Origin: Caldilineaceae bacterium SB0661_bin_32 | GTDB taxonomy: Bacteria; Chloroflexota; Anaerolineae; Caldilineales; Caldilineaceae | Assembly (NCBI GenBank): GCA_009841235.1 | Contig: VXMH01000051.1 | Coordinates: 1-64,000, forward strand | Direction: 5' to 3' | DNA length: 64,000 bases | Shown here: one piece after another, positions 1 through 64,000 of the stretch | Layout of the letters: each line of letters starts with the position of its first letter | How positions within the stretch are numbered: position 1 is the first letter of the stretch | The notes under the pieces: model-generated | The model's input: only the letters and a program-made list of their open reading frames with translations | What the model was told of the DNA's origin: nothing | The model's database searches: none | Position numbers and translations under genes: made by a program

Positions 1-80
1 TTGTCGCGGGGGCCGGTTGTTTTTTTAAATACCCTGGGGGGGGTGTGCCTCCGGGGGGGGGGGGGCGGGCGGGGGGCGGC

Positions 81-120
81 CAGGCACAAGGCCTGCCCCT
101 ACCGGAGGTTTGAGGGGAAG
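81..120. repeat. Dispersed intergenic repeat, copy 1
   Basis: This 40-base stretch (core CAGGCACAAGGC, then YGCCCCTACCGG) is nearly identical to 17629-17670, which also lies between genes. The shared core can fold on itself (AGGC/GCCT). The match continues into TTGAG and GGGAAG. It looks like a small non-coding dispersed element of the REP type, but only two copies are visible in this window. Confidence 0.7.
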
Positions 121-320
121 GTGGTTTGCCCCATATTTGGGATGCACCCTTCCGAATCCGCTGCGTCAACTCCCTGATCGACTGACAACCGACCGCCACC
201 ATTCGTAAAGCGGATGGCGCGCACCGGGAATATAGCTGGCGGCTGACTAAACGTCGTCCGACTTTCGAGAGGGAACTGTGACACGGGCAACCTGCTCAAG
301 CGCTTTTTTCCTGGGCCAAC

Positions 321-349
321 CTGCCATATGTGCGCAAAAGGTGTAGAAT
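321..349 (+). promoter_or_regulatory. Predicted sigma-70 promoter of the CitE-like lyase
   Basis: CTGCCA at 321-326 and TAGAAT at 344-349 are separated by exactly 17 bases (4/6 and 5/6 matches to consensus). A start near 356 would give a leader of about 65 bases before the ATG at 423. Confidence 0.45.
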
Positions 350-422
350 GAAACAACCTGCGAACAACCGGGTTTCAACCTGAACACCTGCCGGCACTCA
401 CCCTCCCCTGCAAATCCTACCC

Positions 423-1310
423 ATGACTCTGCGACTGCGCTCACTCCTTTTTATGCCAGCCGACTCGCCCCGCAAGATAGCCAAGGGCGCCGAGCTGCCT
501 GCCGACGCCATCATCGCCGACCTTGAGGACGCGGTGGCACACAGCCGCAAACAGGAGGCCCGCTCGCTCCTCGTCGACTCGTTCCAGGCCCTGCCACCGG
601 ACGGCCCGCTGCGCTGCATTCGGATCAACCCGGTCCACAGCCCGTTCTGGCCGGATGATTTACTCGAGACGTTCGCGGCCGCGCCCCAGGTCTACGTGAT
701 CCCGAAAGTCGAGTCCGCCGGCGACCTGCAACGCGTGGACGAAAGGTTGACACCACTGGAACGCCAGGCAGGAATGCCGGTCGGAACTGTACGGCTGCTG
801 CCGCTAGTGGAGAGCGCTGCAGGGGTGGTGAATCTGCCGGAGATTGCTCGCGCCGGTCCCAGGATCGCGGCGCTGGCCTTCGGCGCCGAGGATTTTGCCG
901 GCGACATCGGCGCGCAGCGCTCACGCGATGGGTGGGAGATCTTCTATGCCCGCAGCGCTGTCGTGACCACGGCGGCCGCGTTCGGTCTACAGGCAGTCGA
1001 TACCGTCTATACCGACCTGGCCGACAGTTCCGGCCTGGCCGAGGAGTGTGAGGCTGTTCAGAGAATGGGCTTCCGCGGCAAACTGGCCATCCATCCGCGT
1101 CAAGTGGAGGTCATCAACCGCGCCTTCACTCCGGATCTCACTGAAGCGGCGGCGGCACGACGGCTGATTGCCGTTTTTGAGGCTCATCAACGCGCCGGGC
1201 GCGGCGTCTGCGTACTCGACGGCAAGATGGTGGATATGCCGATGTATCGCGCCGCGCAGGATCTGTTGGCGAGGGCAGAGAATGGGTCGAAAGGGGACTG
1301 CCGCAACTGA
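423..1310 (+). CDS. HpcH/HpaI aldolase / citrate lyase beta subunit-like protein (CoA ester lyase)
   Basis: The 295-aa product belongs to the CitE-like group of TIM-barrel enzymes that cleave or hydrolyse CoA thioesters such as citryl-, citramalyl- or malyl-CoA. Visible family blocks are LRSLLFMPADSPRK at the N-terminus, DLEDAV with the metal-site acid (about residues 37-42), PKVESA, LPLVESAAGVVN, LAFGAEDFAGDIG with the second acid pair, and KLAIHPRQVEVINRAF near the end. Length is normal for stand-alone CitE-like proteins. No alpha or gamma citrate lyase subunits are nearby, so a true citrate lyase complex is unlikely; substrate is unknown. No Shine-Dalgarno is visible before the ATG. It is followed at once by a strong hairpin and a convergent gene, so it is probably monocistronic. 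Confidence 0.88.
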   Translation: MTLRLRSLLFMPADSPRKIAKGAELPADAIIADLEDAVAHSRKQEARSLLVDSFQALPPDGPLRCIRINPVHSPFWPDDLLETFAAAPQVYVIPKVESAGDLQRVDERLTPLERQAGMPVGTVRLLPLVESAAGVVNLPEIARAGPRIAALAFGAEDFAGDIGAQRSRDGWEIFYARSAVVTTAAAFGLQAVDTVYTDLADSSGLAEECEAVQRMGFRGKLAIHPRQVEVINRAFTPDLTEAAAARRLIAVFEAHQRAGRGVCVLDGKMVDMPMYRAAQDLLARAENGSKGDCRN

Positions 1311-1312
1311 AC

Positions 1313-1345
1313 CGTGGGAAGGGAGAGCCGCTCTCTCTTCCCACG
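1313..1345. terminator. Strong convergent-gene terminator hairpin
   Basis: CGTGGGAAGGGAGAG (1313-1327) pairs with CTCTCTCTTCCCACG (1331-1345), a 15-bp stem with a single G-T pair and a three-base CCG loop. It starts two bases after the stop of the lyase gene and ends seven bases before the stop of the convergent minus-strand gene. On the plus strand it is followed by CCGTTTTC. It probably stops transcription from both sides. Confidence 0.8.
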
Positions 1346-1352
1346 CCGTTTT

Positions 1353-1799
1353 CTATTCGCGCACCGGCCGGAGGCCAAGATAGACCGTGCGCCCGCCGAG
1401 CGTCTGCAAGATAGTGCGCGCCGGCTTCCACGGGAGGAGCTGATTCAATTCGGATGGGCTGAGCGGGGTGTTGTTGTTGGCCAGAAAGACGCGGAAGCAG
1501 GCCGCGGTCAGCGAAAGATGCTCGTTGATGTAGTCCGGATCTTTGGTGCAACGGCTGCGCAGGCATTCCCACAGGGCATCTGTGCGGTGGACCTCTCCCG
1601 TTTCCGGGTCGATCCAATCCACGTCTTCGGTATCTCTATGGTCCTGAAACCGGTCCCGGCATTCCGTACATAGCTGATCGCGCAGGTACAGGCGGAAATT
1701 CCGTCCGCTCTGCTCCCACCAATTGTAGTCGATGTGAAACTTAGTGTTGACGTCAGGTCGGAACCACTTGAGTTTCTGTTTGGGCGCTGCCGCTGTCAT
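1353..1799 (-). CDS. Conserved-looking hypothetical protein, 148 aa
   Basis: I do not recognise a named family. The protein is soluble and has no signal peptide. It has two cysteine pairs, CTEC near residue 44 and CLRSRC near 79-84, which might hold a metal or be structural. The C-terminal part reads as a compact fold with PLSPSELNQLLPW and ends GGRTVYLGLRPV. Two purine-rich tracts precede the ATG, GGAGG about 13 bases away and AAGGAG directly against it. It lies 65 bases downstream of the 560-aa gene on the same strand and is probably co-transcribed with it, which suggests a shared function that the sequence does not reveal. Confidence 0.7.
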   Translation of the reverse strand: MTAAAPKQKLKWFRPDVNTKFHIDYNWWEQSGRNFRLYLRDQLCTECRDRFQDHRDTEDVDWIDPETGEVHRTDALWECLRSRCTKDPDYINEHLSLTAACFRVFLANNNTPLSPSELNQLLPWKPARTILQTLGGRTVYLGLRPVRE

Positions 1800-1864
1800 C
1801 TCCTTTTTATCCCTCCTCGATGGTCAAAAACCGGTGAAGAGCGTGCGATACCGGCTTTGCATCC

Positions 1865-3547
1865 TCATCTTACCTTGAAGAATCCGTCCCCAACGTCCTG
1901 GAACCGGGAGTTGCTGATCAATGTATAAAATATCGGTCCCGGCGGACAGCGCCAGAACATGTTGACCGCGCTGTAGATCGTCTTGACATGCGCCGTACCC
2001 TGCGGGTTCAGCTTCGCAATCTCCGGCACGATCATCTCCACGATCTGCTCCAGCGCCGCGTCGTTGCCTTCGAAACCGGCGTTGAACGCTTCCAGACCCT
2101 CCCGGTCCTCACTTGAAACGATCAGGTTTTCGTCGTACTCACAGGAGATCTGCACTTTGTTCATCTCGAGAGCGAAACGCTGCCGGTCCGCATCGACTTT
2201 CGCGATGCGGCTCCACTCCCGTCTCATCCGACGCGGGCGGAAGTCAATGATGAGTTCATCCGGCTCATCGGTCCGTTCCAACGTGATCTGCGCGCTCACC
2301 GGCAAATTGTGCGCAACCATCCAATCCTTCAGGCCGCACACGTAGCGTCCCTCATGCACGACCCAGGCGGTGTAGCGGTTGCCCCAGCGGCCGTCGACAA
2401 CCGTTACCATCGAACGCTCCTGCGCGCTGTGTGGGAAGAGCGCGCGCGTGCGGCTGCTGAGCGGCAGCGTGCCATAGAGCCAGTGCGGGAAGGTCAACGT
2501 GAAGCTGATGCTCGGCACGACCGACGCAACGGGTGTCGCGCCGCTATCGCCCCATTCATCGTCCAACTCCCACTCCATCTGCAAAAGCTCCACACTCAAG
2601 ATAGCCCGGTTGTAGCGGCCTATTTTCGGCTGCAGGAGAGGCGGGATGGTCTGTGCCTCCGGTGGCTCCAGCCGTGACAGGAACCATACGGGGCCGGCGG
2701 CGCTGCCAACCTGGTCGAAGCGTTCGTCGCTTCCAAGCGCGTGGTTCACGCTGATAACCTGCATTGGCTGCGACACGTCGTCGGCCTGGAGGTCAAGCTC
2801 CGGCAGCAGCTCCTCGGGGGTCATCGGCCGGTTCTGCATCTCCAGCAGGGCCTCGGCGATGTTCAGATGGCCGACATGGACTTCGGCGAGCATGTCGGCA
2901 AGCAGCCAGTAGTCGTCAATATGCACGAAATCTTCGTTTCGTTCGCCTTCCATCAGCGTAAAGAGCAGGCTCTCTTCGATCTCATTCCGGTACAGCGAAT
3001 GGATCTCCTCGGCTGAAAGGAGAGCTTCCTCATCACCGGTCGTCTGCCCATTGGTTCCGTTGAGGCGGTGGCCCGTCTGAAGATTGGCTGCAAATTCCCG
3101 GGTCTCACCTGTGTCGGCGAATCCCACCCGGATGACGTCGAAGGCGCCATGCTCCGGGTTCTGGCCGGCGCGCGTTTCCAGGACTTCGCCAACCAGAAAG
3201 TCCATGGCGGGGAAGATGAGGGTCTCGCCGACATCATAAAGGTTTTTGGGCTGGTAGACGGCGCCTTTCTTCAGCTCGGACTCCATCCGCGCGGTCTCGC
3301 GGCGCTGGTATTCCCGGATCAGCCGCAGCGCCAATTGATCGGTCGTCAGCGGCGACTCTGCATCCAGGATCAGTTCATGGGTAAAGTCCAGGTCTTCATC
3401 GGTAACTCTGAACTGATCGCGCCAAAATGAAGCAGTTTGGGTCCTTCGCAACAGCACGTCTTCCTCCTCCTGAAAACACAGGCGGCGCGCCTGCATCAAT
3501 TCGCTCTTTGGCAGCTCAACGATAAAGTATAGCCGTTCAAGCGCCAA
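1865..3547 (-). CDS. Hypothetical 560-aa protein, possible winged-helix C-terminus
   Basis: I do not recognise a named family. The protein is acidic, soluble and long. The N-terminal third contains helical segments, including a stretch with LTTDQLALRLIREYQRRE, then VGETLIFPAMDFLVGEVLETR, which resembles a small barrel-like segment. The last about 55 residues (IAKLNPQGTAHVKTIYSAVN ... FQDVGDGFFKVR) read like a small winged-helix domain: helix, turn, helix, then a strand pair around GDGFFKV. This is an inference from pattern only. The gene lies upstream of the 148-aa unknown on the same strand and 41 bases after the end of the glycosyltransferase gene, so it may belong to the same transcript. 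Confidence 0.7.
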   Translation of the reverse strand: MALERLYFIVELPKSELMQARRLCFQEEEDVLLRRTQTASFWRDQFRVTDEDLDFTHELILDAESPLTTDQLALRLIREYQRRETARMESELKKGAVYQPKNLYDVGETLIFPAMDFLVGEVLETRAGQNPEHGAFDVIRVGFADTGETREFAANLQTGHRLNGTNGQTTGDEEALLSAEEIHSLYRNEIEESLLFTLMEGERNEDFVHIDDYWLLADMLAEVHVGHLNIAEALLEMQNRPMTPEELLPELDLQADDVSQPMQVISVNHALGSDERFDQVGSAAGPVWFLSRLEPPEAQTIPPLLQPKIGRYNRAILSVELLQMEWELDDEWGDSGATPVASVVPSISFTLTFPHWLYGTLPLSSRTRALFPHSAQERSMVTVVDGRWGNRYTAWVVHEGRYVCGLKDWMVAHNLPVSAQITLERTDEPDELIIDFRPRRMRREWSRIAKVDADRQRFALEMNKVQISCEYDENLIVSSEDREGLEAFNAGFEGNDAALEQIVEMIVPEIAKLNPQGTAHVKTIYSAVNMFWRCPPGPIFYTLISNSRFQDVGDGFFKVR

Positions 3548-3588
3548 AGTTCAAGAACGCGCCAGTACAAATGGTGCGCCGCCTTTCC

Positions 3589-5793
3589 TCAACCGCCATC
3601 CTCCAGCCGTACCCGCGCCAGGACAATCTCCGGCTCCCACACGCCCAACTCGACAGTCGGGCTCAGCGTCGCCGAGTCGTAGACAATCAGCCGCAGCTCA
3701 TAGCCGCCTGGCGCGAGGTCGGCCGGGATATCCAGGTAATATACCGTATCCACCAGTTCATCCGCGGCCCAGCGGCCCGTGCGCCGGTGGCGCAGATCCA
3801 GCAGGAGGGCATCTTTCTGATAGACCCGTCCCCCCTCTGAATCGTGTAAACGGAGCGAGATCGAATAGTTGATTCCCAGCCCAGGCGCGGTCTGCCATCG
3901 CAATGCTATCCACCCGGCGCGGTCCCTTCCCAGGCTGAGCGGCTCTTCTGTTGACAACTGCTCTTCGCCCCGGCCCAAAGCGAGCCCGTGCAGAGTGATA
4001 CCGCCGTCATAGTGCACTGTCAGCGGCTCCAGATATTCGTAGAATGTCCAGGGGCGATCCAGATCCATACCGGTAAAGGTGTGAATCTGAAAGCTGCCAT
4101 GTTCGTCCGCGCCTTCATAGCGTCCATACTTGCCAAGAAGAAGAACCGCGTGCTGTTCGGCAAGGGTATCCCCGCTGACACGATCGTTCTCCCAGTCTAC
4201 AAATTTCACCGTTTCCGGGTAATGCAAAGCTACGAGCGCAGACTCAAGCTCGTATGGCAAGTAGGGAACACTGGCCGCGATCACGTCAACTGGTGTTTCG
4301 CCTTGATACATGTATTGAAAGCTGAAATGCTCGCTGATCGTGTAGGGAAGCAGATAGACCGCGTCGATAGCAGCCGGCTGCGCGTTCAACGTTCCAGCCA
4401 GCTCCGCCCATTCCGTCTCGTTCGCCTCATAGACCTCGGGCAGATTCGCCCACGTTTGGAAATAGGTGCGGTAGGCAAGTGCGCCCTGGAGCAGAATCAG
4501 CCCACCCACCGCAAGCCCCAAGGCGACAGCAACCCGGTACGCGTTTCGACCAAGGGTCTGCACTCCGGGCAGTCCTGCGCTGTTGCGCCGCTCCCACAAG
4601 AGATGCAACGCCTCCCAAAAACCGGTCGCCGCCAGCAGATAGATCACCGGCGTCGCGCCCATCATACGCAGGAAGTGCGGCAATATATCGTCCCTCGAAA
4701 GGATGGCGGGCAGCAGCAGTACACACAGCCAGAGGAGCAGCAGACGGTAAGCCGGCCGCTTCCAGCGCCACAACGCCGCGCCCACTCCCAGCCAGAAAAG
4801 GATCGCTTCCCACGGCTTCAGCATCGATTGGGCGGCGAAGTTGTGCCGCCAGTTCGGGTCGCCGCGCAAACCGAAGACCAACAGATAGTCCCAAACGTTG
4901 CCGAGAAAGGAGCCAAAAGCGTTTTCCTGGCCGCCGCGCAGGAGCCAGACCTCTCTGCTGCGCATCAGAAAGTGCTCAGGATGCAGAGCAAAGTGGAGCA
5001 GAATCGGCGCGGCAACCAGCGCGGTGACGCCAATGAACAGGGCCGCCCGCGGCAGTTCGCTCCGCACGCGTTCCCTGGTAAAGGAGCCAAGGGGAAAGAA
5101 GAAGCTCAGACCAAAGAGCAGAAACAGAAACGGGGTGAAACGCGCCGGGATATAGGTGTACGGCAACAGCCCCGTGCATAACCCTGCCAGGACAATCCGC
5201 CACCAGCTTCTTTCTTTCCACCCTTGCCACAGCAGCGCAAAAGAGAGGACAAGAAGCAGGGGCATATGGGTGACCTTGTTATACGACGTGCGCCCGATTA
5301 TCGTCTGGCTGATTGACACGGCCATCAGCCCAGCCGCAACGCCGCCGATCAGCAGCCCGCGCCAGGGCGCCGGCCGTCCTCCTTCTCCCTGGCCAAAGAG
5401 CACCCTTCCCAGCCAGAATACGGCAAAGACCAGACCCGCGCTGCCCAGGGCCGTGGGCAGATGCATTGCCAGCAGCGTCCGTCCAAACAGGAGCGTCGAC
5501 AGGGCCAGCGCGTAGATGGCCGACGGCTCGCGACCCTGGTCTACGGGAAAGAATATGGCGTGCCCGCCTTGCAGAACCTGGAGCGCGAGCGCGCCGTCTA
5601 TCCCCTCGTCCCGGTTGAGACCCGGCGGCAGCTCGTCCAGCCGTTGCAATCGCAGTGCCACTACGGCCAGCGCCAGCGCCAGCAGGATCGCCGCTGTAGC
5701 CAGCTTCAAGGGGAAGCGCCCGGCTTCCGTCGAATTTGCCCCGCCAGATCGATGCCGGCCCGAAGATGGACTCTCAGACACGTTCTCTGTCAC
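3589..5793 (-). CDS. Membrane glycosyltransferase, PMT/ArnT (GT39-like) family, paralog 1
   Basis: The 734-aa product is a multi-pass membrane enzyme predicted to transfer a sugar from a polyprenyl-phosphate donor on the outer face of the membrane. After about 28 polar residues comes the first membrane helix, then LPPGLNRDEGIDG; the Asp-Glu pair in the first extracytoplasmic loop is where this fold has its catalytic acid. About a dozen further hydrophobic segments follow up to near residue 440. The last 250 or so residues are soluble and end in a beta-rich part (GWIALRWQTAPG, GGYELRLIVYD, GVWEPE) shared by all three tandem paralogs. The acceptor and sugar are unknown. It is the last of three co-directional copies. 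Confidence 0.85.
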   Translation of the reverse strand: MTENVSESPSSGRHRSGGANSTEAGRFPLKLATAAILLALALAVVALRLQRLDELPPGLNRDEGIDGALALQVLQGGHAIFFPVDQGREPSAIYALALSTLLFGRTLLAMHLPTALGSAGLVFAVFWLGRVLFGQGEGGRPAPWRGLLIGGVAAGLMAVSISQTIIGRTSYNKVTHMPLLLVLSFALLWQGWKERSWWRIVLAGLCTGLLPYTYIPARFTPFLFLLFGLSFFFPLGSFTRERVRSELPRAALFIGVTALVAAPILLHFALHPEHFLMRSREVWLLRGGQENAFGSFLGNVWDYLLVFGLRGDPNWRHNFAAQSMLKPWEAILFWLGVGAALWRWKRPAYRLLLLWLCVLLLPAILSRDDILPHFLRMMGATPVIYLLAATGFWEALHLLWERRNSAGLPGVQTLGRNAYRVAVALGLAVGGLILLQGALAYRTYFQTWANLPEVYEANETEWAELAGTLNAQPAAIDAVYLLPYTISEHFSFQYMYQGETPVDVIAASVPYLPYELESALVALHYPETVKFVDWENDRVSGDTLAEQHAVLLLGKYGRYEGADEHGSFQIHTFTGMDLDRPWTFYEYLEPLTVHYDGGITLHGLALGRGEEQLSTEEPLSLGRDRAGWIALRWQTAPGLGINYSISLRLHDSEGGRVYQKDALLLDLRHRRTGRWAADELVDTVYYLDIPADLAPGGYELRLIVYDSATLSPTVELGVWEPEIVLARVRLEDGG

Positions 5794-5901
5794 TTATCCT
5801 CGCCTGACCCTCGCCGCAGGTCTTCGTATCGCTATCCAATCCGGTATCCTCAGCGGTCCGCGCGAACCGTCAATCCCGAACGACGCGCCCGCGCTCCCCT
5901 G

Positions 5902-8130
5902 TCACCGGGCCTCGTCCAGTCGCACGTGCGCCAGCAGCAGCTCCGGCTCCCACACACCGATCTCGACAGTCGGCACATTTGTCTCGGTGCCGTATACGAT
6001 CAGCCGCAACTCATAGTCGCCCGGCCGCAGATCAGCGCCAAACTCAAGGTGGAAAAGGGTGTCGACCGGCTCCCCCACCGCCCAGCGGCGCGTGCGGGCA
6101 AAGGCTGAGTTGCCCAGGACATGGTCGTCCTGGTACGACTTTGCGCCTTCACTGTCGTACAGGCGCAGCGAGACGGCATAGTCGGTATCCAGGCCTGGCG
6201 CGGTCTGCCATTGCAGCGCAACCCAGAGCGAACGGTCCTTTCCGAGCCTGAGCGGTTGCTGCGAAGAGATCTGCTCCGCGCCGCGACCGAGCGCAAGGCC
6301 TACAAGATCGATCCCGCCGTCGTAGTGGACTGTCAGCGGCTCAAGGGTTTCATAGAATGTCCAGGACCGGTCCAATTCAAGATCGGTGTATGTGTGGAGC
6401 CGGAAGTTGGTGAACTTCTCACTGCCCGCGTACCGTCCAAACCTGCCCAGCAGGGCGACCAGGTTTTCATCCCCCTGTCCGGCCCAGACGAACTCCTCGT
6501 TCCAGTCCAGCACCTTCACGGCGGACACCTCACCGATCTCCGCCAAAAGAGATTGGACCTTGCGCGCCAGGTCCGGCCTGACGGCGCGGACGACGCGGGC
6601 AGGCGCATCCCCGCGGTACAGGTACTCGAAGCCATAGTGTTCATCAAACCTGTATGGGAGCAGGTAAATCATGTTTTCCGCGGCCGGCTGCGCGTTCAGC
6701 ACGTGGGCAGCATCCGCCCATTCACCGTGGTAGGCCAGATAAAACCCGGACGTGACCGCCCATTCCTGAAAATAGGTGCGGTACGTGTTTGCCCCTTGAA
6801 GCAGCACCACGACGCAGACCACAACCCCCAGCGCGATCGAGACCCTGGTCCAGTCCCCCCCGAAGATGCGTGTCCGGCCCCACCGGTCTCTCAATAGCCG
6901 GTAGGTCTCCCACATGCCCGCGCCGATCAGCAGATAGACAGCCGGCACCGTTCCGATCATGCGCAGGGTGTTCGGCCCCAACCCGACATCCCGAGCCAGC
7001 ATCGCCGGCACGAGCAGCACCGCCAGCCACAGCAGCAGCAGTCGATAGGCGGGCTGCCGCTGCCAGCGCCAGAGCGCCATCCCCACACCAAACCAGAAGA
7101 AGAAGGCCTCCCACGGGTTCAGCATCGGCCGGCCGGCAAAGTTGTAGCGCTCCCGCAGGTCGCCCTGAAACCCAAACGCCAGCAGATGCTCCCACACGTT
7201 GTACAGAAACGCGCCCAACGCCGTTCCCTGGCTCTCGTTGAGTACCCACACCTCTCTGCTGCGAATGAAAAAGTGCTCGGGGTGGAGAGCAAAGTAGATG
7301 AGAATCGGTGCAGCCACCAATCCGGCCGCGCCGACGAAGACAGCCGCCCAAGGCAGCTCCGCCTTCAATCTCTCCCGGGTGACATCACGCAGCGGCCACA
7401 GAAAACTCAAGCCAAAGAAGAGAAACAGAAAGGGCGTGAAGCGTGACGGAATGTAGGTGTACGGCAGCAGCCCCGCACACACGCCCGCCAGCGCGATCCG
7501 CGGCCAGCTCCGCTCCCGCCCCGTTTTCGACCACCCCCACCAGAGCAGGGCAAAACAGAGACCAAGAAACAGGGGCAGATAGTTGGCCCGCAGCGAAGCC
7601 CGGCCGATGATCGTCTGGCCCAGCGAAACCGCCAGCAGACCGGCGCCCACGCCTCCGACAAATACCCCCCGCCAGGGCGTCTCCCGCCCGCTTTCGTCCC
7701 GGCCAAAGAGCAGCCGACCCAGCCAAAAGATGACAAAGACGGTGCCGGCGCCGGCCAGGGCCGTCGGCAGTCGAAAGGCCAGCAGCGTGCGTCCCAGAAA
7801 GGAGGTCGTCAGCGCAATCGTATAGACGCCCATCCATTCGCGCCCGCTGGCCGCTTCGGGGAAGAAGACCGCATGCTCCCCCTCGAGCACCTGCAGCGCA
7901 TAGACCCCGTCCGGACCCTCATCACTCTGGATCCCCTGCGGGAATTCGGTTATGCGTTGAAGACGCAACACCGCGACCGCCAGCGTCAGCGCCAGCAGGA
8001 TCCCTAACGTAGCCATCAGGATACGTTGGCGCGCGTCTCTCTCTGGCACGGCCGCAGCGGCAGTTCCCTGCGGGGAAGCCGTTGCGCTGCGCCCCTGCTC
8101 GAAGGAAGCCCCTGGCTCTCTTTCAGTCAT
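5902..8130 (-). CDS. Membrane glycosyltransferase, PMT/ArnT (GT39-like) family, paralog 2
   Basis: The 742-aa product is a close paralog of the genes on both sides. It has a polar N-terminus of about 38 residues, a first membrane helix, the loop FPQGIQSDEGPDG with the Asp-Glu pair, a series of membrane helices with GLLPYTYIPSRFTPF in the middle, and a soluble C-terminal region. The C-terminus again contains LWVALQWQTAPG and DYELRLIVYGTE. A gap of 108 bases separates it from paralog 1 and 358 bases from paralog 3. Retention of the acidic loop in all three copies suggests that all are active, probably with different acceptors or sugars. Confidence 0.85.
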   Translation of the reverse strand: MTEREPGASFEQGRSATASPQGTAAAAVPERDARQRILMATLGILLALTLAVAVLRLQRITEFPQGIQSDEGPDGVYALQVLEGEHAVFFPEAASGREWMGVYTIALTTSFLGRTLLAFRLPTALAGAGTVFVIFWLGRLLFGRDESGRETPWRGVFVGGVGAGLLAVSLGQTIIGRASLRANYLPLFLGLCFALLWWGWSKTGRERSWPRIALAGVCAGLLPYTYIPSRFTPFLFLFFGLSFLWPLRDVTRERLKAELPWAAVFVGAAGLVAAPILIYFALHPEHFFIRSREVWVLNESQGTALGAFLYNVWEHLLAFGFQGDLRERYNFAGRPMLNPWEAFFFWFGVGMALWRWQRQPAYRLLLLWLAVLLVPAMLARDVGLGPNTLRMIGTVPAVYLLIGAGMWETYRLLRDRWGRTRIFGGDWTRVSIALGVVVCVVVLLQGANTYRTYFQEWAVTSGFYLAYHGEWADAAHVLNAQPAAENMIYLLPYRFDEHYGFEYLYRGDAPARVVRAVRPDLARKVQSLLAEIGEVSAVKVLDWNEEFVWAGQGDENLVALLGRFGRYAGSEKFTNFRLHTYTDLELDRSWTFYETLEPLTVHYDGGIDLVGLALGRGAEQISSQQPLRLGKDRSLWVALQWQTAPGLDTDYAVSLRLYDSEGAKSYQDDHVLGNSAFARTRRWAVGEPVDTLFHLEFGADLRPGDYELRLIVYGTETNVPTVEIGVWEPELLLAHVRLDEAR

Positions 8131-8488
8131 AGCCTGTCACTCATGATCCTACGACCGGACTCGCGCCTCCACGGTTTCCCATTTTACATCTGGGCCGGCC
8201 TACCCCTATGTCTGAATGACCACGGCCGGGACGCCTCACCTGGAACACAAACGTCAAGTATAGAGATTCCGGCAGCAAAATCCAAGAATCTGTTCATCTT
8301 AATTCTTTACAAACAGAAGCCGGCGTGAGGAATACATGCCCGCGGGGAAAACGCGAACAGCAATTGAGGTCAGTCTGTCTTGGGATTTGGGCAGTTGTTC
8401 CGGCTGTGCAGCTGCTATCAGGGGGCCCCCTGCAGAACGCAGCCAGCCTGTGAGAAAGGAACGTCTCAAACCGAATTGCGCCCGCCCG
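8131..8488. other. Intergenic region between glycosyltransferase paralogs
   Basis: This 358-base stretch contains the upstream region of paralog 2. I see no gene, no repeat shared with the rest of the window and no clear terminator or promoter. Confidence 0.5.
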
Positions 8489-10669
8489 TCATTGCAGTTC
8501 CGTCAAGCGTAAACGCGCTATGACTTTCTCCGGTTCCCAAACATCGGTTTCGACCGTCGGCGTCAAAGTCTCGGTGTCGTAGACGATCAGCCGCAGTTCG
8601 TATTCGCCGGGCGGGAGTTCCTCCTGGAGGTCAAGATGGAACAGAGTGTCGACCGTCTCCTCCTCGGACCAGAGACTTGTGCGGGCGAAATCAGAGTTCC
8701 CCAGGACAGCGTCGTTCTGGTATGCCAAGGTACCGTCCTCTCCGTGCAGACGCAAAGAAACGGCGAAGTCAGTTTCCAGGCCAGGCCTGGTCTGCCATCT
8801 CAAGCCCAACCAGAGCGTGCGGCTCCGATCCAAATGGAGCTGTTCCTGCGCCGACAACTGTTCGCCGCCCTGCCCCAAGGCAACGCCCAGCAGTACGATA
8901 CCTCCGTCGTAGCGGACGGCCAGTGGCTCAAGGGCTTCATAGAACGTCCAGGGGCGGTCCAGGGCAAGATCGGCATAGGTGTGGATTCGAAAGTTTGTGA
9001 ACTCGTCGCTGTCCACATACCGTCCATACTTGCTCAATAGAGCGACTATGTTTTCGTCCCCATCTCCCGTCCAGAAGGAGTCGTTCTTCCAATCCAGGAC
9101 TTTCACGGCCGGGTCTTGCAACGCGCCAAGGATCGCCTCGATTCGGGGCGCCAGATCGGGACCTTTGGCGTGAATGATATGGGCAGGCGCGGCACCTTCG
9201 TACAGATATTCAAAGCTGGGATGGCCATTGACTCTGTAAGGAAGAAGGTAGACCGTTTCCTCTGCAGCCATCTGCTTGTTCAACACGCTGGCCGCCTCAC
9301 CGAGTTCCGATTCGTACAACTCATAAAGCTCGGGGATCTCTGCCCAATCGTGGAAATAGGTACGATAGGTGAGGATGCCCTGGACCAGGACAGTGCTACA
9401 GATCAACGTACCAATCGCGATAGATATTGCCTGTCGCTGGAAGGCCGGGCTCCGTTCCCGCAAAAGTCGCCACGCTTCCCAGACACCCACGCCGATGAGA
9501 AGATAGATAGCCGGCGCCGCGCCGATCATGCGCAAGAAATGGGGGACAAGATCATCTCGAGCCAGCATCGCCGGCAGGAGCATCACGCCCAGCCAGAGAA
9601 GCAGCAGACGGTTGCCAGGTCGCTGCCAACCCCACAAAGCCATGCCCACGCCAAACCAGAAAAAGATCGCTTCAACCGGGTTCAACAGAGGCTGGCTGCC
9701 GAAGTTGTGTCGCCAGTGCGGGTCACCGCGAAAGCCGAAAACCTGTAGGTGCACCCACACGTTGTGCAGTACGGCTTTCAACGGCTCCCCCAGGCTCCGG
9801 TCCTGGTCCAGGACCCAGAGGTGCCTGCTTCGCAGGAAAAAGTGGTCCGGATGCAGAACAAAATAGAGAAGAATCGGCGCCGCGACCAGCGCGGTAGTTC
9901 CCAAAAAGAGGCAAATATGAGGCAGGTTGGCCCGTACTCTTTGCCACGTACCCGAGTGATAGGGAAGCAGATAACTCAACCCAAAGAAGAGAAGCAAAAC
10001 GGGGACGAATCGGGAGGCGATATAGGTGTACGGGACCAACCCGAGGCACACACCGGCCAGTACAATCTGCCACCAAGTCCCGCCCCGACCGGCTCGCGGC
10101 TTCCATCCTTCCCAGAGAAAGGCAAGACTCAGGCAGAGCAGCAGAGGCAAGAGGTTGCCTCTGAAAACCGTTCGCCCAATAACGGTGTAGCCAAGGGAAA
10201 ACGCCAGCAAAGCCGCGCCTACGCCACCGACCAGCAGGCCCCGCCAAGGCGCGGCCCGCCCGCTTTCATCTTCTCCAAATAGCGATCTCCCCAACCAGAA
10301 TGTAGCCAGGACTGCGCCGGCGCTTGCCAGAGCTGTCGGTAGACGGATCGCCAAGACAGTTCGCCCCCAAAGCGACGTGGCCAGGGCAACTGTATACGCG
10401 ATCAGTGCCTCGAGTCCATTGCCCAATTCAGGATAGAATACGGCGTGTTCGCCTCGCAGCACTCGCAGAGCATTTACGCCATGAACACCTTCATCGTAGA
10501 AAATACCAGGCGGGATTTCAGTGAGACGGTAGAGACGCAGCAAAATGACCGCGACCGCCAGCACGAGCAAGACCGCGCCCGTCATCGCTGTGAAGTGGAG
10601 ACGGCTATCCTGCCTGGACTGAGAAGCGGCGGCTGAACGCCGCGCTGGGGGAACTTTATTGACCATCAT
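8489..10669 (-). CDS. Membrane glycosyltransferase, PMT/ArnT (GT39-like) family, paralog 3
   Basis: This third tandem paralog (about 726 aa with the chosen start) has the same layout: polar leader, first helix, IPPGIFYDEGVHG with the Asp-Glu pair, central GLVPYTYIASRFVPVL, and the soluble C-terminal region with LWLGLRWQTRPG and GEYELRLIVYDTE. The start is uncertain. A longer frame begins with GTG at 10735 and another ATG lies at 10693. I chose the double ATG at 10669/10666 because it gives an N-terminal tail similar in length to the two paralogs; none of these has a clear Shine-Dalgarno. It is divergent from glgC. Confidence 0.83.
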   Translation of the reverse strand: MMVNKVPPARRSAAASQSRQDSRLHFTAMTGAVLLVLAVAVILLRLYRLTEIPPGIFYDEGVHGVNALRVLRGEHAVFYPELGNGLEALIAYTVALATSLWGRTVLAIRLPTALASAGAVLATFWLGRSLFGEDESGRAAPWRGLLVGGVGAALLAFSLGYTVIGRTVFRGNLLPLLLCLSLAFLWEGWKPRAGRGGTWWQIVLAGVCLGLVPYTYIASRFVPVLLLFFGLSYLLPYHSGTWQRVRANLPHICLFLGTTALVAAPILLYFVLHPDHFFLRSRHLWVLDQDRSLGEPLKAVLHNVWVHLQVFGFRGDPHWRHNFGSQPLLNPVEAIFFWFGVGMALWGWQRPGNRLLLLWLGVMLLPAMLARDDLVPHFLRMIGAAPAIYLLIGVGVWEAWRLLRERSPAFQRQAISIAIGTLICSTVLVQGILTYRTYFHDWAEIPELYELYESELGEAASVLNKQMAAEETVYLLPYRVNGHPSFEYLYEGAAPAHIIHAKGPDLAPRIEAILGALQDPAVKVLDWKNDSFWTGDGDENIVALLSKYGRYVDSDEFTNFRIHTYADLALDRPWTFYEALEPLAVRYDGGIVLLGVALGQGGEQLSAQEQLHLDRSRTLWLGLRWQTRPGLETDFAVSLRLHGEDGTLAYQNDAVLGNSDFARTSLWSEEETVDTLFHLDLQEELPPGEYELRLIVYDTETLTPTVETDVWEPEKVIARLRLTELQ

Positions 10670-10987
10670 TCGCAATTCAGAAAGCAGGATCATAGCGACG
10701 ACGGAGGCAAAACGCGTAGGCTCTCGCGTTAACACACGGTGCTGGATTTGAGAGGCTGCTGCGCCCGGTACCGCCGCTCAGAGACTTGCCCCGGCCCTGC
10801 ATCGCCGACAAGTATAACGATCAGGGCAGTTTGATCCAAACCGCGTCTTGTGGATTGGCAATCCTCCCGCACGACTGGTCCCTTGTCTGGCCCGCAATTG
10901 GGCATTTGTCCTCGATCAGATATGATAGACCCAATTTCGGAATCGTACGATCGCTTTGCCGCACAGGCGCCGCCTGGAAAGTCGTCT
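10670..10987. other. Divergent intergenic region between glycosyltransferase 3 and glgC
   Basis: The region carries the glgC promoter at 10898-10926 and must also hold the promoter of the minus-strand glycosyltransferase gene, which I could not place. The upstream in-frame extension of glgC (ATG at 10850 and 10922) is not used in my call, because the promoter overlaps it. Confidence 0.5.
10898..10926 (+). promoter_or_regulatory. Predicted sigma-70 promoter of glgC
   Basis: TTGGGC at 10898-10903 and TATGAT at 10921-10926 are 17 bases apart. Transcription would start near 10933, 55 bases before the preferred glgC ATG at 10988. This supports the shorter start. Confidence 0.55.
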
Positions 10988-12247
10988 ATGAGAACCGTAG
11001 CAATGATCCTGGCTGGCGGAGAGGGCACTCGTCTGACAGTTCTGTCCGAAAAAAGGGCCAAACCCGCGGTTCCATTCGCCGGCAAATTTCGCATCATCGA
11101 TTTCACGATCAGCAACTGCGTCAATAGCGGTATCTACTCCGTCGGTGTTCTCACCCAGTACCGTCCCCACAGTCTCAACGAGCACATCGGCATCGGTAAA
11201 CCGTGGGATCTCGACCGTCAGCACGGCGGCATCCGCCTCTTGCAGCCGTTTCAGGGCCGCGGCGAACAGGACTGGTATGCCGGCACGGCCGACGCGATCC
11301 TGCAGAATCTGAACTTTCTCGCCGAACACAACGCCGACACCGCCCTGATTCTCTCCGGCGACCACATCTATAAGATGGACTACGGCCCGATGCTGGCGTT
11401 CCACCAGCGCAAGGGCGCGGACCTGACCATCGCCGTAATGCCCGTGCCCATTGAGGAGGCGCACCGTTTCGGCATCATGGAGACGAACCCGGAGGATGAG
11501 ATCGTCCGGTTCCATGAAAAGCCGGAACAGCCGACCAGCAATCTGGCATCAATGGGCATCTATGTTTTTAACAGCCGGGTGCTGGAACAACGCCTGCAGG
11601 AAAAGGGCGCTGACGGCCCCCGGACCGACTTCGGCGAGCACGTCGTCCCCGCCATGCTCGCGGCCGGCGACCGCGTCTTTTCCTACCCTTTCACCGGCTA
11701 CTGGGTCGACGTCGGCACCGTCGACGCCTACTGGAAAACAAGCCTCGAGCTGCTCCAATCCAACCCGGCTCTCGATCTATACACGGACAACTGGCCCATC
11801 TCGACACGCTCGGAGGAACGTCCGCCCGCAAAATTCGGACCCCAGTCCCAGGTCGTACAGAGCATGGTGTCCAACGGTTGCGAAGTCCATGGGGTCGTAA
11901 GAAACAGCATCTTCAGTCCCGGCGTCTATGTGAGCCCCGGCGCGGTCGTGCAGGACAGCATTCTCATGAACGATTCCTGGATCGGCCCCGGCGCACGCGT
12001 GGAACGGGTCATCATCGACAAACAGGTCATCGTCGGGTTCGGCGCCCAGGTCGGCTGTGCCACCTCCGACGCGCCCCCTCCCAATCAGCAGTTTGCCGGG
12101 AAACTGGACACCGGCCATACCGTCATCGGCAAGGGGGCCTTCATTCCCGACGGCGCCCGGATCGGCACCAACGTCATCGTCAACAGCGACCGGGGCGAAG
12201 AGGATTTTCCACCAGACTTCGTCGTGGAGGACGGGCAAACCGTATAG
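10988..12247 (+). CDS. glgC: Glucose-1-phosphate adenylyltransferase (ADP-glucose pyrophosphorylase)
   Basis: The 419-aa enzyme makes ADP-glucose from glucose-1-phosphate and ATP, the committed step of bacterial glycogen synthesis. It begins [16 protein letters not shown], the nucleotide-binding loop of the family, followed by [15 protein letters not shown] with the conserved lysine. [11 protein letters not shown] holds the metal-binding aspartate and the C-terminal third shows the left-handed beta-helix pattern typical of GlgC (hexapeptide-like repeats around [20 protein letters not shown]). The start at 10988 has GGAAAG upstream. A glgC-like paralog follows 47 bases later, probably in the same transcript. 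No other glycogen genes are in the window. Confidence 0.93.
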
Positions 12248-12294
12248 CTTTCGCACTGCGCGCCTACACGAACGGACCGCGAGGATTGTTCCCT

Positions 12295-13575
12295 ATGTCT
12301 TGTGCATTTGCCGTGATCATGGCCGGCGCCGACAACGCCGACCTCAGTGTCCTTACCGAAGTCCGCTCCGAGCCGGCCGTCCCCTTCGCCGGCAAGTTCC
12401 GCCTGATCGACTTCTCTCTCAGCAACTGCGTCAACAGCGGCATCCACAACGTCGCGGTGCTCACTCAATACCGCCCCCGCAGCCTCAACGATCATATCGG
12501 TATCGGCAAACCCTGGGACCTCGACCGCTCCAGCGGCGGCGTGCGCCTGTTGCAGCCCTACCGCGGCGGTCCTTACGGCGACTGGCAACGCGGCTCCGCC
12601 GACGCCATCCGCCGAAACCTGGACTACGTACTCCAGCAAAAGGAGGAGTGCGTACTGATCCTCTCCGGCAAACATATCTATCTGATGGATTACGGGCCCT
12701 TTCTTGAGCACCATCAGCGCAGCGGCGCGCCCGCGACCATTGCGGTCCGCCGCGTCAGCCGCCACGAAACCCATCGTTTCGGTATCATTACACAGGATAC
12801 GGACGACCGCGTCGTCGAGTTCCAGGAAAAGCCGCGGCGCACGCAGCAGAATCTTGCCAGCATGGGCGTCTATGTCTTCAGCCGCAACTTTCTCGTAGAA
12901 GTCCTGAGCAACGCGGGCGGCGATGACATCGGCAGGGACATCCTGCCGGGGCTGGTGGAACAAGGGCATGTCGCCAGCTACACCTATCCCGGATACTGGG
13001 CCGATGCCAGCACGGTTCAGGCCTACTGGGATGCCAATATGAGCCTGCTGGCTGAAGAACCGGCCCTCAACCTATATGCGCCGGAGTGGGTCGTGCATAC
13101 CCGCAGCCAGGAACGCGCCCCGGTCAAGCTGGGGCCCGCCGCAGACGTGGATGGGGCACTGTTATCCAATGGCTGTCAGATCGAAGGCGCCGTGGAACGA
13201 AGCGTGCTGTCCCCCGGCGTGCAGGTGGGCGAGGGAGCCGTCGTCCGAGACAGTGTCATTCTCAACGACACCGTCGTCGAAGCGGGCGCGGTCGTCGAGC
13301 GCTGTGTGATCGACAAAGAGGTGCGCGTCTGTCAGGACGCGCTCGTGGGCCACTCCGACAACAACAGCCCCAACCCGGAGCTGCCGGCCCGGCTCAACAC
13401 CGGCCTGACCCTCGTCGGCAAGGGCAGCGTCGTTCCCGCCGGCATGCGGCTAGGCCGTAATGTCGTAATTCATCCCTTCAGCGGCGCCGACGCATTCCGC
13501 AATGGCAATGACAATGACAGGGGCAAGGGCAATGGCGTCGAAAGCGGGACAAGCATCGGCCGCAATCTGCGCTGA
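12295..13575 (+). CDS. GlgC-like protein with altered catalytic motifs (probable regulatory/non-catalytic partner)
   Basis: This 426-aa protein is a clear paralog of the preceding GlgC along its whole length (for example [20 protein letters not shown] and [12 protein letters not shown] are shared). The active-site signature is broken: LAGGEGTRL of the neighbour is MAGADNADL here, SEKRAKP is TEVRSEP, and the metal-binding D of LSGDHIY is K in LSGKHIY. Known analogues are GlgD of Firmicutes and the plant large subunit, which form hetero-oligomers with an active GlgC. By inference this product has lost catalysis and modulates the neighbour. The ATG at 12295 is preceded by GAGG. The C-terminal tail is Asn/Asp/Gly-rich and repetitive, encoded by short GGCAATGAC-type repeats. 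Confidence 0.85.
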
Positions 13576-13624
13576 CCGGAACAGCCGAATCCCGTTTCCG
13601 GCAACCGACGTGAAAATCCCCGCT

Positions 13625-14008
13625 CTAACCCTGTTTGGCTCGATACCCAAGTTGATTCAGAAGCGCAACCAGTCGTTCCCTCTGATCGCCCTGGATTTCG
13701 ATCTCCGCGCCCTTGACCGCTCCGCCGCATCCCAACTTGCCTTTCAGGTGCTTCAACAGGCCGCGCTTGCCCACTTCCGGGCTCTTGACCCCGGTAATGA
13801 TCGAAACCGTCTTCCCTTTGCGCCCCTTCCGCTCCAGGCGCACGCGCACGGGCTGTGTCCCCTGGACGGCAAAGGGCGCGGCCGGGTTGCGGGGCAGCTC
13901 CGGCGGACGCTGTTCAGGTTCCGGCTCCGGGTCCGTCGAATAGACGAGCCGCGGTCCCGTTTTTCTGGAGAAGCTGCGATCGGAGTTCCTGGCCTTGCGC
14001 TTGGACAT
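13625..14008 (-). CDS. yciH: SUI1/YciH-family translation initiation factor
   Basis: The 127-aa product has a basic N-terminal extension ([13 protein letters not shown]) with a proline-rich stretch, then a SUI1 domain of eIF1 type: [53 protein letters not shown]. In bacteria this domain is associated with start-codon discrimination, but the role is not fully settled. The start ATG at 14008 has AAGGG about ten bases upstream; a longer open frame to 14146 would run into the divergent gene and lacks family similarity. Converges with the glgC-like gene and diverges from the AIM24 gene. Confidence 0.88.
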
Positions 14009-14054
14009 GGTTCGTCCCTTTTCGTCCTCCCGGAAAGTAGAAAGGAGTTGCACC

Positions 14055-14717
14055 ATGCAGTATAGCATCAGCGGTGAGATTGCCCAGTCCGCACGCCTCG
14101 TTTTCGCCCCGGGTGAAGATGCCTGGGTCAGCAAGGGCGCCCTCATGGCCTATTCCTCCCGGCTGCAGTGGAGGCTGCGCCTGCCGGGCGGAGCAGGCGG
14201 CGCGCTGCGGCGCAGCCTCTCCGGCGAAGGCGTCGCCCTCACCTACCTGGAATCGAAAGCGGAAGAACAGTATGCCCTCCTGGCGGCCAACGCACCGGGC
14301 CATCTGGAGATCTGGGACCTGGAGCGCGACGGCCCCGTGACGACGACGCGCGGCTCCTTCGTCGCCGCCTGGGGCGAAGACGTCGACATCACCGTGACGG
14401 TCGCGCGCCGCGCCGGGGCAGCCGTTTTCGGCGGCGCCGGCCTCTTTCTGCAGACGATTTCCGGACTGGGCATCGCGCTCGTGCACGGCAGCGGCGACTT
14501 CTACGAGCGCCAGATGGCGGCCGGCGAAGAGCTGCTCGTCAGCACTGGAAACCTGGCCGCATTTTCCTCTGGAATCGACTATGATATCCGCGGCGTGGGC
14601 GGCTGCCGCAGAATGCTTTTCGGCGGCGAAGGGCTGTTTATGACCAACCTGCGCGGCCCCGGACGCGTCCTGCTCCAGACTCTCAAGCGCAGCAGTGGCT
14701 CAAATTCATCCGGCTGA
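14055..14717 (+). CDS. AIM24 family protein
   Basis: The 220-aa product matches the AIM24/TIGR00266 family: [21 protein letters not shown], then [83 protein letters not shown]. The fold is a beta-rich repeat related to tryptophan RNA-binding attenuator-like proteins. Its function in bacteria is not established. The ATG at 14055 has AAAGGAG seven bases upstream, an ideal ribosome site. A short 46-base divergent region is shared with the SUI1 gene. Confidence 0.88.
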
Positions 14718-14901
14718 GGCGCGCGGCCTGCCTCTTCTGCCGCTGAGCGATCCACCATTCATTTCTGTCGCGACCGCCAGGCCGACACCATCCTTCAACG
14801 AAACTGTGATTTGGTATCTGTATGCTCTTCGACCAAAATGTTGGACAGAGCCCTACAAGTGGATACGTTGATCCATCGCTCTCATCCCGAGGAGGTCCGC
14901 C

Positions 14902-15435
14902 ATGTGCGCAGACAGCCGATCCCTCATACGAACTGTCAGCGGCGAGGTCCGATTGCCCGACCCCGTTGACGATGCCATTCTGACGCTCGGCGTACGGATG
15001 CGCGATCCGCTCTCGTACCAGGATATCGCGTCGGCATTCGGCATCGCTCACGACGATGTAAGCGAAATCTGCGAACCGTACAAGGAGCTGTTGCGCACGG
15101 CGGGAGAAGAAGGCCCTGCCTTGACCTATACGCGACGGTCGTCCCGGAAGGCAGTTCGGCCGCGCGCGATGTGGGAGAATGCGGCATTTGGGAACAGTGG
15201 GAGGGAATCTTTTCAGAAACAGCAGATCGTGAACGGCGCTGACCGGCTCGCCGATCCTGTCGAAGATGCCGTCTTGACGCTGGGCGTGCGTTTGACCAAT
15301 CCGCTTTCGTACGAGGAAATTGCGTCGCTCCTGCAAATCGCTCACGAGGACGCAAGTAGAATCTGCAAGCCTTACAGGGAGTTCATGCGCAAAGCAGGAG
15401 AATATGGGGTCCGCGGCGTTACCCGGACGGGATAG
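14902..15435 (+). CDS. Hypothetical protein made of two tandem copies of a helical domain
   Basis: The 177-aa product contains the same domain twice. Copy A spans about residues 18-71 (RLPDPVDDAILTLGVRM ... LSYQDIASAFGIAHDDVSEI ... YKELLRTAGEEG) and copy B about residues 104-158 (RLADPVEDAVLTLGVRL ... LSYEEIASLLQIAHEDASRI ... YREFMRKAGEYG), joined by a basic linker of about 35 residues. The SYEEIASLLQIAHEDASRI part resembles a sigma-factor-like or resolvase-like helix-turn-helix, so DNA binding is possible but is an inference. The ATG has GAGGAGGT just upstream. I do not recognise a named family. Confidence 0.72.
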   Translation: MCADSRSLIRTVSGEVRLPDPVDDAILTLGVRMRDPLSYQDIASAFGIAHDDVSEICEPYKELLRTAGEEGPALTYTRRSSRKAVRPRAMWENAAFGNSGRESFQKQQIVNGADRLADPVEDAVLTLGVRLTNPLSYEEIASLLQIAHEDASRICKPYREFMRKAGEYGVRGVTRTG

Positions 15436-15522
15436 GCTGCGGCTGCCTGCCGCAACTCTCCAACACGCGACCCAACCCGGAAGGCAACCTCTGACCGACC
15501 CTTCCCCCAACGACGGCTACTC

Positions 15523-17379
15523 TCAACGCGCCGGCGCCGCGTTGAAGATCTGCCTCAAAAGATCAGAGCGTTCAACCGCAGTCGTCCAGCGCGGTTGCGC
15601 ATAGTCTTCAATCACTGCGGTCAGGATCTCCGTGCTGATCACCCGTCCGCCATGGATCGTATGGCGGGCAATCAGTGAAGTGCGCGTCTGCCAGCTCCAC
15701 ATCTGATCGAAGAACAGATTGCCCAAACCGTAGACGATGATGCCGGGCTTCTCATTCCCATACCCATACGGCTCCATCGCCTGCGGCACGTGGCTCTGTA
15801 CACCGGTGACAATGTCTGCGCCGGCCGCACGCAACTCGCGGTACTCCTGCACTTGCCGGAAGATCGGCCCCGGGTTGTAGACTTCCTCATGCTGCAGCTC
15901 AACCGCGATCACGTCGACTTCGCTGCGGAGCGCCGCGATCCTGGCAAAGATGCGCTCCTTATTTCCGTAATAGTGGCAGGCGCCCGGCCCGTCCTCGGTC
16001 GCCCAGGCAAAGCTGGGGTAGTGGGCCAGCGCCGCGAAAAAGGCGAAGCTGTTGCCGTTGTGCTCAAATAACAGCGGCGCGCACGCCTCCTCCTCATTCA
16101 AGCCGCTCCCGTAAATGGGAATCCCGTTCTCCCGATACCAGCCAATCGACTCGCGCGCGCCCTCCTGTCCAAAGTCGTTGACATGGTTCCCGCTCAGTCC
16201 CACGATATCCGTGCCCAGCGCCTCCAGCGCCGCCCAATAGGCCGGACTGCTGCACAAGATCATGTTGTTTAAAGACGGATCAACGTTACAGCCTTCCAGA
16301 AATGGCACTTCATTGCTGATGTGAGTAATGTCGGCCGCACGCAGCGTCGACGAGATCACCTGGGCCGGGTAGTCGTAACCCTTCGCCTCCATGCGCGCCG
16401 CGGTAACGCGGGCCATCGCCGTGACACCGGTCATGATCAGGGTCGTCAGCTCGTTGGGGTTCCGGTTCGTCGGCTCTGTGATCTGCGGTCGCAGGGCCGC
16501 AGCCACGGCCTCCCCATCCGTACCAAATACGGACACCACTGCCGTCAGCGGATAGGCGGCGGGGTCAAAGGTGTTGCTGACAATGTCAAAGCCGTTCAGG
16601 CGCAATACCTTAAGAACGGGCGTAAGGCCTTCGAAGGGCACAATCGCCAGGGCGCCGGTCGACGCCTCCAACACGGCGGGAAGGACGCTGCCGCCGGCCG
16701 TCTGCACCGCGCCGGCTGCCTCTTCACCGAAAATCGCCTCCAGTTCCGAGACGTAATCGGCATCGACGATCAGGGGGCCGCTGCCCCTGCCCTGCCAGCG
16801 TAGCGTCAACTCCGCCATCGAAACGTCATCCTGAACTGTGGCGAAGGGCGCAACGGCCACCAGGTAGCGGGTATACAACACACTGCCCGCCTCCCCCGTC
16901 CCGGCCACCAACCGGATCTGCACATCCGCGTTGCGCGGCTGATCGAGGAGAAAGACCGTCTTGCGAGCGCCGCCGGACACGATCTCGTCCAGCCCGAATG
17001 CCGCTGTGAGCAGGCGACTGAAGTAGCGTTCCGGCAGAGCGGTGTCAAGCGCGACCGTCAACCAACCGTTGCGGCTGTCCACCTGCCGCGTCTCCGGCTG
17101 CAACTGCATCTCGGAGAGGGTTCCCGCCTCTTCGGCGCCCTGCGTTCCGCTCGCAAAACTGGCAATCGAAGTTGCCGCGGCCACGCCAAGAAAGCCCAGC
17201 AACACAGTGACGAGAAGCCGGCCGGGCGCCCGCAAGTTCGTGACTTTCACCCTGAAAGGAGCGATCCGGGCGGCTGCAAACATCCCTTGCATCCCGCGCA
17301 CCCACGCTCGAATAATGTGCGATCCGAGCCGCAGCCGTTCCTTTATCTGTTTACGGATGGCGTCTAACCGGTTCAACAT
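15523..17379 (-). CDS. CapA/PgsA-like metallophosphatase-type membrane protein
   Basis: The 618-aa product has a basic cytoplasmic N-terminus of about 50 residues, a single membrane helix around 52-75, and a large extracytoplasmic part. The C-terminal region from about residue 310 is the CapA (PGA_cap) domain, a calcineurin-like fold used in capsule or poly-glutamate synthesis: SNEVPFLEGC, IVGLSGNHVNDFG, VIAVELQHEEVYN, IVTGVQSHVPQA and IVYGLGNLFFDQ are the typical metal-site blocks. The region 110-300 before it is not typical of the short family members; part of it looks like a periplasmic ligand-binding fold. No pgsB or pgsC genes are nearby, so poly-gamma-glutamate synthesis is not supported. 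Confidence 0.83.
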   Translation of the reverse strand: MLNRLDAIRKQIKERLRLGSHIIRAWVRGMQGMFAAARIAPFRVKVTNLRAPGRLLVTVLLGFLGVAAATSIASFASGTQGAEEAGTLSEMQLQPETRQVDSRNGWLTVALDTALPERYFSRLLTAAFGLDEIVSGGARKTVFLLDQPRNADVQIRLVAGTGEAGSVLYTRYLVAVAPFATVQDDVSMAELTLRWQGRGSGPLIVDADYVSELEAIFGEEAAGAVQTAGGSVLPAVLEASTGALAIVPFEGLTPVLKVLRLNGFDIVSNTFDPAAYPLTAVVSVFGTDGEAVAAALRPQITEPTNRNPNELTTLIMTGVTAMARVTAARMEAKGYDYPAQVISSTLRAADITHISNEVPFLEGCNVDPSLNNMILCSSPAYWAALEALGTDIVGLSGNHVNDFGQEGARESIGWYRENGIPIYGSGLNEEEACAPLLFEHNGNSFAFFAALAHYPSFAWATEDGPGACHYYGNKERIFARIAALRSEVDVIAVELQHEEVYNPGPIFRQVQEYRELRAAGADIVTGVQSHVPQAMEPYGYGNEKPGIIVYGLGNLFFDQMWSWQTRTSLIARHTIHGGRVISTEILTAVIEDYAQPRWTTAVERSDLLRQIFNAAPAR

Positions 17380-17437
17380 TGGCGTTCAACAGCCTGACAT
17401 CTACTGGAAAGCTGAACTGTGGAGGTCTCCTGACACG

Positions 17438-17474
17438 GAGTCCAAATCCAGAGTCCAAATCACAGAGTCCAAAT
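17438..17474 (+). repeat. Three direct repeats of GAGTCCAAAT
   Basis: GAGTCCAAAT occurs at 17438-17447, 17451-17460 and 17465-17474, spaced 13 and 14 bases apart. The spacing is close to but not equal to a helix turn multiple. It may be a protein-binding site upstream of the capA-like gene or a small expanded repeat. Confidence 0.75.
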
Positions 17475-17628
17475 TAAAAGTATATGCCCAACATCGGCAT
17501 TGGTCAACATCCGGTCTGCCTCGGGTGCATCCCGGATTTGGGGTGGGAACAGTCTGGCGGGGAATCAGTGGCGGCGGTGGGTGGAACTGTTTGCGGGTTT
17601 TTGGAGAGACGCAGGGCAGGCGCCAGGG

Positions 17629-17670
17629 CAGGCACAAGGCCCGCCCCTACCGGGAACTTTGAGAGGGAAG
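17629..17670. repeat. Dispersed intergenic repeat, copy 2
   Basis: This 42-base stretch matches 81-120 with a few substitutions and a two-base length difference (CAGGCACAAGGC then CCGCCCCTACCGGG). It is followed by a perfect 8-bp hairpin at 17674-17695. Confidence 0.7.
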
Positions 17671-17754
17671 GCGGAGGCGGCGGTTCTGCCGCCTCAGAGT
17701 CGATTACGGACCGACCATGGTCCAGTATTCTGCGGGCGGGCTGCAGATCGGACG

Positions 17755-17783
17755 TTGACAATCGGGACGCGCTCAGGTACATT
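17755..17783 (+). promoter_or_regulatory. Predicted sigma-70 promoter of chrA
   Basis: A perfect TTGACA at 17755-17760 and TACATT at 17778-17783 (4/6) are separated by exactly 17 bases. The transcript would start near 17790, about 106 bases before the GTG start at 17896. Confidence 0.6.
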
Positions 17784-17895
17784 TCCGTCTTATTCAAACA
17801 AAGCGACCATGTAGTCTCAACGAGTTGCATACGCGCGCAGTTCCCGGCAAAGTTCGTCCCTTTGGGAAGGATTCAAACCAAACAGTGACAAGGGT

Positions 17896-19107
17896 GTGAA
17901 ATTGGCTACCGGAACCGTTGGTGAAGTCGTCAAGCTGTGTGGAAAACTGGGGATCATCGGCTTTGGCGGGCCGGCCAGCCACATCGCCATGCTCGAAGAT
18001 GAGGCCGTCGCCCGGCGCAAATGGCTCAGCCGCGAACAGTTTCTCGACCTGGTCGGCGCCACCAACCTGATTCCCGGCCCCAATTCAACCGAGATGATGA
18101 TCCATATCGGCTACCAGCGCGCCGGCTGGCCCGGCTTGCTCGCCGCCGGTATCTCCTTTGTGCTGCCTGCCGTCCTCCTGTCCACGCTGATAGCCTGGGT
18201 CTACGTGAAATTCGGCGCGTTGCCGGCCGTGCAACCCTTTCTGGCAGGCGTAAAGCCCGCGGTCCTGGCCGTCATCCTCGGCGCTCTCTGGCGGCTGGGC
18301 CTGACGGCCTCCAAGCCCAAGGAGGCAGCCGGCACGCGCATCGCCCTCGCCGTCATCGGTGTCGCGGTCGCGGTCGCCGTCTACCTCGGCGCGCCGGTGA
18401 TCTGGTCGCTGATTGCAGGGGGGGTGCTGGGGATGCTGGCTCTACGCGCCATGTCCGGCTGGAGCGGCGCCGCGGCGCTGCTGGCCCTGCCGGATAGCCG
18501 TGATGCGCTCCCTTGGGCAGCCCAATCCCCCGCGTCGGCGCTCAAGTGGGCGGCTCTGCTCGCGGCCGCCGCCGTTCCCGGCTTGACCCTCGGCGCGCTC
18601 GGCCTCTTCTTCCTCAAGGTCGGCAGCGTCCTCTACGGCAGCGGCTACGTCCTCGTCGCCTTTCTTGAAGGGGACCTGGTCCACAAATACGGCTGGCTCA
18701 CCCAGCAGCAGCTTCTCGACGCCATCGCCATCGGTCAGTTCACGCCCGGCCCCGTCCTCTCCACCGCCGCCTTTATCGGCTACGTGCTCGCCGGCATCCC
18801 CGGCGCCGCGGTCAGCGCGGCCGCCATCTTCGCGCCCTCATTCGTCTTCGTCGCCATCCTCAACCCCATCGTGCCCCGCCTGCGGCGCTCAGCATGGATG
18901 GGCGCCTTTCTCGACGCGGTCAACGTCAGCGCCGTCGGCCTCATGGCCGCAGTCCTCGTGCGTCTGACGGGTGACGTGGTCACCACCTGGCCCGCCGCGG
19001 CAATTGCCCTGCTCGCCGCGGCCGCGGTCCTGCGCTGGCGCGTCACCTCCGCCTGGGTCGTCATCGGCGGCGCCCTGCTCGGCTGGCCGCTTTTTCTGCT
19101 GGTCTGA
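17896..19107 (+). CDS. chrA: Chromate transporter
   Basis: The 403-aa membrane protein has both halves of the CHR family fused in one chain. The N-terminal half shows LGIIGFGGPASHIAMLEDE and NLIPGPNSTEMMIHIGY; the C-terminal half shows AIAIGQFTPGPVLSTAAFIGY, the matching GP-containing motif. Between and around them are ten or so hydrophobic segments. Known members export chromate from the cytoplasm, though many homologues are untested. The start is GTG at 17896 with AAGGG very close to it, so the start is not certain, but an in-frame stop lies upstream at 17812-17814. No regulator gene is adjacent. Confidence 0.9.
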   Translation: MKLATGTVGEVVKLCGKLGIIGFGGPASHIAMLEDEAVARRKWLSREQFLDLVGATNLIPGPNSTEMMIHIGYQRAGWPGLLAAGISFVLPAVLLSTLIAWVYVKFGALPAVQPFLAGVKPAVLAVILGALWRLGLTASKPKEAAGTRIALAVIGVAVAVAVYLGAPVIWSLIAGGVLGMLALRAMSGWSGAAALLALPDSRDALPWAAQSPASALKWAALLAAAAVPGLTLGALGLFFLKVGSVLYGSGYVLVAFLEGDLVHKYGWLTQQQLLDAIAIGQFTPGPVLSTAAFIGYVLAGIPGAAVSAAAIFAPSFVFVAILNPIVPRLRRSAWMGAFLDAVNVSAVGLMAAVLVRLTGDVVTTWPAAAIALLAAAAVLRWRVTSAWVVIGGALLGWPLFLLV

Positions 19108-19156
19108 TGCTGGGCGAGGTTGCCGAACACAAGCGCCGCCCGCCCGAGGCGGCAGT

Positions 19157-19480
19157 TCACCGACTGTCATCCTCCGCCCCGTCTAAAGCGTCGCCGAGGA
19201 CGCCGTCAACCCACTCGGCGTCGTCCAGCTGGTCCATGTATGTGCTGAGCGCTCTGACTGCAATTTTCTGCGCCGCCAGAGCGGATACATCCGGGCGATG
19301 GCCCGCGAGGATAAGACGCTCGCGGACTGCGTCCTCGGCTTTGTCGAGAGAGGTATAGGTGGAATGGAACTCACGCAGCAGACCTTCTTCGTCCGTCTGC
19401 CAGAGCGTATGGATGTGCCAGAGGACTGGGTACGTCTGATCGCCTGTATCGGGCACGATGTCGTACGTTTTTCTGATCAT
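19157..19480 (-). CDS. Hypothetical protein, about 107 aa
   Basis: I do not recognise a family. The product is a small acidic soluble protein (MIRKTYDIVPDTGDQTYPVL ... ending DALDGAEDDSR). It contains one probable amphipathic helix, SLDKAEDAVRERLILAGH. The start is uncertain: the ATG at 19480 has GAGG directly against it, and a TTG at 19531 would add 17 residues. It lies 160 bases downstream of the 272-aa gene on the same strand. Confidence 0.55.
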   Translation of the reverse strand: MIRKTYDIVPDTGDQTYPVLWHIHTLWQTDEEGLLREFHSTYTSLDKAEDAVRERLILAGHRPDVSALAAQKIAVRALSTYMDQLDDAEWVDGVLGDALDGAEDDSR

Positions 19481-19640
19481 TCCTCTTCCCGGGTCCAGTC
19501 TGAGCTGCCGGCGAATTGGCAGCCTTCCCAATATTCGGTGACAAATTTCACGTTATTGTAGTCGGACGAATCGCAGAAGAGAAAACCGATTCTATTCGAT
19601 TTCCATATAGAATCTGCTTTGGCAGGGCGAGCATTGGGTT

Positions 19641-20459
19641 TCAATCCCCACAACTCCGAAAGGGTAGATTCAACGCCCGAATCAAAGGGAGCATCGGCAC
19701 GCCATCCACATCCAGCCACCGTCCCCAACAGCCACTGTCAACTACGCCCTCACAATGGCCCTTGACGACCCGCTCCCAGTGCTCCTCGGAGTGAAAAAGA
19801 TCCCCCCCTTTGGCGATATCCGTAGCATAGAGGAATCCCAGATAGACGAGAACAACCGGTATCCCCAGGGAGGCCAGCTTCCAAGACCAGGCAAACCGGT
19901 TGGACAGCTGGTAATGACTGTCCCGCGCGATACGCCAGCTGCCGCCGGTCGCCGCCCGGAGACCGATGGCGGCTTCTTCAATGGCCTCGCCGATCTTTTC
20001 GTGATTCTTGAGCGTACCATCAGAGGCGGGCTTCTGAAGCCGTTTGCCTTCTGACGACCGGGCCAGTTCGTTCCAGTGCGCTTTCGCCTCGACCAGAAGA
20101 AGCCCTTTCGCGCCCCGAACTGCGCAGGTGCTGGCGATATCCCAATTCGGCGTCCTCGGGTTGTTTTCAGAGACCGCGAGCCACCAGCCGCTCAAACACT
20201 CACTTATGGCAGAAGGAAGCAGATCATTTGGCTTGTCCAGCTCCACTTCCTCCGCGGGCGTCGCGTCCCACGAGCCGTCTAACTTCTGCACCGGCTTCCC
20301 GCGCGGCTGCCATATATCGTCACCAGTAATCGTGACGTCATCAACGCCCACTATCCGGGTCAGCCGGGCAGCGACCTCATCTCGGCCGCCATCGACAAGC
20401 AGCACACAGCGCGGCCGGCTCCCGCGGTTGTCCTTCCCCAGTCGTTTTGACCAACCCAC
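19641..20459 (-). CDS. Hypothetical protein with a possible PD-(D/E)XK nuclease-like core
   Basis: The 272-aa product is not a family I can name. The central block NWDIASTCAVRGAKGLLLVEAKAH has the Asp ... Glu-x-Lys spacing of a PD-(D/E)XK nuclease-like core; the rest shows helices (KIGEAIEEAAIGLRAATGG) and one short hydrophobic stretch around PVVLVYLGFLYAT. A catalytic role is inference only. I chose the GTG at 20459, which has GGGAGG six bases upstream; a TTG at 20483 would lengthen it by eight residues. It follows topA by 36 bases, so it is probably in the same transcript. Confidence 0.62.
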   Translation of the reverse strand: MGWSKRLGKDNRGSRPRCVLLVDGGRDEVAARLTRIVGVDDVTITGDDIWQPRGKPVQKLDGSWDATPAEEVELDKPNDLLPSAISECLSGWWLAVSENNPRTPNWDIASTCAVRGAKGLLLVEAKAHWNELARSSEGKRLQKPASDGTLKNHEKIGEAIEEAAIGLRAATGGSWRIARDSHYQLSNRFAWSWKLASLGIPVVLVYLGFLYATDIAKGGDLFHSEEHWERVVKGHCEGVVDSGCWGRWLDVDGVPMLPLIRALNLPFRSCGD

Positions 20460-20495
20460 ACTTTGCCTCCCTGCAAGCGGCAACCGCGGACCGAA

Positions 20496-23396
20496 CTACC
20501 TCCTCCTTCTGCGACCGCCTCTGCCTCTGCCCTTCCCATTTTTCTCCCGCTCCGCCAGCATATGCAACGCCTGTTCGAGCGTAACACTCCGGGGATCCGT
20601 CTCCTTCGGAATCGTGGCGTTCGTGCTATTGTGGTTGACGTACGGACCATAGCGCCCGTCCAGCACGCATACCGGTTCGCCGTCATTGGGATGCGCGCCC
20701 AACTCCTTCAGGACCGTGCGCGTCGAACCGCCCCGTCTCCGGTCCGGGGCCTCCTTAATCAACGCCAGCGCACGCGGCAGGTCCACCTCCAGCACACTGT
20801 CCGGCGCCTTCAGGCTCACAAATTTCCGGTTGTGGACCACGTAGGGTCCGTACCGCCCCACGCCAGCGCGCACCTCCTCGCCGTCTTCAGGATGCGTCCC
20901 CAGCACGCGCGGCAGGCTCAGGAGTTGCAGCGCCGTCTCCAGGTCCATCCCCTCCTTCGTCATACCCTTTAGCAGGCTGACCCGCTTAGGTTTTCCATTG
21001 GATTTGCTCTGCCGTTCCTCCGCCGAGGAGACCGCCGCCTTGGGCTTTCCTTTACCGGCGACAACCAGGGGCGTGAGCGTTTCAACGGCCTTGGCGCCAA
21101 GCCGGGGCACGCGCTCCAATTCCGCCGCCGATGCATAGGGACGGCCTGCGATGATCCCCTTGGCCAGTCCCGGTCCGATCCCCGGCAGCGCGGTCAGCTG
21201 CCTGGCGGTAGCCGTGTTGATGTCAACCGGACCAGTCGGGGTTCGCGGCTTCTCCTCTCTCGACCCGTCCTCGCCCAGCTGTACATACGCGCCGTAACGC
21301 CCATCCTTCACCAGGACCGGCTGGCCGCTCACCGGGTCGTCCCCCAGTTTTACCGGCCCCTCCTGCTTTGCACTCACCAGCGCCTCGACCGCGGCCGCGT
21401 CCAAGTCCCCTGGCGCCAGATCATCCGGCAGGCTCACCGTCTGCCTGTCGCCGTTCACCTCCCGCGCCAGAAACGGCCCAAACTGTCCAATCCGCACCTC
21501 GACCGGCAGGTCGGGAAAGTCGACCCGGCCCGCATGGCGGGGATCGATGACGTTCTCCTTTTCCCTGACCTGGCTCTCCAAGCCCTGCTCACTCAGATAG
21601 AACTGGTTCAGGTATTCGAGCCAGTCCACCTCCCCCTCGGCGATGTCATCCAGGGTCTGCTCCATCTCCGCCGTAAACTTCAGGTCCACCAGCTCCTCGA
21701 AGTTGCTCTCCAGGAGCTGCACGACCGCAAAGGCAACGAACGTGGGCACCAGCTCCCGCCGCTGTTTGAAGACGTAACCCCGGTTCTGAATCGTGTCGAT
21801 GATCGTGGCGTAGGTGCTCGGGCGGCCGATGCCCTCCGTCTCCAGCGCTCGGACCAGCGTCGCCTCCGTGTAGCGGGCGGGCGGCTTCGTGGCGTGCCCC
21901 AGCGCCTCCAGTTCCCGGCAGTCCACCTCCTCATCCTTGGCCAGCGCCGGCAACGGCGATTCCTGGTTCTCAATCGCGGCATCGGGATCATCGGAGCCTT
22001 CAACATAGGCACGGAAGTATCCGGGAAAGAGGATCTCCCGCCCCGACGCGCGGAAAAGCGCCTCATCCGCCGCGTCCCTTGCCGACTGCCCGATTGCACG
22101 GATCATCACCGTCGTTGTACGCAAGCGGGCCTTCGCCATCTGCGTCGCCACCGTCCGTTTCCAGATCATGTCGTAAAGCGTCGCCTCATCGCCCGAGAGC
22201 GGGAGCGTTTCGAGAGGACGCATCGCGTTGCCCGCCGGCCGGATCGCTTCATGCGCTTCCTGCGCGCCCTTTGACTTCGTCCTGTATCGCCGCGGTTTCT
22301 CAGTCAGATACCGTTCGCCGTAGCGCTCCTGCACACGCCGCCGCGCCGCGTTCACAGCCTCGTCGCTGAGATGCACCGAATCGGTGCGCATATAGGTAAT
22401 GTAACCGTTTTCGTACAGGGACTGCGCCACCCGCATCGTCCGCCTCGCTCCCCACCCCTTCTTGCGGTTGGCCTCCTGCTGCAGCGTGCTCGTCGTAAAT
22501 GGCGGCGCCGGCGAACGGGACTGCTCCGAGCTCTCAATCGAGTGCACAACCCAACTGCCGTCCTGCAGGCGCTGCTGCAACGCCCTCGCCTGCTCCTCAT
22601 CCAGCAGCAGAACGTCTCCACTGCCCTTGCTCGGGTGCGTCTTTACCCGCTTGCCCGCCGCGATCCGTCCCGTCGATTCATCGAAATCCCGTCCAGCGGC
22701 CACCCGCGTCCCGTTCACCGAAACCAGCGCGGCCTCGAAACGGTGCGCTGCGCTGTCCGGGCGTTTGTTGAGCTGCGCCTTCAAATCCCAATAGGAGCCG
22801 CTTACAAATGCCCGCCGTTCCCGCTCCCGCAGCACCAGCAGCCGCACCGCCGCGCTCTGCACCCGGCCGGCCGACAGCCTCGGCGCGATCTTCTTCCACA
22901 ACAACGGCGAGATCGTATAACCCACCAGGCGATCGAGAATGCGCCGCGTCTCCTGCGCCCGCACCAGATCGTTGTCGATCGAACGCGTCGATTTCAGCGC
23001 CTGCTCGATCGCCTCGCGCGTAATTTCGTGAAATATCATCCGCCTGACCGGAACCTTCGGCTTCAGCACCTCATAGAGATGCCAGCCGATACTCTCCCCT
23101 TCCCGGTCCTCGTCCGTGGCGAGCAAGACCTCTTCCGCCCCTTTCAAAGCCGACCTCAGCTCGGAAACGACCTTCTTCTTGTCCGACGGAACGACATACA
23201 GCGGCTCGAACTCATCCTGCACCTTGACACCGAGCCGCGCCCAGGGCTCACCCTTCACCTTCGCGGGAATCTCGGCAGCAGAGGCCGGCAGATCGCGCAC
23301 GTGCCCCATGCTGGCCTTGACTTCATATCCCCTTGGCAAAAAACCGCGAATCGTTCTGGCCTTGGTCGGCGACTCTACAATGACTAATTTCGACAT
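20496..23396 (-). CDS. topA: DNA topoisomerase I
   Basis: The 966-aa type IA topoisomerase relaxes negative supercoils. It starts [20 protein letters not shown] (TOPRIM), with the metal-site block [10 protein letters not shown], then the gate region; the active-site tyrosine is in [12 protein letters not shown]. The C-terminus carries repeated short beta domains ([58 protein letters not shown]) instead of Cys4 zinc fingers. Between the first and second of these, about residues 720-778, is an extra ComEA-like helix-hairpin-helix unit ([19 protein letters not shown]). The chain ends in a run of Arg/Gly. The start at 23396 fits the family; a longer frame to 23441 adds residues unlike it. Confidence 0.95.
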
Positions 23397-23809
23397 TCTT
23401 CTTCTTATGGTTGATGGTTTATGAACAGTAACTGAATGCAAAGAAGTTCTACCGATCAGGGTCCTACCTGCATTTCAGCCGAGATAGAATACACAAGAAC
23501 ATTGACGCGGGCAAGTGAAATGCCAAGGAAATTGCGCGCTTCCCTTGCGCTCCCGGCAACTCGTACAAGGGCCGTACACTTCTCGTCATGCGCTCGTAAG
23601 CGCGCCCCAATGTTCGCTCCTCTGAATGAGCCAATGGCAGGTCTTTCTCTCTCCTTTCTCCTCGCCTCTGTGCGGTCGGGCCTCTCTTGTGCAGGGGGTG
23701 TGCCCCCGCAACGCCCTCCTCTCGCTATCCGTTGACAGCCGCGGCCCTTCGACATATACTGAGCACAGTTTCTTGCCCCTCACTTTCAATGCAACGGGGA
23801 GACAGAACC
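23397..23809. other. Divergent intergenic region, topA to FG-GAP lipoprotein gene
   Basis: Contains the strong plus-strand promoter at 23732-23760 for the FG-GAP gene and the upstream region of topA. I could not place a good promoter for topA. I see no other gene in these 413 bases. Confidence 0.5.
23732..23760 (+). promoter_or_regulatory. Near-consensus sigma-70 promoter
   Basis: TTGACA at 23732-23737 (perfect) and TATACT at 23755-23760 (5/6) are exactly 17 bases apart. Transcription should begin near 23767, upstream of the chosen GTG start at 23810. Confidence 0.75.
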
Positions 23810-25591
23810 GTGAATGCATATCGGAATGGGCAATCGGTTTCTCCGATGCTCTCGCTCAGCCAGTCTGACCATGCCGGACGTCGTCGGACAGCCGTCAGAA
23901 TCAACACAGGCTCCAGGATGCTGCCCGCCGCCGTACTGTTTGCCCTGTTCGCTCTCGTATTCAGCGGCTGTGCCCCGAACTACGATCTTCTCAACCTGAC
24001 CGCGCCCGCTTCTGTACAGGTCGAGCAGTTCAGTCCTGAAGCCGGTCTCTGCGCCGACCAGTTTATCACCCACGACCTCCCTCACATCACCACGACCGTC
24101 GACGGCATTATCCGTATGTACGAGGCCAACGGCGCCGGCGTTGCCATCAACGATCTGGACAATGACGGCGATCTCGACCTGGTTCTCGGCAACTACGACA
24201 ACCCCAACTCCATTTTCTGGAACTTGGGGAATCTGAACTTCCGCCAGGAGCCGATGCCGGTCGGGCGCACGCGCGCCGTGACCGCGGTCGACGTTGACGG
24301 GGATGGCTGGACCGATCTCGCGCTGACACGCGTCGGCGGCGCAATCAATTTCTGGCGCAATCGCGGCGCCGAGCTGGCCGCGGACGCGCCCGGCCGCTTC
24401 GTACAGGAGTTCGTCAGCGGTCTTGCCAAGCCCGCCTACGCCATGGATTGGGCCGATTTGGACGCCGACGGGGACCTGGACGCCGTTACCGCCTCCTACG
24501 ACATCGGGCTGCTGACCGAGTTGGGCAACGAATACCTGCTCAAAGACGAGGCCGGCGTCTATATCCACTGGAATGAGGCCGGCGAATTCCGTGCCCAGCG
24601 GCTTGCCGAAGAGGCGCAGGCCCTGGCCATCGCGCTTTGGGACGAGGACGGCGACGGCCGCCTCGACCTTCTCGTCGGCAACGACTTCGCCTTGCCGGAT
24701 CAATTCTGGCGCAACCACGCCGACGGCTGGCAGCTGGCGTCGATCTTTCCCGAGACGACCCACAGCACCATGAGCTTCGACCTGGCCGACGTCGATAACT
24801 CCGGCCGCACCGCGCTCTTTGCCAGCGACATGAAGCCGCCCGATACAAATCCCGAAACGATGCGCGCCTGGGCGCCGCTCATGGAGGCGGAACACCCTCC
24901 CCTGCCGGCCGGCGACCCCCAACGCATGGAAAACATGCTCCTCGTGGCCGACAAGGACGGCGCTTTCCGAAATCTCGGACGTGACCGCCAGCTCGACGCC
25001 ACCGGCTGGAGTTGGGCCAGCCTCTTCGGCGACCTCGACCAGGACGGGCAGCTCGACCTCTACATCGTCAACGGCTTTGCCGAATCGACGACCTTCGCCC
25101 ATATGGACGATCATGAACTGGTCGAACAGAATCAGGTCCTGCGCAACACGGGCGGCCGCTTCGAACGCATGCCGGACTGGGGGCTGGGCAGCGAGCGCGG
25201 CGGGCGCGGCGCAGCCCAGGGCGACCTCGACGGTGACGGCGACCTCGATATTGTCGTCAACAACCTGCGCGGCAATGCCCAGCTGTTCGAAAACCGCCTC
25301 TGCGGCGGCGCCTCATTGCAGGTCGCGCTGCGCCAGCCCGGCAGCGCCAACCCGGCAGCCATCGGCGCTACAGCCTTTCTCGAGACGCCCGCAGGCCGCC
25401 TGCGCCGCGATGTACGCGTAACCCGCGGCTACCTCTCCAGCGACCCCGGCCAGCTCCACTTTGGCTTTCCCGCCGAAACCCAGCCGCGCCTCCTGCTGAT
25501 CCGCTGGCCCGATGGCCAGTGGTCAACCGTATCCGGGCCGGCCCCGGGGCAGCGGCTGACCGTTTCCAGAACAGACCTTGGACAGGAGTAG
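23810..25591 (+). CDS. FG-GAP/VCBS-repeat lipoprotein with ASPIC/UnbV C-terminal domain
   Basis: The 593-aa product is a predicted exported lipoprotein: a hydrophobic stretch LPAAVLFALFALVF ends in the lipobox FSGC. Behind it are several FG-GAP/VCBS-type repeats with Asp-rich calcium-binding loops (NDLDNDGDLDLVLGN, DVDGDGWTDLALTR, DLDADGDLDAVTAS, DEDGDGRLDLLVGN, DLDQDGQLDLYIVN, DLDGDGDLDIVVNN), a beta-propeller arrangement. The C-terminus (GATAFLETPAGRLRRDVRVT ... LLLIRWPDGQWSTV) is an ASPIC/UnbV domain, as in CRTAC1-like proteins. Ligand is unknown. The GTG start has GGGGAG nine bases upstream; the ATG at 23918 would leave a shorter signal peptide. Confidence 0.85.
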   Translation: MNAYRNGQSVSPMLSLSQSDHAGRRRTAVRINTGSRMLPAAVLFALFALVFSGCAPNYDLLNLTAPASVQVEQFSPEAGLCADQFITHDLPHITTTVDGIIRMYEANGAGVAINDLDNDGDLDLVLGNYDNPNSIFWNLGNLNFRQEPMPVGRTRAVTAVDVDGDGWTDLALTRVGGAINFWRNRGAELAADAPGRFVQEFVSGLAKPAYAMDWADLDADGDLDAVTASYDIGLLTELGNEYLLKDEAGVYIHWNEAGEFRAQRLAEEAQALAIALWDEDGDGRLDLLVGNDFALPDQFWRNHADGWQLASIFPETTHSTMSFDLADVDNSGRTALFASDMKPPDTNPETMRAWAPLMEAEHPPLPAGDPQRMENMLLVADKDGAFRNLGRDRQLDATGWSWASLFGDLDQDGQLDLYIVNGFAESTTFAHMDDHELVEQNQVLRNTGGRFERMPDWGLGSERGGRGAAQGDLDGDGDLDIVVNNLRGNAQLFENRLCGGASLQVALRQPGSANPAAIGATAFLETPAGRLRRDVRVTRGYLSSDPGQLHFGFPAETQPRLLLIRWPDGQWSTVSGPAPGQRLTVSRTDLGQE

Positions 25592-25676
25592 TGCGTTACG
25601 GCACACAGCCCCACTAAGCGAAACGACTTACAAATACTGACCAAAACATTGACCAAAACGATGTGGAAAAGCAGAA

Positions 25677-26156
25677 ATGTCAGAATCCAAAGCCCGTGAA
25701 GCCGCCATCGAAAAGATCCGCCGCCTGCCGCAGCAGGTCGAAGAGCTGATTTCCGGGCTTTCACCGCAAGAACTGACCGCCAAACCACTGGCCGATGAAT
25801 GGACGGTGGCCCAGAACGTCCATCACATCGCAGACTCCCACATCAACAGCTACGTGCGCTGCAAGCTGATGGCAACCGAAGACAACCCAACCCTCAAGCC
25901 CTACGACGAGGGCGCGTGGGCCTTACTCACCGACGGCAGCAGCGATGATCTTTCCGATTCTATCGCCCTGTTGAAAGCGCTTCACGCCCGTTGGGTCCAG
26001 TTCTGGGAAAACCTGCCGGATGACGCCTGGCAGCGCACCGGAATGCACCCGGAGAGCGGCCCCGTCACCCTGGCCAGGCAGCTCGATCTCTACGTCGAAC
26101 ACGGCGAAGCCCACCTGGATCAGATCCGCCGCACGCTGGCCGCAGGCAAAAAGTAG
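25677..26156 (+). CDS. DinB-family protein
   Basis: The 159-aa four-helix protein belongs to the DinB/YfiT-like group, which bind a metal through three histidines. The candidate ligands are in WTVAQNVHHIADSH (residues near 42-55) and in the last helix VEHGEAHLDQI. Members include thiol-dependent transferases and bacillithiol-type enzymes, but the substrate here cannot be read from the sequence. It lies downstream of the FG-GAP gene by 85 bases, which contain a direct TGACCAAAAC repeat at 25638 and 25650. Start is the first ATG of the frame after that repeat. Confidence 0.82.
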   Translation: MSESKAREAAIEKIRRLPQQVEELISGLSPQELTAKPLADEWTVAQNVHHIADSHINSYVRCKLMATEDNPTLKPYDEGAWALLTDGSSDDLSDSIALLKALHARWVQFWENLPDDAWQRTGMHPESGPVTLARQLDLYVEHGEAHLDQIRRTLAAGKK

Positions 26157-26390
26157 CCGGCCGCACAGGTTGCCCTGCCGGAGGCTGGGTACGGCTACAC
26201 GAGTTGTGTAAGAATCTGCACAGAGTCGACCGCTGCAAATGGGTTACAGTCCTACTTGTCAGAGCAAGAGAGAAAGCATGGGATCTGCAGAATCACTGCA
26301 TGATCTGCAAAAGGAATCGACTGAGCAGACCAAGGATCGTACTGCGCCGGTCAATTCCCTCGCGCCGGATGAAGGACATCTTTCACGCAG

Positions 26391-26486
26391 GTCGAAGTCC
26401 TGCGTGATACGGAAGAGAAAAGGCGCGCCTACGCGCTGGCCGGCGTGCAGGAGTACTACATTCTCGACGCCAGCAAAGCCGCTTGA
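26391..26486 (+). pseudogene. Remnant of a Uma2-family endonuclease gene
   Basis: The frame from 26391 reads VEVLRDTEEKRRAYALAGVQ then EYYILDASKAA and a stop. This matches the central nuclease region of Uma2 proteins (VEVLS ... EKR ... YA ... GV.EYWI.D). The start and the rest of the N-terminal half are missing, and the frame has no ATG of its own with a ribosome site. It is therefore most likely a decayed fragment. A complete Uma2 gene lies at 43549-44394, but the two are not close copies. Confidence 0.55.
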
Positions 26487-26523
26487 ATGGGGCCTGGATG
26501 GCCTTGGCAAGAGATAAACGCGT

Positions 26524-26552
26524 TTGAACCGCACTCTCGATTCCTGTACAAT
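26524..26552 (+). promoter_or_regulatory. Predicted sigma-70 promoter of the carbohydrate ABC operon
   Basis: TTGAAC at 26524-26529 and TACAAT at 26547-26552 (each 5/6) are separated by exactly 17 bases. A transcript starting near 26559 would have a leader of about 114 bases before the binding-protein ATG at 26673. Confidence 0.7.
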
Positions 26553-26672
26553 AGATTGACCGCGCATTCTCGCGGAATTTCGGCAGTTTACGCAACCCTA
26601 CTGCGTTCCTTTTGAGCAGGAGCGCCTGCGACCATTCTTTCGTAGTTTCAGATGTATTCAGGGAGGAAACGA

Positions 26673-28019
26673 ATGCAAAACCGACAATGGCAGAACCGCT
26701 TCAGTTTCAAAGCGCTGATCGTCCTGGCGCTGGCCGCCCTGCTTATCTCTGCCTGCGCTCCCATCGCACCGGCAGCCGATAGCGGCATGGAGATGGCCGA
26801 CGAAGGCCCGGTAACCATTACGTGGGCCATGTGGGGCAGCCCCGCAGAGGTCGCGACCCATCAGTCAGTGGCCGATGCCTTTATGGAGGAACAGTCCGAC
26901 ATTGTCATCGAGATCCTGGCCGAGCCCTGGGGCGACTACTTCACCAAGATCAAGACCCTCTGGGCCAGCGGTGACTCGTCGGTCGTTCCCGACGTCCTCT
27001 TCCTCTCGCCCATCGTGAACTATGCCTCCGAGGGCGTGCTGGAAAACCTCGACCCCTGGATCGAGGCGAGCGGCTACAATGTCGACGACTACTGGCCGTC
27101 TCTGCTGCAGTACGCCATGTACGATGGCAGCGTATACGGCTTCCCGCGCGACATCGGCCTTGAGGTCCTTTACTACAACAAGGACATTTTTGACGAGGTC
27201 GGCGTCCCCTACCCCGACGACACCTGGACCTGGGACGATCTTGCGGCTGCAGCTGAGCAGCTCACCGTCGTCGAGGACAGCGGCCGCGTCTCCCGCTATG
27301 CGCTCGGCATGGAGGGCGGCAAATGGATGATCTGGGTAATGCAGAAAGGCGGCATGGCCCTGGACGACATGCGCAACCCCTCCAGCTGTGCCCTGAACGA
27401 GGCTGGAGTGGTCGAGGCCGTGCAGTTCTTCAAGGATATGATCGACAACAACTACTTCATGCCACCGGCCAATATGAGCCAGGCCGGTGGTGACGCCGCT
27501 GTCTTCCAGAGCGGCCAGGTGGCGATGATCATCCAGAACGCCAGTCGCGTCTCGGCCTTCAACGCCGCCGGCATGAACTACGATGTCTCGGTCATTCCGA
27601 TTCCCGCTGACGGCCATCGCGCCTCCGCCGCCGGCGGCGCAGCCTGGGTAATGAGCGCTCTCAGCGACAACAAGGAGGAGGCCTGGACTTTCCTGAGCTG
27701 GCTCCAGAGCACCAACGGCGGCCAGCGCATCTACACCGCCTCCGGTGAGATCCTGCCGGCCCTCCAGTCCACCGCCAAATCCGACGCCTTCCTCAACAGT
27801 GGGCAGCCCCCGTCCAACCGCCAGGCTTTCATCACCGAAGGTGAGAACGCCCGCATGGGGCGCATCGGCTACTTTGTCGAATGGAGCCAGATAGGCGGAT
27901 CATTCATCAACCCGGGTCGCGATCAGATCCTTATCGGCGAGGTCGGTGTCGAAGAAGGACTGAATTCCATCTGCGAGCAAGTAGACGCCTTCCTTGAAGA
28001 GAACGGATTCCCGAAATAG
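26673..28019 (+). CDS. Carbohydrate ABC transporter substrate-binding lipoprotein
   Basis: The 448-aa product is a family 1 extracellular solute-binding protein. The lipoprotein signal ends LALAALLISAC, with the cysteine as lipid anchor, followed by a short linker. The body has the usual two-lobed binding-protein blocks: TITWAMWGSPAE, VVPDVLFLSPIVNYAS, YGFPRDIGLEVLYYNKDIF, GAAWVMSALSDNKEEAWTF. The ATG at 26673 is preceded by GGGAGG at a good distance. It is the first gene of an operon with two permeases; the sugar or glycerol-phosphate-like substrate is unknown. Confidence 0.92.
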   Translation: MQNRQWQNRFSFKALIVLALAALLISACAPIAPAADSGMEMADEGPVTITWAMWGSPAEVATHQSVADAFMEEQSDIVIEILAEPWGDYFTKIKTLWASGDSSVVPDVLFLSPIVNYASEGVLENLDPWIEASGYNVDDYWPSLLQYAMYDGSVYGFPRDIGLEVLYYNKDIFDEVGVPYPDDTWTWDDLAAAAEQLTVVEDSGRVSRYALGMEGGKWMIWVMQKGGMALDDMRNPSSCALNEAGVVEAVQFFKDMIDNNYFMPPANMSQAGGDAAVFQSGQVAMIIQNASRVSAFNAAGMNYDVSVIPIPADGHRASAAGGAAWVMSALSDNKEEAWTFLSWLQSTNGGQRIYTASGEILPALQSTAKSDAFLNSGQPPSNRQAFITEGENARMGRIGYFVEWSQIGGSFINPGRDQILIGEVGVEEGLNSICEQVDAFLEENGFPK

Positions 28020-28032
28020 GCTCAATTGACCA

Positions 28033-28070
28033 GCGGCCAGTAGCCGGTTACCAGACCGGCTACTGGCCGC
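28033..28070 (+). promoter_or_regulatory. Perfect intercistronic hairpin between binding-protein and permease genes
   Basis: GCGGCCAGTAGCCGG (28033-28047) and CCGGCTACTGGCCGC (28056-28070) form a perfect 15-bp stem around an eight-base loop, starting 13 bases after the stop of the binding-protein gene. There is no following T-run, so it is unlikely to be a full terminator. It probably protects the upstream message from 3' decay and gives more binding protein than permease, as the palindromic elements between malE and malF do. Confidence 0.75.
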
Positions 28071-28094
28071 CTGCTGCCATGAGCCAATGACGCC

Positions 28095-29048
28095 ATGACC
28101 GCGTCCACATCCTCCCAGAGCTCCCTGCCGCGCTGGCGGCGCTACCGACCGGACCAGCAGTCGGAAGCCTACCTGTTTCTGCTGCCCAGTTTCGCCGGGT
28201 TCCTGATCTTCGTGGCGATCCCTGTGGTCGCATCCCTCGCCCTCAGCCTTTTTGAGTGGTCTCTGCTCTCTCCGCCGGAATTCGTTGGCTTCAAGAACTA
28301 CACACAACTCCTCTCCAGCGACCTGGTCTTTCGCAAAGTCCTTTTCAATACCTTCTACTTCATCGTCACGATCGTCCCCCTGCAGCTTGCTTTTGGCCTG
28401 CTGCTCGCGGTTGCGCTCAACCAGGGCTTGCGCGGGCTTGAAGTCTACCGCCTGATCTATTTCATGCCGGTGGTGACGACGATCGTTGCCGCGGCCCTCG
28501 TCTTTCAGTGGTTCTTCAACCGCGATTTCGGCATTCTGGCTGCGGCCATCTGGGAACTGAGTGCGGAGACCGGTCTCCCCATCCGCCCGCCGGACTGGCT
28601 CAACGATCCGGATTGGGCCAAACCGGCAGTCGTTATCCTGACCCTATGGAAAAACACCGGCTTTACCATGGTTATCTACCTGGCGGCCCTGCAAGGCGTA
28701 CCGGCTGAACTGTACGATGCCGCCAAAGTCGACGGGGCCAGCGCCTGGCAGCGCTTCCGCTCTGTGACCTTTCCCATGGTCAGTCCCACCACTTTCTTCC
28801 TCATGGTCATCCAGATGATCGGCGCCTTCCAGCTTTTCAGCGAGGCATTCGTGATGACCCAGGGCGGCCCGGCCAATGCCACGCTCACGATCGTCTACTA
28901 TATTTACCAGATGGCCTTCGAATTTCAACGGATGGGCAGAGGAGCGGCCGTCGCCTGGGTGCTGTTTATTTTCATCTTCATCTTTACCCTCGTGCAGACG
29001 CGCCTGCAACGGCGCTGGGTGCACTACGAAGCGGGCGGGGAATCGTGA
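28095..29048 (+). CDS. Carbohydrate ABC transporter permease, MalF/UgpA type
   Basis: The 317-aa membrane protein has an N-terminal helix FLLPSFAGFLIFVAIPVVAS and about six membrane segments. The ABC-permease contact motif is VPAELYDAAKVDGASAWQRF (EAA-type loop with the conserved G). It is the second gene of the operon and overlaps the third by four bases. It would form the transmembrane pore with the next gene product. No ATPase gene of the MsmK/UgpC type is present in the operon. Confidence 0.92.
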   Translation: MTASTSSQSSLPRWRRYRPDQQSEAYLFLLPSFAGFLIFVAIPVVASLALSLFEWSLLSPPEFVGFKNYTQLLSSDLVFRKVLFNTFYFIVTIVPLQLAFGLLLAVALNQGLRGLEVYRLIYFMPVVTTIVAAALVFQWFFNRDFGILAAAIWELSAETGLPIRPPDWLNDPDWAKPAVVILTLWKNTGFTMVIYLAALQGVPAELYDAAKVDGASAWQRFRSVTFPMVSPTTFFLMVIQMIGAFQLFSEAFVMTQGGPANATLTIVYYIYQMAFEFQRMGRGAAVAWVLFIFIFIFTLVQTRLQRRWVHYEAGGES

Positions 29049-29935
29049 CAACCACTACCCCTCCCACTACGACTACGCCTGCGTCCATACGCCCCGGAGC
29101 CGCGCCACGTCCGACTTTCAAAGTGGGGCACCTGGCGCTTCACGCCGCCTTGATCCTGGGCAGCGTTGCCATGCTGCTGCCCTTCGGCTGGATGCTGGCC
29201 ACCTCCTTGAAGGCGCCGCCGCAGATATTCACCTACCCTCCCTCCCTCGTTCCCGACCCTGTCGTCTGGCGGAACTACCTGGACACAGTGCAGGCGATGC
29301 CTTTCGGGCGCTTCTATCTGAACAGCCTCTTCGTGGCCGTGAGCGTGACGACCCTTCAGATCCTCACCTCCTCGCTGGCCGCCTTCGCCTTCGCCCGCCT
29401 GCGCTTCCGCGGCCGCGAAGCCCTCTTCCTCGTCTACCTGGCAACGCTGATGATCCCGTTCCACGTGACGATGATCCCCAACTTCATCCTCATCCGCTTT
29501 CTGCGCTGGTTCGACACCTTTTACGCGCTGATCGTCCCCACCGCCTTTTCCGTCTTTGCCGTCTTTCTGCTTCGTCAGTACTTCCGCGGCATCCCCACCG
29601 AGCTGGATGAGGCCGCACGTATGGACGGCGCCTCCTCTTTTCGCATCTGGGGCCAGGTGATCATGCCTCTGAGCGGGCCCGTGCTGGCCGCACTGACGAT
29701 CTTCGTATTTCTCGGCTCGTGGAACGACTTCCTCTGGCCGCTGGTCGTCTCAAACTCCCACGCCACCCGTACGATTCCCGTCGGGCTTGCCACCTTCAGG
29801 GGTCAGTACAATACCGACTGGCATCTGCTCATGGCCGGCTCCGTCATCGCACTGCTGCCGGTGCTGTTGGTCTATGTCTTCGCCCAAAAGCGTTTCGTCG
29901 AAGGCATCACCCTCTCCGGTATGGGCGGTCGCTAG
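29045..29935 (+). CDS. Carbohydrate ABC transporter permease, MalG/UgpE type
   Basis: The 296-aa membrane protein is the second permease of the carbohydrate importer. It starts with GTG inside the stop region of the previous gene (GTGA overlap). The EAA-type loop reads IPTELDEAARMDGASSFRIW, and the C-terminus has GLATFRGQYNTDWHLLMAGS and ends FAQKRFVEGITLSGM, typical of the MalG side. Six membrane segments are visible. The ATPase must be supplied from elsewhere in the genome. Confidence 0.93.
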   Translation: MTTTTPPTTTTPASIRPGAAPRPTFKVGHLALHAALILGSVAMLLPFGWMLATSLKAPPQIFTYPPSLVPDPVVWRNYLDTVQAMPFGRFYLNSLFVAVSVTTLQILTSSLAAFAFARLRFRGREALFLVYLATLMIPFHVTMIPNFILIRFLRWFDTFYALIVPTAFSVFAVFLLRQYFRGIPTELDEAARMDGASSFRIWGQVIMPLSGPVLAALTIFVFLGSWNDFLWPLVVSNSHATRTIPVGLATFRGQYNTDWHLLMAGSVIALLPVLLVYVFAQKRFVEGITLSGMGGR

Positions 29936-30047
29936 CGCCTGCTCGCCCGCCAGCTTTCATTCGTCCCGCTCTACGGATCTTCCCTATCTTGCAAACACAC
30001 CCTCGCCGCGATTTGCCATCGAACAGATATTCCGATTCAATATACGC

Positions 30048-30683
30048 ATGACAGACCAGATCGGCGTGATCGTCAACTCCAATTCGCATATCGACTACGT
30101 CTGCCAGCTCCACGGCCCTCTGGAAAGGGAGCAGCGGCCGCCGCCGGACGCCTACGCCTTCGGCTCCTTCGTTGCCATTTCTCTGCCCCCCTTTCCTGCA
30201 ACCTCTCCGGACACCGGGCAAAACCCCAGGGCCGACGCGCCATGCCTGATCGGCGTTGTCTACAATTCAATGCTCGTCAATCCGAACTTTACCAACCTGG
30301 GACCCCGGCTTACCTCGCAATCCGAGCAGACTGTATTCAGTCCCGACCTGCTCGATGAAACGGCGACCCTGGTCGGAGTCCTCGCCCTCGGCTGGCAAGA
30401 CCGCGCCGGCCCTCAGCAGGGGACCCCGCGACTGACCGCAGAGGTCGGCGCAACCGTACGCCGCCTGACCGGCGAAGAGATCATGCAGTTCCACCTCGAC
30501 GCGCGCGGCCAGCTGAGCCTGCGCTATGCAGCCGCGATCCTTGCGCTCAACAACACCTTGGTTCCCGCCCTTCTGCTCGACATCATCGACCGCCTGGGAA
30601 CTTTCTTTCCCCAGGAACAGGCCATCCTCCAGGTCATGCGCGACAACGTGGCCTGGAAATCCATAGTGCGGCAGGCCGGTTGA
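30048..30683 (+). CDS. Hypothetical protein coupled to the HerA-type ATPase
   Basis: The 211-aa product is not a family I can name with confidence. It starts MTDQIGVIVNSNSHIDYVCQ with a small beta-barrel-like N-terminal pattern (GSFVAISLP, LIGVVYNSMLVNP), comparable to the HAS-barrel of HerA proteins, and a helical C-terminal half (RYAAAILALNNTLVPALLLD, ILQVMRDNVAWKSIV). It is separated by only 44 bases from the ATPase gene and by 112 bases from the permease gene, so it most likely acts with the ATPase. It does not show the NurA nuclease motifs usually encoded next to HerA. Confidence 0.7.
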   Translation: MTDQIGVIVNSNSHIDYVCQLHGPLEREQRPPPDAYAFGSFVAISLPPFPATSPDTGQNPRADAPCLIGVVYNSMLVNPNFTNLGPRLTSQSEQTVFSPDLLDETATLVGVLALGWQDRAGPQQGTPRLTAEVGATVRRLTGEEIMQFHLDARGQLSLRYAAAILALNNTLVPALLLDIIDRLGTFFPQEQAILQVMRDNVAWKSIVRQAG

Positions 30684-30727
30684 GCCAGGCAGTGACCACA
30701 GCAACCATCTGACACACGCAACCAACT

Positions 30728-32392
<1,665 letters not shown>

Positions 32393-32414
32393 TTCCGCCC
32401 ACGCCAGCGAGCTG

Positions 32415-33227
32415 TTATCCTGGTAGCGGGCGCCCCCACAGCAGCGTGCCGGCGTACCGATGCGTGATCAAGCCGTCCCCACTGTCCGCATGGCGCGTCG
32501 CGATCTCTGCAAATATCGCGTCGGCCTCAGCCGCCACCCCAGGGTCCATCCGGTCCCGCGAAAAGCCGTTGCGCGCATGGATGCTCTCCACCCACTCGCT
32601 GACAGGCTGTCGCCACTCTATCATGTCGGTTTGGGCGCTGCCCATCTGTCGGAATAGTCCCCGCTCCTCCAACCCGGCCAGAATCTCCGCTGCGCTGTAA
32701 GGCGCAAACTCCTTGTTCATCGAATAGCGCGCCAGCACCGGGCCCAGCTCCTTTCGCATCCAGTCCGGCCTCTCATGCTCCATTCCCACGGCAACAAACA
32801 GCCCATCCTCCGTCAGCAGCCGCGCGAAGCGCGGGAATGCCGTGTCCCAACTGAACCAGTGCAAACTCGCCCCCGCGGTGATCAGACAATAGGGCGGGTC
32901 CACAACCGCCGACTCGATAGGCCCTTCAATCCAGCGCAGGCCCGGATGATCTCCGCCCGGCAGCCGCTTGCCCTCCCGAATAGCCGCGGCCGAGAAGTCC
33001 ACCGCATCCACCCGACCCACCAGCGGCGCCAGCGGCCGCGCCACAAAACCGGTCCCACAACCAGCGTCCAGGACCGCCCGCGGCCTGCAATTCGCCGGCA
33101 ACAGTTCTACCAGATGATCGAAAGTAGCCGCCGGATACCGGGGCCGGTACCGGTAGGCCCGCACAACGCTTTCGTCCTGAAAGATACTCGAGTACTCGAA
33201 GCGAAACTGGCCAGGACGCCCGCTCAT
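32415..33227 (-). CDS. Class I SAM-dependent methyltransferase
   Basis: The 270-aa product has the Rossmann-type methyltransferase core: VLDAGCGTGFVARPL as motif I, VDAVDFSAAAIREGK as motif II, and CLITAGASLHWFSWDTAFPR as the post-II block. The substrate is not predictable; members often modify small molecules. It overlaps the start of the phosphoesterase gene stop by four bases (ATGA), so the two are translationally coupled, with the phosphoesterase first. Confidence 0.88.
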   Translation of the reverse strand: MSGRPGQFRFEYSSIFQDESVVRAYRYRPRYPAATFDHLVELLPANCRPRAVLDAGCGTGFVARPLAPLVGRVDAVDFSAAAIREGKRLPGGDHPGLRWIEGPIESAVVDPPYCLITAGASLHWFSWDTAFPRFARLLTEDGLFVAVGMEHERPDWMRKELGPVLARYSMNKEFAPYSAAEILAGLEERGLFRQMGSAQTDMIEWRQPVSEWVESIHARNGFSRDRMDPGVAAEADAIFAEIATRHADSGDGLITHRYAGTLLWGRPLPG

Positions 33228-34018
33228 TTCAGGACCTCCGGCTCACCCCAGGAACGGACCCGTTCCCCCCGCAGAAAGCTGCTGATAAACTCTGCCTGCG
33301 GATGCTGCACCTCCCATGCTTTCTCCTCGGCCAGCTTCCTGTCGTACTCCACCGCCCGGTGCTCCACCCGGTATCCGCTCCCGTCCGCCTCCAGGATGAC
33401 ATAAGTAGCCCGCAGGCTGGGGATAAGCGGGTTGCCGACACTGCCCGGGTTGACCACATGCACTCCGTTCAGATGAAAATTCTGCGGCCAGTGCGTATGG
33501 CCCACACACACGAGGTCCGCATCGCAGCCGTCCAGCCGTTTGCTCATCTCCTCGTCGCTGTACCAGGGCACAAAACCGTGCCCGTCGTCTCTTCCCGGCG
33601 ACGCATGCACCAGCAGGACACGGCTGCCGTTCGGCAGCGTCAGCCTCTCTTCCAGGGGCAGATCCAGCATAAAGGGCAGATGGCCCCCGGCAGCCATCGC
33701 ACCGGCGGTCCACGCAAATGATTCCAGAATCCCGATACAGTCGCGCAGCAACGAAAGGTCCGTCACTTCCGCTACCGGTGTCGCCAGCGGCCTGGCTCCC
33801 GTAGTCAGATAGCGCTCCGAATTTCCCCGCACGAAACGCGCGTGGTCCAGGCCCAGCACCCGCTCCATCACCTCCAGCGGCTGTGCCCCCGCCGCCGCCA
33901 GATCACCAAGTATCCAGTACTCGGTAACGGCTTCCTGAGCGTCGGATTCAATTTCCGCAAGCACCGCGTCGAGCGCCACGCAGTTGCCGTGAATATCTGA
34001 AAGAATTGCAATTCGCAT
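33224..34018 (-). CDS. Metallophosphoesterase, YfcE/MJ0936-like
   Basis: The 264-aa calcineurin-like phosphoesterase carries the full metal-site set: MRIAILSDIHGN, ILGDLAAAG, RGNSERYL, LLVHASPGRDDG and CVGHTHWPQNF. Such proteins are phosphodiesterases or phosphatases acting on small molecules. The start at 34018 begins exactly with the conserved MRIAILSDIHG; an upstream in-frame extension to 34183 has no family similarity. GGAGG lies about 12 bases upstream of the ATG. The gene is first in a two-gene unit with the methyltransferase. Confidence 0.9.
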   Translation of the reverse strand: MRIAILSDIHGNCVALDAVLAEIESDAQEAVTEYWILGDLAAAGAQPLEVMERVLGLDHARFVRGNSERYLTTGARPLATPVAEVTDLSLLRDCIGILESFAWTAGAMAAGGHLPFMLDLPLEERLTLPNGSRVLLVHASPGRDDGHGFVPWYSDEEMSKRLDGCDADLVCVGHTHWPQNFHLNGVHVVNPGSVGNPLIPSLRATYVILEADGSGYRVEHRAVEYDRKLAEEKAWEVQHPQAEFISSFLRGERVRSWGEPEVLK

Positions 34019-34198
34019 GATTGGAAAGCGCCTCCTGCTGCAATACCCTTTCGTTATCTTCCCCGGCCTGGTTCCAGGTTTCGCCCCGGCGGGCCGGATG
34101 GAAGGAATGTGATAGAATGATGTCAAACTGCACAACTTCCCATTGTAGCACACCAGTAGGCCCATAGTTCCCGAACAGGTCAAGGATTACGGCATCAA

Positions 34199-35260
34199 AT
34201 GGCTGCGTCGCCCAGTCGCCGGCAGACAAATGGCGCTGCGAAGTATACAGATTCGGAGAATGTACAGCGCCATCCCGCTGGCATGGGCGCCTCCCTCGCG
34301 GACCTTCCACGCCAGATCCGGCTGGCCACATCCCGCATCCGTCCGAACATCGTCGAGACACCGCTGCGCCTGTCCTCAATCCTGTCTGAACGCACCGGCG
34401 CCCAAGTCTACCTCAAGCTGGAGAACCGTCAGCACACCGGCTCCTTCAAACTGCGCGGCGCAACCAACAGGCTCCTCAACCTCACAGCGGAGGAACGCGC
34501 CTGCGGCGTCGTCACCGCCTCCACCGGCAACCACGCGCTGGCCGTAGCTCGCGCCGCCGCCCAACTCAATGTCGCCGCAACCATCTTTCTCCCGGAAGGG
34601 GCTTCTCCCCGCAAAGTAGAAAAACTGCGGGCCTTTCCGGTGGCGCTCTGCCGCGTCCCCGGCGACGCCCTCAACGCCGAAATCAGCGCCCGCCAAGCTG
34701 CCCGGCAACGCAACCAGCTCTTCATCTCCCCCTACAACGACCCGCACATCATCGCCGGCCAGGGCACCATCGCCGTCGAGCTGCTGCGCCAGCAGCCGCA
34801 ACTGGACGCCGTCTTCGCCACAGTCGGCGGCGGCGGCCTGATGGGCGGCATCGCCAGCTATATCAAAGGCACCGGCAGCCAAATTCAGATTGTAGGCTGC
34901 CAGCCCGAAAACTCCGCCGTCATGCTTGCCTCCGTGCGGGCCGGCCGAGTCGTCGAGACCGAAAGCCTGCCGACTCTCTCCGACGGCAGCGCCGGCGGCA
35001 TCGAACCGCACTCCGTCACGTTCGATCTCAGCAAAAGCCATGTCGATCACTGGCTGACCGTAAGTGAAGCCGAGATCGCGACCGCCATGCGCCTCATCTA
35101 CAGCGAATGCGGCGAGTGTATCGAAGGCGCGGCCGGCGTGGCCGTAGCGAGCCTGTTGAAGACCGACAAGCGTTTCGCTGGACAGCGGCTGGCCGTCGTC
35201 ATCTGCGGCGGCAATGTGGATTCAGATACTTGGCAACGGGTCTTGGAACAGAGAAATTAG
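34199..35260 (+). CDS. PLP-dependent threonine/serine dehydratase-like enzyme
   Basis: The 353-aa product is a fold-type II PLP enzyme of the threonine dehydratase family. The PLP lysine is in HTGSFKLRGA, the phosphate-binding glycines in TVGGGGLMGG, and NHALAVARAAAQLNV with STGN is the substrate-binding block. The end CGGNVDSDTW is typical of catabolic serine/threonine or hydroxy-aspartate ammonia-lyases. No regulatory ACT domain follows, so it is not the allosteric biosynthetic IlvA. The substrate could be threonine, serine or threo-3-hydroxyaspartate. The N-terminal 30 residues look non-conserved; an ATG at 34283 is an alternative start. Confidence 0.87.
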   Translation: MAASPSRRQTNGAAKYTDSENVQRHPAGMGASLADLPRQIRLATSRIRPNIVETPLRLSSILSERTGAQVYLKLENRQHTGSFKLRGATNRLLNLTAEERACGVVTASTGNHALAVARAAAQLNVAATIFLPEGASPRKVEKLRAFPVALCRVPGDALNAEISARQAARQRNQLFISPYNDPHIIAGQGTIAVELLRQQPQLDAVFATVGGGGLMGGIASYIKGTGSQIQIVGCQPENSAVMLASVRAGRVVETESLPTLSDGSAGGIEPHSVTFDLSKSHVDHWLTVSEAEIATAMRLIYSECGECIEGAAGVAVASLLKTDKRFAGQRLAVVICGGNVDSDTWQRVLEQRN

Positions 35261-35285
35261 AGAGGATACAGCGAGGAAACAACCT

Positions 35286-36260
35286 ATGCCGAATCCCTTT
35301 CGCCTCGGCTTTCTGAGTCATCTGCGCGGCCGCGCAGACGCTGAGAAGGCCTACCGGGAAAACCTGGAGATCTTTGAGGCCGCCGACCGGCTGGGCTTTG
35401 ACGCCGTGTGGGTCGCCCAGCACCATTTCAAAGACTTGGGCGGCATGTTACCCTCCCCGTTCCCCTTCCTCGCGGCGGTCGCCCAACGGACCCGGCGCCT
35501 GCGTCTCGGCACCTCCATCATCGTACTTCCTTTTGAACATCCCCTGCGCGTCGCCGAAGACGCCGCCGTCGTCGATACAATCAGCAACGGGCGGCTGGAG
35601 CTGGGCGTCGGCAGCGGCAGCGACGCCGACGAGTTCGAAGCCTTCGGCGTCGACATCGACAGCCGTCACCAGCGCACCACCGACGCTCTCATTACGTTGA
35701 AGAAGGCCCTCGCCGGCGAAACCCTGGGAGAGGACAATCAACGTCTGCGGCCGCCCGCCCCCACGCTGGGCGACCGCCTCTGGCTGAGCGCGCTCAGCAT
35801 TCGCGGCGCGCAGTACGCGGCCCAAAACGACGCCGGCCTCCTGCTCAGCCGCTTTGTCGGCAGCGAAGAACAGGCAGCGGGCCAGGAGCAGGAGCCGGTG
35901 GCGATCGCCTTTCGCGATGCCTGGGGCGAGCGCCCCTTGCCGCCCCGCATCGGCCTCTCACGCGGCATCTATCTCGGCAGCGACCGTCAAGAAGCCCTGA
36001 GCCAGATCGAAGAACACGCGATGGGAGGCATCCCGCCCGATCTTACCCCCGAGGACTTCTGCCAGCGCGCCCACATCGCCTACGGCGCGCCGGAAGACGT
36101 CGCCGCGCGCCTCTCCTCCGACCGTGTCCTGCCCTATACCACCGACCTGATCCTCCAGTTCGACCCCATCCACCCACCCTTGGAGCGAATCCTCGAAATG
36201 CTGGAACAGGTCGCCACAGAGGTGGCGCCGGCCCTCGGCTGGCACCCCACTGACCACTGA
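35286..36260 (+). CDS. Luciferase-like (LLM) flavin-dependent monooxygenase
   Basis: The 324-aa product belongs to the bacterial luciferase-like family, flavin-dependent enzymes on diverse substrates. Typical blocks are FRLGFLSHL, FDAVWVAQHHF, TRRLRLGTSIIVLPFEHPLR, AEDAAVVDTISNGRLELGVG and RHQRTTDALITLKKAL. GAGGAAA lies about ten bases before the ATG at 35286. It follows the dehydratase gene by 25 bases, so it is probably cotranscribed. The stop codon lies inside a CCACTGACCACTGA repeat shared with other gene borders. The substrate is unknown. Confidence 0.88.
   Translation: MPNPFRLGFLSHLRGRADAEKAYRENLEIFEAADRLGFDAVWVAQHHFKDLGGMLPSPFPFLAAVAQRTRRLRLGTSIIVLPFEHPLRVAEDAAVVDTISNGRLELGVGSGSDADEFEAFGVDIDSRHQRTTDALITLKKALAGETLGEDNQRLRPPAPTLGDRLWLSALSIRGAQYAAQNDAGLLLSRFVGSEEQAAGQEQEPVAIAFRDAWGERPLPPRIGLSRGIYLGSDRQEALSQIEEHAMGGIPPDLTPEDFCQRAHIAYGAPEDVAARLSSDRVLPYTTDLILQFDPIHPPLERILEMLEQVATEVAPALGWHPTDH
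36247..36260 (+). repeat. CCACTGACCACTGA gene-border repeat, copy 1
   Basis: CCACTGACCACTGA ends in the stop codon of the LLM gene, and ACTGATCACTGGCCACTG continues just after. Related CCACTGACCACTG stretches occur at 57477-57489 and at 62680-62693. Such short repeats sit at gene borders only in this window. Confidence 0.5.
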
Positions 36261-36284
36261 TACTGATCACTGGCCACTGCAGTT

Positions 36285-37082
36285 TCACCCCAGCCAGCGT
36301 TTGCGCCGCTTGTAATGCTTTACGTCCCGGTAGCTCTTGCGTCCGCCAACCTGCGTCAGGCCCAGGTAGAACTCCTTGATATCCGCGTTCTCCGCCAGTT
36401 GCTCCGCCGGCCCGTCCAGCACAATCCGACCCGTCTCCATCACATAGGCATGGGAAGCTGAGCGCAGGGCCACGTTCGCGTTCTGCTCGACCAGCAGCAT
36501 CGAGACACCCGACTCCTCGTTGATGCGCCGGATCACCTCGAAGATCGACTGCACCAGCAGAGGAGCCAGCCCCAGGCTCGGTTCGTCCAGCAGCATCAGC
36601 TTGGGCTTCGCCATCAGCGCGCGGCCAATCACCACCATCTGCTGTTCGCCGCCGGACAGGAAGCCGGCCGTGCGGTCGCGAAACTCCGCCAAGCGCGGGA
36701 AAAAGCCGTAAACCTCGTCCAGGTCCCTCCGTAAGACAGTGTCGCTCGTCCTGCGGAATATCGCGCCGGTGCGTAGATTCTCTTCCACGGTCAGATGCTC
36801 GAAAAGCCTTCGCCCCTCCAGCAGCTGAACAATCCCCATCTGAACGATCTCGTCCGGCGATTTGCCGTCGATCCGTTCGCCGTGCCACTCGATGCTCCCG
36901 CGCGTGACCTCGCCCTGCTGGGTACGCAGCAGGCCCGAGATCGCCTTCAGCGTCGTCGATTTGCCCGCTCCGTTGGCGCCCAGCAGCGAGACGATCCGCT
37001 TCTCCGGCACCGTCAGCGAAATGCCCCGCAGCACCAGAATCACATCGCTATAGACAACTTCGATATTGTTGATCTGCAACAT
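36285..37082 (-). CDS. livF: Branched-chain-type ABC transporter ATP-binding protein (LivF)
   Basis: The 265-aa ATPase has LLGANGAGKSTTLKAISG as Walker A, FLSGGEQQMVVIGRAL as ABC signature, and KLMLLDEPSLGLAP as Walker B, which is the LivF pattern. A basic C-terminal extension (KSYRDVKHYKRRKRWLG) goes beyond the usual LivF length. It is the last gene of the operon and lies 66 bases after the binding-protein gene. With LivG it would drive uptake by the HAAT-type importer. The start at 37082 is the first ATG matching the family. Confidence 0.92.
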   Translation of the reverse strand: MLQINNIEVVYSDVILVLRGISLTVPEKRIVSLLGANGAGKSTTLKAISGLLRTQQGEVTRGSIEWHGERIDGKSPDEIVQMGIVQLLEGRRLFEHLTVEENLRTGAIFRRTSDTVLRRDLDEVYGFFPRLAEFRDRTAGFLSGGEQQMVVIGRALMAKPKLMLLDEPSLGLAPLLVQSIFEVIRRINEESGVSMLLVEQNANVALRSASHAYVMETGRIVLDGPAEQLAENADIKEFYLGLTQVGGRKSYRDVKHYKRRKRWLG

Positions 37083-37148
37083 GAACGCGAAAGCGCCAGT
37101 GACCGAAACCTCCCCCGGCCACCGGCAGGTGAATTCTGCTATTGGCAA

Positions 37149-38513
37149 CTATTCTGTAGCCGGCCGCATATCTGGCAAAGTCACAAAGTCCTGGACCACG
37201 ACGAAGTCGACACTGCCGTCCTCCATTATCTGCGCCCGCCGGATCTGGGCCTTATTCGGCGCCCGGTTGCTCCCTTCCACATTCATCTCAAACACGCCGG
37301 CCGCGCTGACCGTCCCCATTTGCTGCATGGCTTTCAGGAACTCCGACCCGTTCAGGCCATCGAAGCCGACATTATTCAACGCCACGGTCAGTACGTCCGC
37401 GAGCCCGAACATTGCGCTGTATAGGAGCAGGTAAGTGAACGCCTTGTCATGTTCCGGGTAGCCCTTGGCCGCAAATGTCTCCAGCGCCTGCTGCACGCCC
37501 GGCGAATCGGTATCGGTCCACCACAGATAGGGGAAGACACCGTAGTAACCGGCGGCAAGCGGCGCATTCTCGCCCAGGATATTGAGTACGTCTCGGTTCA
37601 TGCCCCAGTTCACGCTGCCCAGAACAACCTGATCGTAAAAACCCATGGCGTGCAGCGTGCCGATTACCTGGGTGATACTGAACGATATGGCCTGCATGTA
37701 AATGACATTCGCGCCGTTAACAAGAAGGTTCTGCAACTGGCCGGTCACGTCCGCGGACGGGTCGATCGGCTGCTCCTCAAGCGGCAAGACGGTGATTCCC
37801 AATGACTCGGCGAAAGCCAGTGATTCCGGCGTGGTCGCACCGGCCCCGAAAGCGTTCGCCCAGCCGATTACGCCGACGGTGATGCTGTCTCCCGCGCCTT
37901 CAGGCTTGATCTCTTCCCAGTTGCTGTGCACGAACTGCAGGAAACCCGCGAACTGGTCGGAGTAGATCGGCACCATTCCAACCGTGTACCCGTCCGGCGG
38001 GTCGTATATCGACTGCGAGTGCACACCAGTGGCCAGATTGACGATCTCGTCTTCGACCACGCGGTCTTTAAGCGCGACCGTCGCCGCGCTGTTGGCCGTT
38101 GTGATGAACAAGGGCTTGGGGTCCTCCGCGCGGAACTGCTCATAGACCTGAATTTCCTGCTCGAGAGCGTACTGTGTATCCTCCAGGCGTACACTCAACA
38201 TCACACCGCAGACGCCGCCCTCCGCATTGATCTGCTCAACCGCGTCCTGCGTGGCGCTGATAAAGCCCGTTCCCATGAGCGTTGCCAGCGGTCCGGTCAG
38301 CCCCGCCTGCTGGTAAATGACCAGGCTTTCTCCCTCGTAACTGTTCTCGCACGCGATCTCCATCGGCGCCTCCGGGGGCGCCGCCTCCTCCGCCTGCATA
38401 GCCTCCTCCGCCCCATCCTCCGCGGCCATCGGTTCCTCCGCAGGCACCGGGGCACAGGCCGCCAGCAGCAGGAAAACGAGCAAAATGCTGGTGATGGTCA
38501 GGTGCTTTTTCAT
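37149..38513 (-). CDS. Branched-chain-type ABC transporter substrate-binding lipoprotein (LivJ-like)
   Basis: The 454-aa lipoprotein starts MKKHLTITSILLVFLLLAAC with the lipobox cysteine, then a Glu/Ala-rich linker of about 40 residues, then a periplasmic-binding fold of the leucine/amide type (YEGESLVIYQQAGLTGPLAT ... INAEGGVCGVMLSVRLEDT ... VVLGSVNWGMNRDVLNI). The ATG at 38513 follows a long purine-rich stretch with GGAGAGGAGAG. It sits between livM and livF. The ligand is unlikely to be a common amino acid, because the operon also encodes an acyl-CoA ligase. Confidence 0.9.
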   Translation of the reverse strand: MKKHLTITSILLVFLLLAACAPVPAEEPMAAEDGAEEAMQAEEAAPPEAPMEIACENSYEGESLVIYQQAGLTGPLATLMGTGFISATQDAVEQINAEGGVCGVMLSVRLEDTQYALEQEIQVYEQFRAEDPKPLFITTANSAATVALKDRVVEDEIVNLATGVHSQSIYDPPDGYTVGMVPIYSDQFAGFLQFVHSNWEEIKPEGAGDSITVGVIGWANAFGAGATTPESLAFAESLGITVLPLEEQPIDPSADVTGQLQNLLVNGANVIYMQAISFSITQVIGTLHAMGFYDQVVLGSVNWGMNRDVLNILGENAPLAAGYYGVFPYLWWTDTDSPGVQQALETFAAKGYPEHDKAFTYLLLYSAMFGLADVLTVALNNVGFDGLNGSEFLKAMQQMGTVSAAGVFEMNVEGSNRAPNKAQIRRAQIMEDGSVDFVVVQDFVTLPDMRPATE

Positions 38514-38608
38514 TTGGGTTCTCTCCTCTCCAGTGAGTCTTTCTTCCAACGTTTCGCGGTAGTATCGTTCCTTCCACTTCACAGTGAGTCTGGGGAAATG
38601 ACGCTCGG

Positions 38609-39676
38609 TCAACGTGTAAACGGACGCAGCCGCCAACCTGCTCTCAGTAGCTGCCAGCGGTGCGAAAGGCCGCGCGGTTCATAGATAAGAAAGAGCATCA
38701 GCGCCGCGCCGAAAAAGATCGGGCGGAAAGAGGTCAGGAGCTGGCTGGAAAGCTCGGGAAAGGCCGCGGCCAGCACCCCGCCCAGCAGGTCCGAAAGGTC
38801 CTCCAACAGAACGATGAAGGCAACGCCCAGAAACGGTCCCAGATTCGTCCCGAGACCGCCGATCACCAGCATCCCCAGGAAGATTATCGACTCGTTCAGG
38901 CCGTAGCCGAACTCGGTGCCGACGCCCCGCTGGCTGTGCGCCTTGATCGCGCCCGCCAGCCCGGCCAGCATCGCCGCAATGAAAAACGCCCGCAGCTTGT
39001 AGGCGAATAGATTGACCCCCAGCAGCTCCGCCGCCAGGTCGTTGTCCCGCACACTGACAAAGGCCCGCCCCAACCGCGTGCGCGAGACGTTGAACATCAG
39101 GACCGTCGTAATCAGCAGCGCGACCAGAGAAATGTAAAGATAGTTGCTGACTTCGCCGAAGTTCACACCACCCAACTGCGGGACCGGCACCTCGATCGCT
39201 CCGTTTGCGCCGCCAAGGTACTCCTTGAACGTGTGGCGGCTCAGCCAGGGGATAATGAACTGCGCGGCCAGCGTCGCGAAGGCCAGGTAGAAGCCCTTGA
39301 CCCGCAAACTCGCCAGCCCGAATATCAGACCAATAGCGCCCGCCGCCAGCGCTGCCAGCGGCAGCGCGATGAAGAAAGAGAGACCCGCGTGAATAACCAG
39401 CAGCGCCGACGCGTAGCCGCCTACCAGCATGAAGGCCGCCTGGCTCAATGAGATCTGGCCCGTGTAGCCGGTCAGGATGTTCAGTCCCTGCACCGCGATG
39501 ATCGTATACGCGATCTGATTGGCAGTGGCGACCAGATAAGCGTCGCCCCACAGGGGCAATGTGAAGGCGGCCAGCAGGCTGATTCCCAGCAGCCAGTAGT
39601 GCCAGGGCTGGCGCAGCAACGCCATGTCCTGTTCATAGGAGCGATCAAAGTCCCCCGCAGGCCGCAGCATCGCCAC
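38609..39676 (-). CDS. livM: Branched-chain-type ABC transporter permease (LivM)
   Basis: The 355-aa permease has a polar N-terminus of about 25 residues and roughly eight to ten membrane helices. The family blocks NILTGYTGQISLSQAAFMLVG and VNLFAYKLRAFFIAAMLAGLAG and GGLGTNLGPFLGVAFIV are present. It starts only three bases after the livH stop (39680), so the two are coupled and form the transmembrane part of the importer. Confidence 0.92.
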   Translation of the reverse strand: MAMLRPAGDFDRSYEQDMALLRQPWHYWLLGISLLAAFTLPLWGDAYLVATANQIAYTIIAVQGLNILTGYTGQISLSQAAFMLVGGYASALLVIHAGLSFFIALPLAALAAGAIGLIFGLASLRVKGFYLAFATLAAQFIIPWLSRHTFKEYLGGANGAIEVPVPQLGGVNFGEVSNYLYISLVALLITTVLMFNVSRTRLGRAFVSVRDNDLAAELLGVNLFAYKLRAFFIAAMLAGLAGAIKAHSQRGVGTEFGYGLNESIIFLGMLVIGGLGTNLGPFLGVAFIVLLEDLSDLLGGVLAAAFPELSSQLLTSFRPIFFGAALMLFLIYEPRGLSHRWQLLRAGWRLRPFTR

Positions 39677-39679
39677 CGG

Positions 39680-40618
39680 CTAGATCCTCTCGATCCTTTT
39701 CTGCCCGAACAACCCCTCCGGCCGTATCAGCAGGACCACCAGCAGCAAAAGGTAGGGCGCGATTTCGGACGAATTGCGCACCTCGATCAGTCGCGAAGCC
39801 TGCACCAGCGCTTGCACCAGGCCAATCGCGAATCCTCCCAACAGCGCGCCGCCCAGCGACTCCAGCCCGCCCAGCAGAATCGCCGGAAACGCGATCAGCG
39901 CGACGGTCGAGAGATTCAGACTCACACCGCTGACCGTCGCCAGCAGTACACCGCCTAGCGTCGCGATCACGCCGGCAATCCCCCACGAAAGCCCGAAGAC
40001 GCGCCTCACCCTGATGCCCACCGAGCGCGCGACCTCGTGGTCCTCCGCTGTGGCCCGCATCGCCAGCCCCGTCTTTGTGCTGTTAAAAAACCAGATGAAC
40101 ACGACTGCGGCCAGGGTCGCCACTACAAATGTTGCCACCAGCGTGTACTTCAGCCGGATCGCATCTCCGAACGCACCGGGGAAGGGAATGATCAACACGT
40201 CGCTGGGCGAAAACGGCGCGGGGAAGTTGCTCTTCAACTCTACGCCGAAAAGAACGGCCGTCGCCCCCTCAAACAGTTGCGCCAGCCCCAGCGTCATCAG
40301 CATGATCGCCAGAAGCGGCTGCCCGGTCATCGGCCGCAGCGCGAACCGCTCGATCAGGAGGCCGATTCCCATTGAGACGATCAGCGCCGCGACCACCGCC
40401 AACCACAAGGGCAGATCGATCAGCCCCGCGCCCGGCTCCGCCCCGCCCCCCGTGAACCACCACGTCAGAAACGCGCCAAACATCACCAGATGCCCGTGCG
40501 CAAAGTTGAACACCTCCGACGACTTATAGATCAGCACGATACCCAAGGCGATCAGACCGATCGTCCCGCCGTTGAGTATTCCGGTGACGAATTGTTGCGG
40601 TACAAGTGGCCAGTTCAT
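39680..40618 (-). CDS. livH: Branched-chain-type ABC transporter permease (LivH)
   Basis: The 312-aa permease shows FVTGILNGGTIGLIALGIVL and FNFAHGHLVMFGAF, the LivH signature, then EDHEVARSVGIRVRRVFGLSW and ILLGGLESLGGALLGGFAIG. The gene starts 15 bases after the acyl-CoA ligase stop and is followed directly by livM. It is one half of the membrane pore. Confidence 0.92.
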   Translation of the reverse strand: MNWPLVPQQFVTGILNGGTIGLIALGIVLIYKSSEVFNFAHGHLVMFGAFLTWWFTGGGAEPGAGLIDLPLWLAVVAALIVSMGIGLLIERFALRPMTGQPLLAIMLMTLGLAQLFEGATAVLFGVELKSNFPAPFSPSDVLIIPFPGAFGDAIRLKYTLVATFVVATLAAVVFIWFFNSTKTGLAMRATAEDHEVARSVGIRVRRVFGLSWGIAGVIATLGGVLLATVSGVSLNLSTVALIAFPAILLGGLESLGGALLGGFAIGLVQALVQASRLIEVRNSSEIAPYLLLLVVLLIRPEGLFGQKRIERI

Positions 40619-40633
40619 TTTTGCGGTTGGTGG

Positions 40634-42586
40634 TTAGTGCCGGTTGCCCGGCGCAACTTCACTGTCACTGCTTTCCACGATTCTTAAAGTCGTTTCAACT
40701 GCTCCTTCGCTGCCGTCCTGGTAGCGTACCGCCGTCTGCACGTGAATCCGCTCCTGCCCTGCGTACATCGCCTCGATCATCTCCGCATAACGTGTGTAGA
40801 GTACGTCACGACGCAACTTGCGCGAGCGCGTCATCTCTGACTCGTCCGCGTCAAACTCCTTGGGCAGCAGCACAAACCGCCTCACTCTGCTGGACGGCGG
40901 CATCTCCCTATTCACGTGGTCCACCGCCTGCCGTATCAGCTCGCAGACCTCCGCCTTCTGCGCAAGGTCGGCGAACGTGGTGAAAGCGATGCTCTGCCTT
41001 TCCGCCCAGCTGCCCACATTGTCAAAATTGATGATGACCAGGGCGGTGACGTACTCCTGCGCCGGCCCGCCCACCGCCATCACGTCCAGAATGTGCGGGC
41101 TGAACTTGAGCCGCCCCTCGATGAACTGGGGCGCGTAGCGCTCACCGTTGGCCAGCGTGATCATATCCTTCATCCGGTCGAGATAGATCAGGTGGCCGTC
41201 TTCGTCAATGTGGCCTGCGTCCCCTGTGCGGAACCAGCGCACCCCATCCTCCTCGACAATCGCCTCGGCCGTTGCCTCCGCATTGTTGTAATAGCCCTGG
41301 AACACGGTCGGTCCGCCAATCCGGATCTCCCCGTCCTCATCCGTGCGCACTGAGACGCCGCCCCCAGGCCGCCCGACGCTCGCAAACTTGATGTCGCCGT
41401 CCCAATGAATTGTACCACTTCCGGTCACTTCAGTTAATCCATATATCTGTTTCAGATTGATGCCCAGGGCGTGAAAAAAGCGCATCGCGTCCGGGCTGAG
41501 CGCGCCCCCGGCCGTATAGGCAGCGCGCAGCCTGGTAAAGCCCAATTTATCGCGCAGCGGATGGAATAGGCACCAGTCGCCGATGCGGTAGGCCAGCCGC
41601 AACCCCGGCGACACCGCCTCGCCCGCCAGCTTCCTGTCCGCCAGCCGTTGACCAACCGGCAGAAAGAGCTCATACAGCTTGCGGTTGATCCAGGATGACT
41701 CCGCCATCCGCACCTGGACCGTCCCCAGCAGCGCGTCCCACAGCCGCGAATTGTAAAGGACCCGCTGCGGCGCAATCTCGCGCACGTTCTCCCGCACCGT
41801 TTCCAGACTTTCCGGAAAGTTCATAACCATGCCGTGAACGCAGTGCGGCGCAACCCCCCACGCGTGTTCCGCAATCCAGCCCAGCGGCAGCAGGCTGACA
41901 TGGTTATCGCTGTCGTAGAGCGCGTCCACCTGGGTAAAAGCCTCATTCGATCGCAGAATATTCTCGTGGCTGAGCATCGCTCCCTTGGGGCGGCCCGTTG
42001 TGCCCGACGTGTAGCAGAGTATCGCCAGGTCATCGCCGCGCCCCTGCGCAACCTCCTCCTCGAAGCGAGACGGCTCCTCTGCCGCCAGCTTCTCACCCCG
42101 CCGGCAGACCTCGTCGCAGGCCGCGAGCCAGGGGTCCTCGTACTCCCACAGCCCCCGTTCATCCCAGTAGACAACCCGCTCAACCTTGGGAATCTGCTCC
42201 CGAATGGCCAGCATCTTGTCCACCTGCTCCTGGTCCTGCGCCAGGACAAAGCGGGCGTCGCTGTGGTCGATAATATAGGCGGCCTCATCCGCGGTGGCGT
42301 CGGTGAACAGCCCCACCTGCACCCCGCCCACCGCCTGCAGCCCCAGATACGCCCACAGATACTGGCGGTCATTGTCGCCAATCGTGGCGACATGATCACC
42401 GCGCGCCAGACCCAACGTCCGCAGACCCAGCCCGAAATTCCGCACCTGCTCGCAGGACTCCCGCCAGCTGAACTCCCGCCAGATGCCGAACTCCTTCTGC
42501 CGCAACGCGACCTCACCGGCCCCGCGCGCTTCGACCTGCCGCAGAAAATGCTGGGGTACTGTCTCCAAGCGGTCTACCCCGGCCAT
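40634..42586 (-). CDS. AMP-dependent acyl-CoA synthetase/ligase, long-chain type
   Basis: The 650-aa enzyme activates a carboxylic acid to its CoA thioester using ATP. The AMP-binding loop is LCYTSGTTGRPKGAMLSHEN, the second core block is QIYGLTEVTGSG, and the hinge is WFRTGDAGHIDEDGHLIYLD. The C-terminal lysine region follows (KDMITLANGERYAPQFIE). The length and layout fit the long-chain or AMP-forming FadD15-like group. It begins at the first base after the livG stop and lies inside a liv transporter operon. By inference it traps the imported acid as CoA ester. Confidence 0.9.
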   Translation of the reverse strand: MAGVDRLETVPQHFLRQVEARGAGEVALRQKEFGIWREFSWRESCEQVRNFGLGLRTLGLARGDHVATIGDNDRQYLWAYLGLQAVGGVQVGLFTDATADEAAYIIDHSDARFVLAQDQEQVDKMLAIREQIPKVERVVYWDERGLWEYEDPWLAACDEVCRRGEKLAAEEPSRFEEEVAQGRGDDLAILCYTSGTTGRPKGAMLSHENILRSNEAFTQVDALYDSDNHVSLLPLGWIAEHAWGVAPHCVHGMVMNFPESLETVRENVREIAPQRVLYNSRLWDALLGTVQVRMAESSWINRKLYELFLPVGQRLADRKLAGEAVSPGLRLAYRIGDWCLFHPLRDKLGFTRLRAAYTAGGALSPDAMRFFHALGINLKQIYGLTEVTGSGTIHWDGDIKFASVGRPGGGVSVRTDEDGEIRIGGPTVFQGYYNNAEATAEAIVEEDGVRWFRTGDAGHIDEDGHLIYLDRMKDMITLANGERYAPQFIEGRLKFSPHILDVMAVGGPAQEYVTALVIINFDNVGSWAERQSIAFTTFADLAQKAEVCELIRQAVDHVNREMPPSSRVRRFVLLPKEFDADESEMTRSRKLRRDVLYTRYAEMIEAMYAGQERIHVQTAVRYQDGSEGAVETTLRIVESSDSEVAPGNRH

Positions 42587-43357
42587 CTAACTTGCCTGTC
42601 CCAAATAGGCGCGTATCACCTCCGGGTCGCGCCCGATCTCCTCCGGCCCGCCGTCTGCGATCTTCGTGCCAAAATCAAGCACCACGATGCGGTCCGCAAT
42701 ATCCATCACCAGCGTCATGTCATGTTCGACCAGGATAATCGTCACCCCCCGCCGCGTGTGAATGTCGAGGATAAAGCGGGCCATGTCCTCCTTCTCCTCG
42801 GCATTCATGCCTGCCATCGGTTCATCCAGCAACAGGAGCTTCGGCTCCAGCGCCAGCGCGCGGCCCAGCTCGACCCGCTTCCGCAGGCCGTAGGGCAGCG
42901 CGCCCACCATCGTCTTGCGGATGTGCGCGATCTCCAGAAAGTCGATCAGCTCCTCCACCACCGCCCGGTGACGCGTCTCCTCCTTGCGCGCAAAGCCCCA
43001 ATAGAGCGCGCTCGCCACCATATTCTGGCGCATGTGGATATGCCGCGCCGCCATCAGATTGTCGAGCGCGCTCAGATAGGTGTAGAGACCGATGTTCTGG
43101 AAAGTGCGGGCGATGCCCAGTTGCGCCACGCGTTTGGCGCCGGTCAGGTCATGTTCGCCCTCAAAGAGCAGCCTGCCCTGCTGCGGGCGGTAGAAGCCGC
43201 TGATGCAGTTGAGCATCGAGGTCTTCCCTGCGCCATTGGGGCCGATAATGGCGCGGATTTCGCCCGTTTGCACATCGAATTCGACCTGGTCCAGTACTGT
43301 CGTACCGCCAAAGGAGAGGCTGACACCCTCAACCTGTAGAATGCGTTCCGAGGTCAT
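42587..43357 (-). CDS. livG: Branched-chain-type ABC transporter ATP-binding protein (LivG)
   Basis: The 256-aa ATPase shows IIGPNGAGKTSMLNCISGFY as Walker A, ALPYGLRKRVELGRALALEP as the LivG-type signature, and KLLLLDEPMAGMN as Walker B. GVTIILVEHDMTLVMDIADR is the H-loop. It is the first gene of the operon livG, ligase, livH, livM, binding protein, livF. Its stop (TAG) is followed immediately by the ligase ATG. I could not place a convincing promoter in the 191 bases upstream. Confidence 0.93.
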   Translation of the reverse strand: MTSERILQVEGVSLSFGGTTVLDQVEFDVQTGEIRAIIGPNGAGKTSMLNCISGFYRPQQGRLLFEGEHDLTGAKRVAQLGIARTFQNIGLYTYLSALDNLMAARHIHMRQNMVASALYWGFARKEETRHRAVVEELIDFLEIAHIRKTMVGALPYGLRKRVELGRALALEPKLLLLDEPMAGMNAEEKEDMARFILDIHTRRGVTIILVEHDMTLVMDIADRIVVLDFGTKIADGGPEEIGRDPEVIRAYLGQAS

Positions 43358-43548
43358 GGAGAGTATGCCCTCGTTTGGATATGCGCATAATTTCTCAACT
43401 GTTGGCAGTTGGGGTACTGCTTGAATAATGGGGTTTCACTCATATGACGATTCTGTCGAACTGCGCGGAGAGGTCGAAGAATCTCCCAGACAACGCGAGG
43501 GAAACATGAACAGATATGCGTGTAAGAAGATGTTTGGCGAAGTACGTA

Positions 43549-44394
43549 TTATACGGAATGGCCGTTGTCTTCCGGAGTGACGCCGAGAGCGCGCAGTTGG
43601 GCAGCGAGCCGTTCGGCTCTATTCCTCTCCCGCTCAGCCCTGTCTTCCGCTTGCTCAGCCCTATTCCTCTCCCGCTCAGTGGTTTCTTCACCGGTCTGAA
43701 TCAGTGCGCCGGACGCGTCATGCCAGCGCAACCACGTCGCTTCATCTCCTTCATATTCGCCCCGCCAAAGTCGCAAGCCCAACTCCACCCCCGGCAAAAT
43801 GTCGGCTGAACGCGGCGCATACGCGCCAGAAGCGAGTTCATAAACGCGCAACAGGCCATCCTGCACCTGCGCCTGCGGGTCGAAAATGACATAACAGGGC
43901 ACGCCAAAGGAGGCGTAGCGCTCTATCTTTTCGCCAGTCTCCTCCCCTTCTTTGTTCGACACAATCTCGATCACCACATCGGGCGGCTTCTTGTAATACC
44001 ACATAAAATAACTGCGCCCCTCCTTGGCCCACCAGTCCGTTGGACGTTTGACGTCCAGGCTGAGAAAAACATCGGGCACGAGCGGCGGTTCATGCGGCGT
44101 GCGGAAGACACCAACATCGGCCGCCACTAGGAAGTAGCGTCCGTCACCAGGACCTTGCCAACTGACATTCAGAGGGTGGGTAAGCAGACGTCGTTGTCTT
44201 TCGGAGAACAGATTATCCACGGGCGTGTCGTCCTCAGTGACAAGATGCTCGATAGCGAGAACATCTTCCGGTGACAGGGGTGCGGGCGCAACCACTGCGT
44301 CATTTGTGCGCGTTGTCACAGTCGGGTCGTTTTCTGCTGTGGCTTCCAACTCCGGAGGGGACGCTCTTCGCGCAGAAGCTATGCTCTCAGTCAT
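43549..44394 (-). CDS. Uma2-family endonuclease (PD-(D/E)XK) with Arg/Glu-rich coiled-coil tail
   Basis: The 281-aa product has the Uma2 nuclease core: LVPDVFLSLDVK, then PDVVIEIVSNKEGEETGEKI with the Asp ... Glu-x-Ser/Asn-Lys catalytic pattern, then YASFGVPCYVIFDP. The last about 50 residues are an imperfect repeat of ERERNRAEQAEDRAERERNR, predicted to be a coiled coil and encoded by short direct repeats. The roles of these proteins are not known; they are very abundant in cyanobacteria and Chloroflexota. AGGAAA precedes the ATG. It is probably a single gene. Confidence 0.88.
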   Translation of the reverse strand: MTESIASARRASPPELEATAENDPTVTTRTNDAVVAPAPLSPEDVLAIEHLVTEDDTPVDNLFSERQRRLLTHPLNVSWQGPGDGRYFLVAADVGVFRTPHEPPLVPDVFLSLDVKRPTDWWAKEGRSYFMWYYKKPPDVVIEIVSNKEGEETGEKIERYASFGVPCYVIFDPQAQVQDGLLRVYELASGAYAPRSADILPGVELGLRLWRGEYEGDEATWLRWHDASGALIQTGEETTERERNRAEQAEDRAERERNRAERLAAQLRALGVTPEDNGHSV

Positions 44395-44500
44395 TTGGAT
44401 TTCCTGATTAGACTATAAAATCTTATATGAGGCGTGTAACCTCCACCTTATCGTAGCAGGAGGGATGCAACAGTAGCAAGGACGGAGAATGTGCAAGCAT

Positions 44501-45301
44501 TCAGGACACGAACGCCTCCAGCATAACCGCCACCCCATCTTCTTTATTACTGACCGTCATCCGGTCCGCCGCCGCCTTCACCTCCGGCACCGCGTTCGAC
44601 ATCGCCACCCCCAACCCCGCCTCCGCGACCATCTCCACGTCGTTGACGTCATCGCCAAACGAGATCACCTCCTCCATGCCAACGCCCCACTGATCCAGCA
44701 GCCAGCGCAGCGCCGCCGCCTTCGAAGCGCCGCACGGGATCACCTGGACCAGGTCATACTTGGGCGATATCAGGGCGCGGCACGTCGCCGGCAGCCCGCG
44801 CAGAAATGTCTCCGACGGCTTCCCCACCACTGCCTGGCCGTTGAGAGACAGCGGCTGCGCCGCGTCCAGCTCTTCCAGCGAAGTCAGGATCTTGGCCGCG
44901 GGCCGGTCGGTATGTGCCAGCACGTCACTGACAAGATGGGCCCGGGTCCACGCCGTCCCCCCGTTAACATAAAGCGTATCGTCGATTTCGACCCCCAGCC
45001 GGCAACCGGGCGCCGCATTTTGGATCGCGCCGACGATCCGGCGGGCATCGTCTACCGGAATCGTCGCCTGAAACAAAACGTTGCCCTGCAGTTCGATCCA
45101 CGCCCCGTTGTAGCAGATCATGGGGAAGTCGTTCAGATAAGGGTGGACCAGTTTCGCCGAACGCGGCGGGCGTCCGGTCGCAACCACGATCCTGCGGCCT
45201 GCCGCCTGCCAGCTGTCCAGGGCAGCCATCGTGCGCGGCGATATCGTGCCGTCATCTGCCAGAAGCGTGTCGTCTAAATCGACGGCCAGTACTGAATACA
45301 T
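44501..45301 (-). CDS. HAD-family (Cof-type) phosphatase
   Basis: The 266-aa product is a class IIB HAD phosphatase. The nucleophile aspartates are in LAVDLDDTLLADDGT, motif II is VVATGRPPR, the lysine block is CGASKAAALRWLLDQWGV and the final metal site is VISFGDDVNDVEMVAEAG. Such enzymes dephosphorylate sugar phosphates or cofactors; the substrate is unknown. GGGAG precedes the ATG at 45301 at a normal distance; an ATG at 45331 is an alternative that would add ten residues. It diverges from the cold-shock gene. Confidence 0.92.
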   Translation of the reverse strand: MYSVLAVDLDDTLLADDGTISPRTMAALDSWQAAGRRIVVATGRPPRSAKLVHPYLNDFPMICYNGAWIELQGNVLFQATIPVDDARRIVGAIQNAAPGCRLGVEIDDTLYVNGGTAWTRAHLVSDVLAHTDRPAAKILTSLEELDAAQPLSLNGQAVVGKPSETFLRGLPATCRALISPKYDLVQVIPCGASKAAALRWLLDQWGVGMEEVISFGDDVNDVEMVAEAGLGVAMSNAVPEVKAAADRMTVSNKEDGVAVMLEAFVS

Positions 45302-45676
45302 ATGGTGGATCTCCCGAAATCGGCGGATCATCGACAGTGGACGCCGCCAACTACGCATCACCCTGAGACGGTCAACGCGCCCAGCCATCAAGTCTACCCT
45401 ACCTCCTGTTTGCAGTCCATCTGGACCACCCGTCAAGCGACACAGTTCTACCCGTCCACGTCGGCAAAAATCTACCGTTTATCCGATTTGACAAGCCGTC
45501 CAGCCTGGCGTATTCTTATACGCAGCAAAACCAGTTTGTGTTCTGACAGCTTTACGTTGGGACGTTCCCCGGACGCAATGGAGCTAGGGGCATTTTTCAT
45601 GTAGTATCGCCAGTCAGTGCGCGGGTTGTTTTGCGCCTTATCTGGTAGTCGCAGTTAGCACAGGAGTGTTCTCACC
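45302..45676. other. Divergent intergenic region holding the cold-shock promoter and leader
   Basis: These 375 bases contain the csp promoter at 45488-45516 and, after it, about 154 bases of untranslated leader. I see no gene in it. The HAD gene promoter must lie in its first half but could not be placed. Confidence 0.55.
45488..45516 (+). promoter_or_regulatory. Predicted sigma-70 promoter of the cold-shock gene
   Basis: A perfect TTGACA at 45488-45493 and TATTCT at 45511-45516 (4/6) are 17 bases apart. The start would be near 45523, giving a leader of about 154 bases before the csp ATG, which is the long-leader arrangement known from cspA mRNAs. Confidence 0.6.
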
Positions 45677-45898
45677 ATGAGTGAAACAGTAGTCGGTACG
45701 GTGAAGTGGTTCAGTGATCAGAAGGGCTATGGCTTCATCGCCCGCGAGGATGGACCCGACGTGTTTGTACATTTCTCCGCGATTCAGTCGGAGGGCTTCC
45801 GCAGCCTTGCGGAGGGTGACCAGGTTGAGTTCGTGATTGAAGACGGCCCGAAGGGCCCTGCCGCCAGCAACGTCGTTCGGCGCCAGAGCGTGGCCTGA
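45677..45898 (+). CDS. Cold-shock domain protein (CspA family)
   Basis: The 73-aa OB-fold protein binds single-stranded RNA or [23 protein letters not shown] holds the RNP1 motif (KGYGFI), and DVFVHFSAI holds RNP2 (VFVHF). The rest fits ([20 protein letters not shown]). AGGAG precedes the ATG by nine bases. A strong hairpin terminator follows 23 bases after the stop. Long leader and strong terminator together suggest a monocistronic message regulated after transcription. Confidence 0.95.
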
Positions 45899-45921
45899 GA
45901 AACGGTCCGTTTGTCATAGCA

Positions 45922-45995
45922 GGGAGTGACTTTCATGCCGCCAAGTTCCCAAATGCAGGGACAGGCGGCATAAACCGGAGTCACTCCCTTTTTTT
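45922..45995 (+). terminator. Long nested terminator hairpin of the cold-shock gene
   Basis: GGGAGTGACT (45922-45931) pairs with AGTCACTCCC (45979-45988), and within this loop ATGCCGCC (45935-45942) pairs with GGCGGCAT (45964-45971), with a further possible TCCC/GGGA in the middle. A run of T follows at 45989-45995. The whole is a stacked, 67-base hairpin with a T-tail, and so a strong intrinsic terminator. Confidence 0.85.
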
Positions 45996-46011
45996 GTTTC
46001 AAAACTCAGGG

Positions 46012-47865
46012 CTACCGGGCATCCGCCCGGTCAGTGCAAACGACGGTCAGCTGGTATCCGTCGAGAGTGATCTTTTCGCCATTTTCCCAGGGCTGACTCT
46101 GCCCCGTCCAGGGGTCCAACTGCAGGAATGGGCCTTCCTCCCTCAGTTGTACCTTCCCAGTCAGCGATGCACGTTCCTCGTTGAAAAGCATCCACCAGTC
46201 CCGGCCGCCCTTCTGCACCCGCCGCACGCGCAGAGCCTCCGCCGCCGGTTCAACGCACACATCCGCCGCGACCAACCCATCGACAAAGCCCATTAGCTCT
46301 GCCGCCGGCGTATCCGGGCCGCACCGCAGCAACCTGCCGGCCTCTTCCAACGTCTGCAGCGCCTCCCGCGCCCGCGCGTCCGGCTCGTGCATCGCCAGCA
46401 CCGCCTCGTACCGCATCCCGGCCAGGCGGATACCGCCGGCATCCACGACCGCGTCCTCCCACAGATGCCGCTCCTCCACATAGTTGAAGTCGCGCTGGTG
46501 CTGAAACAGGGCCTTCGCCGGCTCCCATGGCAGCCAGTCCACCCTGCCCAGAATGGCCACACTACACAGATGCCGGCTGTCCGTATTCAGCCAGCACAGC
46601 CGCCGGCACCGGTCCGCGTAGCTCTTGTACTTGTCCCACCATGCGCTGTTCGGCCCTACGTCCGGCGGCCGTTCATCCCAGCGGATTCCTCGCACGCTGT
46701 AGTAGAAGGCGTGCGGAAACAGCATGTTCGTACCCCGCACAAAGCACCAGTCCGCCAGCCAGTTCATCTCCTCCCACGTCAGCTCGTGCCCGTACGCGCC
46801 GCACAGCTCGTTCGCATTGCGCCGCCGGCCGGTATGAATCATGGCAGAGCTGCCGCACTTCCCCTGCGTCGACTGCGGTCCCTCCAGCGCCGTCGGATCG
46901 TCCGGCAGCACCCACCGCCACACCAGATCCTGGCCCGGAATATGAAAGTACCGCTCCGCCCCCAGGTCGTCCGCCTTGGCAGGATGCCCCGTCAGAGCAA
47001 TGCCATGCTCCGTACACCACTCGTACAGCGCCGCGTACCAGGTCTCCTCCATCCGCAGCGCGATTGCCCGCTCGTAATCTGCCCGGTACCGCTCCGCATC
47101 CGGCTCGTCATCAAACCAGAGCGCCGCCAGATGCGGCCTGAAATCATATCCCAGCAGCCGGTTCACGTGCCCCAGGATCCCCGTCGTCCCCGGCCACACC
47201 CCGCGCTCCCGCGGCTTGCCCACCGGACTCGGCTCGTCCGTAAAGATCGCCGGAATCAGCCCGCCGAAATGCTCCCCGAACCGCGCATAAAACCCGTCAT
47301 AAACAAGCCGGATAAAACAGGCCACCGCCTCCGGGTTCAGCAAATCCCCCGCCGGCGGCTCATCCTCATCGGGCCCGCCGTCAACATAGTGCAGCCCTCG
47401 TATATAAGCGTCCATCTTGCGGTCGACAACCGCCACCCGTCCCCCACCCTGCCTCCTGACCACCGCCACCAGCGTCTCGTCCGCCCGCAGCCCCGGCTCT
47501 TCCCCTTCTCCCAGCCCCCGCGCCTCCAAACACCGCGCCTGGAAGGCCGGATTCTCCGCCACAACCTGCCCCGCCGAAGACCCCGACGGGTACATCCCCT
47601 CATCATAAAGCACCACCTGCATCCCCCGCCGCCCCGCCTCCTCGATCGCTACGTCATAAAACGCCAGCAGCGCCTCCGACATCCACCCTAGCCCCCTGGG
47701 CAACCCCACCCGCGGATGAATAATAAATCCATACACCCCATGCGCCCCGAAATCCCCAATCTGCCGCCGGATCTCCTCCACATCCAGCTCATCATTCCAA
47801 AACCAAAACGGCAGCACCGAAAACTCCCTCGGCGGGTTAGCGAATGTATCGAGCATGGAAGGCAT
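46012..47865 (-). CDS. Glycoside hydrolase family 106-like protein
   Basis: The 617-aa product resembles the catalytic TIM-barrel half of GH106 (alpha-L-rhamnosidase-type) proteins: FSVLPFWFWNDELDVEEIRR, GVYGFIIHPRVGLPRG, GMQVVLYDEGMYPSGSSAG, IPAIFTDEPSP and TGHPAKADDLGAERYF. The catalytic residues are not assigned by me. It is shorter than typical GH106 enzymes (usually 900 or more aa), lacks their C-terminal beta domains, and has no signal peptide, so it may act on intracellular oligosaccharides. The start at 47865 has AGGA at better distance than the ATG at 47871. No transport genes are directly next to it. Confidence 0.72.
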   Translation of the reverse strand: MPSMLDTFANPPREFSVLPFWFWNDELDVEEIRRQIGDFGAHGVYGFIIHPRVGLPRGLGWMSEALLAFYDVAIEEAGRRGMQVVLYDEGMYPSGSSAGQVVAENPAFQARCLEARGLGEGEEPGLRADETLVAVVRRQGGGRVAVVDRKMDAYIRGLHYVDGGPDEDEPPAGDLLNPEAVACFIRLVYDGFYARFGEHFGGLIPAIFTDEPSPVGKPRERGVWPGTTGILGHVNRLLGYDFRPHLAALWFDDEPDAERYRADYERAIALRMEETWYAALYEWCTEHGIALTGHPAKADDLGAERYFHIPGQDLVWRWVLPDDPTALEGPQSTQGKCGSSAMIHTGRRRNANELCGAYGHELTWEEMNWLADWCFVRGTNMLFPHAFYYSVRGIRWDERPPDVGPNSAWWDKYKSYADRCRRLCWLNTDSRHLCSVAILGRVDWLPWEPAKALFQHQRDFNYVEERHLWEDAVVDAGGIRLAGMRYEAVLAMHEPDARAREALQTLEEAGRLLRCGPDTPAAELMGFVDGLVAADVCVEPAAEALRVRRVQKGGRDWWMLFNEERASLTGKVQLREEGPFLQLDPWTGQSQPWENGEKITLDGYQLTVVCTDRADAR

Positions 47866-48090
47866 AGGCATGTCCTGAGGGTGAAAGAAGTCACGCAGTG
47901 CAGAACTGTAGTTTACTTGAAATTGAGTGGTTGCGGAACATCGACCAATGCATGAAAGGCGGCATGGCGCCTGTCGAAAAGTTTAGGGCCGTGTCGAACT
48001 GACCTTGGAAAATGGTGTGGAATGGAACAGTTCGGCACTGGCTGGGGCGGCACGTACTGTTGCAAGGTCTGTAAGAGAAAGCAAATCCAT

Positions 48091-48127
48091 TTGATAATTG
48101 TGTTGAATTATGTTACCATTTTGGTAA
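48091..48127 (+). promoter_or_regulatory. higBA promoter with overlapping palindromic operator
   Basis: TTGATA at 48091-48096 and TACCAT at 48114-48119 are 17 bases apart, in an unusually AT-rich stretch. TTACCA (48113-48118), TTT, TGGTAA (48122-48127) is a perfect palindrome that covers the -10 box. This is the expected place for autorepression by the HigA-type antitoxin. Confidence 0.65.
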
Positions 48128-48158
48128 TAAAAAAAGCGATATTCGTGCGGGCAACCAT

Positions 48159-48494
48159 ATGGAAATCTCTTTCAGAAACCGTAAACTTGCGAAGGTCTTT
48201 AGTTCAGAGAGGACACTCAGAAGAGAATACGGGGCCCGTGCAGCCCGCACAATCATGATTCGGCTTGCAGTTCTGCTGGATGCCGAGACGCTGTCAGAAG
48301 TGCCGGCAACGCCGCCCGACCGAATGCACCAACTCACCGGCGACCGGGACGAGCAGTTTGCCGTCTACCTTGTCCACCCCTACAGGCTTGTCTTCGTGCC
48401 GGCTCATGATCCGCTGCCGCGCAAAGAGGATGGCGGGATCAACATTGAACAGGTGACGGCGATCACCGTACTAGAGGTGGTTGACTATCATTAG
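48159..48494 (+). CDS. higB: HigB/RelE-type toxin
   Basis: The 111-aa product has the RelE/HigB fold pattern: MEISFRNRKLAKVFSSE, helix TLRREYGARAARTIMIRLAV, then the strands RLVFVPAHDP and VTAITVLEVVDYH. HigB-like proteins cut mRNA on the ribosome. The toxin-first order fits HigBA and is opposite to most other TA loci. A gap of 88 bases separates it from the antitoxin gene. It is AT-richer than its neighbours, suggesting acquisition. Confidence 0.83.
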   Translation: MEISFRNRKLAKVFSSERTLRREYGARAARTIMIRLAVLLDAETLSEVPATPPDRMHQLTGDRDEQFAVYLVHPYRLVFVPAHDPLPRKEDGGINIEQVTAITVLEVVDYH

Positions 48495-48582
48495 GAGCAA
48501 TGGCAATCGAGCAGTACTCCGTGTTTAGGACCGCAACCCTGGTTATCAAAGTGACTGCCTATCACTGAAGGAGGAAAAAGGC

Positions 48583-49683
48583 ATGGCTCCAACAACCTAT
48601 CCGTTCCAGCCCGATTATGCCGTACCGCCGGGATGGGTCCTGGAGGAGCGGCTGGAGGCGAATGGAATCTCGCAGGCCGAGTTTGCACGGCGATGCGGAC
48701 GCTCTCCCAAGTTCATTAGCGACATCATTGCCGGGAAAGCGCCCGTAGAAGCGAAGACAGCGCTCCAGTTCGAGAAAGTTCTGGGGGTCAGTGCAAACAT
48801 CTGGCTTGGCATTGAGAAACGCTATCGCCTACACCAGATGCGACTGGCCGAGGCGAGGGAAGCTGAAGCGTCCGCGGACTGGGCGAGCAGCTTCCCCGTC
48901 AAGGAATTGGTGGAACGAGGCGCAATCAGCAAGCTGTCATCGGTTGGCGAACTGGTAACGGAGTTGCTGGCCTTTTTCGGTGTGGCTTCAACAAGAGCCT
49001 GGCAGAGCAAGTACGGGGCAGCTAACGTTGCCTATCGGCATTCGCCGAGTTTCAAGAGCGACGAAACTGCCTTAGCAGCTTGGCTTCGCCTAGCAGAAAT
49101 CGAGGCTGAACGTCAGGAATCTGTAGACTACGACAGGGCAGCATTCAAGGCGGCCCTTCAGGATATGCGCCGGTTGACGTGTGCAGAATTACCTAAGTCG
49201 CTCGCCGACGCGCAGCAACTCTGCAAAAGCGCAGGCGTTGCATTGGTATTGGTCAGGCCGCTTCCGAAGGCTCGCCTGAGCGGCGCTGCCTGGTGGCTCA
49301 CGCCCCGCAAGCCGGTCATCGCCCTGAGCGCGCGCCATAAATCAGACGACCATCTCTGGTTCAGCCTGTTTCACGAAGCCGCCCACATTATGCTTCACAG
49401 CAAGAAGGAAGTTTTCGTTGACGGGCCCAACGGGGACGCTGATGCCGAAGAAGCCGAAGCGAACGAATGGGCAGCGCGGTTCCTGTTACCCCAGTCCGCT
49501 TGGAATCGTTTCGTTGCTTCTGGCGAGTATCGAACCGGTGACGCCATATGCGGTTTTGCCGCCGAACATGAGGTTGCGCCGGGCATAATCGTCGGCAGAC
49601 TCCAGCATGAAGAACGGCTCCCTTGGAACAGTCGACTGAACCGGCTAAAAGTGCGCCTGGAGTGGAGAGATGATCGAAAGTGA
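48583..49683 (+). CDS. higA: HigA-type antitoxin fused to an ImmA/IrrE metallopeptidase domain
   Basis: The 366-aa product has a HigA-type helix-turn-helix at residues 17-76 (PPGWVLEERLEANGISQAEF ... RSPKFISDIIAGKAPV ... FEKVLGVSANIWLG) and a C-terminal ImmA/IrrE zinc peptidase with the HEXXH motif HEAAH at residues 264-268 and a third acidic ligand in EEAEANEWAARFLLP. Classical HigA is about 100 aa, so the extra 250 residues are a fusion. In this family the peptidase can degrade the DNA-binding partner or itself upon stress. GGAGG precedes the ATG. The C-terminus stops 242 bases before the restriction gene. Confidence 0.88.
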   Translation: MAPTTYPFQPDYAVPPGWVLEERLEANGISQAEFARRCGRSPKFISDIIAGKAPVEAKTALQFEKVLGVSANIWLGIEKRYRLHQMRLAEAREAEASADWASSFPVKELVERGAISKLSSVGELVTELLAFFGVASTRAWQSKYGAANVAYRHSPSFKSDETALAAWLRLAEIEAERQESVDYDRAAFKAALQDMRRLTCAELPKSLADAQQLCKSAGVALVLVRPLPKARLSGAAWWLTPRKPVIALSARHKSDDHLWFSLFHEAAHIMLHSKKEVFVDGPNGDADAEEAEANEWAARFLLPQSAWNRFVASGEYRTGDAICGFAAEHEVAPGIIVGRLQHEERLPWNSRLNRLKVRLEWRDDRK

Positions 49684-49846
49684 GCGGTTTCTGCCAAATA
49701 TCGGCACGCGGGAATTGATAGTATGCACCGTCGCCAGGCACAGTATCGCCAAGCGGCCGGGCAAAAGATAAGCTCGACGGAATGGTACTTCAGACGTTTG
49801 CTCATTGCTGCCATCCCTCCAAGTGTCTCTGTAAAATGGAAACAGT

Positions 49847-49875
49847 TTGACTTCCCCGGCCAACTTTCGCATAAT
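49847..49875 (+). promoter_or_regulatory. Promoter of the restriction-modification operon
   Basis: TTGACT at 49847-49852 and CATAAT at 49870-49875 (5/6 each) are exactly 17 bases apart. The start near 49882 gives a leader of about 44 bases before the ATG at 49926. Confidence 0.65.
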
Positions 49876-49925
49876 ACACAATCTCTGCCCGTCAAACCCA
49901 CTCACTCAGACCGTATGGGCTGTCC

Positions 49926-52900
49926 ATGCAAAACCAGTTCTTCAATCAACCCATCCTAAACTCCCCTTATGAGTACCCGAACCAGTACTGGGAACTCGAC
50001 CCCGACGGCCAGCCGACTCACCAGATCCTGAACGGCCGCCGCAGTGCCGAGTTCATTTCGCCTATACCCAAGCCGAAACTCACCAAGGTTTCGGCGCAGC
50101 AGGCCCGCCTCGAACTCAACAACGGCAGCGGCCTTTCCGACGAGGATCAGCTCTACGACGTTTCCGCCTCCGTCAATGAGATTCGCGGCCGCGTCGACAA
50201 CTGGCGGCGGCTTCCCAGCCCCAACAGCTGGGGCGTAACCCCCGAGACCGCCCGCCTCCTCCAACACTGGCGCAGCCACCACTTCAGCAGCTACCGCCCC
50301 TTTTTCTGCCAGGTCGAAGCGATCGAAACCCTGATCTGGCTGACCGAAGTCGCGCCGAAAATGGGACCCCAGGGTAGGCCCATACTCCAGCGCCTGAACA
50401 GCGCCAACAAGGAAGCCAACCCGGAGCTCCTGCGCATCGCACTCAAACTGGCCACCGGCGCCGGCAAAACCACCGTCATGGCCATGATCATCGCTTGGCA
50501 GACCATCAACGCCGTACGCCGGCCCCAGAGCGAGAACTTCACCCGCGGCTTTCTTGTCGTCGCGCCCGGCATCACCATCCGCGACCGGCTGCGCGTGCTC
50601 CAGCCTAGCGATCCCGACAGCTACTACAACAGCCGCGAACTCGTGCCCGCCGATATGCTCGAGGATCTCAAGCGCGCCAAGATCGTCATCACCAACTACC
50701 ATGCCTTCATGCCTCGCGAGCGGATGCAGCTCTCCAAGGTGGGTCGCGAGCTGCTGCAGGGGCGTGACGGCCAATTGAAGACGCAGGAGACTGAGGGCCA
50801 GATGATTCAGCGGGTCATGCCAGACCTGATGAACTTGAAGAACATCCTCGTCATGAATGACGAGGGGCATCATTGCTACCGGCGCAAGCAGGGCGAGGAG
50901 GAAGAGGATAAACCCAAAGGGGAAGACTTACAGGAAGCCAAGAAGAACACCGAGGCTGCCCGCGTCTGGATCACCGGGCTGGAGACGATAAAGCGCAAGG
51001 TTGGCATCTCCCGCGTGGTCGATCTCTCGGCAACGCCCTTTTTCCTGCGCGGCTCCGGCTACCGCGAGGGTACACTCTTCCCCTGGACCGTAAGCGACTT
51101 CTCCCTCATGGACGCCATCGAGTGCGGCATCGTCAAGCTGCCGCGCGTGCCTGTCGCCGACAATATCCCGGACGGCGACGCCCCCATGTACCGCTTTCTC
51201 TGGGATGAAATCCGGCCTAACATGCCCAAGAAGGGCCGGGGCAAGTCAGCCGGCCTGGATCCGCAAAACCTGCCGCTACAACTGCAGACCGCGCTCGAGG
51301 CCCTCTACGGCCACTATGAGAAGACCTATCAGTTGTGGAGCGTCGCCGAAATCCCTGTGCCGCCTTGTTTCGTAATCGTCTGTAACAACACTGCAACCTC
51401 CAAGCTGGTATTCGACTACGTTTCCGGATTTCATCGCAAAAACGAAGATGGTTCGACATCTCTCGTGCCGGGAAAACTGGAACTGTTCCGCAACTTCGAC
51501 GAGCATGGCAACCGCCTTCCCCGGCCCAATACAGTGTTGATCGACAGCCAGCAACTCGAGTCCGGCGAGGCACTCGACAAAAAATTTCGAGAAATGGCCG
51601 CGCAAGAGATCGAACAGTACCGCCGCGAAATTATCGAGCGCACCGGAGACAGGAATCTGGCAGACAATATCAGCGACCAGGACCTGCTGCGCGAGGTGAT
51701 GAACACCGTCGGCAAGGAAGGCCGCCTCGGCGGCTCGATCCGTTGCGTCGTTTCCGTCTCAATGCTGACCGAAGGCTGGGACGCGAACACAGTCACCCAT
51801 ATCCTCGGCGTACGCGCCTTTGGCACCCAGCTTCTATGTGAACAGGTCGTAGGCCGCGCGCTCCGCCGCTACTCCTATGAACTGAACGAGAAAGGCCTCT
51901 TTGGCGTCGAATACGCCGATGTCTTTGGGGTCCCATTCGACTTCACCGCCCGCCCCGTCGTTGTGCAGCCGCACAAACCGCCGCCAACTGTCCAGGTCCT
52001 GGCCGTCAGACCCGATCGTGACCATCTTGAGATTCGCTTTCCACGCGTCGCCGGGTACCGCGTCGATCTGCCCAAAGAACGTCTCTCCGCCGAGTTCAAC
52101 GAGGACTCGGTTCTCGAACTGACACCCGACCTGATTGGCCCGTCCCACACGACCAACGCAGGCATCATCGGCGAAAGCGTAGACCTAAACCTCGGCCACA
52201 CCAGGGATATGCGGCGCTCGACCCTCCTGTTCCATCTCACCAAGCATCTGATCAATACCAAGTGGCGGGACGCCGGCGCCGCCGCCGAGCTTCATCTCTT
52301 CGGCAGACTGAAACGCATCACCAACCAGTGGCTCAACCAGTGTTTGATCTGCAAAGGCGACGCCTATCCGGCCCAGCTCATGTTCGTGCCGCTCGCAGAA
52401 ATGGCCTGTGATCGAATCGCCGCCGCTATCACTCGCACTAACCTCGAAGGCAACATAATCAAGGCGCTGCTCGACCCATATAACCCCGTCGGCTCCACCC
52501 GCTTCGTCAACTTCCGTACCTCCAAAGCACTGCGCTGGAAGACCGACCCCAGCAAATGCCATGTCAACTGGGCTATCCTCGACAGCAATTGGGAGGGGGA
52601 ATTCTGCCGCGTCGCCGAGGGACATCCTCGCGTGCGCGCCTACGTCAAGAACCACAGTCTGGGCTTCACCGTCCCCTACAAGCACGGGTCGGCCAATCGC
52701 CTGTACATTCCAGACTTCATCATTCAGGTCGACGACGGCCGCGGCCCAGACGACCCCCTGAACCTGGTCGTCGAGATCAAAGGCTACCGCGGTGAGGACG
52801 CCAAGGAAAAGAAGACAACGATGGAGACCTACTGGGTGCCGGGTGTTAACGCCGCCGGCGAGTTCGGCCGCTGGGCGTTCACAGAGTTTACCGACGTGTA

Positions 52901-52976
52901 CGAAATTGGAGGGGACTTCGCAGCCGGAGTGAAAGCGTCTTTCCACGATACAATTGAAAAAAGCGTGGGCCCCTAA
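49926..52976 (+). CDS. Type III-like restriction enzyme subunit (SF2 helicase-nuclease, BPTD_3080-like)
   Basis: The 1016-aa product is an SF2 helicase-nuclease. Walker A is ATGAGKTT at residues 176-183, the DEAD-like box is LVMNDEGHH, motif III is VDLSATPF, and motif VI is LCEQVVGRALRR. The C-terminus carries the nuclease pattern YIPDFIIQVDDG ... LVVEIKGYRGED, that is PD ... E-x-K. It needs a partner methyltransferase, which is the gene at 54678. Between them three other genes are inserted, an unusual order for res/mod. The ATG at 49926 fits the promoter at 49847. Confidence 0.9.
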   Translation: MQNQFFNQPILNSPYEYPNQYWELDPDGQPTHQILNGRRSAEFISPIPKPKLTKVSAQQARLELNNGSGLSDEDQLYDVSASVNEIRGRVDNWRRLPSPNSWGVTPETARLLQHWRSHHFSSYRPFFCQVEAIETLIWLTEVAPKMGPQGRPILQRLNSANKEANPELLRIALKLATGAGKTTVMAMIIAWQTINAVRRPQSENFTRGFLVVAPGITIRDRLRVLQPSDPDSYYNSRELVPADMLEDLKRAKIVITNYHAFMPRERMQLSKVGRELLQGRDGQLKTQETEGQMIQRVMPDLMNLKNILVMNDEGHHCYRRKQGEEEEDKPKGEDLQEAKKNTEAARVWITGLETIKRKVGISRVVDLSATPFFLRGSGYREGTLFPWTVSDFSLMDAIECGIVKLPRVPVADNIPDGDAPMYRFLWDEIRPNMPKKGRGKSAGLDPQNLPLQLQTALEALYGHYEKTYQLWSVAEIPVPPCFVIVCNNTATSKLVFDYVSGFHRKNEDGSTSLVPGKLELFRNFDEHGNRLPRPNTVLIDSQQLESGEALDKKFREMAAQEIEQYRREIIERTGDRNLADNISDQDLLREVMNTVGKEGRLGGSIRCVVSVSMLTEGWDANTVTHILGVRAFGTQLLCEQVVGRALRRYSYELNEKGLFGVEYADVFGVPFDFTARPVVVQPHKPPPTVQVLAVRPDRDHLEIRFPRVAGYRVDLPKERLSAEFNEDSVLELTPDLIGPSHTTNAGIIGESVDLNLGHTRDMRRSTLLFHLTKHLINTKWRDAGAAAELHLFGRLKRITNQWLNQCLICKGDAYPAQLMFVPLAEMACDRIAAAITRTNLEGNIIKALLDPYNPVGSTRFVNFRTSKALRWKTDPSKCHVNWAILDSNWEGEFCRVAEGHPRVRAYVKNHSLGFTVPYKHGSANRLYIPDFIIQVDDGRGPDDPLNLVVEIKGYRGEDAKEKKTTMETYWVPGVNAAGEFGRWAFTEFTDVYEIGGDFAAGVKASFHDTIEKSVGP

Positions 52977-53212
52977 CTTTGCAGTGCGGTGCCGTCCTTG
53001 AATCACACCGTCAACGTAATCCGTACTCACCGCAGATAGCTTGCCCAAGCCCCTTGACCACTGGTAGTATTTTAGCCACGAAGACGACAACACAGGTTTT
53101 GGGCCGTGGAGACCAACTGGTTGGAAACCTTGGAGGGTGCCATTTACTGTCTGATAGAGGACTTCAATCTGGCAGGAATAGGAGCCCAACCGGACATGCC
53201 AAAGTTGTTCTG

Positions 53213-53998
53213 ATGACCATCGATTCCGATGCCCTTCGAAGCCTGCTCTGCGAGCGTCTCTGCGAAGACGTCAGAGTCGACGCGCGCCCCGACGGTGACT
53301 TAATGCTGCGCACGCACTTCGAGTTCCCCGACGGGGACCGCTACCCTATCCACTTGTCTGAAGCGGCTTCAGGCGGACTGCGTCTGTCCGACCGCGGGCA
53401 TACGCTCATGCACATCAGCTACGAGCATGACATCGACTCGTTAATGGACGGAACCCGTGGGATGCTTCTCGAGCGCATTATGGGCGAGACCGGACTAAGT
53501 TGGGACGGTGACGGGGGAGCATTTTGTCTGGATACCCCGCCGGAACGCCTGCCAGAGGCACTCTTCACCTTCGGACAAGCGTTGACCCGCGTCTATGATC
53601 TGACGCTGCTCTCGCATACTAACGTGGGCTCCACCTTTTATGACGATTTGGCCGACCTCCTGTCCAGCCGGATAGATGAGGCAAAAATCGAACGCGACTA
53701 TCTGCCACCTGTTCCCAATGCCCAGGCCTATCCGGTGGATTACCGCATCGAAGGCAAGAGCGGGGATCCGCTGTTCCTCTACGGCGTGCCCAATCGCGAC
53801 AAAGCGCGACTGACGACGATAATGCTATCCTACTTCCATAGGCATGATCTCCGCTTCGAATCGATCCTCGTCTTCGCGGACCAGACCGAGATCCCGCGCA
53901 TGGATCTGGCGCGACTCTCCGACGTGGGCGGCGGTATGATCTCGTCGCCGGCCGCGCATGAAGACCTGAATCGCAAGCTCCTGCAGCGCGCGGCATGA
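53213..53998 (+). CDS. DUF1828/DUF1829 domain-containing protein
   Basis: The 261-aa product looks like a DUF1828 protein at the N-terminus (residues about 30-115, with PIHLSEAASGGLRLSDRGHT) followed by a DUF1829-like part (residues about 165-250, LFLYGVPNRDKARLTTIMLS ... ILVFADQTEIPRMDLARLSD). The assignment is from memory of the family. No biochemical function is established. Such proteins are often seen near phage, plasmid and defence genes. Its stop overlaps the mntA start by four bases, so the two are coupled. It lies 236 bases after the restriction gene. Confidence 0.72.
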   Translation: MTIDSDALRSLLCERLCEDVRVDARPDGDLMLRTHFEFPDGDRYPIHLSEAASGGLRLSDRGHTLMHISYEHDIDSLMDGTRGMLLERIMGETGLSWDGDGGAFCLDTPPERLPEALFTFGQALTRVYDLTLLSHTNVGSTFYDDLADLLSSRIDEAKIERDYLPPVPNAQAYPVDYRIEGKSGDPLFLYGVPNRDKARLTTIMLSYFHRHDLRFESILVFADQTEIPRMDLARLSDVGGGMISSPAAHEDLNRKLLQRAA

Positions 53999-54312
53999 CC
54001 GGCCAGGCTCGCGGTACAACCATGACCAGGGACGAAGTTCTTGCCCTGCTGCGCGCCCATAAGGCGACGCTCTCGCAACGCTTTGGCGTCACCGAAATCG
54101 CGCTGTTCGGATCCTTTGCCCGCGACCAAGCTGCTGGCGAGAGCGACGTGGATATACTTGTGCGGTTCGACCGACCGGCCACGTCGGACACTTACTTCGG
54201 TACCCAGTTCTATATCGAAGACCTGCTCGGCCTCCAGGTTGACCTAGTTACCGACAAGGCGTTGCGCGTGGAGCTGCGCCCCTACGTGGAACGGGAGGCC
54301 GTCAGTGTCTGA
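53995..54312 (+). CDS. mntA: MntA-type nucleotidyltransferase antitoxin (MNT domain)
   Basis: The 105-aa product has the minimal nucleotidyltransferase fold. The catalytic GSX10DXD motif is present and correctly spaced: ALFGSFARDQAAGESDVDI, with GS followed by ten residues and D-V-D. Known MntA antitoxins adenylylate the tyrosine of the partner HepT. Its start overlaps the stop of the DUF1828 gene by four bases (ATGA), and its stop overlaps hepT by eight bases. Confidence 0.88.
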   Translation: MTGQARGTTMTRDEVLALLRAHKATLSQRFGVTEIALFGSFARDQAAGESDVDILVRFDRPATSDTYFGTQFYIEDLLGLQVDLVTDKALRVELRPYVEREAVSV

Positions 54313-54673
54313 CGGCGGCCGCGAAGCCCGCAGCTGGCGCTTCTACATTCAAGACATGATCGAGTTCAGTGAAAGAGTCCTGGACTACACTGCAGGACTG
54401 GACCAGGAAACCTTCGTAGCGGACCAGTTCACTTACGACGCTACCCTGCGCAATCTTGAACTGATCGGAGAGGCGGCAACCCATGTCCCCAACGAAGCGC
54501 GCGCAGCACACCCGGAAATTCAGTGGCGTCGCATAATCGGGACGCGCAACCGCGTGGCCCATGCCTATCTGGGATTGGACGATGACGTTATCTGGGACAT
54601 CATCCGCACCGACATCCCCAATCTCCTGCCCGCATTACGAAACCTGTTGGACAAAACAAGTGAGGATAGCTAA
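54305..54673 (+). CDS. hepT: HepT-type HEPN RNase toxin
   Basis: The 122-aa helical product is a HEPN/DUF86 protein. The catalytic and adenylylation motif RX4HXY is intact: RNRVAHAY. In characterised pairs the tyrosine of this motif is adenylylated by MntA and the RNase is thereby silenced. It starts with GTG within mntA and ends four bases before the methyltransferase ATG. Translation of the toxin and of Mod is therefore likely to be coupled. Confidence 0.88.
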   Translation: MSDGGREARSWRFYIQDMIEFSERVLDYTAGLDQETFVADQFTYDATLRNLELIGEAATHVPNEARAAHPEIQWRRIIGTRNRVAHAYLGLDDDVIWDIIRTDIPNLLPALRNLLDKTSEDS

Positions 54674-54677
54674 GTAG

Positions 54678-57455
54678 ATGCCGAAGCAGAAGAAAAAGAA
54701 GACCGTCGATACGATCCGCCACGAAGACGCCACCCGCAAAAACCTTCCCAGCGCCGAACACCAACCCCTCATGCAGGAAGAAGACCAATCCCCCCTCCGC
54801 GTCGCCTACGAACGCCGCAACCGCGACCTTGACCCGCAGCTCGTCTGGCGCGGCAAAGACGAGCAGGACTGGTCCGACCTCGTCGTCAACGTGCCGCCTC
54901 TCTACATCCAGGAGCGCGTCCATCCCAAGGTCCTCGTCGACGACCTGATGCACCAGAGCGAGCAGGCCCGCCGCGCACAGGAAAACAACATCCAGCCCGG
55001 CTTCGCCGATCTATTCGCCGACTTCAATGGCCTGCCCTCCGAGGACGCCAAAACCGAGTTCTACCAGCACGACGCCAACTGGTCCAACCGCATGGTCCTC
55101 GGCGACAGCCTCCAGGTCATGGCTTCCCTCGCCGAGCGCGAAGGTCTGCGCGGCAAGGTGCAGTGCATCTACATCGACCCGCCCTACGGCATCAAGTTCA
55201 ACTCCAACTTCCAGTGGTCCACCACCAGTCGAGTTGTGCGCGACGGCAAGGCCGACCACATCACCCGCGAGCCTGAGCAGGTAAAGGCATTCCGCGACAC
55301 CTGGCGAGACGGCATCCACTCATACCTGACCTATCTGCGCGACCGCCTGACCGTAGCGCGCGATCTGCTGGCAGAAAGCGGTTCAATCTTCGTGCAGATC
55401 GGGGATGAAAATGTTCACCTTGTGCGTGCGCTCATGGATGAGGTGTTTGGCTCTGAGAATTACGTCACTTCGATATCATTCTTCAAGACAGGTGCTCAAA
55501 CCAGTTCTATCTTGCCTCAAAACTCAGACACAATTTTGTGGTATTCAAGCGTGCGTGAACGCATAAAGACAAGACGTCTATTCAACGCTGACGGTGGTTG
55601 GGTTGCTAGAGCAACCAGCAGATGGAGCCGGAGCGGAGAGGGGATCTTCAGTCGGGCAAGTGACGAACCTACAAGCTCTTGGACTCATCGAGCTCTAGAA
55701 TCAAACACGGGAAGTGAAGCAAGTCGGTTTCCTGTCTTCTTCAATGGAAACACGTTTGCCCCAAAGCGCGGTTGGTCCACTTCTCCTGTCGGAATGTTGC
55801 GTCTTACCAAGGCTCACCGAGTCTTGCAAGTTCGGTCGAATATTCGGTATGCCGCCTCAGCCGAGGACTTTCCGTTTTCCTACTTCACCAGCACTTGGGT
55901 CGACACTGGAACGGGTTCGTTCGGCGACCAGCAGGTCTATGTTGTCCAAACCACTGGAAAGGTCATTCAACGCTGCATCCTGATGACCACCGACCCCGGC
56001 GATCTCGTCCTTGACCCCACCTGTGGCTCCGGCACTACCGCCTACGTCGCCGAGCAGTGGGGTCGCCGCTGGATCACGATCGATACCTCCCGTGTCGCCC
56101 TCGCCCTAGCCCGCGCCCGCATCATGGGCGCTCGCTATCCCTATTATCTGCTCGCCGACAGCCGCGCTGGCCAACAGAAAGAGGCCGAAGTCGAGCGCAA
56201 GGCCCCCTCAGAATCCCCCCGCTACGGCGACATCCGCCAGGGATTTGTCTACGAACGCGTGCCCCACATTACCCTCCGTGCCATCGCCAACAACGCCGAA
56301 ATCGATGTCATCTGGGAGGACTTCCAGCAAACGCTGGAGCCGCTGCGCGAGGGACTCAACACCGCGTTGGGCACAAACTGGGAGGAATGGGAGATCCCCC
56401 GCGAGGCCGAAGAAGAATGGCCCCCGGACGCGAAGAAACTGCACGATGGCTGGTGCCAGCAGCGCATCGCCCGCCAGAAAGAGATCGACGCCTCCATCGC
56501 CACCAAGGCCGACAAGGAATTCCTCTACGACAAGCCCCATGAGGACCGCACCAAAGTGCGCGTCGCCGGCCCCTTCACCGTCGAGAGCATCTCCCCCCAT
56601 CGCGTCCTCGCCGTAGACGAAAACGACGAATTCATCGAGACCTTCGGCGAAGAACAGGCCGGCTACGGCAGCGTCTACGACTTCGCTGCTATCATCCTCG
56701 AGAATCTCAGGACCGCCGGCGTCCAGCAGGCCCACAAGGAGGACCGTATCGACTTCACCTCCCTCACCCCCTGGCCCGGCCATCATGTCTGCGCCGAGGG
56801 CCGCTTCTTCGAGGGCGGTGAAGAAAGCGGCATCCAGCGCCGCGCCGCCATCTTCATCGGCCCCGAATTCGGCACCGTCTCCCGGCCCGACCTCGTCGAC
56901 GCCGCCCGCGAGGCCGCCGACGGCGCCTTCGACCTGCTCATCGCCTGCGCCTTCAACTACGAAGCCCATACCTCCGAGTTCGAGAAGCTGGGCAAGATTC
57001 CCGTGCTCAAGGCGCGCATGAACGCCGACCTCCACATGGCCGCCGATCTGAAAAACACCGGCAAAGGCAATCTCTTCGTGATCTTCGGTGAGCCCGACGT
57101 CGAACTCCTCGACGCGGAGGACAACCAGATCACAGTGCGCGTCAACGGCGTAGACGTGCTTCACCCCAACACCGGCGAAGTACGCAGCGACGGCCCCGAC
57201 GGGATCGCCTGCTGGTTCGTCGACACCGACTACAACGGTGAGAGCTTCTTCGTGCGCCATGCCTACTTCCTCGGCGCAAACGATCCCTACAAGGCTCTCA
57301 AGACCACGCTCAAAGCCGAGATCGACACCGAAGCCTGGGCATCCCTGCACAGCGATACTTCCCGCCCCTTCAACAAACCCGACTCCGGCCGCATCGCCGT
57401 CAAAGTCATCAACCACCTCGGCGACGAAGTGATGAAGATCTTCCGCGTGGAATAA
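54678..57455 (+). CDS. Type III-like DNA methyltransferase (Mod, beta-class), with a low-GC target-recognition segment
   Basis: The 925-aa product is a DNA adenine or cytosine N-methyltransferase with motif IV DPPY at residues 167-170 (CIYIDPPYGIKFNSNFQW) ahead of motif I at residues 446-454 (LVLDPTCGSGTT). This order is the beta class of type III Mod proteins. The region between them, residues about 235-435 (55380-55985), is the presumed target-recognition domain and has lower GC and different codon use than the flanks. The C-terminal 400 residues (from about 500) are unusual and contain EIDASIATKADKEFLYDKP. It starts four bases after hepT. Confidence 0.9.
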   Translation: MPKQKKKKTVDTIRHEDATRKNLPSAEHQPLMQEEDQSPLRVAYERRNRDLDPQLVWRGKDEQDWSDLVVNVPPLYIQERVHPKVLVDDLMHQSEQARRAQENNIQPGFADLFADFNGLPSEDAKTEFYQHDANWSNRMVLGDSLQVMASLAEREGLRGKVQCIYIDPPYGIKFNSNFQWSTTSRVVRDGKADHITREPEQVKAFRDTWRDGIHSYLTYLRDRLTVARDLLAESGSIFVQIGDENVHLVRALMDEVFGSENYVTSISFFKTGAQTSSILPQNSDTILWYSSVRERIKTRRLFNADGGWVARATSRWSRSGEGIFSRASDEPTSSWTHRALESNTGSEASRFPVFFNGNTFAPKRGWSTSPVGMLRLTKAHRVLQVRSNIRYAASAEDFPFSYFTSTWVDTGTGSFGDQQVYVVQTTGKVIQRCILMTTDPGDLVLDPTCGSGTTAYVAEQWGRRWITIDTSRVALALARARIMGARYPYYLLADSRAGQQKEAEVERKAPSESPRYGDIRQGFVYERVPHITLRAIANNAEIDVIWEDFQQTLEPLREGLNTALGTNWEEWEIPREAEEEWPPDAKKLHDGWCQQRIARQKEIDASIATKADKEFLYDKPHEDRTKVRVAGPFTVESISPHRVLAVDENDEFIETFGEEQAGYGSVYDFAAIILENLRTAGVQQAHKEDRIDFTSLTPWPGHHVCAEGRFFEGGEESGIQRRAAIFIGPEFGTVSRPDLVDAAREAADGAFDLLIACAFNYEAHTSEFEKLGKIPVLKARMNADLHMAADLKNTGKGNLFVIFGEPDVELLDAEDNQITVRVNGVDVLHPNTGEVRSDGPDGIACWFVDTDYNGESFFVRHAYFLGANDPYKALKTTLKAEIDTEAWASLHSDTSRPFNKPDSGRIAVKVINHLGDEVMKIFRVE

Positions 57456-57476
57456 TTTCTGACCACCGACCACGAG

Positions 57477-57489
57477 CCACTGACCACTG
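57477..57489 (+). repeat. CCACTGACCACTG gene-border repeat, copy 2
   Basis: CCACTGACCACTG lies between the mod stop and the helicase start, preceded by the related GACCACCGACCACGAG. It is the same motif as the repeats at 36247-36260 and 62680-62693. Confidence 0.5.
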
Positions 57490-57494
57490 CCTCC

Positions 57495-59561
57495 ATGGAA
57501 TTCCGCATCGCCGATACTTTCACCGATAGCCTTTCCAAGCTGACAGGCGACGAACAGAAAGCGGTAAAGACAACAGCTTTCGACATGCAAATAGATCCGT
57601 CTCGTCCGGGCCTACGGTTCCATCGGGTCGACCGCGCTCGCGACCCAAACTTTTGGTCCGTGCGCGTCAGCTCCGACATCCGTATCATCATCCACCGCAC
57701 ACAAAAGAGCCTGCTTCTCTGTTACGTCGATCACCACGACGACGCCTACCGCTGGGCCCAGCGCCGCCGGCTGGAAACCCACCCCAGGACCGGCGCAGCC
57801 CAACTGGTCGAGATACGCGAGACCGTCAAGGAGATCGAAGTCCCGGTCTACGTACAGGTAGAGAAGCTCAAGCCACTCCCCTTCGCCAAAATCTCCGACG
57901 ACGACCTGCTCAATTACGGCGTACCCGCCGAGTGGCTGCCCGACGTGCGCCGCGCCGACGACAACAGCCTCCTCGACCTCGCCGATCATCTTCCTGTAGA
58001 GGCCGCGGAAGCGCTGCTTGAACTTGCCACCGGCGGAACACCGCCACTGCCGACCCATACCCCACCCGAAACCGACCCGTTCGAACATCCCGACGCCCGC
58101 CGCCGCTTCCGCGTCATGCACGACGTGGAGGAGCTGGAACGAGCACTCGACTACCCGTGGGCAAAATGGGTTGTCTTTCTGCATCCGGCCCAGCGAGACC
58201 TGGTCGAACGGACTTACAGTGGGCCTGCCCGCGTATCGGGTTCCGCCGGCACCGGCAAGACCATCGTCGCCCTCCACCGCGCCGTCCACCTGGCGCGTAC
58301 CAATCCCGATGCCCGTGTTTTGCTCACGACATTTTCCGAGACGCTGGCCAATGCCCTCCGCAGCAAGCTGCGCATACTGATCAGCTCGGAGCCGCGTCTC
58401 GGAGAACGCATCGAAGTCTACGCCATCGACGCTTTGGGAGAAAGACTCTACCGCCTCAACCTGGGCAAGATCACGCTTGCATCATCTGAGCAGATTCACG
58501 AACGGATCGAAGAGGCGGCCGCGGCAGTCGGGGATAGCAGGTTCTCGACAGGCTTCATACGCACAGAGTGGGATCGGGTCGTCGATGCCTGGCAGTTGGA
58601 CACGTGGGACGACTATCGCGACGTACCCCGTCTTGGCCGCCGCCGCAGCCTGCCCGAAACGCAGCGCAAGGCCCTCTGGTCCATATTTGAGAACGTGCGC
58701 GCGAGCCTGAAAGCAGACGGGCTGATCACCCGCGCCCAAATGTACGGCCAGCTGGCGCACCGTTTTGACGAAACGCAGCGGTCGCCCTTCGATCATGTAA
58801 TCGTGGACGAGTGCCAGGACGTCGGCGTATCACAACTGCGCTTTCTCCGCGCCCTGGGCACCGACAAGCCGGACGGTCTCTTCTTCACAGGCGACCTGGG
58901 CCAGCGCATCTTCCAGCAGCCTTTTTCCTGGCAGGCGCTCGGCATCCAGATACGTGGACGGGCGCGCAACCTGAAGGTCAACTACCGCACCTCACATCAG
59001 ATCAGGAGGCGCTCCGATCTCCTGCTGGGGCCTGAGATCGCGGACGTCGACGGCAACACAGAAGTGCGGTCAGGCACGATCTCCGTATTCAATGGCGCTG
59101 AGCCAGACATCGTCGTTGCCAGCTCGGAAGAAGATGAGATGGAGACCGTCGCCGCATGGCTTTCGAAGCTGGCAGACGAAAACCTGGCTCCTGAAGAGAT
59201 CAGCCTCTTCCTCCGTTCATCCGACCAGATCGATCGGGCCACGGCTGCTGCCGAGAAGGCCGGTCTCCCATACACCTTTCTCGACAGCGACATACAGACG
59301 ACAACAGGACACATTTCAATCAGCACCATGCACTTGGCCAAAGGGCTCGAGTTCCGCGCCGTGGCCGTAATCGCCTGCGACGACGAAGTAGTGCCGCTAC
59401 AGGAACGGATCGAAACGGTCACCGACGGCGCCGACCTCGAAGATGTCTACAACACCGAGCGCCATCTGCTCTACGTAGCCTGCACCCGCGCCCGCGACCA
59501 CCTCCTCGTCTCCGGCGTCGATCCCGCCTCCGAATTCCTGGACGATCTGCAACTCATGTAG
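57495..59561 (+). CDS. UvrD/REP-type SF1 helicase with RelE-like N-terminal domain
   Basis: The 688-aa product joins two parts. Residues about 1-93 (MEFRIADTFTDSLSKLTGDE ... RFHRVDRARDPNFWSVRVSS ... YRWAQRRR) have the pattern of a RelE/ParE-type fold. After a linker (about 94-210) comes an SF1 helicase: Walker A VSGSAGTGKT at 249-256, DEAD-box VDECQD at 438-442, motif III FTGDLGQRIFQ, NLKVNYRTSHQIRR, STMHLAKGLEF and YVACTRARDHLL. It follows mod by 39 bases and is probably the last gene of the defence operon. The RelE-like part might act as a toxin or only as a docking domain. Confidence 0.85.
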   Translation: MEFRIADTFTDSLSKLTGDEQKAVKTTAFDMQIDPSRPGLRFHRVDRARDPNFWSVRVSSDIRIIIHRTQKSLLLCYVDHHDDAYRWAQRRRLETHPRTGAAQLVEIRETVKEIEVPVYVQVEKLKPLPFAKISDDDLLNYGVPAEWLPDVRRADDNSLLDLADHLPVEAAEALLELATGGTPPLPTHTPPETDPFEHPDARRRFRVMHDVEELERALDYPWAKWVVFLHPAQRDLVERTYSGPARVSGSAGTGKTIVALHRAVHLARTNPDARVLLTTFSETLANALRSKLRILISSEPRLGERIEVYAIDALGERLYRLNLGKITLASSEQIHERIEEAAAAVGDSRFSTGFIRTEWDRVVDAWQLDTWDDYRDVPRLGRRRSLPETQRKALWSIFENVRASLKADGLITRAQMYGQLAHRFDETQRSPFDHVIVDECQDVGVSQLRFLRALGTDKPDGLFFTGDLGQRIFQQPFSWQALGIQIRGRARNLKVNYRTSHQIRRRSDLLLGPEIADVDGNTEVRSGTISVFNGAEPDIVVASSEEDEMETVAAWLSKLADENLAPEEISLFLRSSDQIDRATAAAEKAGLPYTFLDSDIQTTTGHISISTMHLAKGLEFRAVAVIACDDEVVPLQERIETVTDGADLEDVYNTERHLLYVACTRARDHLLVSGVDPASEFLDDLQLM

Positions 59562-59776
59562 CCGCTAGCGGGGACAGGGGACAGTCTAAGTTCTTGAGTG
59601 AATCCCTCCTCACATACGCCTCTCTCACCGCGCCATCGCCTGCCCGCGCGCCCACCGCACCACTTCCCTCACCCCCACACCCAAATTTAGCACCCAACTC
59701 CAATCCTATGGCATCATGGAAGCAATTTGCGTTTTACCCGGACAACAACTGTGCAATCCGAGCTAAAGTTACCCCA

Positions 59777-60739
59777 ATGAAAGCCCCCCGCCTTGCCTGG
59801 GCGACACTCACCATCAACACAGTCGTCATCCTCCAGGGCGCACTCGTCAGAGCCACCGGCTCCGGCGCCGGCTGCGGTCGCGACTGGCCGCGCTGCCAAG
59901 GCGAAATTCTCCCCCTCGACCATGGAATCGCCACGTGGATGGAATTCTCCCACCGGGCCCTGTCCGGTGTGGCCCTGATCATGGGCGTATGGCTGCTGGT
60001 CAAAGCCGTGCGCCTGCGCCATGAGCTGCCCGGCTTTCTGCCTTTCGCCATCGCCTCCGCCGCTTTCCTGCTGATCGAAGCCCTCATCGGCGCCGTTACC
60101 GTCCTCACAGGTCTCACCGGCGATAATGTCTCTGTTGCCCGGGGTCTGCTGGTCGCATTCCACCTGCTCAACTCCCTGTTCCTCGTCGGCGCCCTCGCGC
60201 TCACCACCGTATACGCGTATCCCGGGCACTCCTGGCCTCCCGCCTGGACAGGTCAGACCGGGCTCAAGATTCTGTTTGCTGCCGGCACGTTGGGGATGAT
60301 GTTTCTTATGTTCTCAGGCGGCATCTCTGCCATGGGCAATACGATGTTCCCGCCCGAATCCCTGCAGGAGGGACTGAGAGAGGATTTCAGCGCCGCTTCC
60401 CATCCGCTCATTCGCCTGCGGATACTGCATCCGTTCCTTGGAATTGGCGTCGGCGTCTACCTTTGGGTAAGCTACGCCCTGACCGGATGGTTCAAACGCG
60501 CGCCGCATGTGCGGCGATTCCGCAAAATGCTACTGCTGGTCTTTGTTGTACAACTGCTCGTGGGGACAGTAAATCTGGCTATGCTGGGTCCGATTCCGCT
60601 TCAGATCCTCCATCTTGCTCTCGCCGTAGCCGTCTTCGCCCTCTGGACCGTCGTCGGCTGGCTGACACTCAGCGCGCCTCTCACCGGCAGATTCGCACCA
60701 TCCATGCCCTGGCAAACCAAAGAGATCCAGCCTTCATGA
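59777..60739 (+). CDS. ctaA: Heme A synthase (COX15/CtaA family)
   Basis: The 320-aa membrane protein converts heme O to heme A for terminal oxidases. It begins MKAPRLAWATLTINTVVILQ, followed by GALVRATGSGAGCGRDWPRC with the conserved cysteines near the first heme-side loop, and MEFSHRALSGVAL with a heme-ligand histidine. The second half has HLLNSLFLVG and later HPFLGIGVGVYL with more histidines. Eight or so membrane helices are visible. An upstream TTG at 59594 would add 61 unlikely residues. Its stop overlaps the next ATG by four bases. Confidence 0.9.
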   Translation: MKAPRLAWATLTINTVVILQGALVRATGSGAGCGRDWPRCQGEILPLDHGIATWMEFSHRALSGVALIMGVWLLVKAVRLRHELPGFLPFAIASAAFLLIEALIGAVTVLTGLTGDNVSVARGLLVAFHLLNSLFLVGALALTTVYAYPGHSWPPAWTGQTGLKILFAAGTLGMMFLMFSGGISAMGNTMFPPESLQEGLREDFSAASHPLIRLRILHPFLGIGVGVYLWVSYALTGWFKRAPHVRRFRKMLLLVFVVQLLVGTVNLAMLGPIPLQILHLALAVAVFALWTVVGWLTLSAPLTGRFAPSMPWQTKEIQPS

Positions 60740-61656
60740 TCAATACCGCCACCCGTCTGCCCGCCGCCACCTGGCGCGACTACCTGACCCTGACCAAGCC
60801 CAAAGTCATCTCTCTTCTGCTCTTCACCGCGATCTGTCCCATGTTCATCGCCGCCCGCGGCCTGCCCCACTGGCTGCCCCTCTTCGGCGTACTCGTCGGC
60901 GGATACATGGCCACCGGCGGCGCCGGCGTCTTCAATATGGTGCTGGACCGGGATATAGACGGGCAGATGCGCCGTACCGCCAAACGCCCCCTCGTGACCG
61001 GGGTAATAAGCGTGCGCAACGCCATCATATTCGGGCTGCTTCTCAGCGCCGGCTCGTTTCTGGTCCTGTGGCTGACAGCCAACCTGCTGACCGCCCTGCT
61101 GGCCTGGTTCGGCCTGCTCTACTACGTGGTCGTCTACACCGCATGGCTCAAGCGCACCACCTGGCAGAACATCGTCATCGGCGGCGCCGCCGGATCCGTC
61201 ATGCCCCTCCTGGGTTGGGCTGCCGTCACAAATGGCCTCGACTGGATGGCCGGCCTGCTCTTCGCCCTCATCTTCCTCTGGACCCCCGTACACTTCTGGG
61301 CCCTCGCCTTCCTCGTCAAAGACCAGTACCAGGCCGTAGGCATCCCCATGGCCCCCGCCGTCCTCGGCAGCAAACGCACAGTCCAGCAGATGCTCCTCTA
61401 CGCCGCCCTGACGACACTCGCCTCCCTCGCCCCCTTCGCCATAAACGAGGCCGGCTGGCTCTACTCCGGGGTTGCCGTCCTGCTGAATCTTCTGTTATTT
61501 CGAAAAGTGGTCAAGCTCCATCGCCAGGTCAAAGAGGGGCACGAAGTAGCCCGCGAAGATGCCCTCGACCTCTACAAATACTCCATGCTGTATTTGGCCC
61601 TGATATTTCTGGTTCTCGTCGCCGACCGAACCCTGGTAACCTTACTCCCCATCTGA
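60736..61656 (+). CDS. ctaB: Heme O synthase (protoheme IX farnesyltransferase)
   Basis: The 306-aa membrane enzyme adds the farnesyl chain to heme B. The prenyl-diphosphate-binding motif is GGAGVFNMVLDRDIDGQMRR (NxxxDxxxD) and TAKRPLVTGVI; the second motif is KRTTWQNIVIGGAAGSVMP; KDQYQAVGIPM appears in a loop. Eight to nine membrane helices follow. It overlaps the ctaA gene by four bases. Together they make heme A, and an aa3-type or related oxidase is expected elsewhere in the genome. Confidence 0.95.
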   Translation: MINTATRLPAATWRDYLTLTKPKVISLLLFTAICPMFIAARGLPHWLPLFGVLVGGYMATGGAGVFNMVLDRDIDGQMRRTAKRPLVTGVISVRNAIIFGLLLSAGSFLVLWLTANLLTALLAWFGLLYYVVVYTAWLKRTTWQNIVIGGAAGSVMPLLGWAAVTNGLDWMAGLLFALIFLWTPVHFWALAFLVKDQYQAVGIPMAPAVLGSKRTVQQMLLYAALTTLASLAPFAINEAGWLYSGVAVLLNLLLFRKVVKLHRQVKEGHEVAREDALDLYKYSMLYLALIFLVLVADRTLVTLLPI

Positions 61657-61932
61657 CAGAATCCCACCCAACGCCCCAACTTACTTTGTTTGAGGTTTTC
61701 GCTTACAACAGACCGTTCCAGATCCATCCGGTGCTCCGACTGCTTCTCAGTCAGAGTCAGGATCCGGTCCGCCGCACCGGTCACGATTGCTTAAGAGAGT
61801 TGGAGATCTGCAGGTGAGGGGAGTGGCCCGCTCCACGAAGTAGACCGGACGCTTACTTCCTTGAGGACTTCAACTGATGTACTGCCTGTCTCCTGGACGA
61901 CCGGGGGATCTGAGGGCTTGTGCTCACCAACG

Positions 61933-62169
61933 TCACTCATGTGTCAGACGCTCGGAGATTTCACTGTCCGCATATGTCGCAATCGCGTCTCGAAAGTCTT
62001 GTCCGATGACAATCCAGTCACTTCTCAGGGCAGCCAAATCCTCCTCGGGACCCCGGCGAAATATCGGGTCATAATCATTCAAGGTGCCGCCCAGATCGAA
62101 AATACGCGCCACGCCACTGAGAATGGATGGCAAATCAAAAACATAGAAACGAAAACCATTATTTTTCAT
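61933..62169 (-). CDS. Small hypothetical protein, 78 aa, conserved-looking
   Basis: The product (MKNNGFRFYVFDLPSILSGV ... FDLGGTLNDYDPIFRRGPEE ... WIVIGQDFRDAIATYADSE) is acidic and small, with no membrane segment. GGAGG lies seven bases before the ATG, and the region has ordinary codon use. I recall similar short proteins with an FDLGGTL-like core in other bacteria, but cannot name a family. It is isolated from neighbours by 140-270 bases on each side, and a downstream T-rich stretch may be a terminator. Confidence 0.65.
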   Translation of the reverse strand: MKNNGFRFYVFDLPSILSGVARIFDLGGTLNDYDPIFRRGPEEDLAALRSDWIVIGQDFRDAIATYADSEISERLTHE

Positions 62170-62314
62170 TTGCTATCCTCCACTTGTTCCGGGGCTCGAT
62201 TGGATAAAGTAATCTCCTCATTTGGCGATTTGCGTACCCTTTATCCGACAGCGATTCCGTCACGGCAGTCACAGGATACCATATCTAATCCGGCACTGTA
62301 AGTAATCATAATCC

Positions 62315-62647
62315 TCAATCCTCCCAGACATACTCCTCCCGCACCGGCTGAAATACATCCAGAATCCGGCACTGCGTAATCGCCTGCCCCGAATGCTCGG
62401 CCCCGCCCGGAATCACGTACACATCCCCCGGACCCAGCAGGCGCGTCTCCCCGCCCGTGATCCGGATCTCGAACTGGCCCTCAAACATATTGATCACCTG
62501 CTCGTGCGGATGCGAATGCGCCGGCAGCGGCGAACCCTCCGCAACATCCCAGTACACAAAGGTCATATTCTCGCTGTGAATAAACTTCCCCACAAAACCC
62601 GGGAACAGACCCCGCTCCTGCACCTCATCCAAACTATAGGCAGTCAT
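62315..62647 (-). CDS. Cupin domain protein
   Basis: The 110-aa product is a single-domain cupin. The metal-binding motif 1 is LPAHSHPHEQVINMFEG and motif 2 is LGPGDVYVIPGGAEHSGQA, with three histidines and one glutamate as expected metal ligands. Function is unknown; such proteins are often sugar isomerases or oxygenases. It lies 48 bases downstream of the Gfo/Idh/MocA gene on the same strand. Confidence 0.9.
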   Translation of the reverse strand: MTAYSLDEVQERGLFPGFVGKFIHSENMTFVYWDVAEGSPLPAHSHPHEQVINMFEGQFEIRITGGETRLLGPGDVYVIPGGAEHSGQAITQCRILDVFQPVREEYVWED

Positions 62648-62679
62648 CTCCCTCTCCCATCAAAGTTGCGTATGAATCC

Positions 62680-62693
62680 CACCGACCACTGAC
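62680..62693 (+). repeat. CACCGACCACTGACC gene-border repeat, copy 3
   Basis: Lies between the cupin and oxidoreductase genes and matches the motif at 36247 and 57477. It is of the same short direct-repeat type with CCAC TGAC units. Confidence 0.45.
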
Positions 62694-62695
62694 CC

Positions 62696-63652
62696 CTAAC
62701 CTCTGCCGTTCGCGCCCTCCAGCTGGGCCACCAGCGCCATCGAATGGATTGCATCGCGAATGTCGGTCAGCGGCTTCTCGCCCGTGCGCACACAGTCCAC
62801 AATATGCTCGTGCATCGTCAGCACACCGTCGTAGCGGTACGTATCCGCCTCAGCCACGCCGTCGATCTGCCAGCCGCCCAGCGTGCGCGCCTCGTCATCC
62901 TCCGTGATCTCGATCTCATGCGGGATCTTGAAATAGCAGCCCACACCCGTCCCGTGCAGCTCCCCGCGCAGCACCCGACCGCCCGAAGCCCGGTTCCCGT
63001 GGATAAAACCGGTCGCCCCGTTGTCGAAGCGCACCAGCCCCGTATAGCAGTTGCGGTAATCGCTGTCGAAACTGTCCTGGTAGGCCGTCACCTCTACCGG
63101 CTCGCCGCCCACCATATAGCGCACCAGGTCCACCGCGTGGCACAGGTCGTCCCAGTTCGTCGTCGTGAAACTGAACGCCTTCTCGCCCAGCATGCGCTTG
63201 TGGAAAATGCCCACCGCCGTCGAGACCGGCCCCAGCCGCGCCACCTGCCGCATCGCCTCCCGCGTCACCGCGGCATGCCGCCGCTGAAAGCCCACCGCGC
63301 AGATAACGTCATTGGCCACCGCCGCATCGTGGATCTGCTGCACCTCATCCATGTTCATGCCCGGGGGCTTCTCGATGAAGATGTTCTTGCCCGCGTTCAG
63401 ACAGTCCAGCGCCGGTTGCAGCAGCCAGCGCTCGTGCATCACGCAGTAGACCAGGTCCGGGTCCACCTCATCCAGCATGCGCCGGTGGTCGTCGTAGCGG
63501 TACTGAAAGTCGTAGGCGACGGCCACCTCGTGCAGCCGCGCCTCGTCCAGCTCGCAGGCGGCCACCATCTCCACCTCCGGCAGGCGGTTCACGTTCGGAT
63601 AATGCGCGCCCTGGCTGCGCGGCCCGGCCCCGATAAAAGCGGTACGTAACAT
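62696..63652 (-). CDS. Gfo/Idh/MocA-family oxidoreductase
   Basis: The 318-aa product is a NAD(P)-dependent sugar or inositol-type dehydrogenase. The nucleotide-binding loop is MLRTAFIGAGPRSQGAHYPN, the family lysine is in IFIEKPPGMN, and the histidine-containing substrate site follows in LCHAVDLVRYMVGG. The start at 63652 overlaps the stop of the upstream oxidoreductase by one base; an ATG at 63670 would lie inside that gene. Substrate is not predicted. Confidence 0.92.
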   Translation of the reverse strand: MLRTAFIGAGPRSQGAHYPNVNRLPEVEMVAACELDEARLHEVAVAYDFQYRYDDHRRMLDEVDPDLVYCVMHERWLLQPALDCLNAGKNIFIEKPPGMNMDEVQQIHDAAVANDVICAVGFQRRHAAVTREAMRQVARLGPVSTAVGIFHKRMLGEKAFSFTTTNWDDLCHAVDLVRYMVGGEPVEVTAYQDSFDSDYRNCYTGLVRFDNGATGFIHGNRASGGRVLRGELHGTGVGCYFKIPHEIEITEDDEARTLGGWQIDGVAEADTYRYDGVLTMHEHIVDCVRTGEKPLTDIRDAIHSMALVAQLEGANGRG

Positions 63653-64000
63653 CAGGCAACTCCTTCCCAATCGTAGTCAATATAGTCCCCGTCCCGCACC
63701 AGCAGCGCCGAGCTGATCATCGCGCGCAGGCTGCCGCGGGGCCGGAAATTGATCAAACTGCGGCCCTTCGTGTTGTCATGATCGTACTGGTAGCGTACCG
63801 GCACCCGCACCTCCAGCGGCTCGACACCGCTCTCTTCGGCCAGGATCGCGGCCGCCTCCGGGAAGCTGAACGGGGCAGGCGCCCCGCAGTTGAACGATTC
63901 GTCCAGCGCGCCCGGCTCCTCCACTGCGCACACCAGCATATGCGCGATATCACGCGCATCGTTCGGCTGGTACACCCACGGCCGTCCATCCATATCGCGT
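63652..64000 (-). CDS. NAD-dependent epimerase/dehydratase-like protein (partial)
   Basis: Only the last about 116 residues are visible; the frame is open at the window edge, so the gene starts beyond 64000. The visible part (NDARDIAHMLVCAVEEPGAL, then FNCGAPAPFSFPEAAAILAE) matches the C-terminal half of extended short-chain NAD-dependent epimerases/dehydratases. It overlaps the Gfo/Idh/MocA start by one base, so the two are cotranscribed and probably act in the same sugar pathway. Confidence 0.75.
   Translation of the reverse strand, partial: RDMDGRPWVYQPNDARDIAHMLVCAVEEPGALDESFNCGAPAPFSFPEAAAILAEESGVEPLEVRVPVRYQYDHDNTKGRSLINFRPRGSLRAMISSALLVRDGDYIDYDWEGVA

Follow-up and report, generated by a model that had tools for sequence, protein, structure and literature searches.

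An orphan twin-HTH protein of one uncultured Caldilineaceae genus and a conserved, putatively autoregulatory element ahead of its gene

KorA and ArdK are among the described regulators closest to the protein reported here. According to the excerpted text of PMC9723621, KorA binds inverted repeats as a symmetric dimer, and ArdK has a recognition motif identical to that of the sigma-70 HTH that sits at the -35 box. As described in the same excerpts, ArdK carries one HTH together with a separate C-terminal dimerisation domain, whereas the present protein, encoded at 14902-15435 of the window (the whole stretch of DNA analysed, 64,000 nucleotides), has two HTHs in one chain of 177 amino acids. In the model, 10 residues follow the final helix of its second HTH, and there is no separate C-terminal dimerisation domain; the protein further differs from KorA and ArdK in that sequence searches of solved structures gave it no match. 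Mce3R of M. tuberculosis, a double TetR repressor that is autoregulated and homodimeric, likewise has its HTH units duplicated within a chain (abridged account in PMC11667970). This protein serves as an analogue only, with no homology claimed, and it differs in its TetR fold, ligand domain and non-palindromic sites, as given in the same abridged account (PMC11667970). The AraC-family proteins MarA and Rob also combine two HTH motifs in a single short chain (extracts of PMC8279559), a likeness by description, and no AraC family was among the matches listed (25 of 31 Pfam families). By fold, and weakly by sequence, each repeat of the 177-aa protein resembles the HTH type of the -35-binding region 4 of sigma-70. 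Sigma-70 factors, however, have a region 2, of which none was seen here, and the chain bears two region-4-like copies. The HTH class is known already; what appears to be new, from sequence comparison, is a double-HTH orphan restricted to one genus as far as searched.

The gene and the parts of its product are located as follows.

14890-14895, forward strand: AGGAGG ribosome-binding site (sequence; largely kept in the upstream alignment)
14902-15435, forward strand: two-HTH-repeat protein of 177 aa (open reading frame, 15 distinct sequences, pN/pS)
14938-15114, forward strand: N-terminal repeat, residues 13-71 (alignment, domain profile, trees)
15016-15081, forward strand: predicted N-terminal HTH, residues 39-60, comprising helix 39-46 and the start of helix 50-70 (AlphaFold2 model)
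15115-15231, forward strand: basic connector, residues 72-110, with the motif RPRxxWExxxFGNSGR (lowest pN/pS of six segments; invariant columns)
15232-15408, forward strand: C-terminal repeat, residues 111-169 (alignment, domain profile, trees)
15310-15375, forward strand: predicted C-terminal HTH, residues 137-158 (model, alignment, parsimony)

The open reading frame starts with ATG, 6 nt after AGGAGG, and stops with TAG. The 25 loci of the gene were collapsed to 15 distinct sequences, the window's included, in all of which the frame is intact; GTG starts were assigned manually for L013/L023, L014/L024 and L015. Identity of the 14 other orthologues to the window protein ranges over 68-93%. 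Mean pN/pS over the 15 sequences was 0.32. By segment it came to 0.80 for the first 12 residues, 0.34 and 0.28 for the N and C repeats, and 0.21 for the connector; the gene is under purifying selection.

The original prediction described two near-identical domains of about 54 residues, repeated at both protein and DNA level. The tandem repeat is real at both levels, with 36 of 59 residues (61%) identical between residues 13-71 and 111-169, at an offset of 98 residues, and 70.1% of the bases identical across the repeat, so that "near-identical" overstates the likeness. The 36 identities compare with a mean of 4.2 and a maximum of 14 in 100,000 shuffles, and BLASTP aligned the repeat halves with 37 of 62 residues identical (E 4e-28); a DNA repeat search recovered just one 71-nt stretch, at 75% identity. 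Inside one gene, the N and C repeats share 51-63% of residues across the 15 sequences. In trees of the 30 repeats, all 15 C copies formed a single clade (support 0.985 for protein and 0.992 for DNA), which places the duplication before the sampled radiation, and N-versus-C pS within a gene (0.44-0.69) was as large as the between-species mean of 0.48. The recent duplication that had been considered is rejected. The structural repeat is probably longer than 54 residues, because the leading helix 97-111 corresponds in position to helix 3-12. This helix also qualifies the linker as first described: residues 72-110 are indeed basic (eight K/R and two E by manual count), but they are not wholly linker, since the helix lies at their end. 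The connector with its RPRxxWExxxFGNSGR motif was the most constrained of the six segments and yet was poorly modelled, with pLDDT <50 at residues 77-82 and 86-94.

The full-length AlphaFold2 model (mean pLDDT 77.1, pTM 0.77) had a similar series of helices in both halves, namely 3-12, 21-32, 39-46 and 50-70 in the N half, and 92-95 and 97-111, 119-130, 137-144 and 148-167 in the C half. Modelled alone, the C half reached a pLDDT of 65.9, against block means of 82-91 for residues 111-160 in the full-length model; poor modelling alone and good modelling within the complete chain would fit packing between the halves. Both repeats are predicted to be tri-helical HTH domains with a recognition helix, a DNA-binding fold, and the resemblance of both to DNA-binding domains in the models and structural comparisons bore out the earlier reading of the helix pattern. 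For the N half, sigma-70 region 4 led the structural matches, with KorA and ArdK tied (Z 5.0-5.8). The HTH of the latter two, with its preceding helix, was among the top matches (7bca_A for ArdK, Z 5.2; 5clv_E for KorA, Z 5.1), and these entries, together with 8qa9_C from a KorB co-complex, aligned over 55-57 residues at Z 5.1-5.3 and rmsd 4.0-4.4. For the C half, the matches were mainly to sigma region 4, with a top Z of 5.8. All these Z-scores are <8, the range in which the tool warns of a merely common arrangement, and on these models the modest values are taken to reflect the common HTH arrangement rather than descent. Foldseek with the full-length model gave a best E of 0.043 in the PDB and 0.025 in viral models.

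Sequence profiles gave a similarly mixed picture. Sigma70_r4 matched 15 of 15 members weakly (E<=1) and exceeded its curated cut-off of 24.1 in two of the eight orthologues scanned singly (L009, 27.9; L008, 26.8), the window protein scoring 13.6 bits against the same cut-off. The sigma-like label is not exclusive, because HTH_Crp_2 also matched all 15 members weakly, and it beat Sigma70_r4 on the window protein. At E<=1, NF045758 (YlxM) was matched in 8 of 15 members, with 0.0081 as the best value, and HTH_Tnp_4 exceeded its cut-off in one of the eight orthologues scanned (L015, 27.8 vs 27). No family of sigma region 2 was matched by the window protein at E<=10 or by the eight orthologues at E<=0.01, and the TIGR02937 match of the window protein spans profile positions 132-163 of 165 alone. 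As no region 2 was seen, the 177-aa protein is not regarded as a sigma factor.

The gene was present in 15 of 61 genomes (its own and 60 relatives), all belonging to one uncultured Caldilineaceae genus, of whose 17 genomes 15 carry it intact, with one match per carrier. Genome contigs, scanned independently, yielded 10 loci, every one of them in a Caldilineaceae MAG, and either nine or all of their 10 coding sequences are identical to sequences already found. No confirmed relative was obtained from the viral contigs, phages and plasmids scanned, the window protein matched no PHROG family at an E below 0.05, and the sequence search of solved structures gave a best E of 0.89 for the whole protein. 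The domain profile had as its best match to solved structures (E 0.0034) an 18-position stretch of an entry called CAP REPEAT. Single-domain forms had been expected to coexist with the double-domain form in relatives; none was recognised as far as searched, the weak matches lying at E 0.002-1, a result that counts against the original prediction. This holds for 46 family genomes searched with the domain profile (best outside the gene, E 0.026) and for 400 phylum genomes with at most 16 candidates scored per genome. Under the same scoring limit, the phylum genomes gave nine matches outside the gene's own genome at E 0.002-0.008. Five of these were examined, and all five fit sigma-factor families, four exceeding the TIGR02937 cut-off and the fifth, a 55-aa piece, falling below it. 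No description of the protein was found in the literature searched, and by sequence it appears to be an orphan double-HTH protein, restricted to the genus as far as searched.

Where assembled, the gene order kept across the genus is two GlgC-like genes, SUI1, AIM24, the 177-aa gene, PGA_cap and a chromate transporter. AIM24 lies on the same strand and ends 184 nt upstream of 14902-15435, and the PGA_cap gene is convergent. PGA_cap adjoins the 177-aa gene in 15 of 15 carriers, and SUI1 was matched nearby in as many. No operon or toxin-antitoxin partner was seen among the neighbours AIM24, PGA_cap and chromate transporter. In three genomes of other genera (G022, G067 and G030), the GlgC-like pair, SUI1, AIM24 and PGA_cap are present without the 177-aa gene, the distance between the ends of AIM24 and PGA_cap being approximately 40 bases in G022, 100 in G030 and 2,000 in G067; in the G017 and G029 regions, PGA_cap alone of this gene set was found. 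Within the genus, the locus of G003 (one contig, 99% complete), which branches basally with a support of 0.92, has neither the 177-aa gene nor AIM24. In G002 (81% complete), the contig seems, judging by locus length, to end approximately 170 bases upstream of the chromate transporter, so the gene's absence there may be an assembly gap. Most likely, the gene was gained inside the genus, because it is absent from the locus in basal G003 and in the three syntenic relatives from other genera; alternatively, it may have been lost in G003 along with AIM24.

Upstream of the gene, the following features were delineated.

14808-14844, forward strand: conserved element, putative operator overlapping the gene's promoter (upstream alignment, parsimony, genome pattern searches)
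14810-14815, forward strand: proposed left half-site TTTGGT (mirror of 14832-14837)
14832-14837, forward strand: proposed right half-site ACCAAA (mirror of 14810-14815)
14811-14839, forward strand: alternative reading as a weak sigma-70-like promoter, TTGGTA - 17 nt - CAAAAT (read from sequence)

Block 14808-14844 was conserved in the aligned upstream DNA of 15 loci, with TTTGGT and ACCAAA placed 22 bp apart, centre to centre, in the window. That the element is kept in G006, where there is no upstream AIM24 match, speaks for the operator reading; against it counts that in G010 and G012, which do have the gene, the element can hardly be recognised. Of 17 genomes in the genus, 13 had a single match each to a loose pattern, ahead of this gene, with no match for the reversed control, and a sequence profile gave 13 strong matches, all at the locus in the same 13 genomes, the next best having E 0.005. 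A strict inverted-repeat pattern matched 12 times, 10 of them at the locus; the two matches elsewhere (G004 and G014) look like chance, because the reversed control gave six. Since loose, strict and profile searches of these 17 genomes gave no comparable copy elsewhere, no regulon backs the operator reading. The sequence TTGGTA - 17 nt - CAAAAT agrees with 8 of the 12 letters of the sigma-70 promoter consensus; it scores below the threshold of 9 of 12, at which no promoter was listed there. Conservation of a core promoter alone would explain most of the element's conservation. An RNA hairpin formed by TTTGGT and ACCAAA is disfavoured, as the changes on the branch to G001 and G004 turn a G-C pair into C-A.

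Changes in the element and the protein were placed by parsimony on a tree of flanking genes, with ties resolved to the commonest state and the root set at G010+G012. These flank-gene trees include a GlgC2 query in the wrong frame and a stop-containing query from the gene at 20495-23440. Because the element is barely alignable in G010/G012, its changes within this pair, and those on the branch leading to the remaining genomes, were left out of the reading. On the branch to G001+G004, just two changes were placed in 14808-14844, 14814 G>C and 14833 C>A; these are mirror positions about the axis 14823.5, and each half-site loses the same G, one to C and the other, on its own strand, to T. The same branch takes nine changes in residues 138-151 of the C-terminal HTH, including a one-residue insertion, and none in the N-terminal HTH (residues 34-62), where later changes fall on each of the tips G001 and G004. 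By manual count, two random changes among 37 positions would be mirror-placed in 16/666 = 0.024 of cases, a value that takes its axis from the window's own 6-bp repeat, itself possibly chance, and that concerns a single branch event noticed post hoc. Two branches count against co-change, G009+G015 (residues 142, 149, 150 and 151) and G007+G008+G013 (residues 136, 144 and 149), on which these residues change with the half-sites unchanged. On the branch to G000+G006+G016, 14836 C>A accompanies C-terminal changes, but its mirror position is unaltered and there are N-terminal replacements as well; little weight is given to this branch.

In L007 and L010, FDDMNRKDV stands in place of the usual turn and the start of the recognition helix, with one extra residue; by parsimony, this replacement occurred a single time, in the common ancestor of G004 and G001. 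These two genomes are sisters in the flanking genes, and a tree of GlgC1, GlgC2 (correct frame) and CapA joins them with a support of 0.979, so that transfer of the changed C domain between them is not needed. In the domain trees, however, the N repeat of G001 does not join that of G004, and this, together with the later N-terminal changes on the tips, makes local recombination possible.

Our preferred reading, to which we give a little less than an even chance, is that the 177-aa protein is an autoregulatory twin-HTH regulator, putatively binding 14808-14844 and repressing its own promoter as a dimer. An old internal duplication would have fused two sigma-70-region-4-like HTH domains into one chain; the protein would bind the element overlapping its own promoter and thereby repress its own transcription. 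Two chains would bind as a dimer that reads the TTTGG half-sites through its C-terminal domains; the N-terminal domains, together with the conserved connector, would hold the assembly or add contacts. The repeat and its age, the restriction to the genus as far as searched, the predicted fold, the conserved element and the one co-change are computed results; from them we infer that the protein binds DNA, dimerises and acts as a repressor and not as an activator. A dimer with a C domain on each half-site is suggested by the changes on the G001+G004 branch, because both half-sites change while the C-terminal recognition region alone changes. In the original prediction, the helix pattern would suit two adjacent half-sites; an inverted-repeat-like element does lie in the gene's own promoter region, but instead of one domain of a single chain per half-site, the C-domain dimer fits better, as judged from one event. 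A narrower proposal, which we consider unlikely, is that a genus-specific, doubled sigma-region-4-like regulator reads -35-like half-sites in its own promoter in competition with sigma, and that its C-terminal region and the mirror bases were rewired together. This would be a natural specificity switch on one lineage. If autoregulation is true, a single genus of conserved gene order would offer a compact case in which to trace the doubling of a DNA-binding domain together with the operator it reads and a switch of specificity made in one step. The protein would also stand for an orphan regulator family from an uncultured lineage.

The main rival to autoregulation, a possible though rather doubtful one, is that the protein acts in trans, as an activator or repressor of other genes, and that the element is a mere conserved core promoter and not a binding site. 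TTGGTA - 17 nt - CAAAAT has promoter spacing, no better promoter was listed, and C-terminal recognition residues changed on other branches with the half-sites unchanged. Any targets besides the gene itself would also lie elsewhere under this explanation, because it sits between same-strand AIM24 and convergent PGA_cap. What a trans-acting factor leaves unexplained is the mirror placing of both G001+G004 element changes and the coincident C-terminal replacement; moreover, 14833 falls narrowly beyond the -10 hexamer of that promoter reading.

Sigma binds the beta flap of RNA polymerase through its region 4, and the protein could be a mimic of this region that acts on the polymerase or a sigma partner and not primarily on DNA. 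The resemblance of both halves to sigma region 4 in the structural comparisons and a connector more conserved than the HTH domains would suit such a mimic, which we nevertheless hold to be very unlikely, as the same likeness is common to the plain repressors KorA and ArdK (excerpts of PMC9723621). Scarcely probable, too, is a domesticated HTH protein from a transposase, plasmid or phage that the genus has kept: scans of plasmids, phages and viral contigs gave no confirmed match, and this, the single match per genome in the 15 carriers, the same PGA_cap neighbour each time and the purifying selection weigh against the passing of the HTH_Tnp_4 cut-off by L015 and the position of the gene between two genes that adjoin without it in related genera.

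The neighbouring genes showed some features of their own. Of the 15 carriers, 11 gave a full-length match to AIM24 (14055-14717) and G008 a 58-aa fragment; there was no match in G006, G007 and G013 or at the G003 locus, a repeated loss beside the 177-aa gene. The two adjacent GlgC-like nucleotidyltransferase genes at 10850-13575 are copies approximately 50% identical, and the pair also occurs in regions L112, L113, L116 and L117. In the last of these, the gap between AIM24 and PGA_cap of G030 (L117:2225-2345) contains GTGATTGGGGA and GGTGACAGGTGACTGGGA, which with their complements make up a long inverted repeat, recognised by eye and possibly a bidirectional terminator.

Follow-up and report, generated by a model that had tools for sequence, protein, structure and literature searches.

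The window analysed here, 64,000 nucleotides of contig VXMH01000051.1 from Caldilineaceae bacterium SB0661_bin_32, contains a DNA methyltransferase gene, mod, with a middle part that is poorer in G and C than its ends. This raises the question of whether the target-recognition domain (TRD) of the enzyme was exchanged by recombination, and whether its base composition can serve as evidence for such an exchange. The initial annotation, made from the DNA letters, had taken the base composition to suggest such an exchange. The observations on which it relied were accurate. Its two 60-base counts (26 of 60 G/C at 55501–55560 and 35 of 60 at 55141–55200) are exact, and the GC content of 0.507 at 55380–55985 compares with 0.613 for the whole window and with about 0.62–0.66 in the windows on either side. 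Segmentation of mod by GC3 gave a log-likelihood gain of 43.9 for the best supported low segment (Table 1), compared with a maximum of 8.2 in 20 permutations. The move to A/T-ending codons was confirmed at four-fold degenerate sites, where base use is A.27, C.23, G.17 and T.34 in the TRD and A.04, C.77, G.13 and T.06 in the far parts of the gene. The GC4 values for this genome are 0.75 in the host, 0.88 in the mod flank and 0.40 in the TRD. The range of 55380–55985 had been correctly placed over the TRD, although the segment that diverges between homologues is slightly narrower (aa 261–420).

A drop of similar size (−0.31 to −0.37) was seen in three other ORFs when 29 greedily chosen ORFs of at least 300 aa in the window were compared. 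In these three the minimum is at the 5' end of a stop-to-stop frame and, where this was checked, outside the Pfam domain, and the drops are probably due to untranslated overhang. The frame at 11614–13572 has low GC3 at codons 52–212 of the stop-to-stop frame and a nucleotidyl-transferase domain that begins only at aa 233, and its low-GC3 stretch is probably also an untranslated overhang.

The identity of Mod as a relative of known type III methyltransferases was indicated by its PADLOC assignment and by the PDB chains returned in a search (6k0w, 4zcf and 7dsu), and the protein carries a Pfam N6_N4_Mtase domain. In EcoP15I-class enzymes the TRD is located between motifs IV and I. The same order was found in the window's Mod, where the variable region lies between the two motifs, and the protein resembles EcoP15I Mod (4zcf) in its N-terminal catalytic part as well as in this arrangement. 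It differs from EcoP15I Mod in its length, with 925 aa and a long C-terminal part compared to 644 aa, and in its pairing with a BPTD_3080-family Res. From the position between motifs IV and I and the similarity to EcoP15I Mod, residues 261–420 are predicted to be the TRD. The predicted structure of Mod had a mean pLDDT of 47 and was set aside. The neighbouring Res contains the helicase/ATPase domain of a type III partner; it matched NF046055 with 1333 bits, above the cut-off of 800, and the PADLOC REase_III models weakly, with 21 bits. Between res and mod lie a DUF1828 gene and an MNT/HEPN pair (Pfam).

Table 1. Features of the mod locus, with positions in the window.
Feature	Position	Strand	Evidence or measure
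res, BPTD_3080-family restriction endonuclease, partner of Mod	49926..52976	+	NCBIfam NF046055, Pfam ResIII
mod, type III-like DNA methyltransferase, 925 aa	54678..57455	+	PADLOC MTase_III PDLC03632, 1357 bits
Motif IV, DPPY (aa 167–170)	55176..55187	+	Invariant in 30-sequence alignment
Upstream conserved flank with raised four-fold divergence (aa 191–260)	55248..55457	+	Divergence 0.33–0.78 vs about 0.1–0.2 further out
Low-GC3 segment, best supported in mod	55353..55970	+	GC3 0.51 vs 0.84 elsewhere
Predicted target-recognition cassette (aa 261–420), almost certainly exchanged in place	55458..55937	+	Identity drop, syntenic-alignment hole
Downstream conserved flank with raised four-fold divergence (aa 421–500)	55938..56177	+	Four-fold divergence, GC3 residual
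Motif I, LDPTCGSGT (aa 445–453)	56010..56036	+	(Near-)invariant in 30-sequence alignment
UvrD-like helicase gene, 3' of mod	57495..59561	+	Pfam UvrD; kept in L276–L278

When the window was aligned with three genomes of the same genus (L276–L278), the locus was found to be syntenic in all four, with a nucleotide identity of about 81–92% through the locus and alignments that span res, mod and then the downstream heme A synthase and farnesyltransferase-like genes. Further gaps occur between genes and at the MNT/HEPN pair. Within mod they contain a single hole of about 470 bp, located at 55450–55920, 55450–55963 or 55430–55920 depending on the genome. Comparison with the Mods L002–L004 gave an amino-acid identity of about 95% outside aa 261–420 and of 5–40% (about 30%) inside, so that conserved ends and a divergent centre occur in the same locus, as in modA-like swaps. 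The TRD of L002, which comes from one of the three same-genus genomes, shares 75% identity with that of a Thermodesulfobacteriota MAG (L026) and 30% with that of the window, while its flanks rank in the opposite order, with 94% identity to the window and 81% to L026. One TRD is thus found with different flanks, as in a domain swap. A search for a close copy of the window's own TRD gave a best match of 41%.

Synonymous divergence is also raised in the conserved sequence next to the cassette. At four-fold sites it reaches 0.3–0.8 at aa 191–262 and mostly 0.2–0.5 at aa 421–500, with higher values at 421–435, compared with roughly 0.1–0.3 in most of the remaining gene. The upstream flank (aa 191–260) was probably dragged along with the cassette or is linked to it. 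Near-flank divergence exceeded far-flank divergence in 25 of 29 close pairs (means of 0.39 and 0.23), which are not independent of one another. A very recent swap was found between L120 and L130, in which the far flanks are 99% identical, the TRDs are 31% identical and divergence extends from about aa 259 to aa 462. The hole at 55450–55920, the drop in identity and the raised flank divergence bear out the proposal that the segment between motifs IV and I was swapped as a cassette, and it is nearly certain that mod had its TRD exchanged in place, through recombination in the conserved flanks or close to them. With a TRD identity of about 30%, the swap would be expected to have altered the DNA site that is recognised. 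The locus is therefore a well-documented TRD swap in a type III-like system, and such a swap is of a known kind, the en-bloc exchange of type III recognition domains having been described previously (PMC3311624, PMC3983042). That the window's genome acquired the entire system recently was not supported, the locus being syntenic in four genomes.

The low GC content of the segment did not hold as proof of the swap. In a first set of homologues, GC3 was lower in the TRD than in the flanks in 87 of 88 genes. A wider set was then used, with a stricter definition of the far flanks and with genes from AT-rich hosts, cyanobacterial plasmids and viral contigs included, and the dip was present in 153 of 153 loci. 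These loci represent 147 distinct genes and 116 TRD types at 60% identity, from hosts that extend from AT-rich cyanobacteria to proteobacteria of 65% GC. Both GC3 and GC4 were lower in the TRD in 147 of 147 genes, a sample drawn by similarity to the window's gene and not phylogenetically independent. The mean deficit of the TRD was −0.28 for GC3 and −0.35 for GC4, and a deficit of −0.17 remained where flank GC3 was only 0.35–0.45. TRD GC4 followed the local background with a slope of 0.56. Compared with samples of the host genomes (one or two of 12–20 kb per host), TRD GC4 was lower in 11 of 11 and flank GC4 was higher in 10 of 11; in the AT-rich host of G070, host GC4 is 0.27 and TRD GC4 is 0.08. 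As the dip occurs in all homologues, those of AT-rich hosts included, low GC can neither date nor prove one import. It characterises the exchanged domain as such and is not the mark of a single foreign import. The condition that the initial annotation had named as refuting its proposal, homologues with the low-GC middle and no jump in divergence, had a divided outcome: the homologues share the low-GC middle, and the jump in divergence is present in them as well.

The synonymous composition of the TRD approaches even use of the four bases. At four-fold sites the family averages for A, C, G and T are.285/.223/.212/.279 within the TRD, compared with.089/.496/.297/.118 for the far flank. The TRDs of GC-rich hosts use the four bases nearly equally in 8 of 8 amino-acid boxes, and the far parts of the mods are mostly C-ending, with G and C used for Val and Leu. 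The dip extends as a gradient into the conserved flanks over about 60–100 codons, in a linkage-like manner. Upstream, the GC3 residual at columns of conserved amino acids is about −0.22 within 15 codons (6 columns), −0.05 to −0.08 at 15–60 codons and about zero beyond; downstream the residual starts at −0.36 (first 8 codons, two columns), stays at about −0.1 up to 40 codons and fades by 100–150. In the near flanks the declines of C and G are unequal and vary in sign (few columns), so that codon selection and biased conversion are inseparable there. An effect of sequence conservation was rejected as a cause of the dip, since variable windows of mod outside the TRD are hardly depressed, with a GC4 of 0.75 compared to 0.79 in conserved windows.

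Other recognition domains were examined as controls. A methylase that shares the motif order of Mod and has a conserved TRD region showed no dip, with nearly the same base use in the TRD region and the core. This control methylase (L247–L263) is of the beta class and was present as one copy in each of the 17 genus genomes searched; it is possibly a regulatory orphan methylase. The recognition domains of type I HsdS subunits are exchanged in other systems. In 20 HsdS subunits the TRDs had a GC4 of 0.52 compared to 0.75 for neighbouring ORFs, which were chosen by strand and size (same strand, at least 350 aa) and not individually identified as HsdM or HsdR, and were lower in 19 cases. They were also lower than all background ORFs in 19 of 20, and their four-fold use is even (.25/.26/.26/.23). 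The HsdS TRDs are thus like that of the window in being exchangeable, low in GC4 and even in four-fold use. HsdS differs in being a separate specificity subunit with two TRDs, and the likeness is one of composition.

Exchange within the family conserves mean composition, so the dip needs either a directional local cause or a constant AT-rich source outside the family. Our best reading, which we regard as about 50–60% likely (0.57), is that the TRD is a non-homologous, many-allele cassette in which weak synonymous forces fail. Different TRDs share little DNA homology, so that most other copies of the gene offer no partner for recombination inside the cassette. The alleles of one TRD type would make up a small class, isolated from the others and presumably subject to diversifying selection, and weak synonymous forces such as codon selection, and possibly GC-biased gene conversion, would be ineffective in it. 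The synonymous sites of the TRD would then drift to a near-even, slightly AT-rich use, while the constant part, recombining among all alleles, would keep its strong C-ending bias and the partly linked codons beside the cassette would be intermediate. As cassette and flank lie on one mRNA and have the same expression and location, codon selection at the level of expression cannot differ between them. We infer this population-genetic cause, and an expectation that follows from it was not borne out: copies that share a TRD type would be expected to be more similar at the synonymous sites of the near flanks, and they were no more similar there than copies that do not.

Four other explanations were considered. 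The model of the initial annotation, a recent import of the TRD from an AT-rich donor with its composition un-ameliorated, agrees with the exchange of the TRD, with a composition that differs from that of gene and host, and with the similar interpretation given to the low GC of modA12 (PMC3311624). We consider it very unlikely, as the dip is found in all 147 homologues, including those of AT-rich hosts such as that of G070, and TRD GC4 tracks the background, unlike the product of a single fixed source. A standing AT-rich pool, in mobile elements or hosts, that keeps supplying TRDs which are always partly un-ameliorated would account for a dip that is universal in the sample, for TRDs that cross phyla and for the related mods on plasmids and viral contigs. 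It is nevertheless an unlikely explanation: no member with such AT-rich flanks was seen (the lowest flank GC3 was 0.33), the window's TRD had no match in a phage collection, and the dip reaches family-specific conserved codons, which donors from the family would supply at normal composition.

GC-biased gene conversion alone, in which the homologously recombining flanks gain GC and the heterologous cassette does not, is likewise doubtful. The position of flank GC4 above that of the host and of TRD GC4 below it, together with the gradient towards the junctions, is consistent with such a process, and a link between recombination and GC has been argued for most bacteria (PMC4450053). Biased conversion should, however, lift G and C alike, and the flank excess is mainly of C (C.50, G.30 in the family; C.77, G.13 for the window's own gene), a pattern that resembles the outcome of codon selection. 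It is highly improbable that a constraint on protein or translation, either through the amino acids of the TRD or through slow codons required for folding, imposes A/T-rich codons. TRDs do differ in amino-acid composition, with more Y, S and T, and GC-rich hosts use A/T-ending codons less often, but amino-acid composition is ruled out as a cause by the four-fold sites of every amino-acid box, in which the dip is present. AT-rich hosts speak against rare-codon pausing, as their TRDs shift further to A/T and so towards the codons that are common in the host (in G070, A.37 and T.36 for the host, A.52 and T.40 for the TRD), and the methylase of the same architecture with a conserved TRD has no dip.

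Among known systems, the window's Mod is comparable to the modA phasevarion Mods of Neisseria and Haemophilus, which also have conserved ends and an exchangeable, lower-GC centre (PMC3311624). Gawthorne et al. (2012; PMC3311624) interpreted the GC content of modA12, 40/28/40%, as pointing to horizontal transfer, and the DRD of modA12 is conserved within the allele, with a diversity of 0.2% (PMC3311624). The low GC of modA12 was thus taken as a sign of acquisition, whereas here it is family-wide and accompanied by near-even synonymous use. In the type III Mods of Helicobacter pylori, which belong to a different Mod family, TRDs also move by recombination, at conserved motifs and beyond species boundaries (discussed in PMC3983042, which does not give the GC content of the TRD). 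A limited search of the open-licence literature found no paper that describes absent codon bias as a general feature of TRDs.

The interesting part of these results is the family-wide, nearly bias-free composition of the TRD. That exchangeable TRDs in general, in type III Mod and type I HsdS alike and whatever the host, are essentially without codon preference and have a linkage-like gradient in their flanks is a tentative proposal, to which we give somewhat less than even odds. If it is correct, each such gene would be a natural within-gene experiment on recombination, allelic class size, codon bias and GC. Comparison of cassette and flank could be used to test which forces determine synonymous composition in bacteria, the main difference between the two being homologous recombination with other alleles. 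Should the dip be a permanent feature of swappable cassettes, low TRD GC would be no evidence of recent foreign origin and the inference made for modA12 would fail.

Several minor features of the locus were also observed. In the constant parts of mod (54798–55278 and 56238–57438; aa 41–200 and 521–920) C occupies 77% of four-fold sites, compared with 40% in the host sample, and such a bias is unusual for a defence gene. The DUF1828 protein (53300–53998), encoded between res and the MNT/HEPN pair, has 92–95% identity in 3 of 3 syntenic genomes. The MNT/HEPN (HepT-like) toxin-antitoxin pair in the res–mod gap (53995–54673) is present in the window and in L278 and absent from L276 and L277, and on the Picosynechococcus plasmid pAQ5 (L174:5217–5961) another small pair (UPF0175, DUF3368) occupies this gap. 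As the small gene pairs differ, the gap may be an insertion hot spot. A gene annotated as a 3'-5' exonuclease comes after mod on a Pseudomonas avellanae plasmid, and this, together with the UvrD-like gene after mod in the syntenic genomes, suggests that the UvrD-like helicase may be a third component of the system. The first ~100 aa of this helicase have a weak likeness to RelE/HigB toxins (Pfam E 0.038, below the cut-off).
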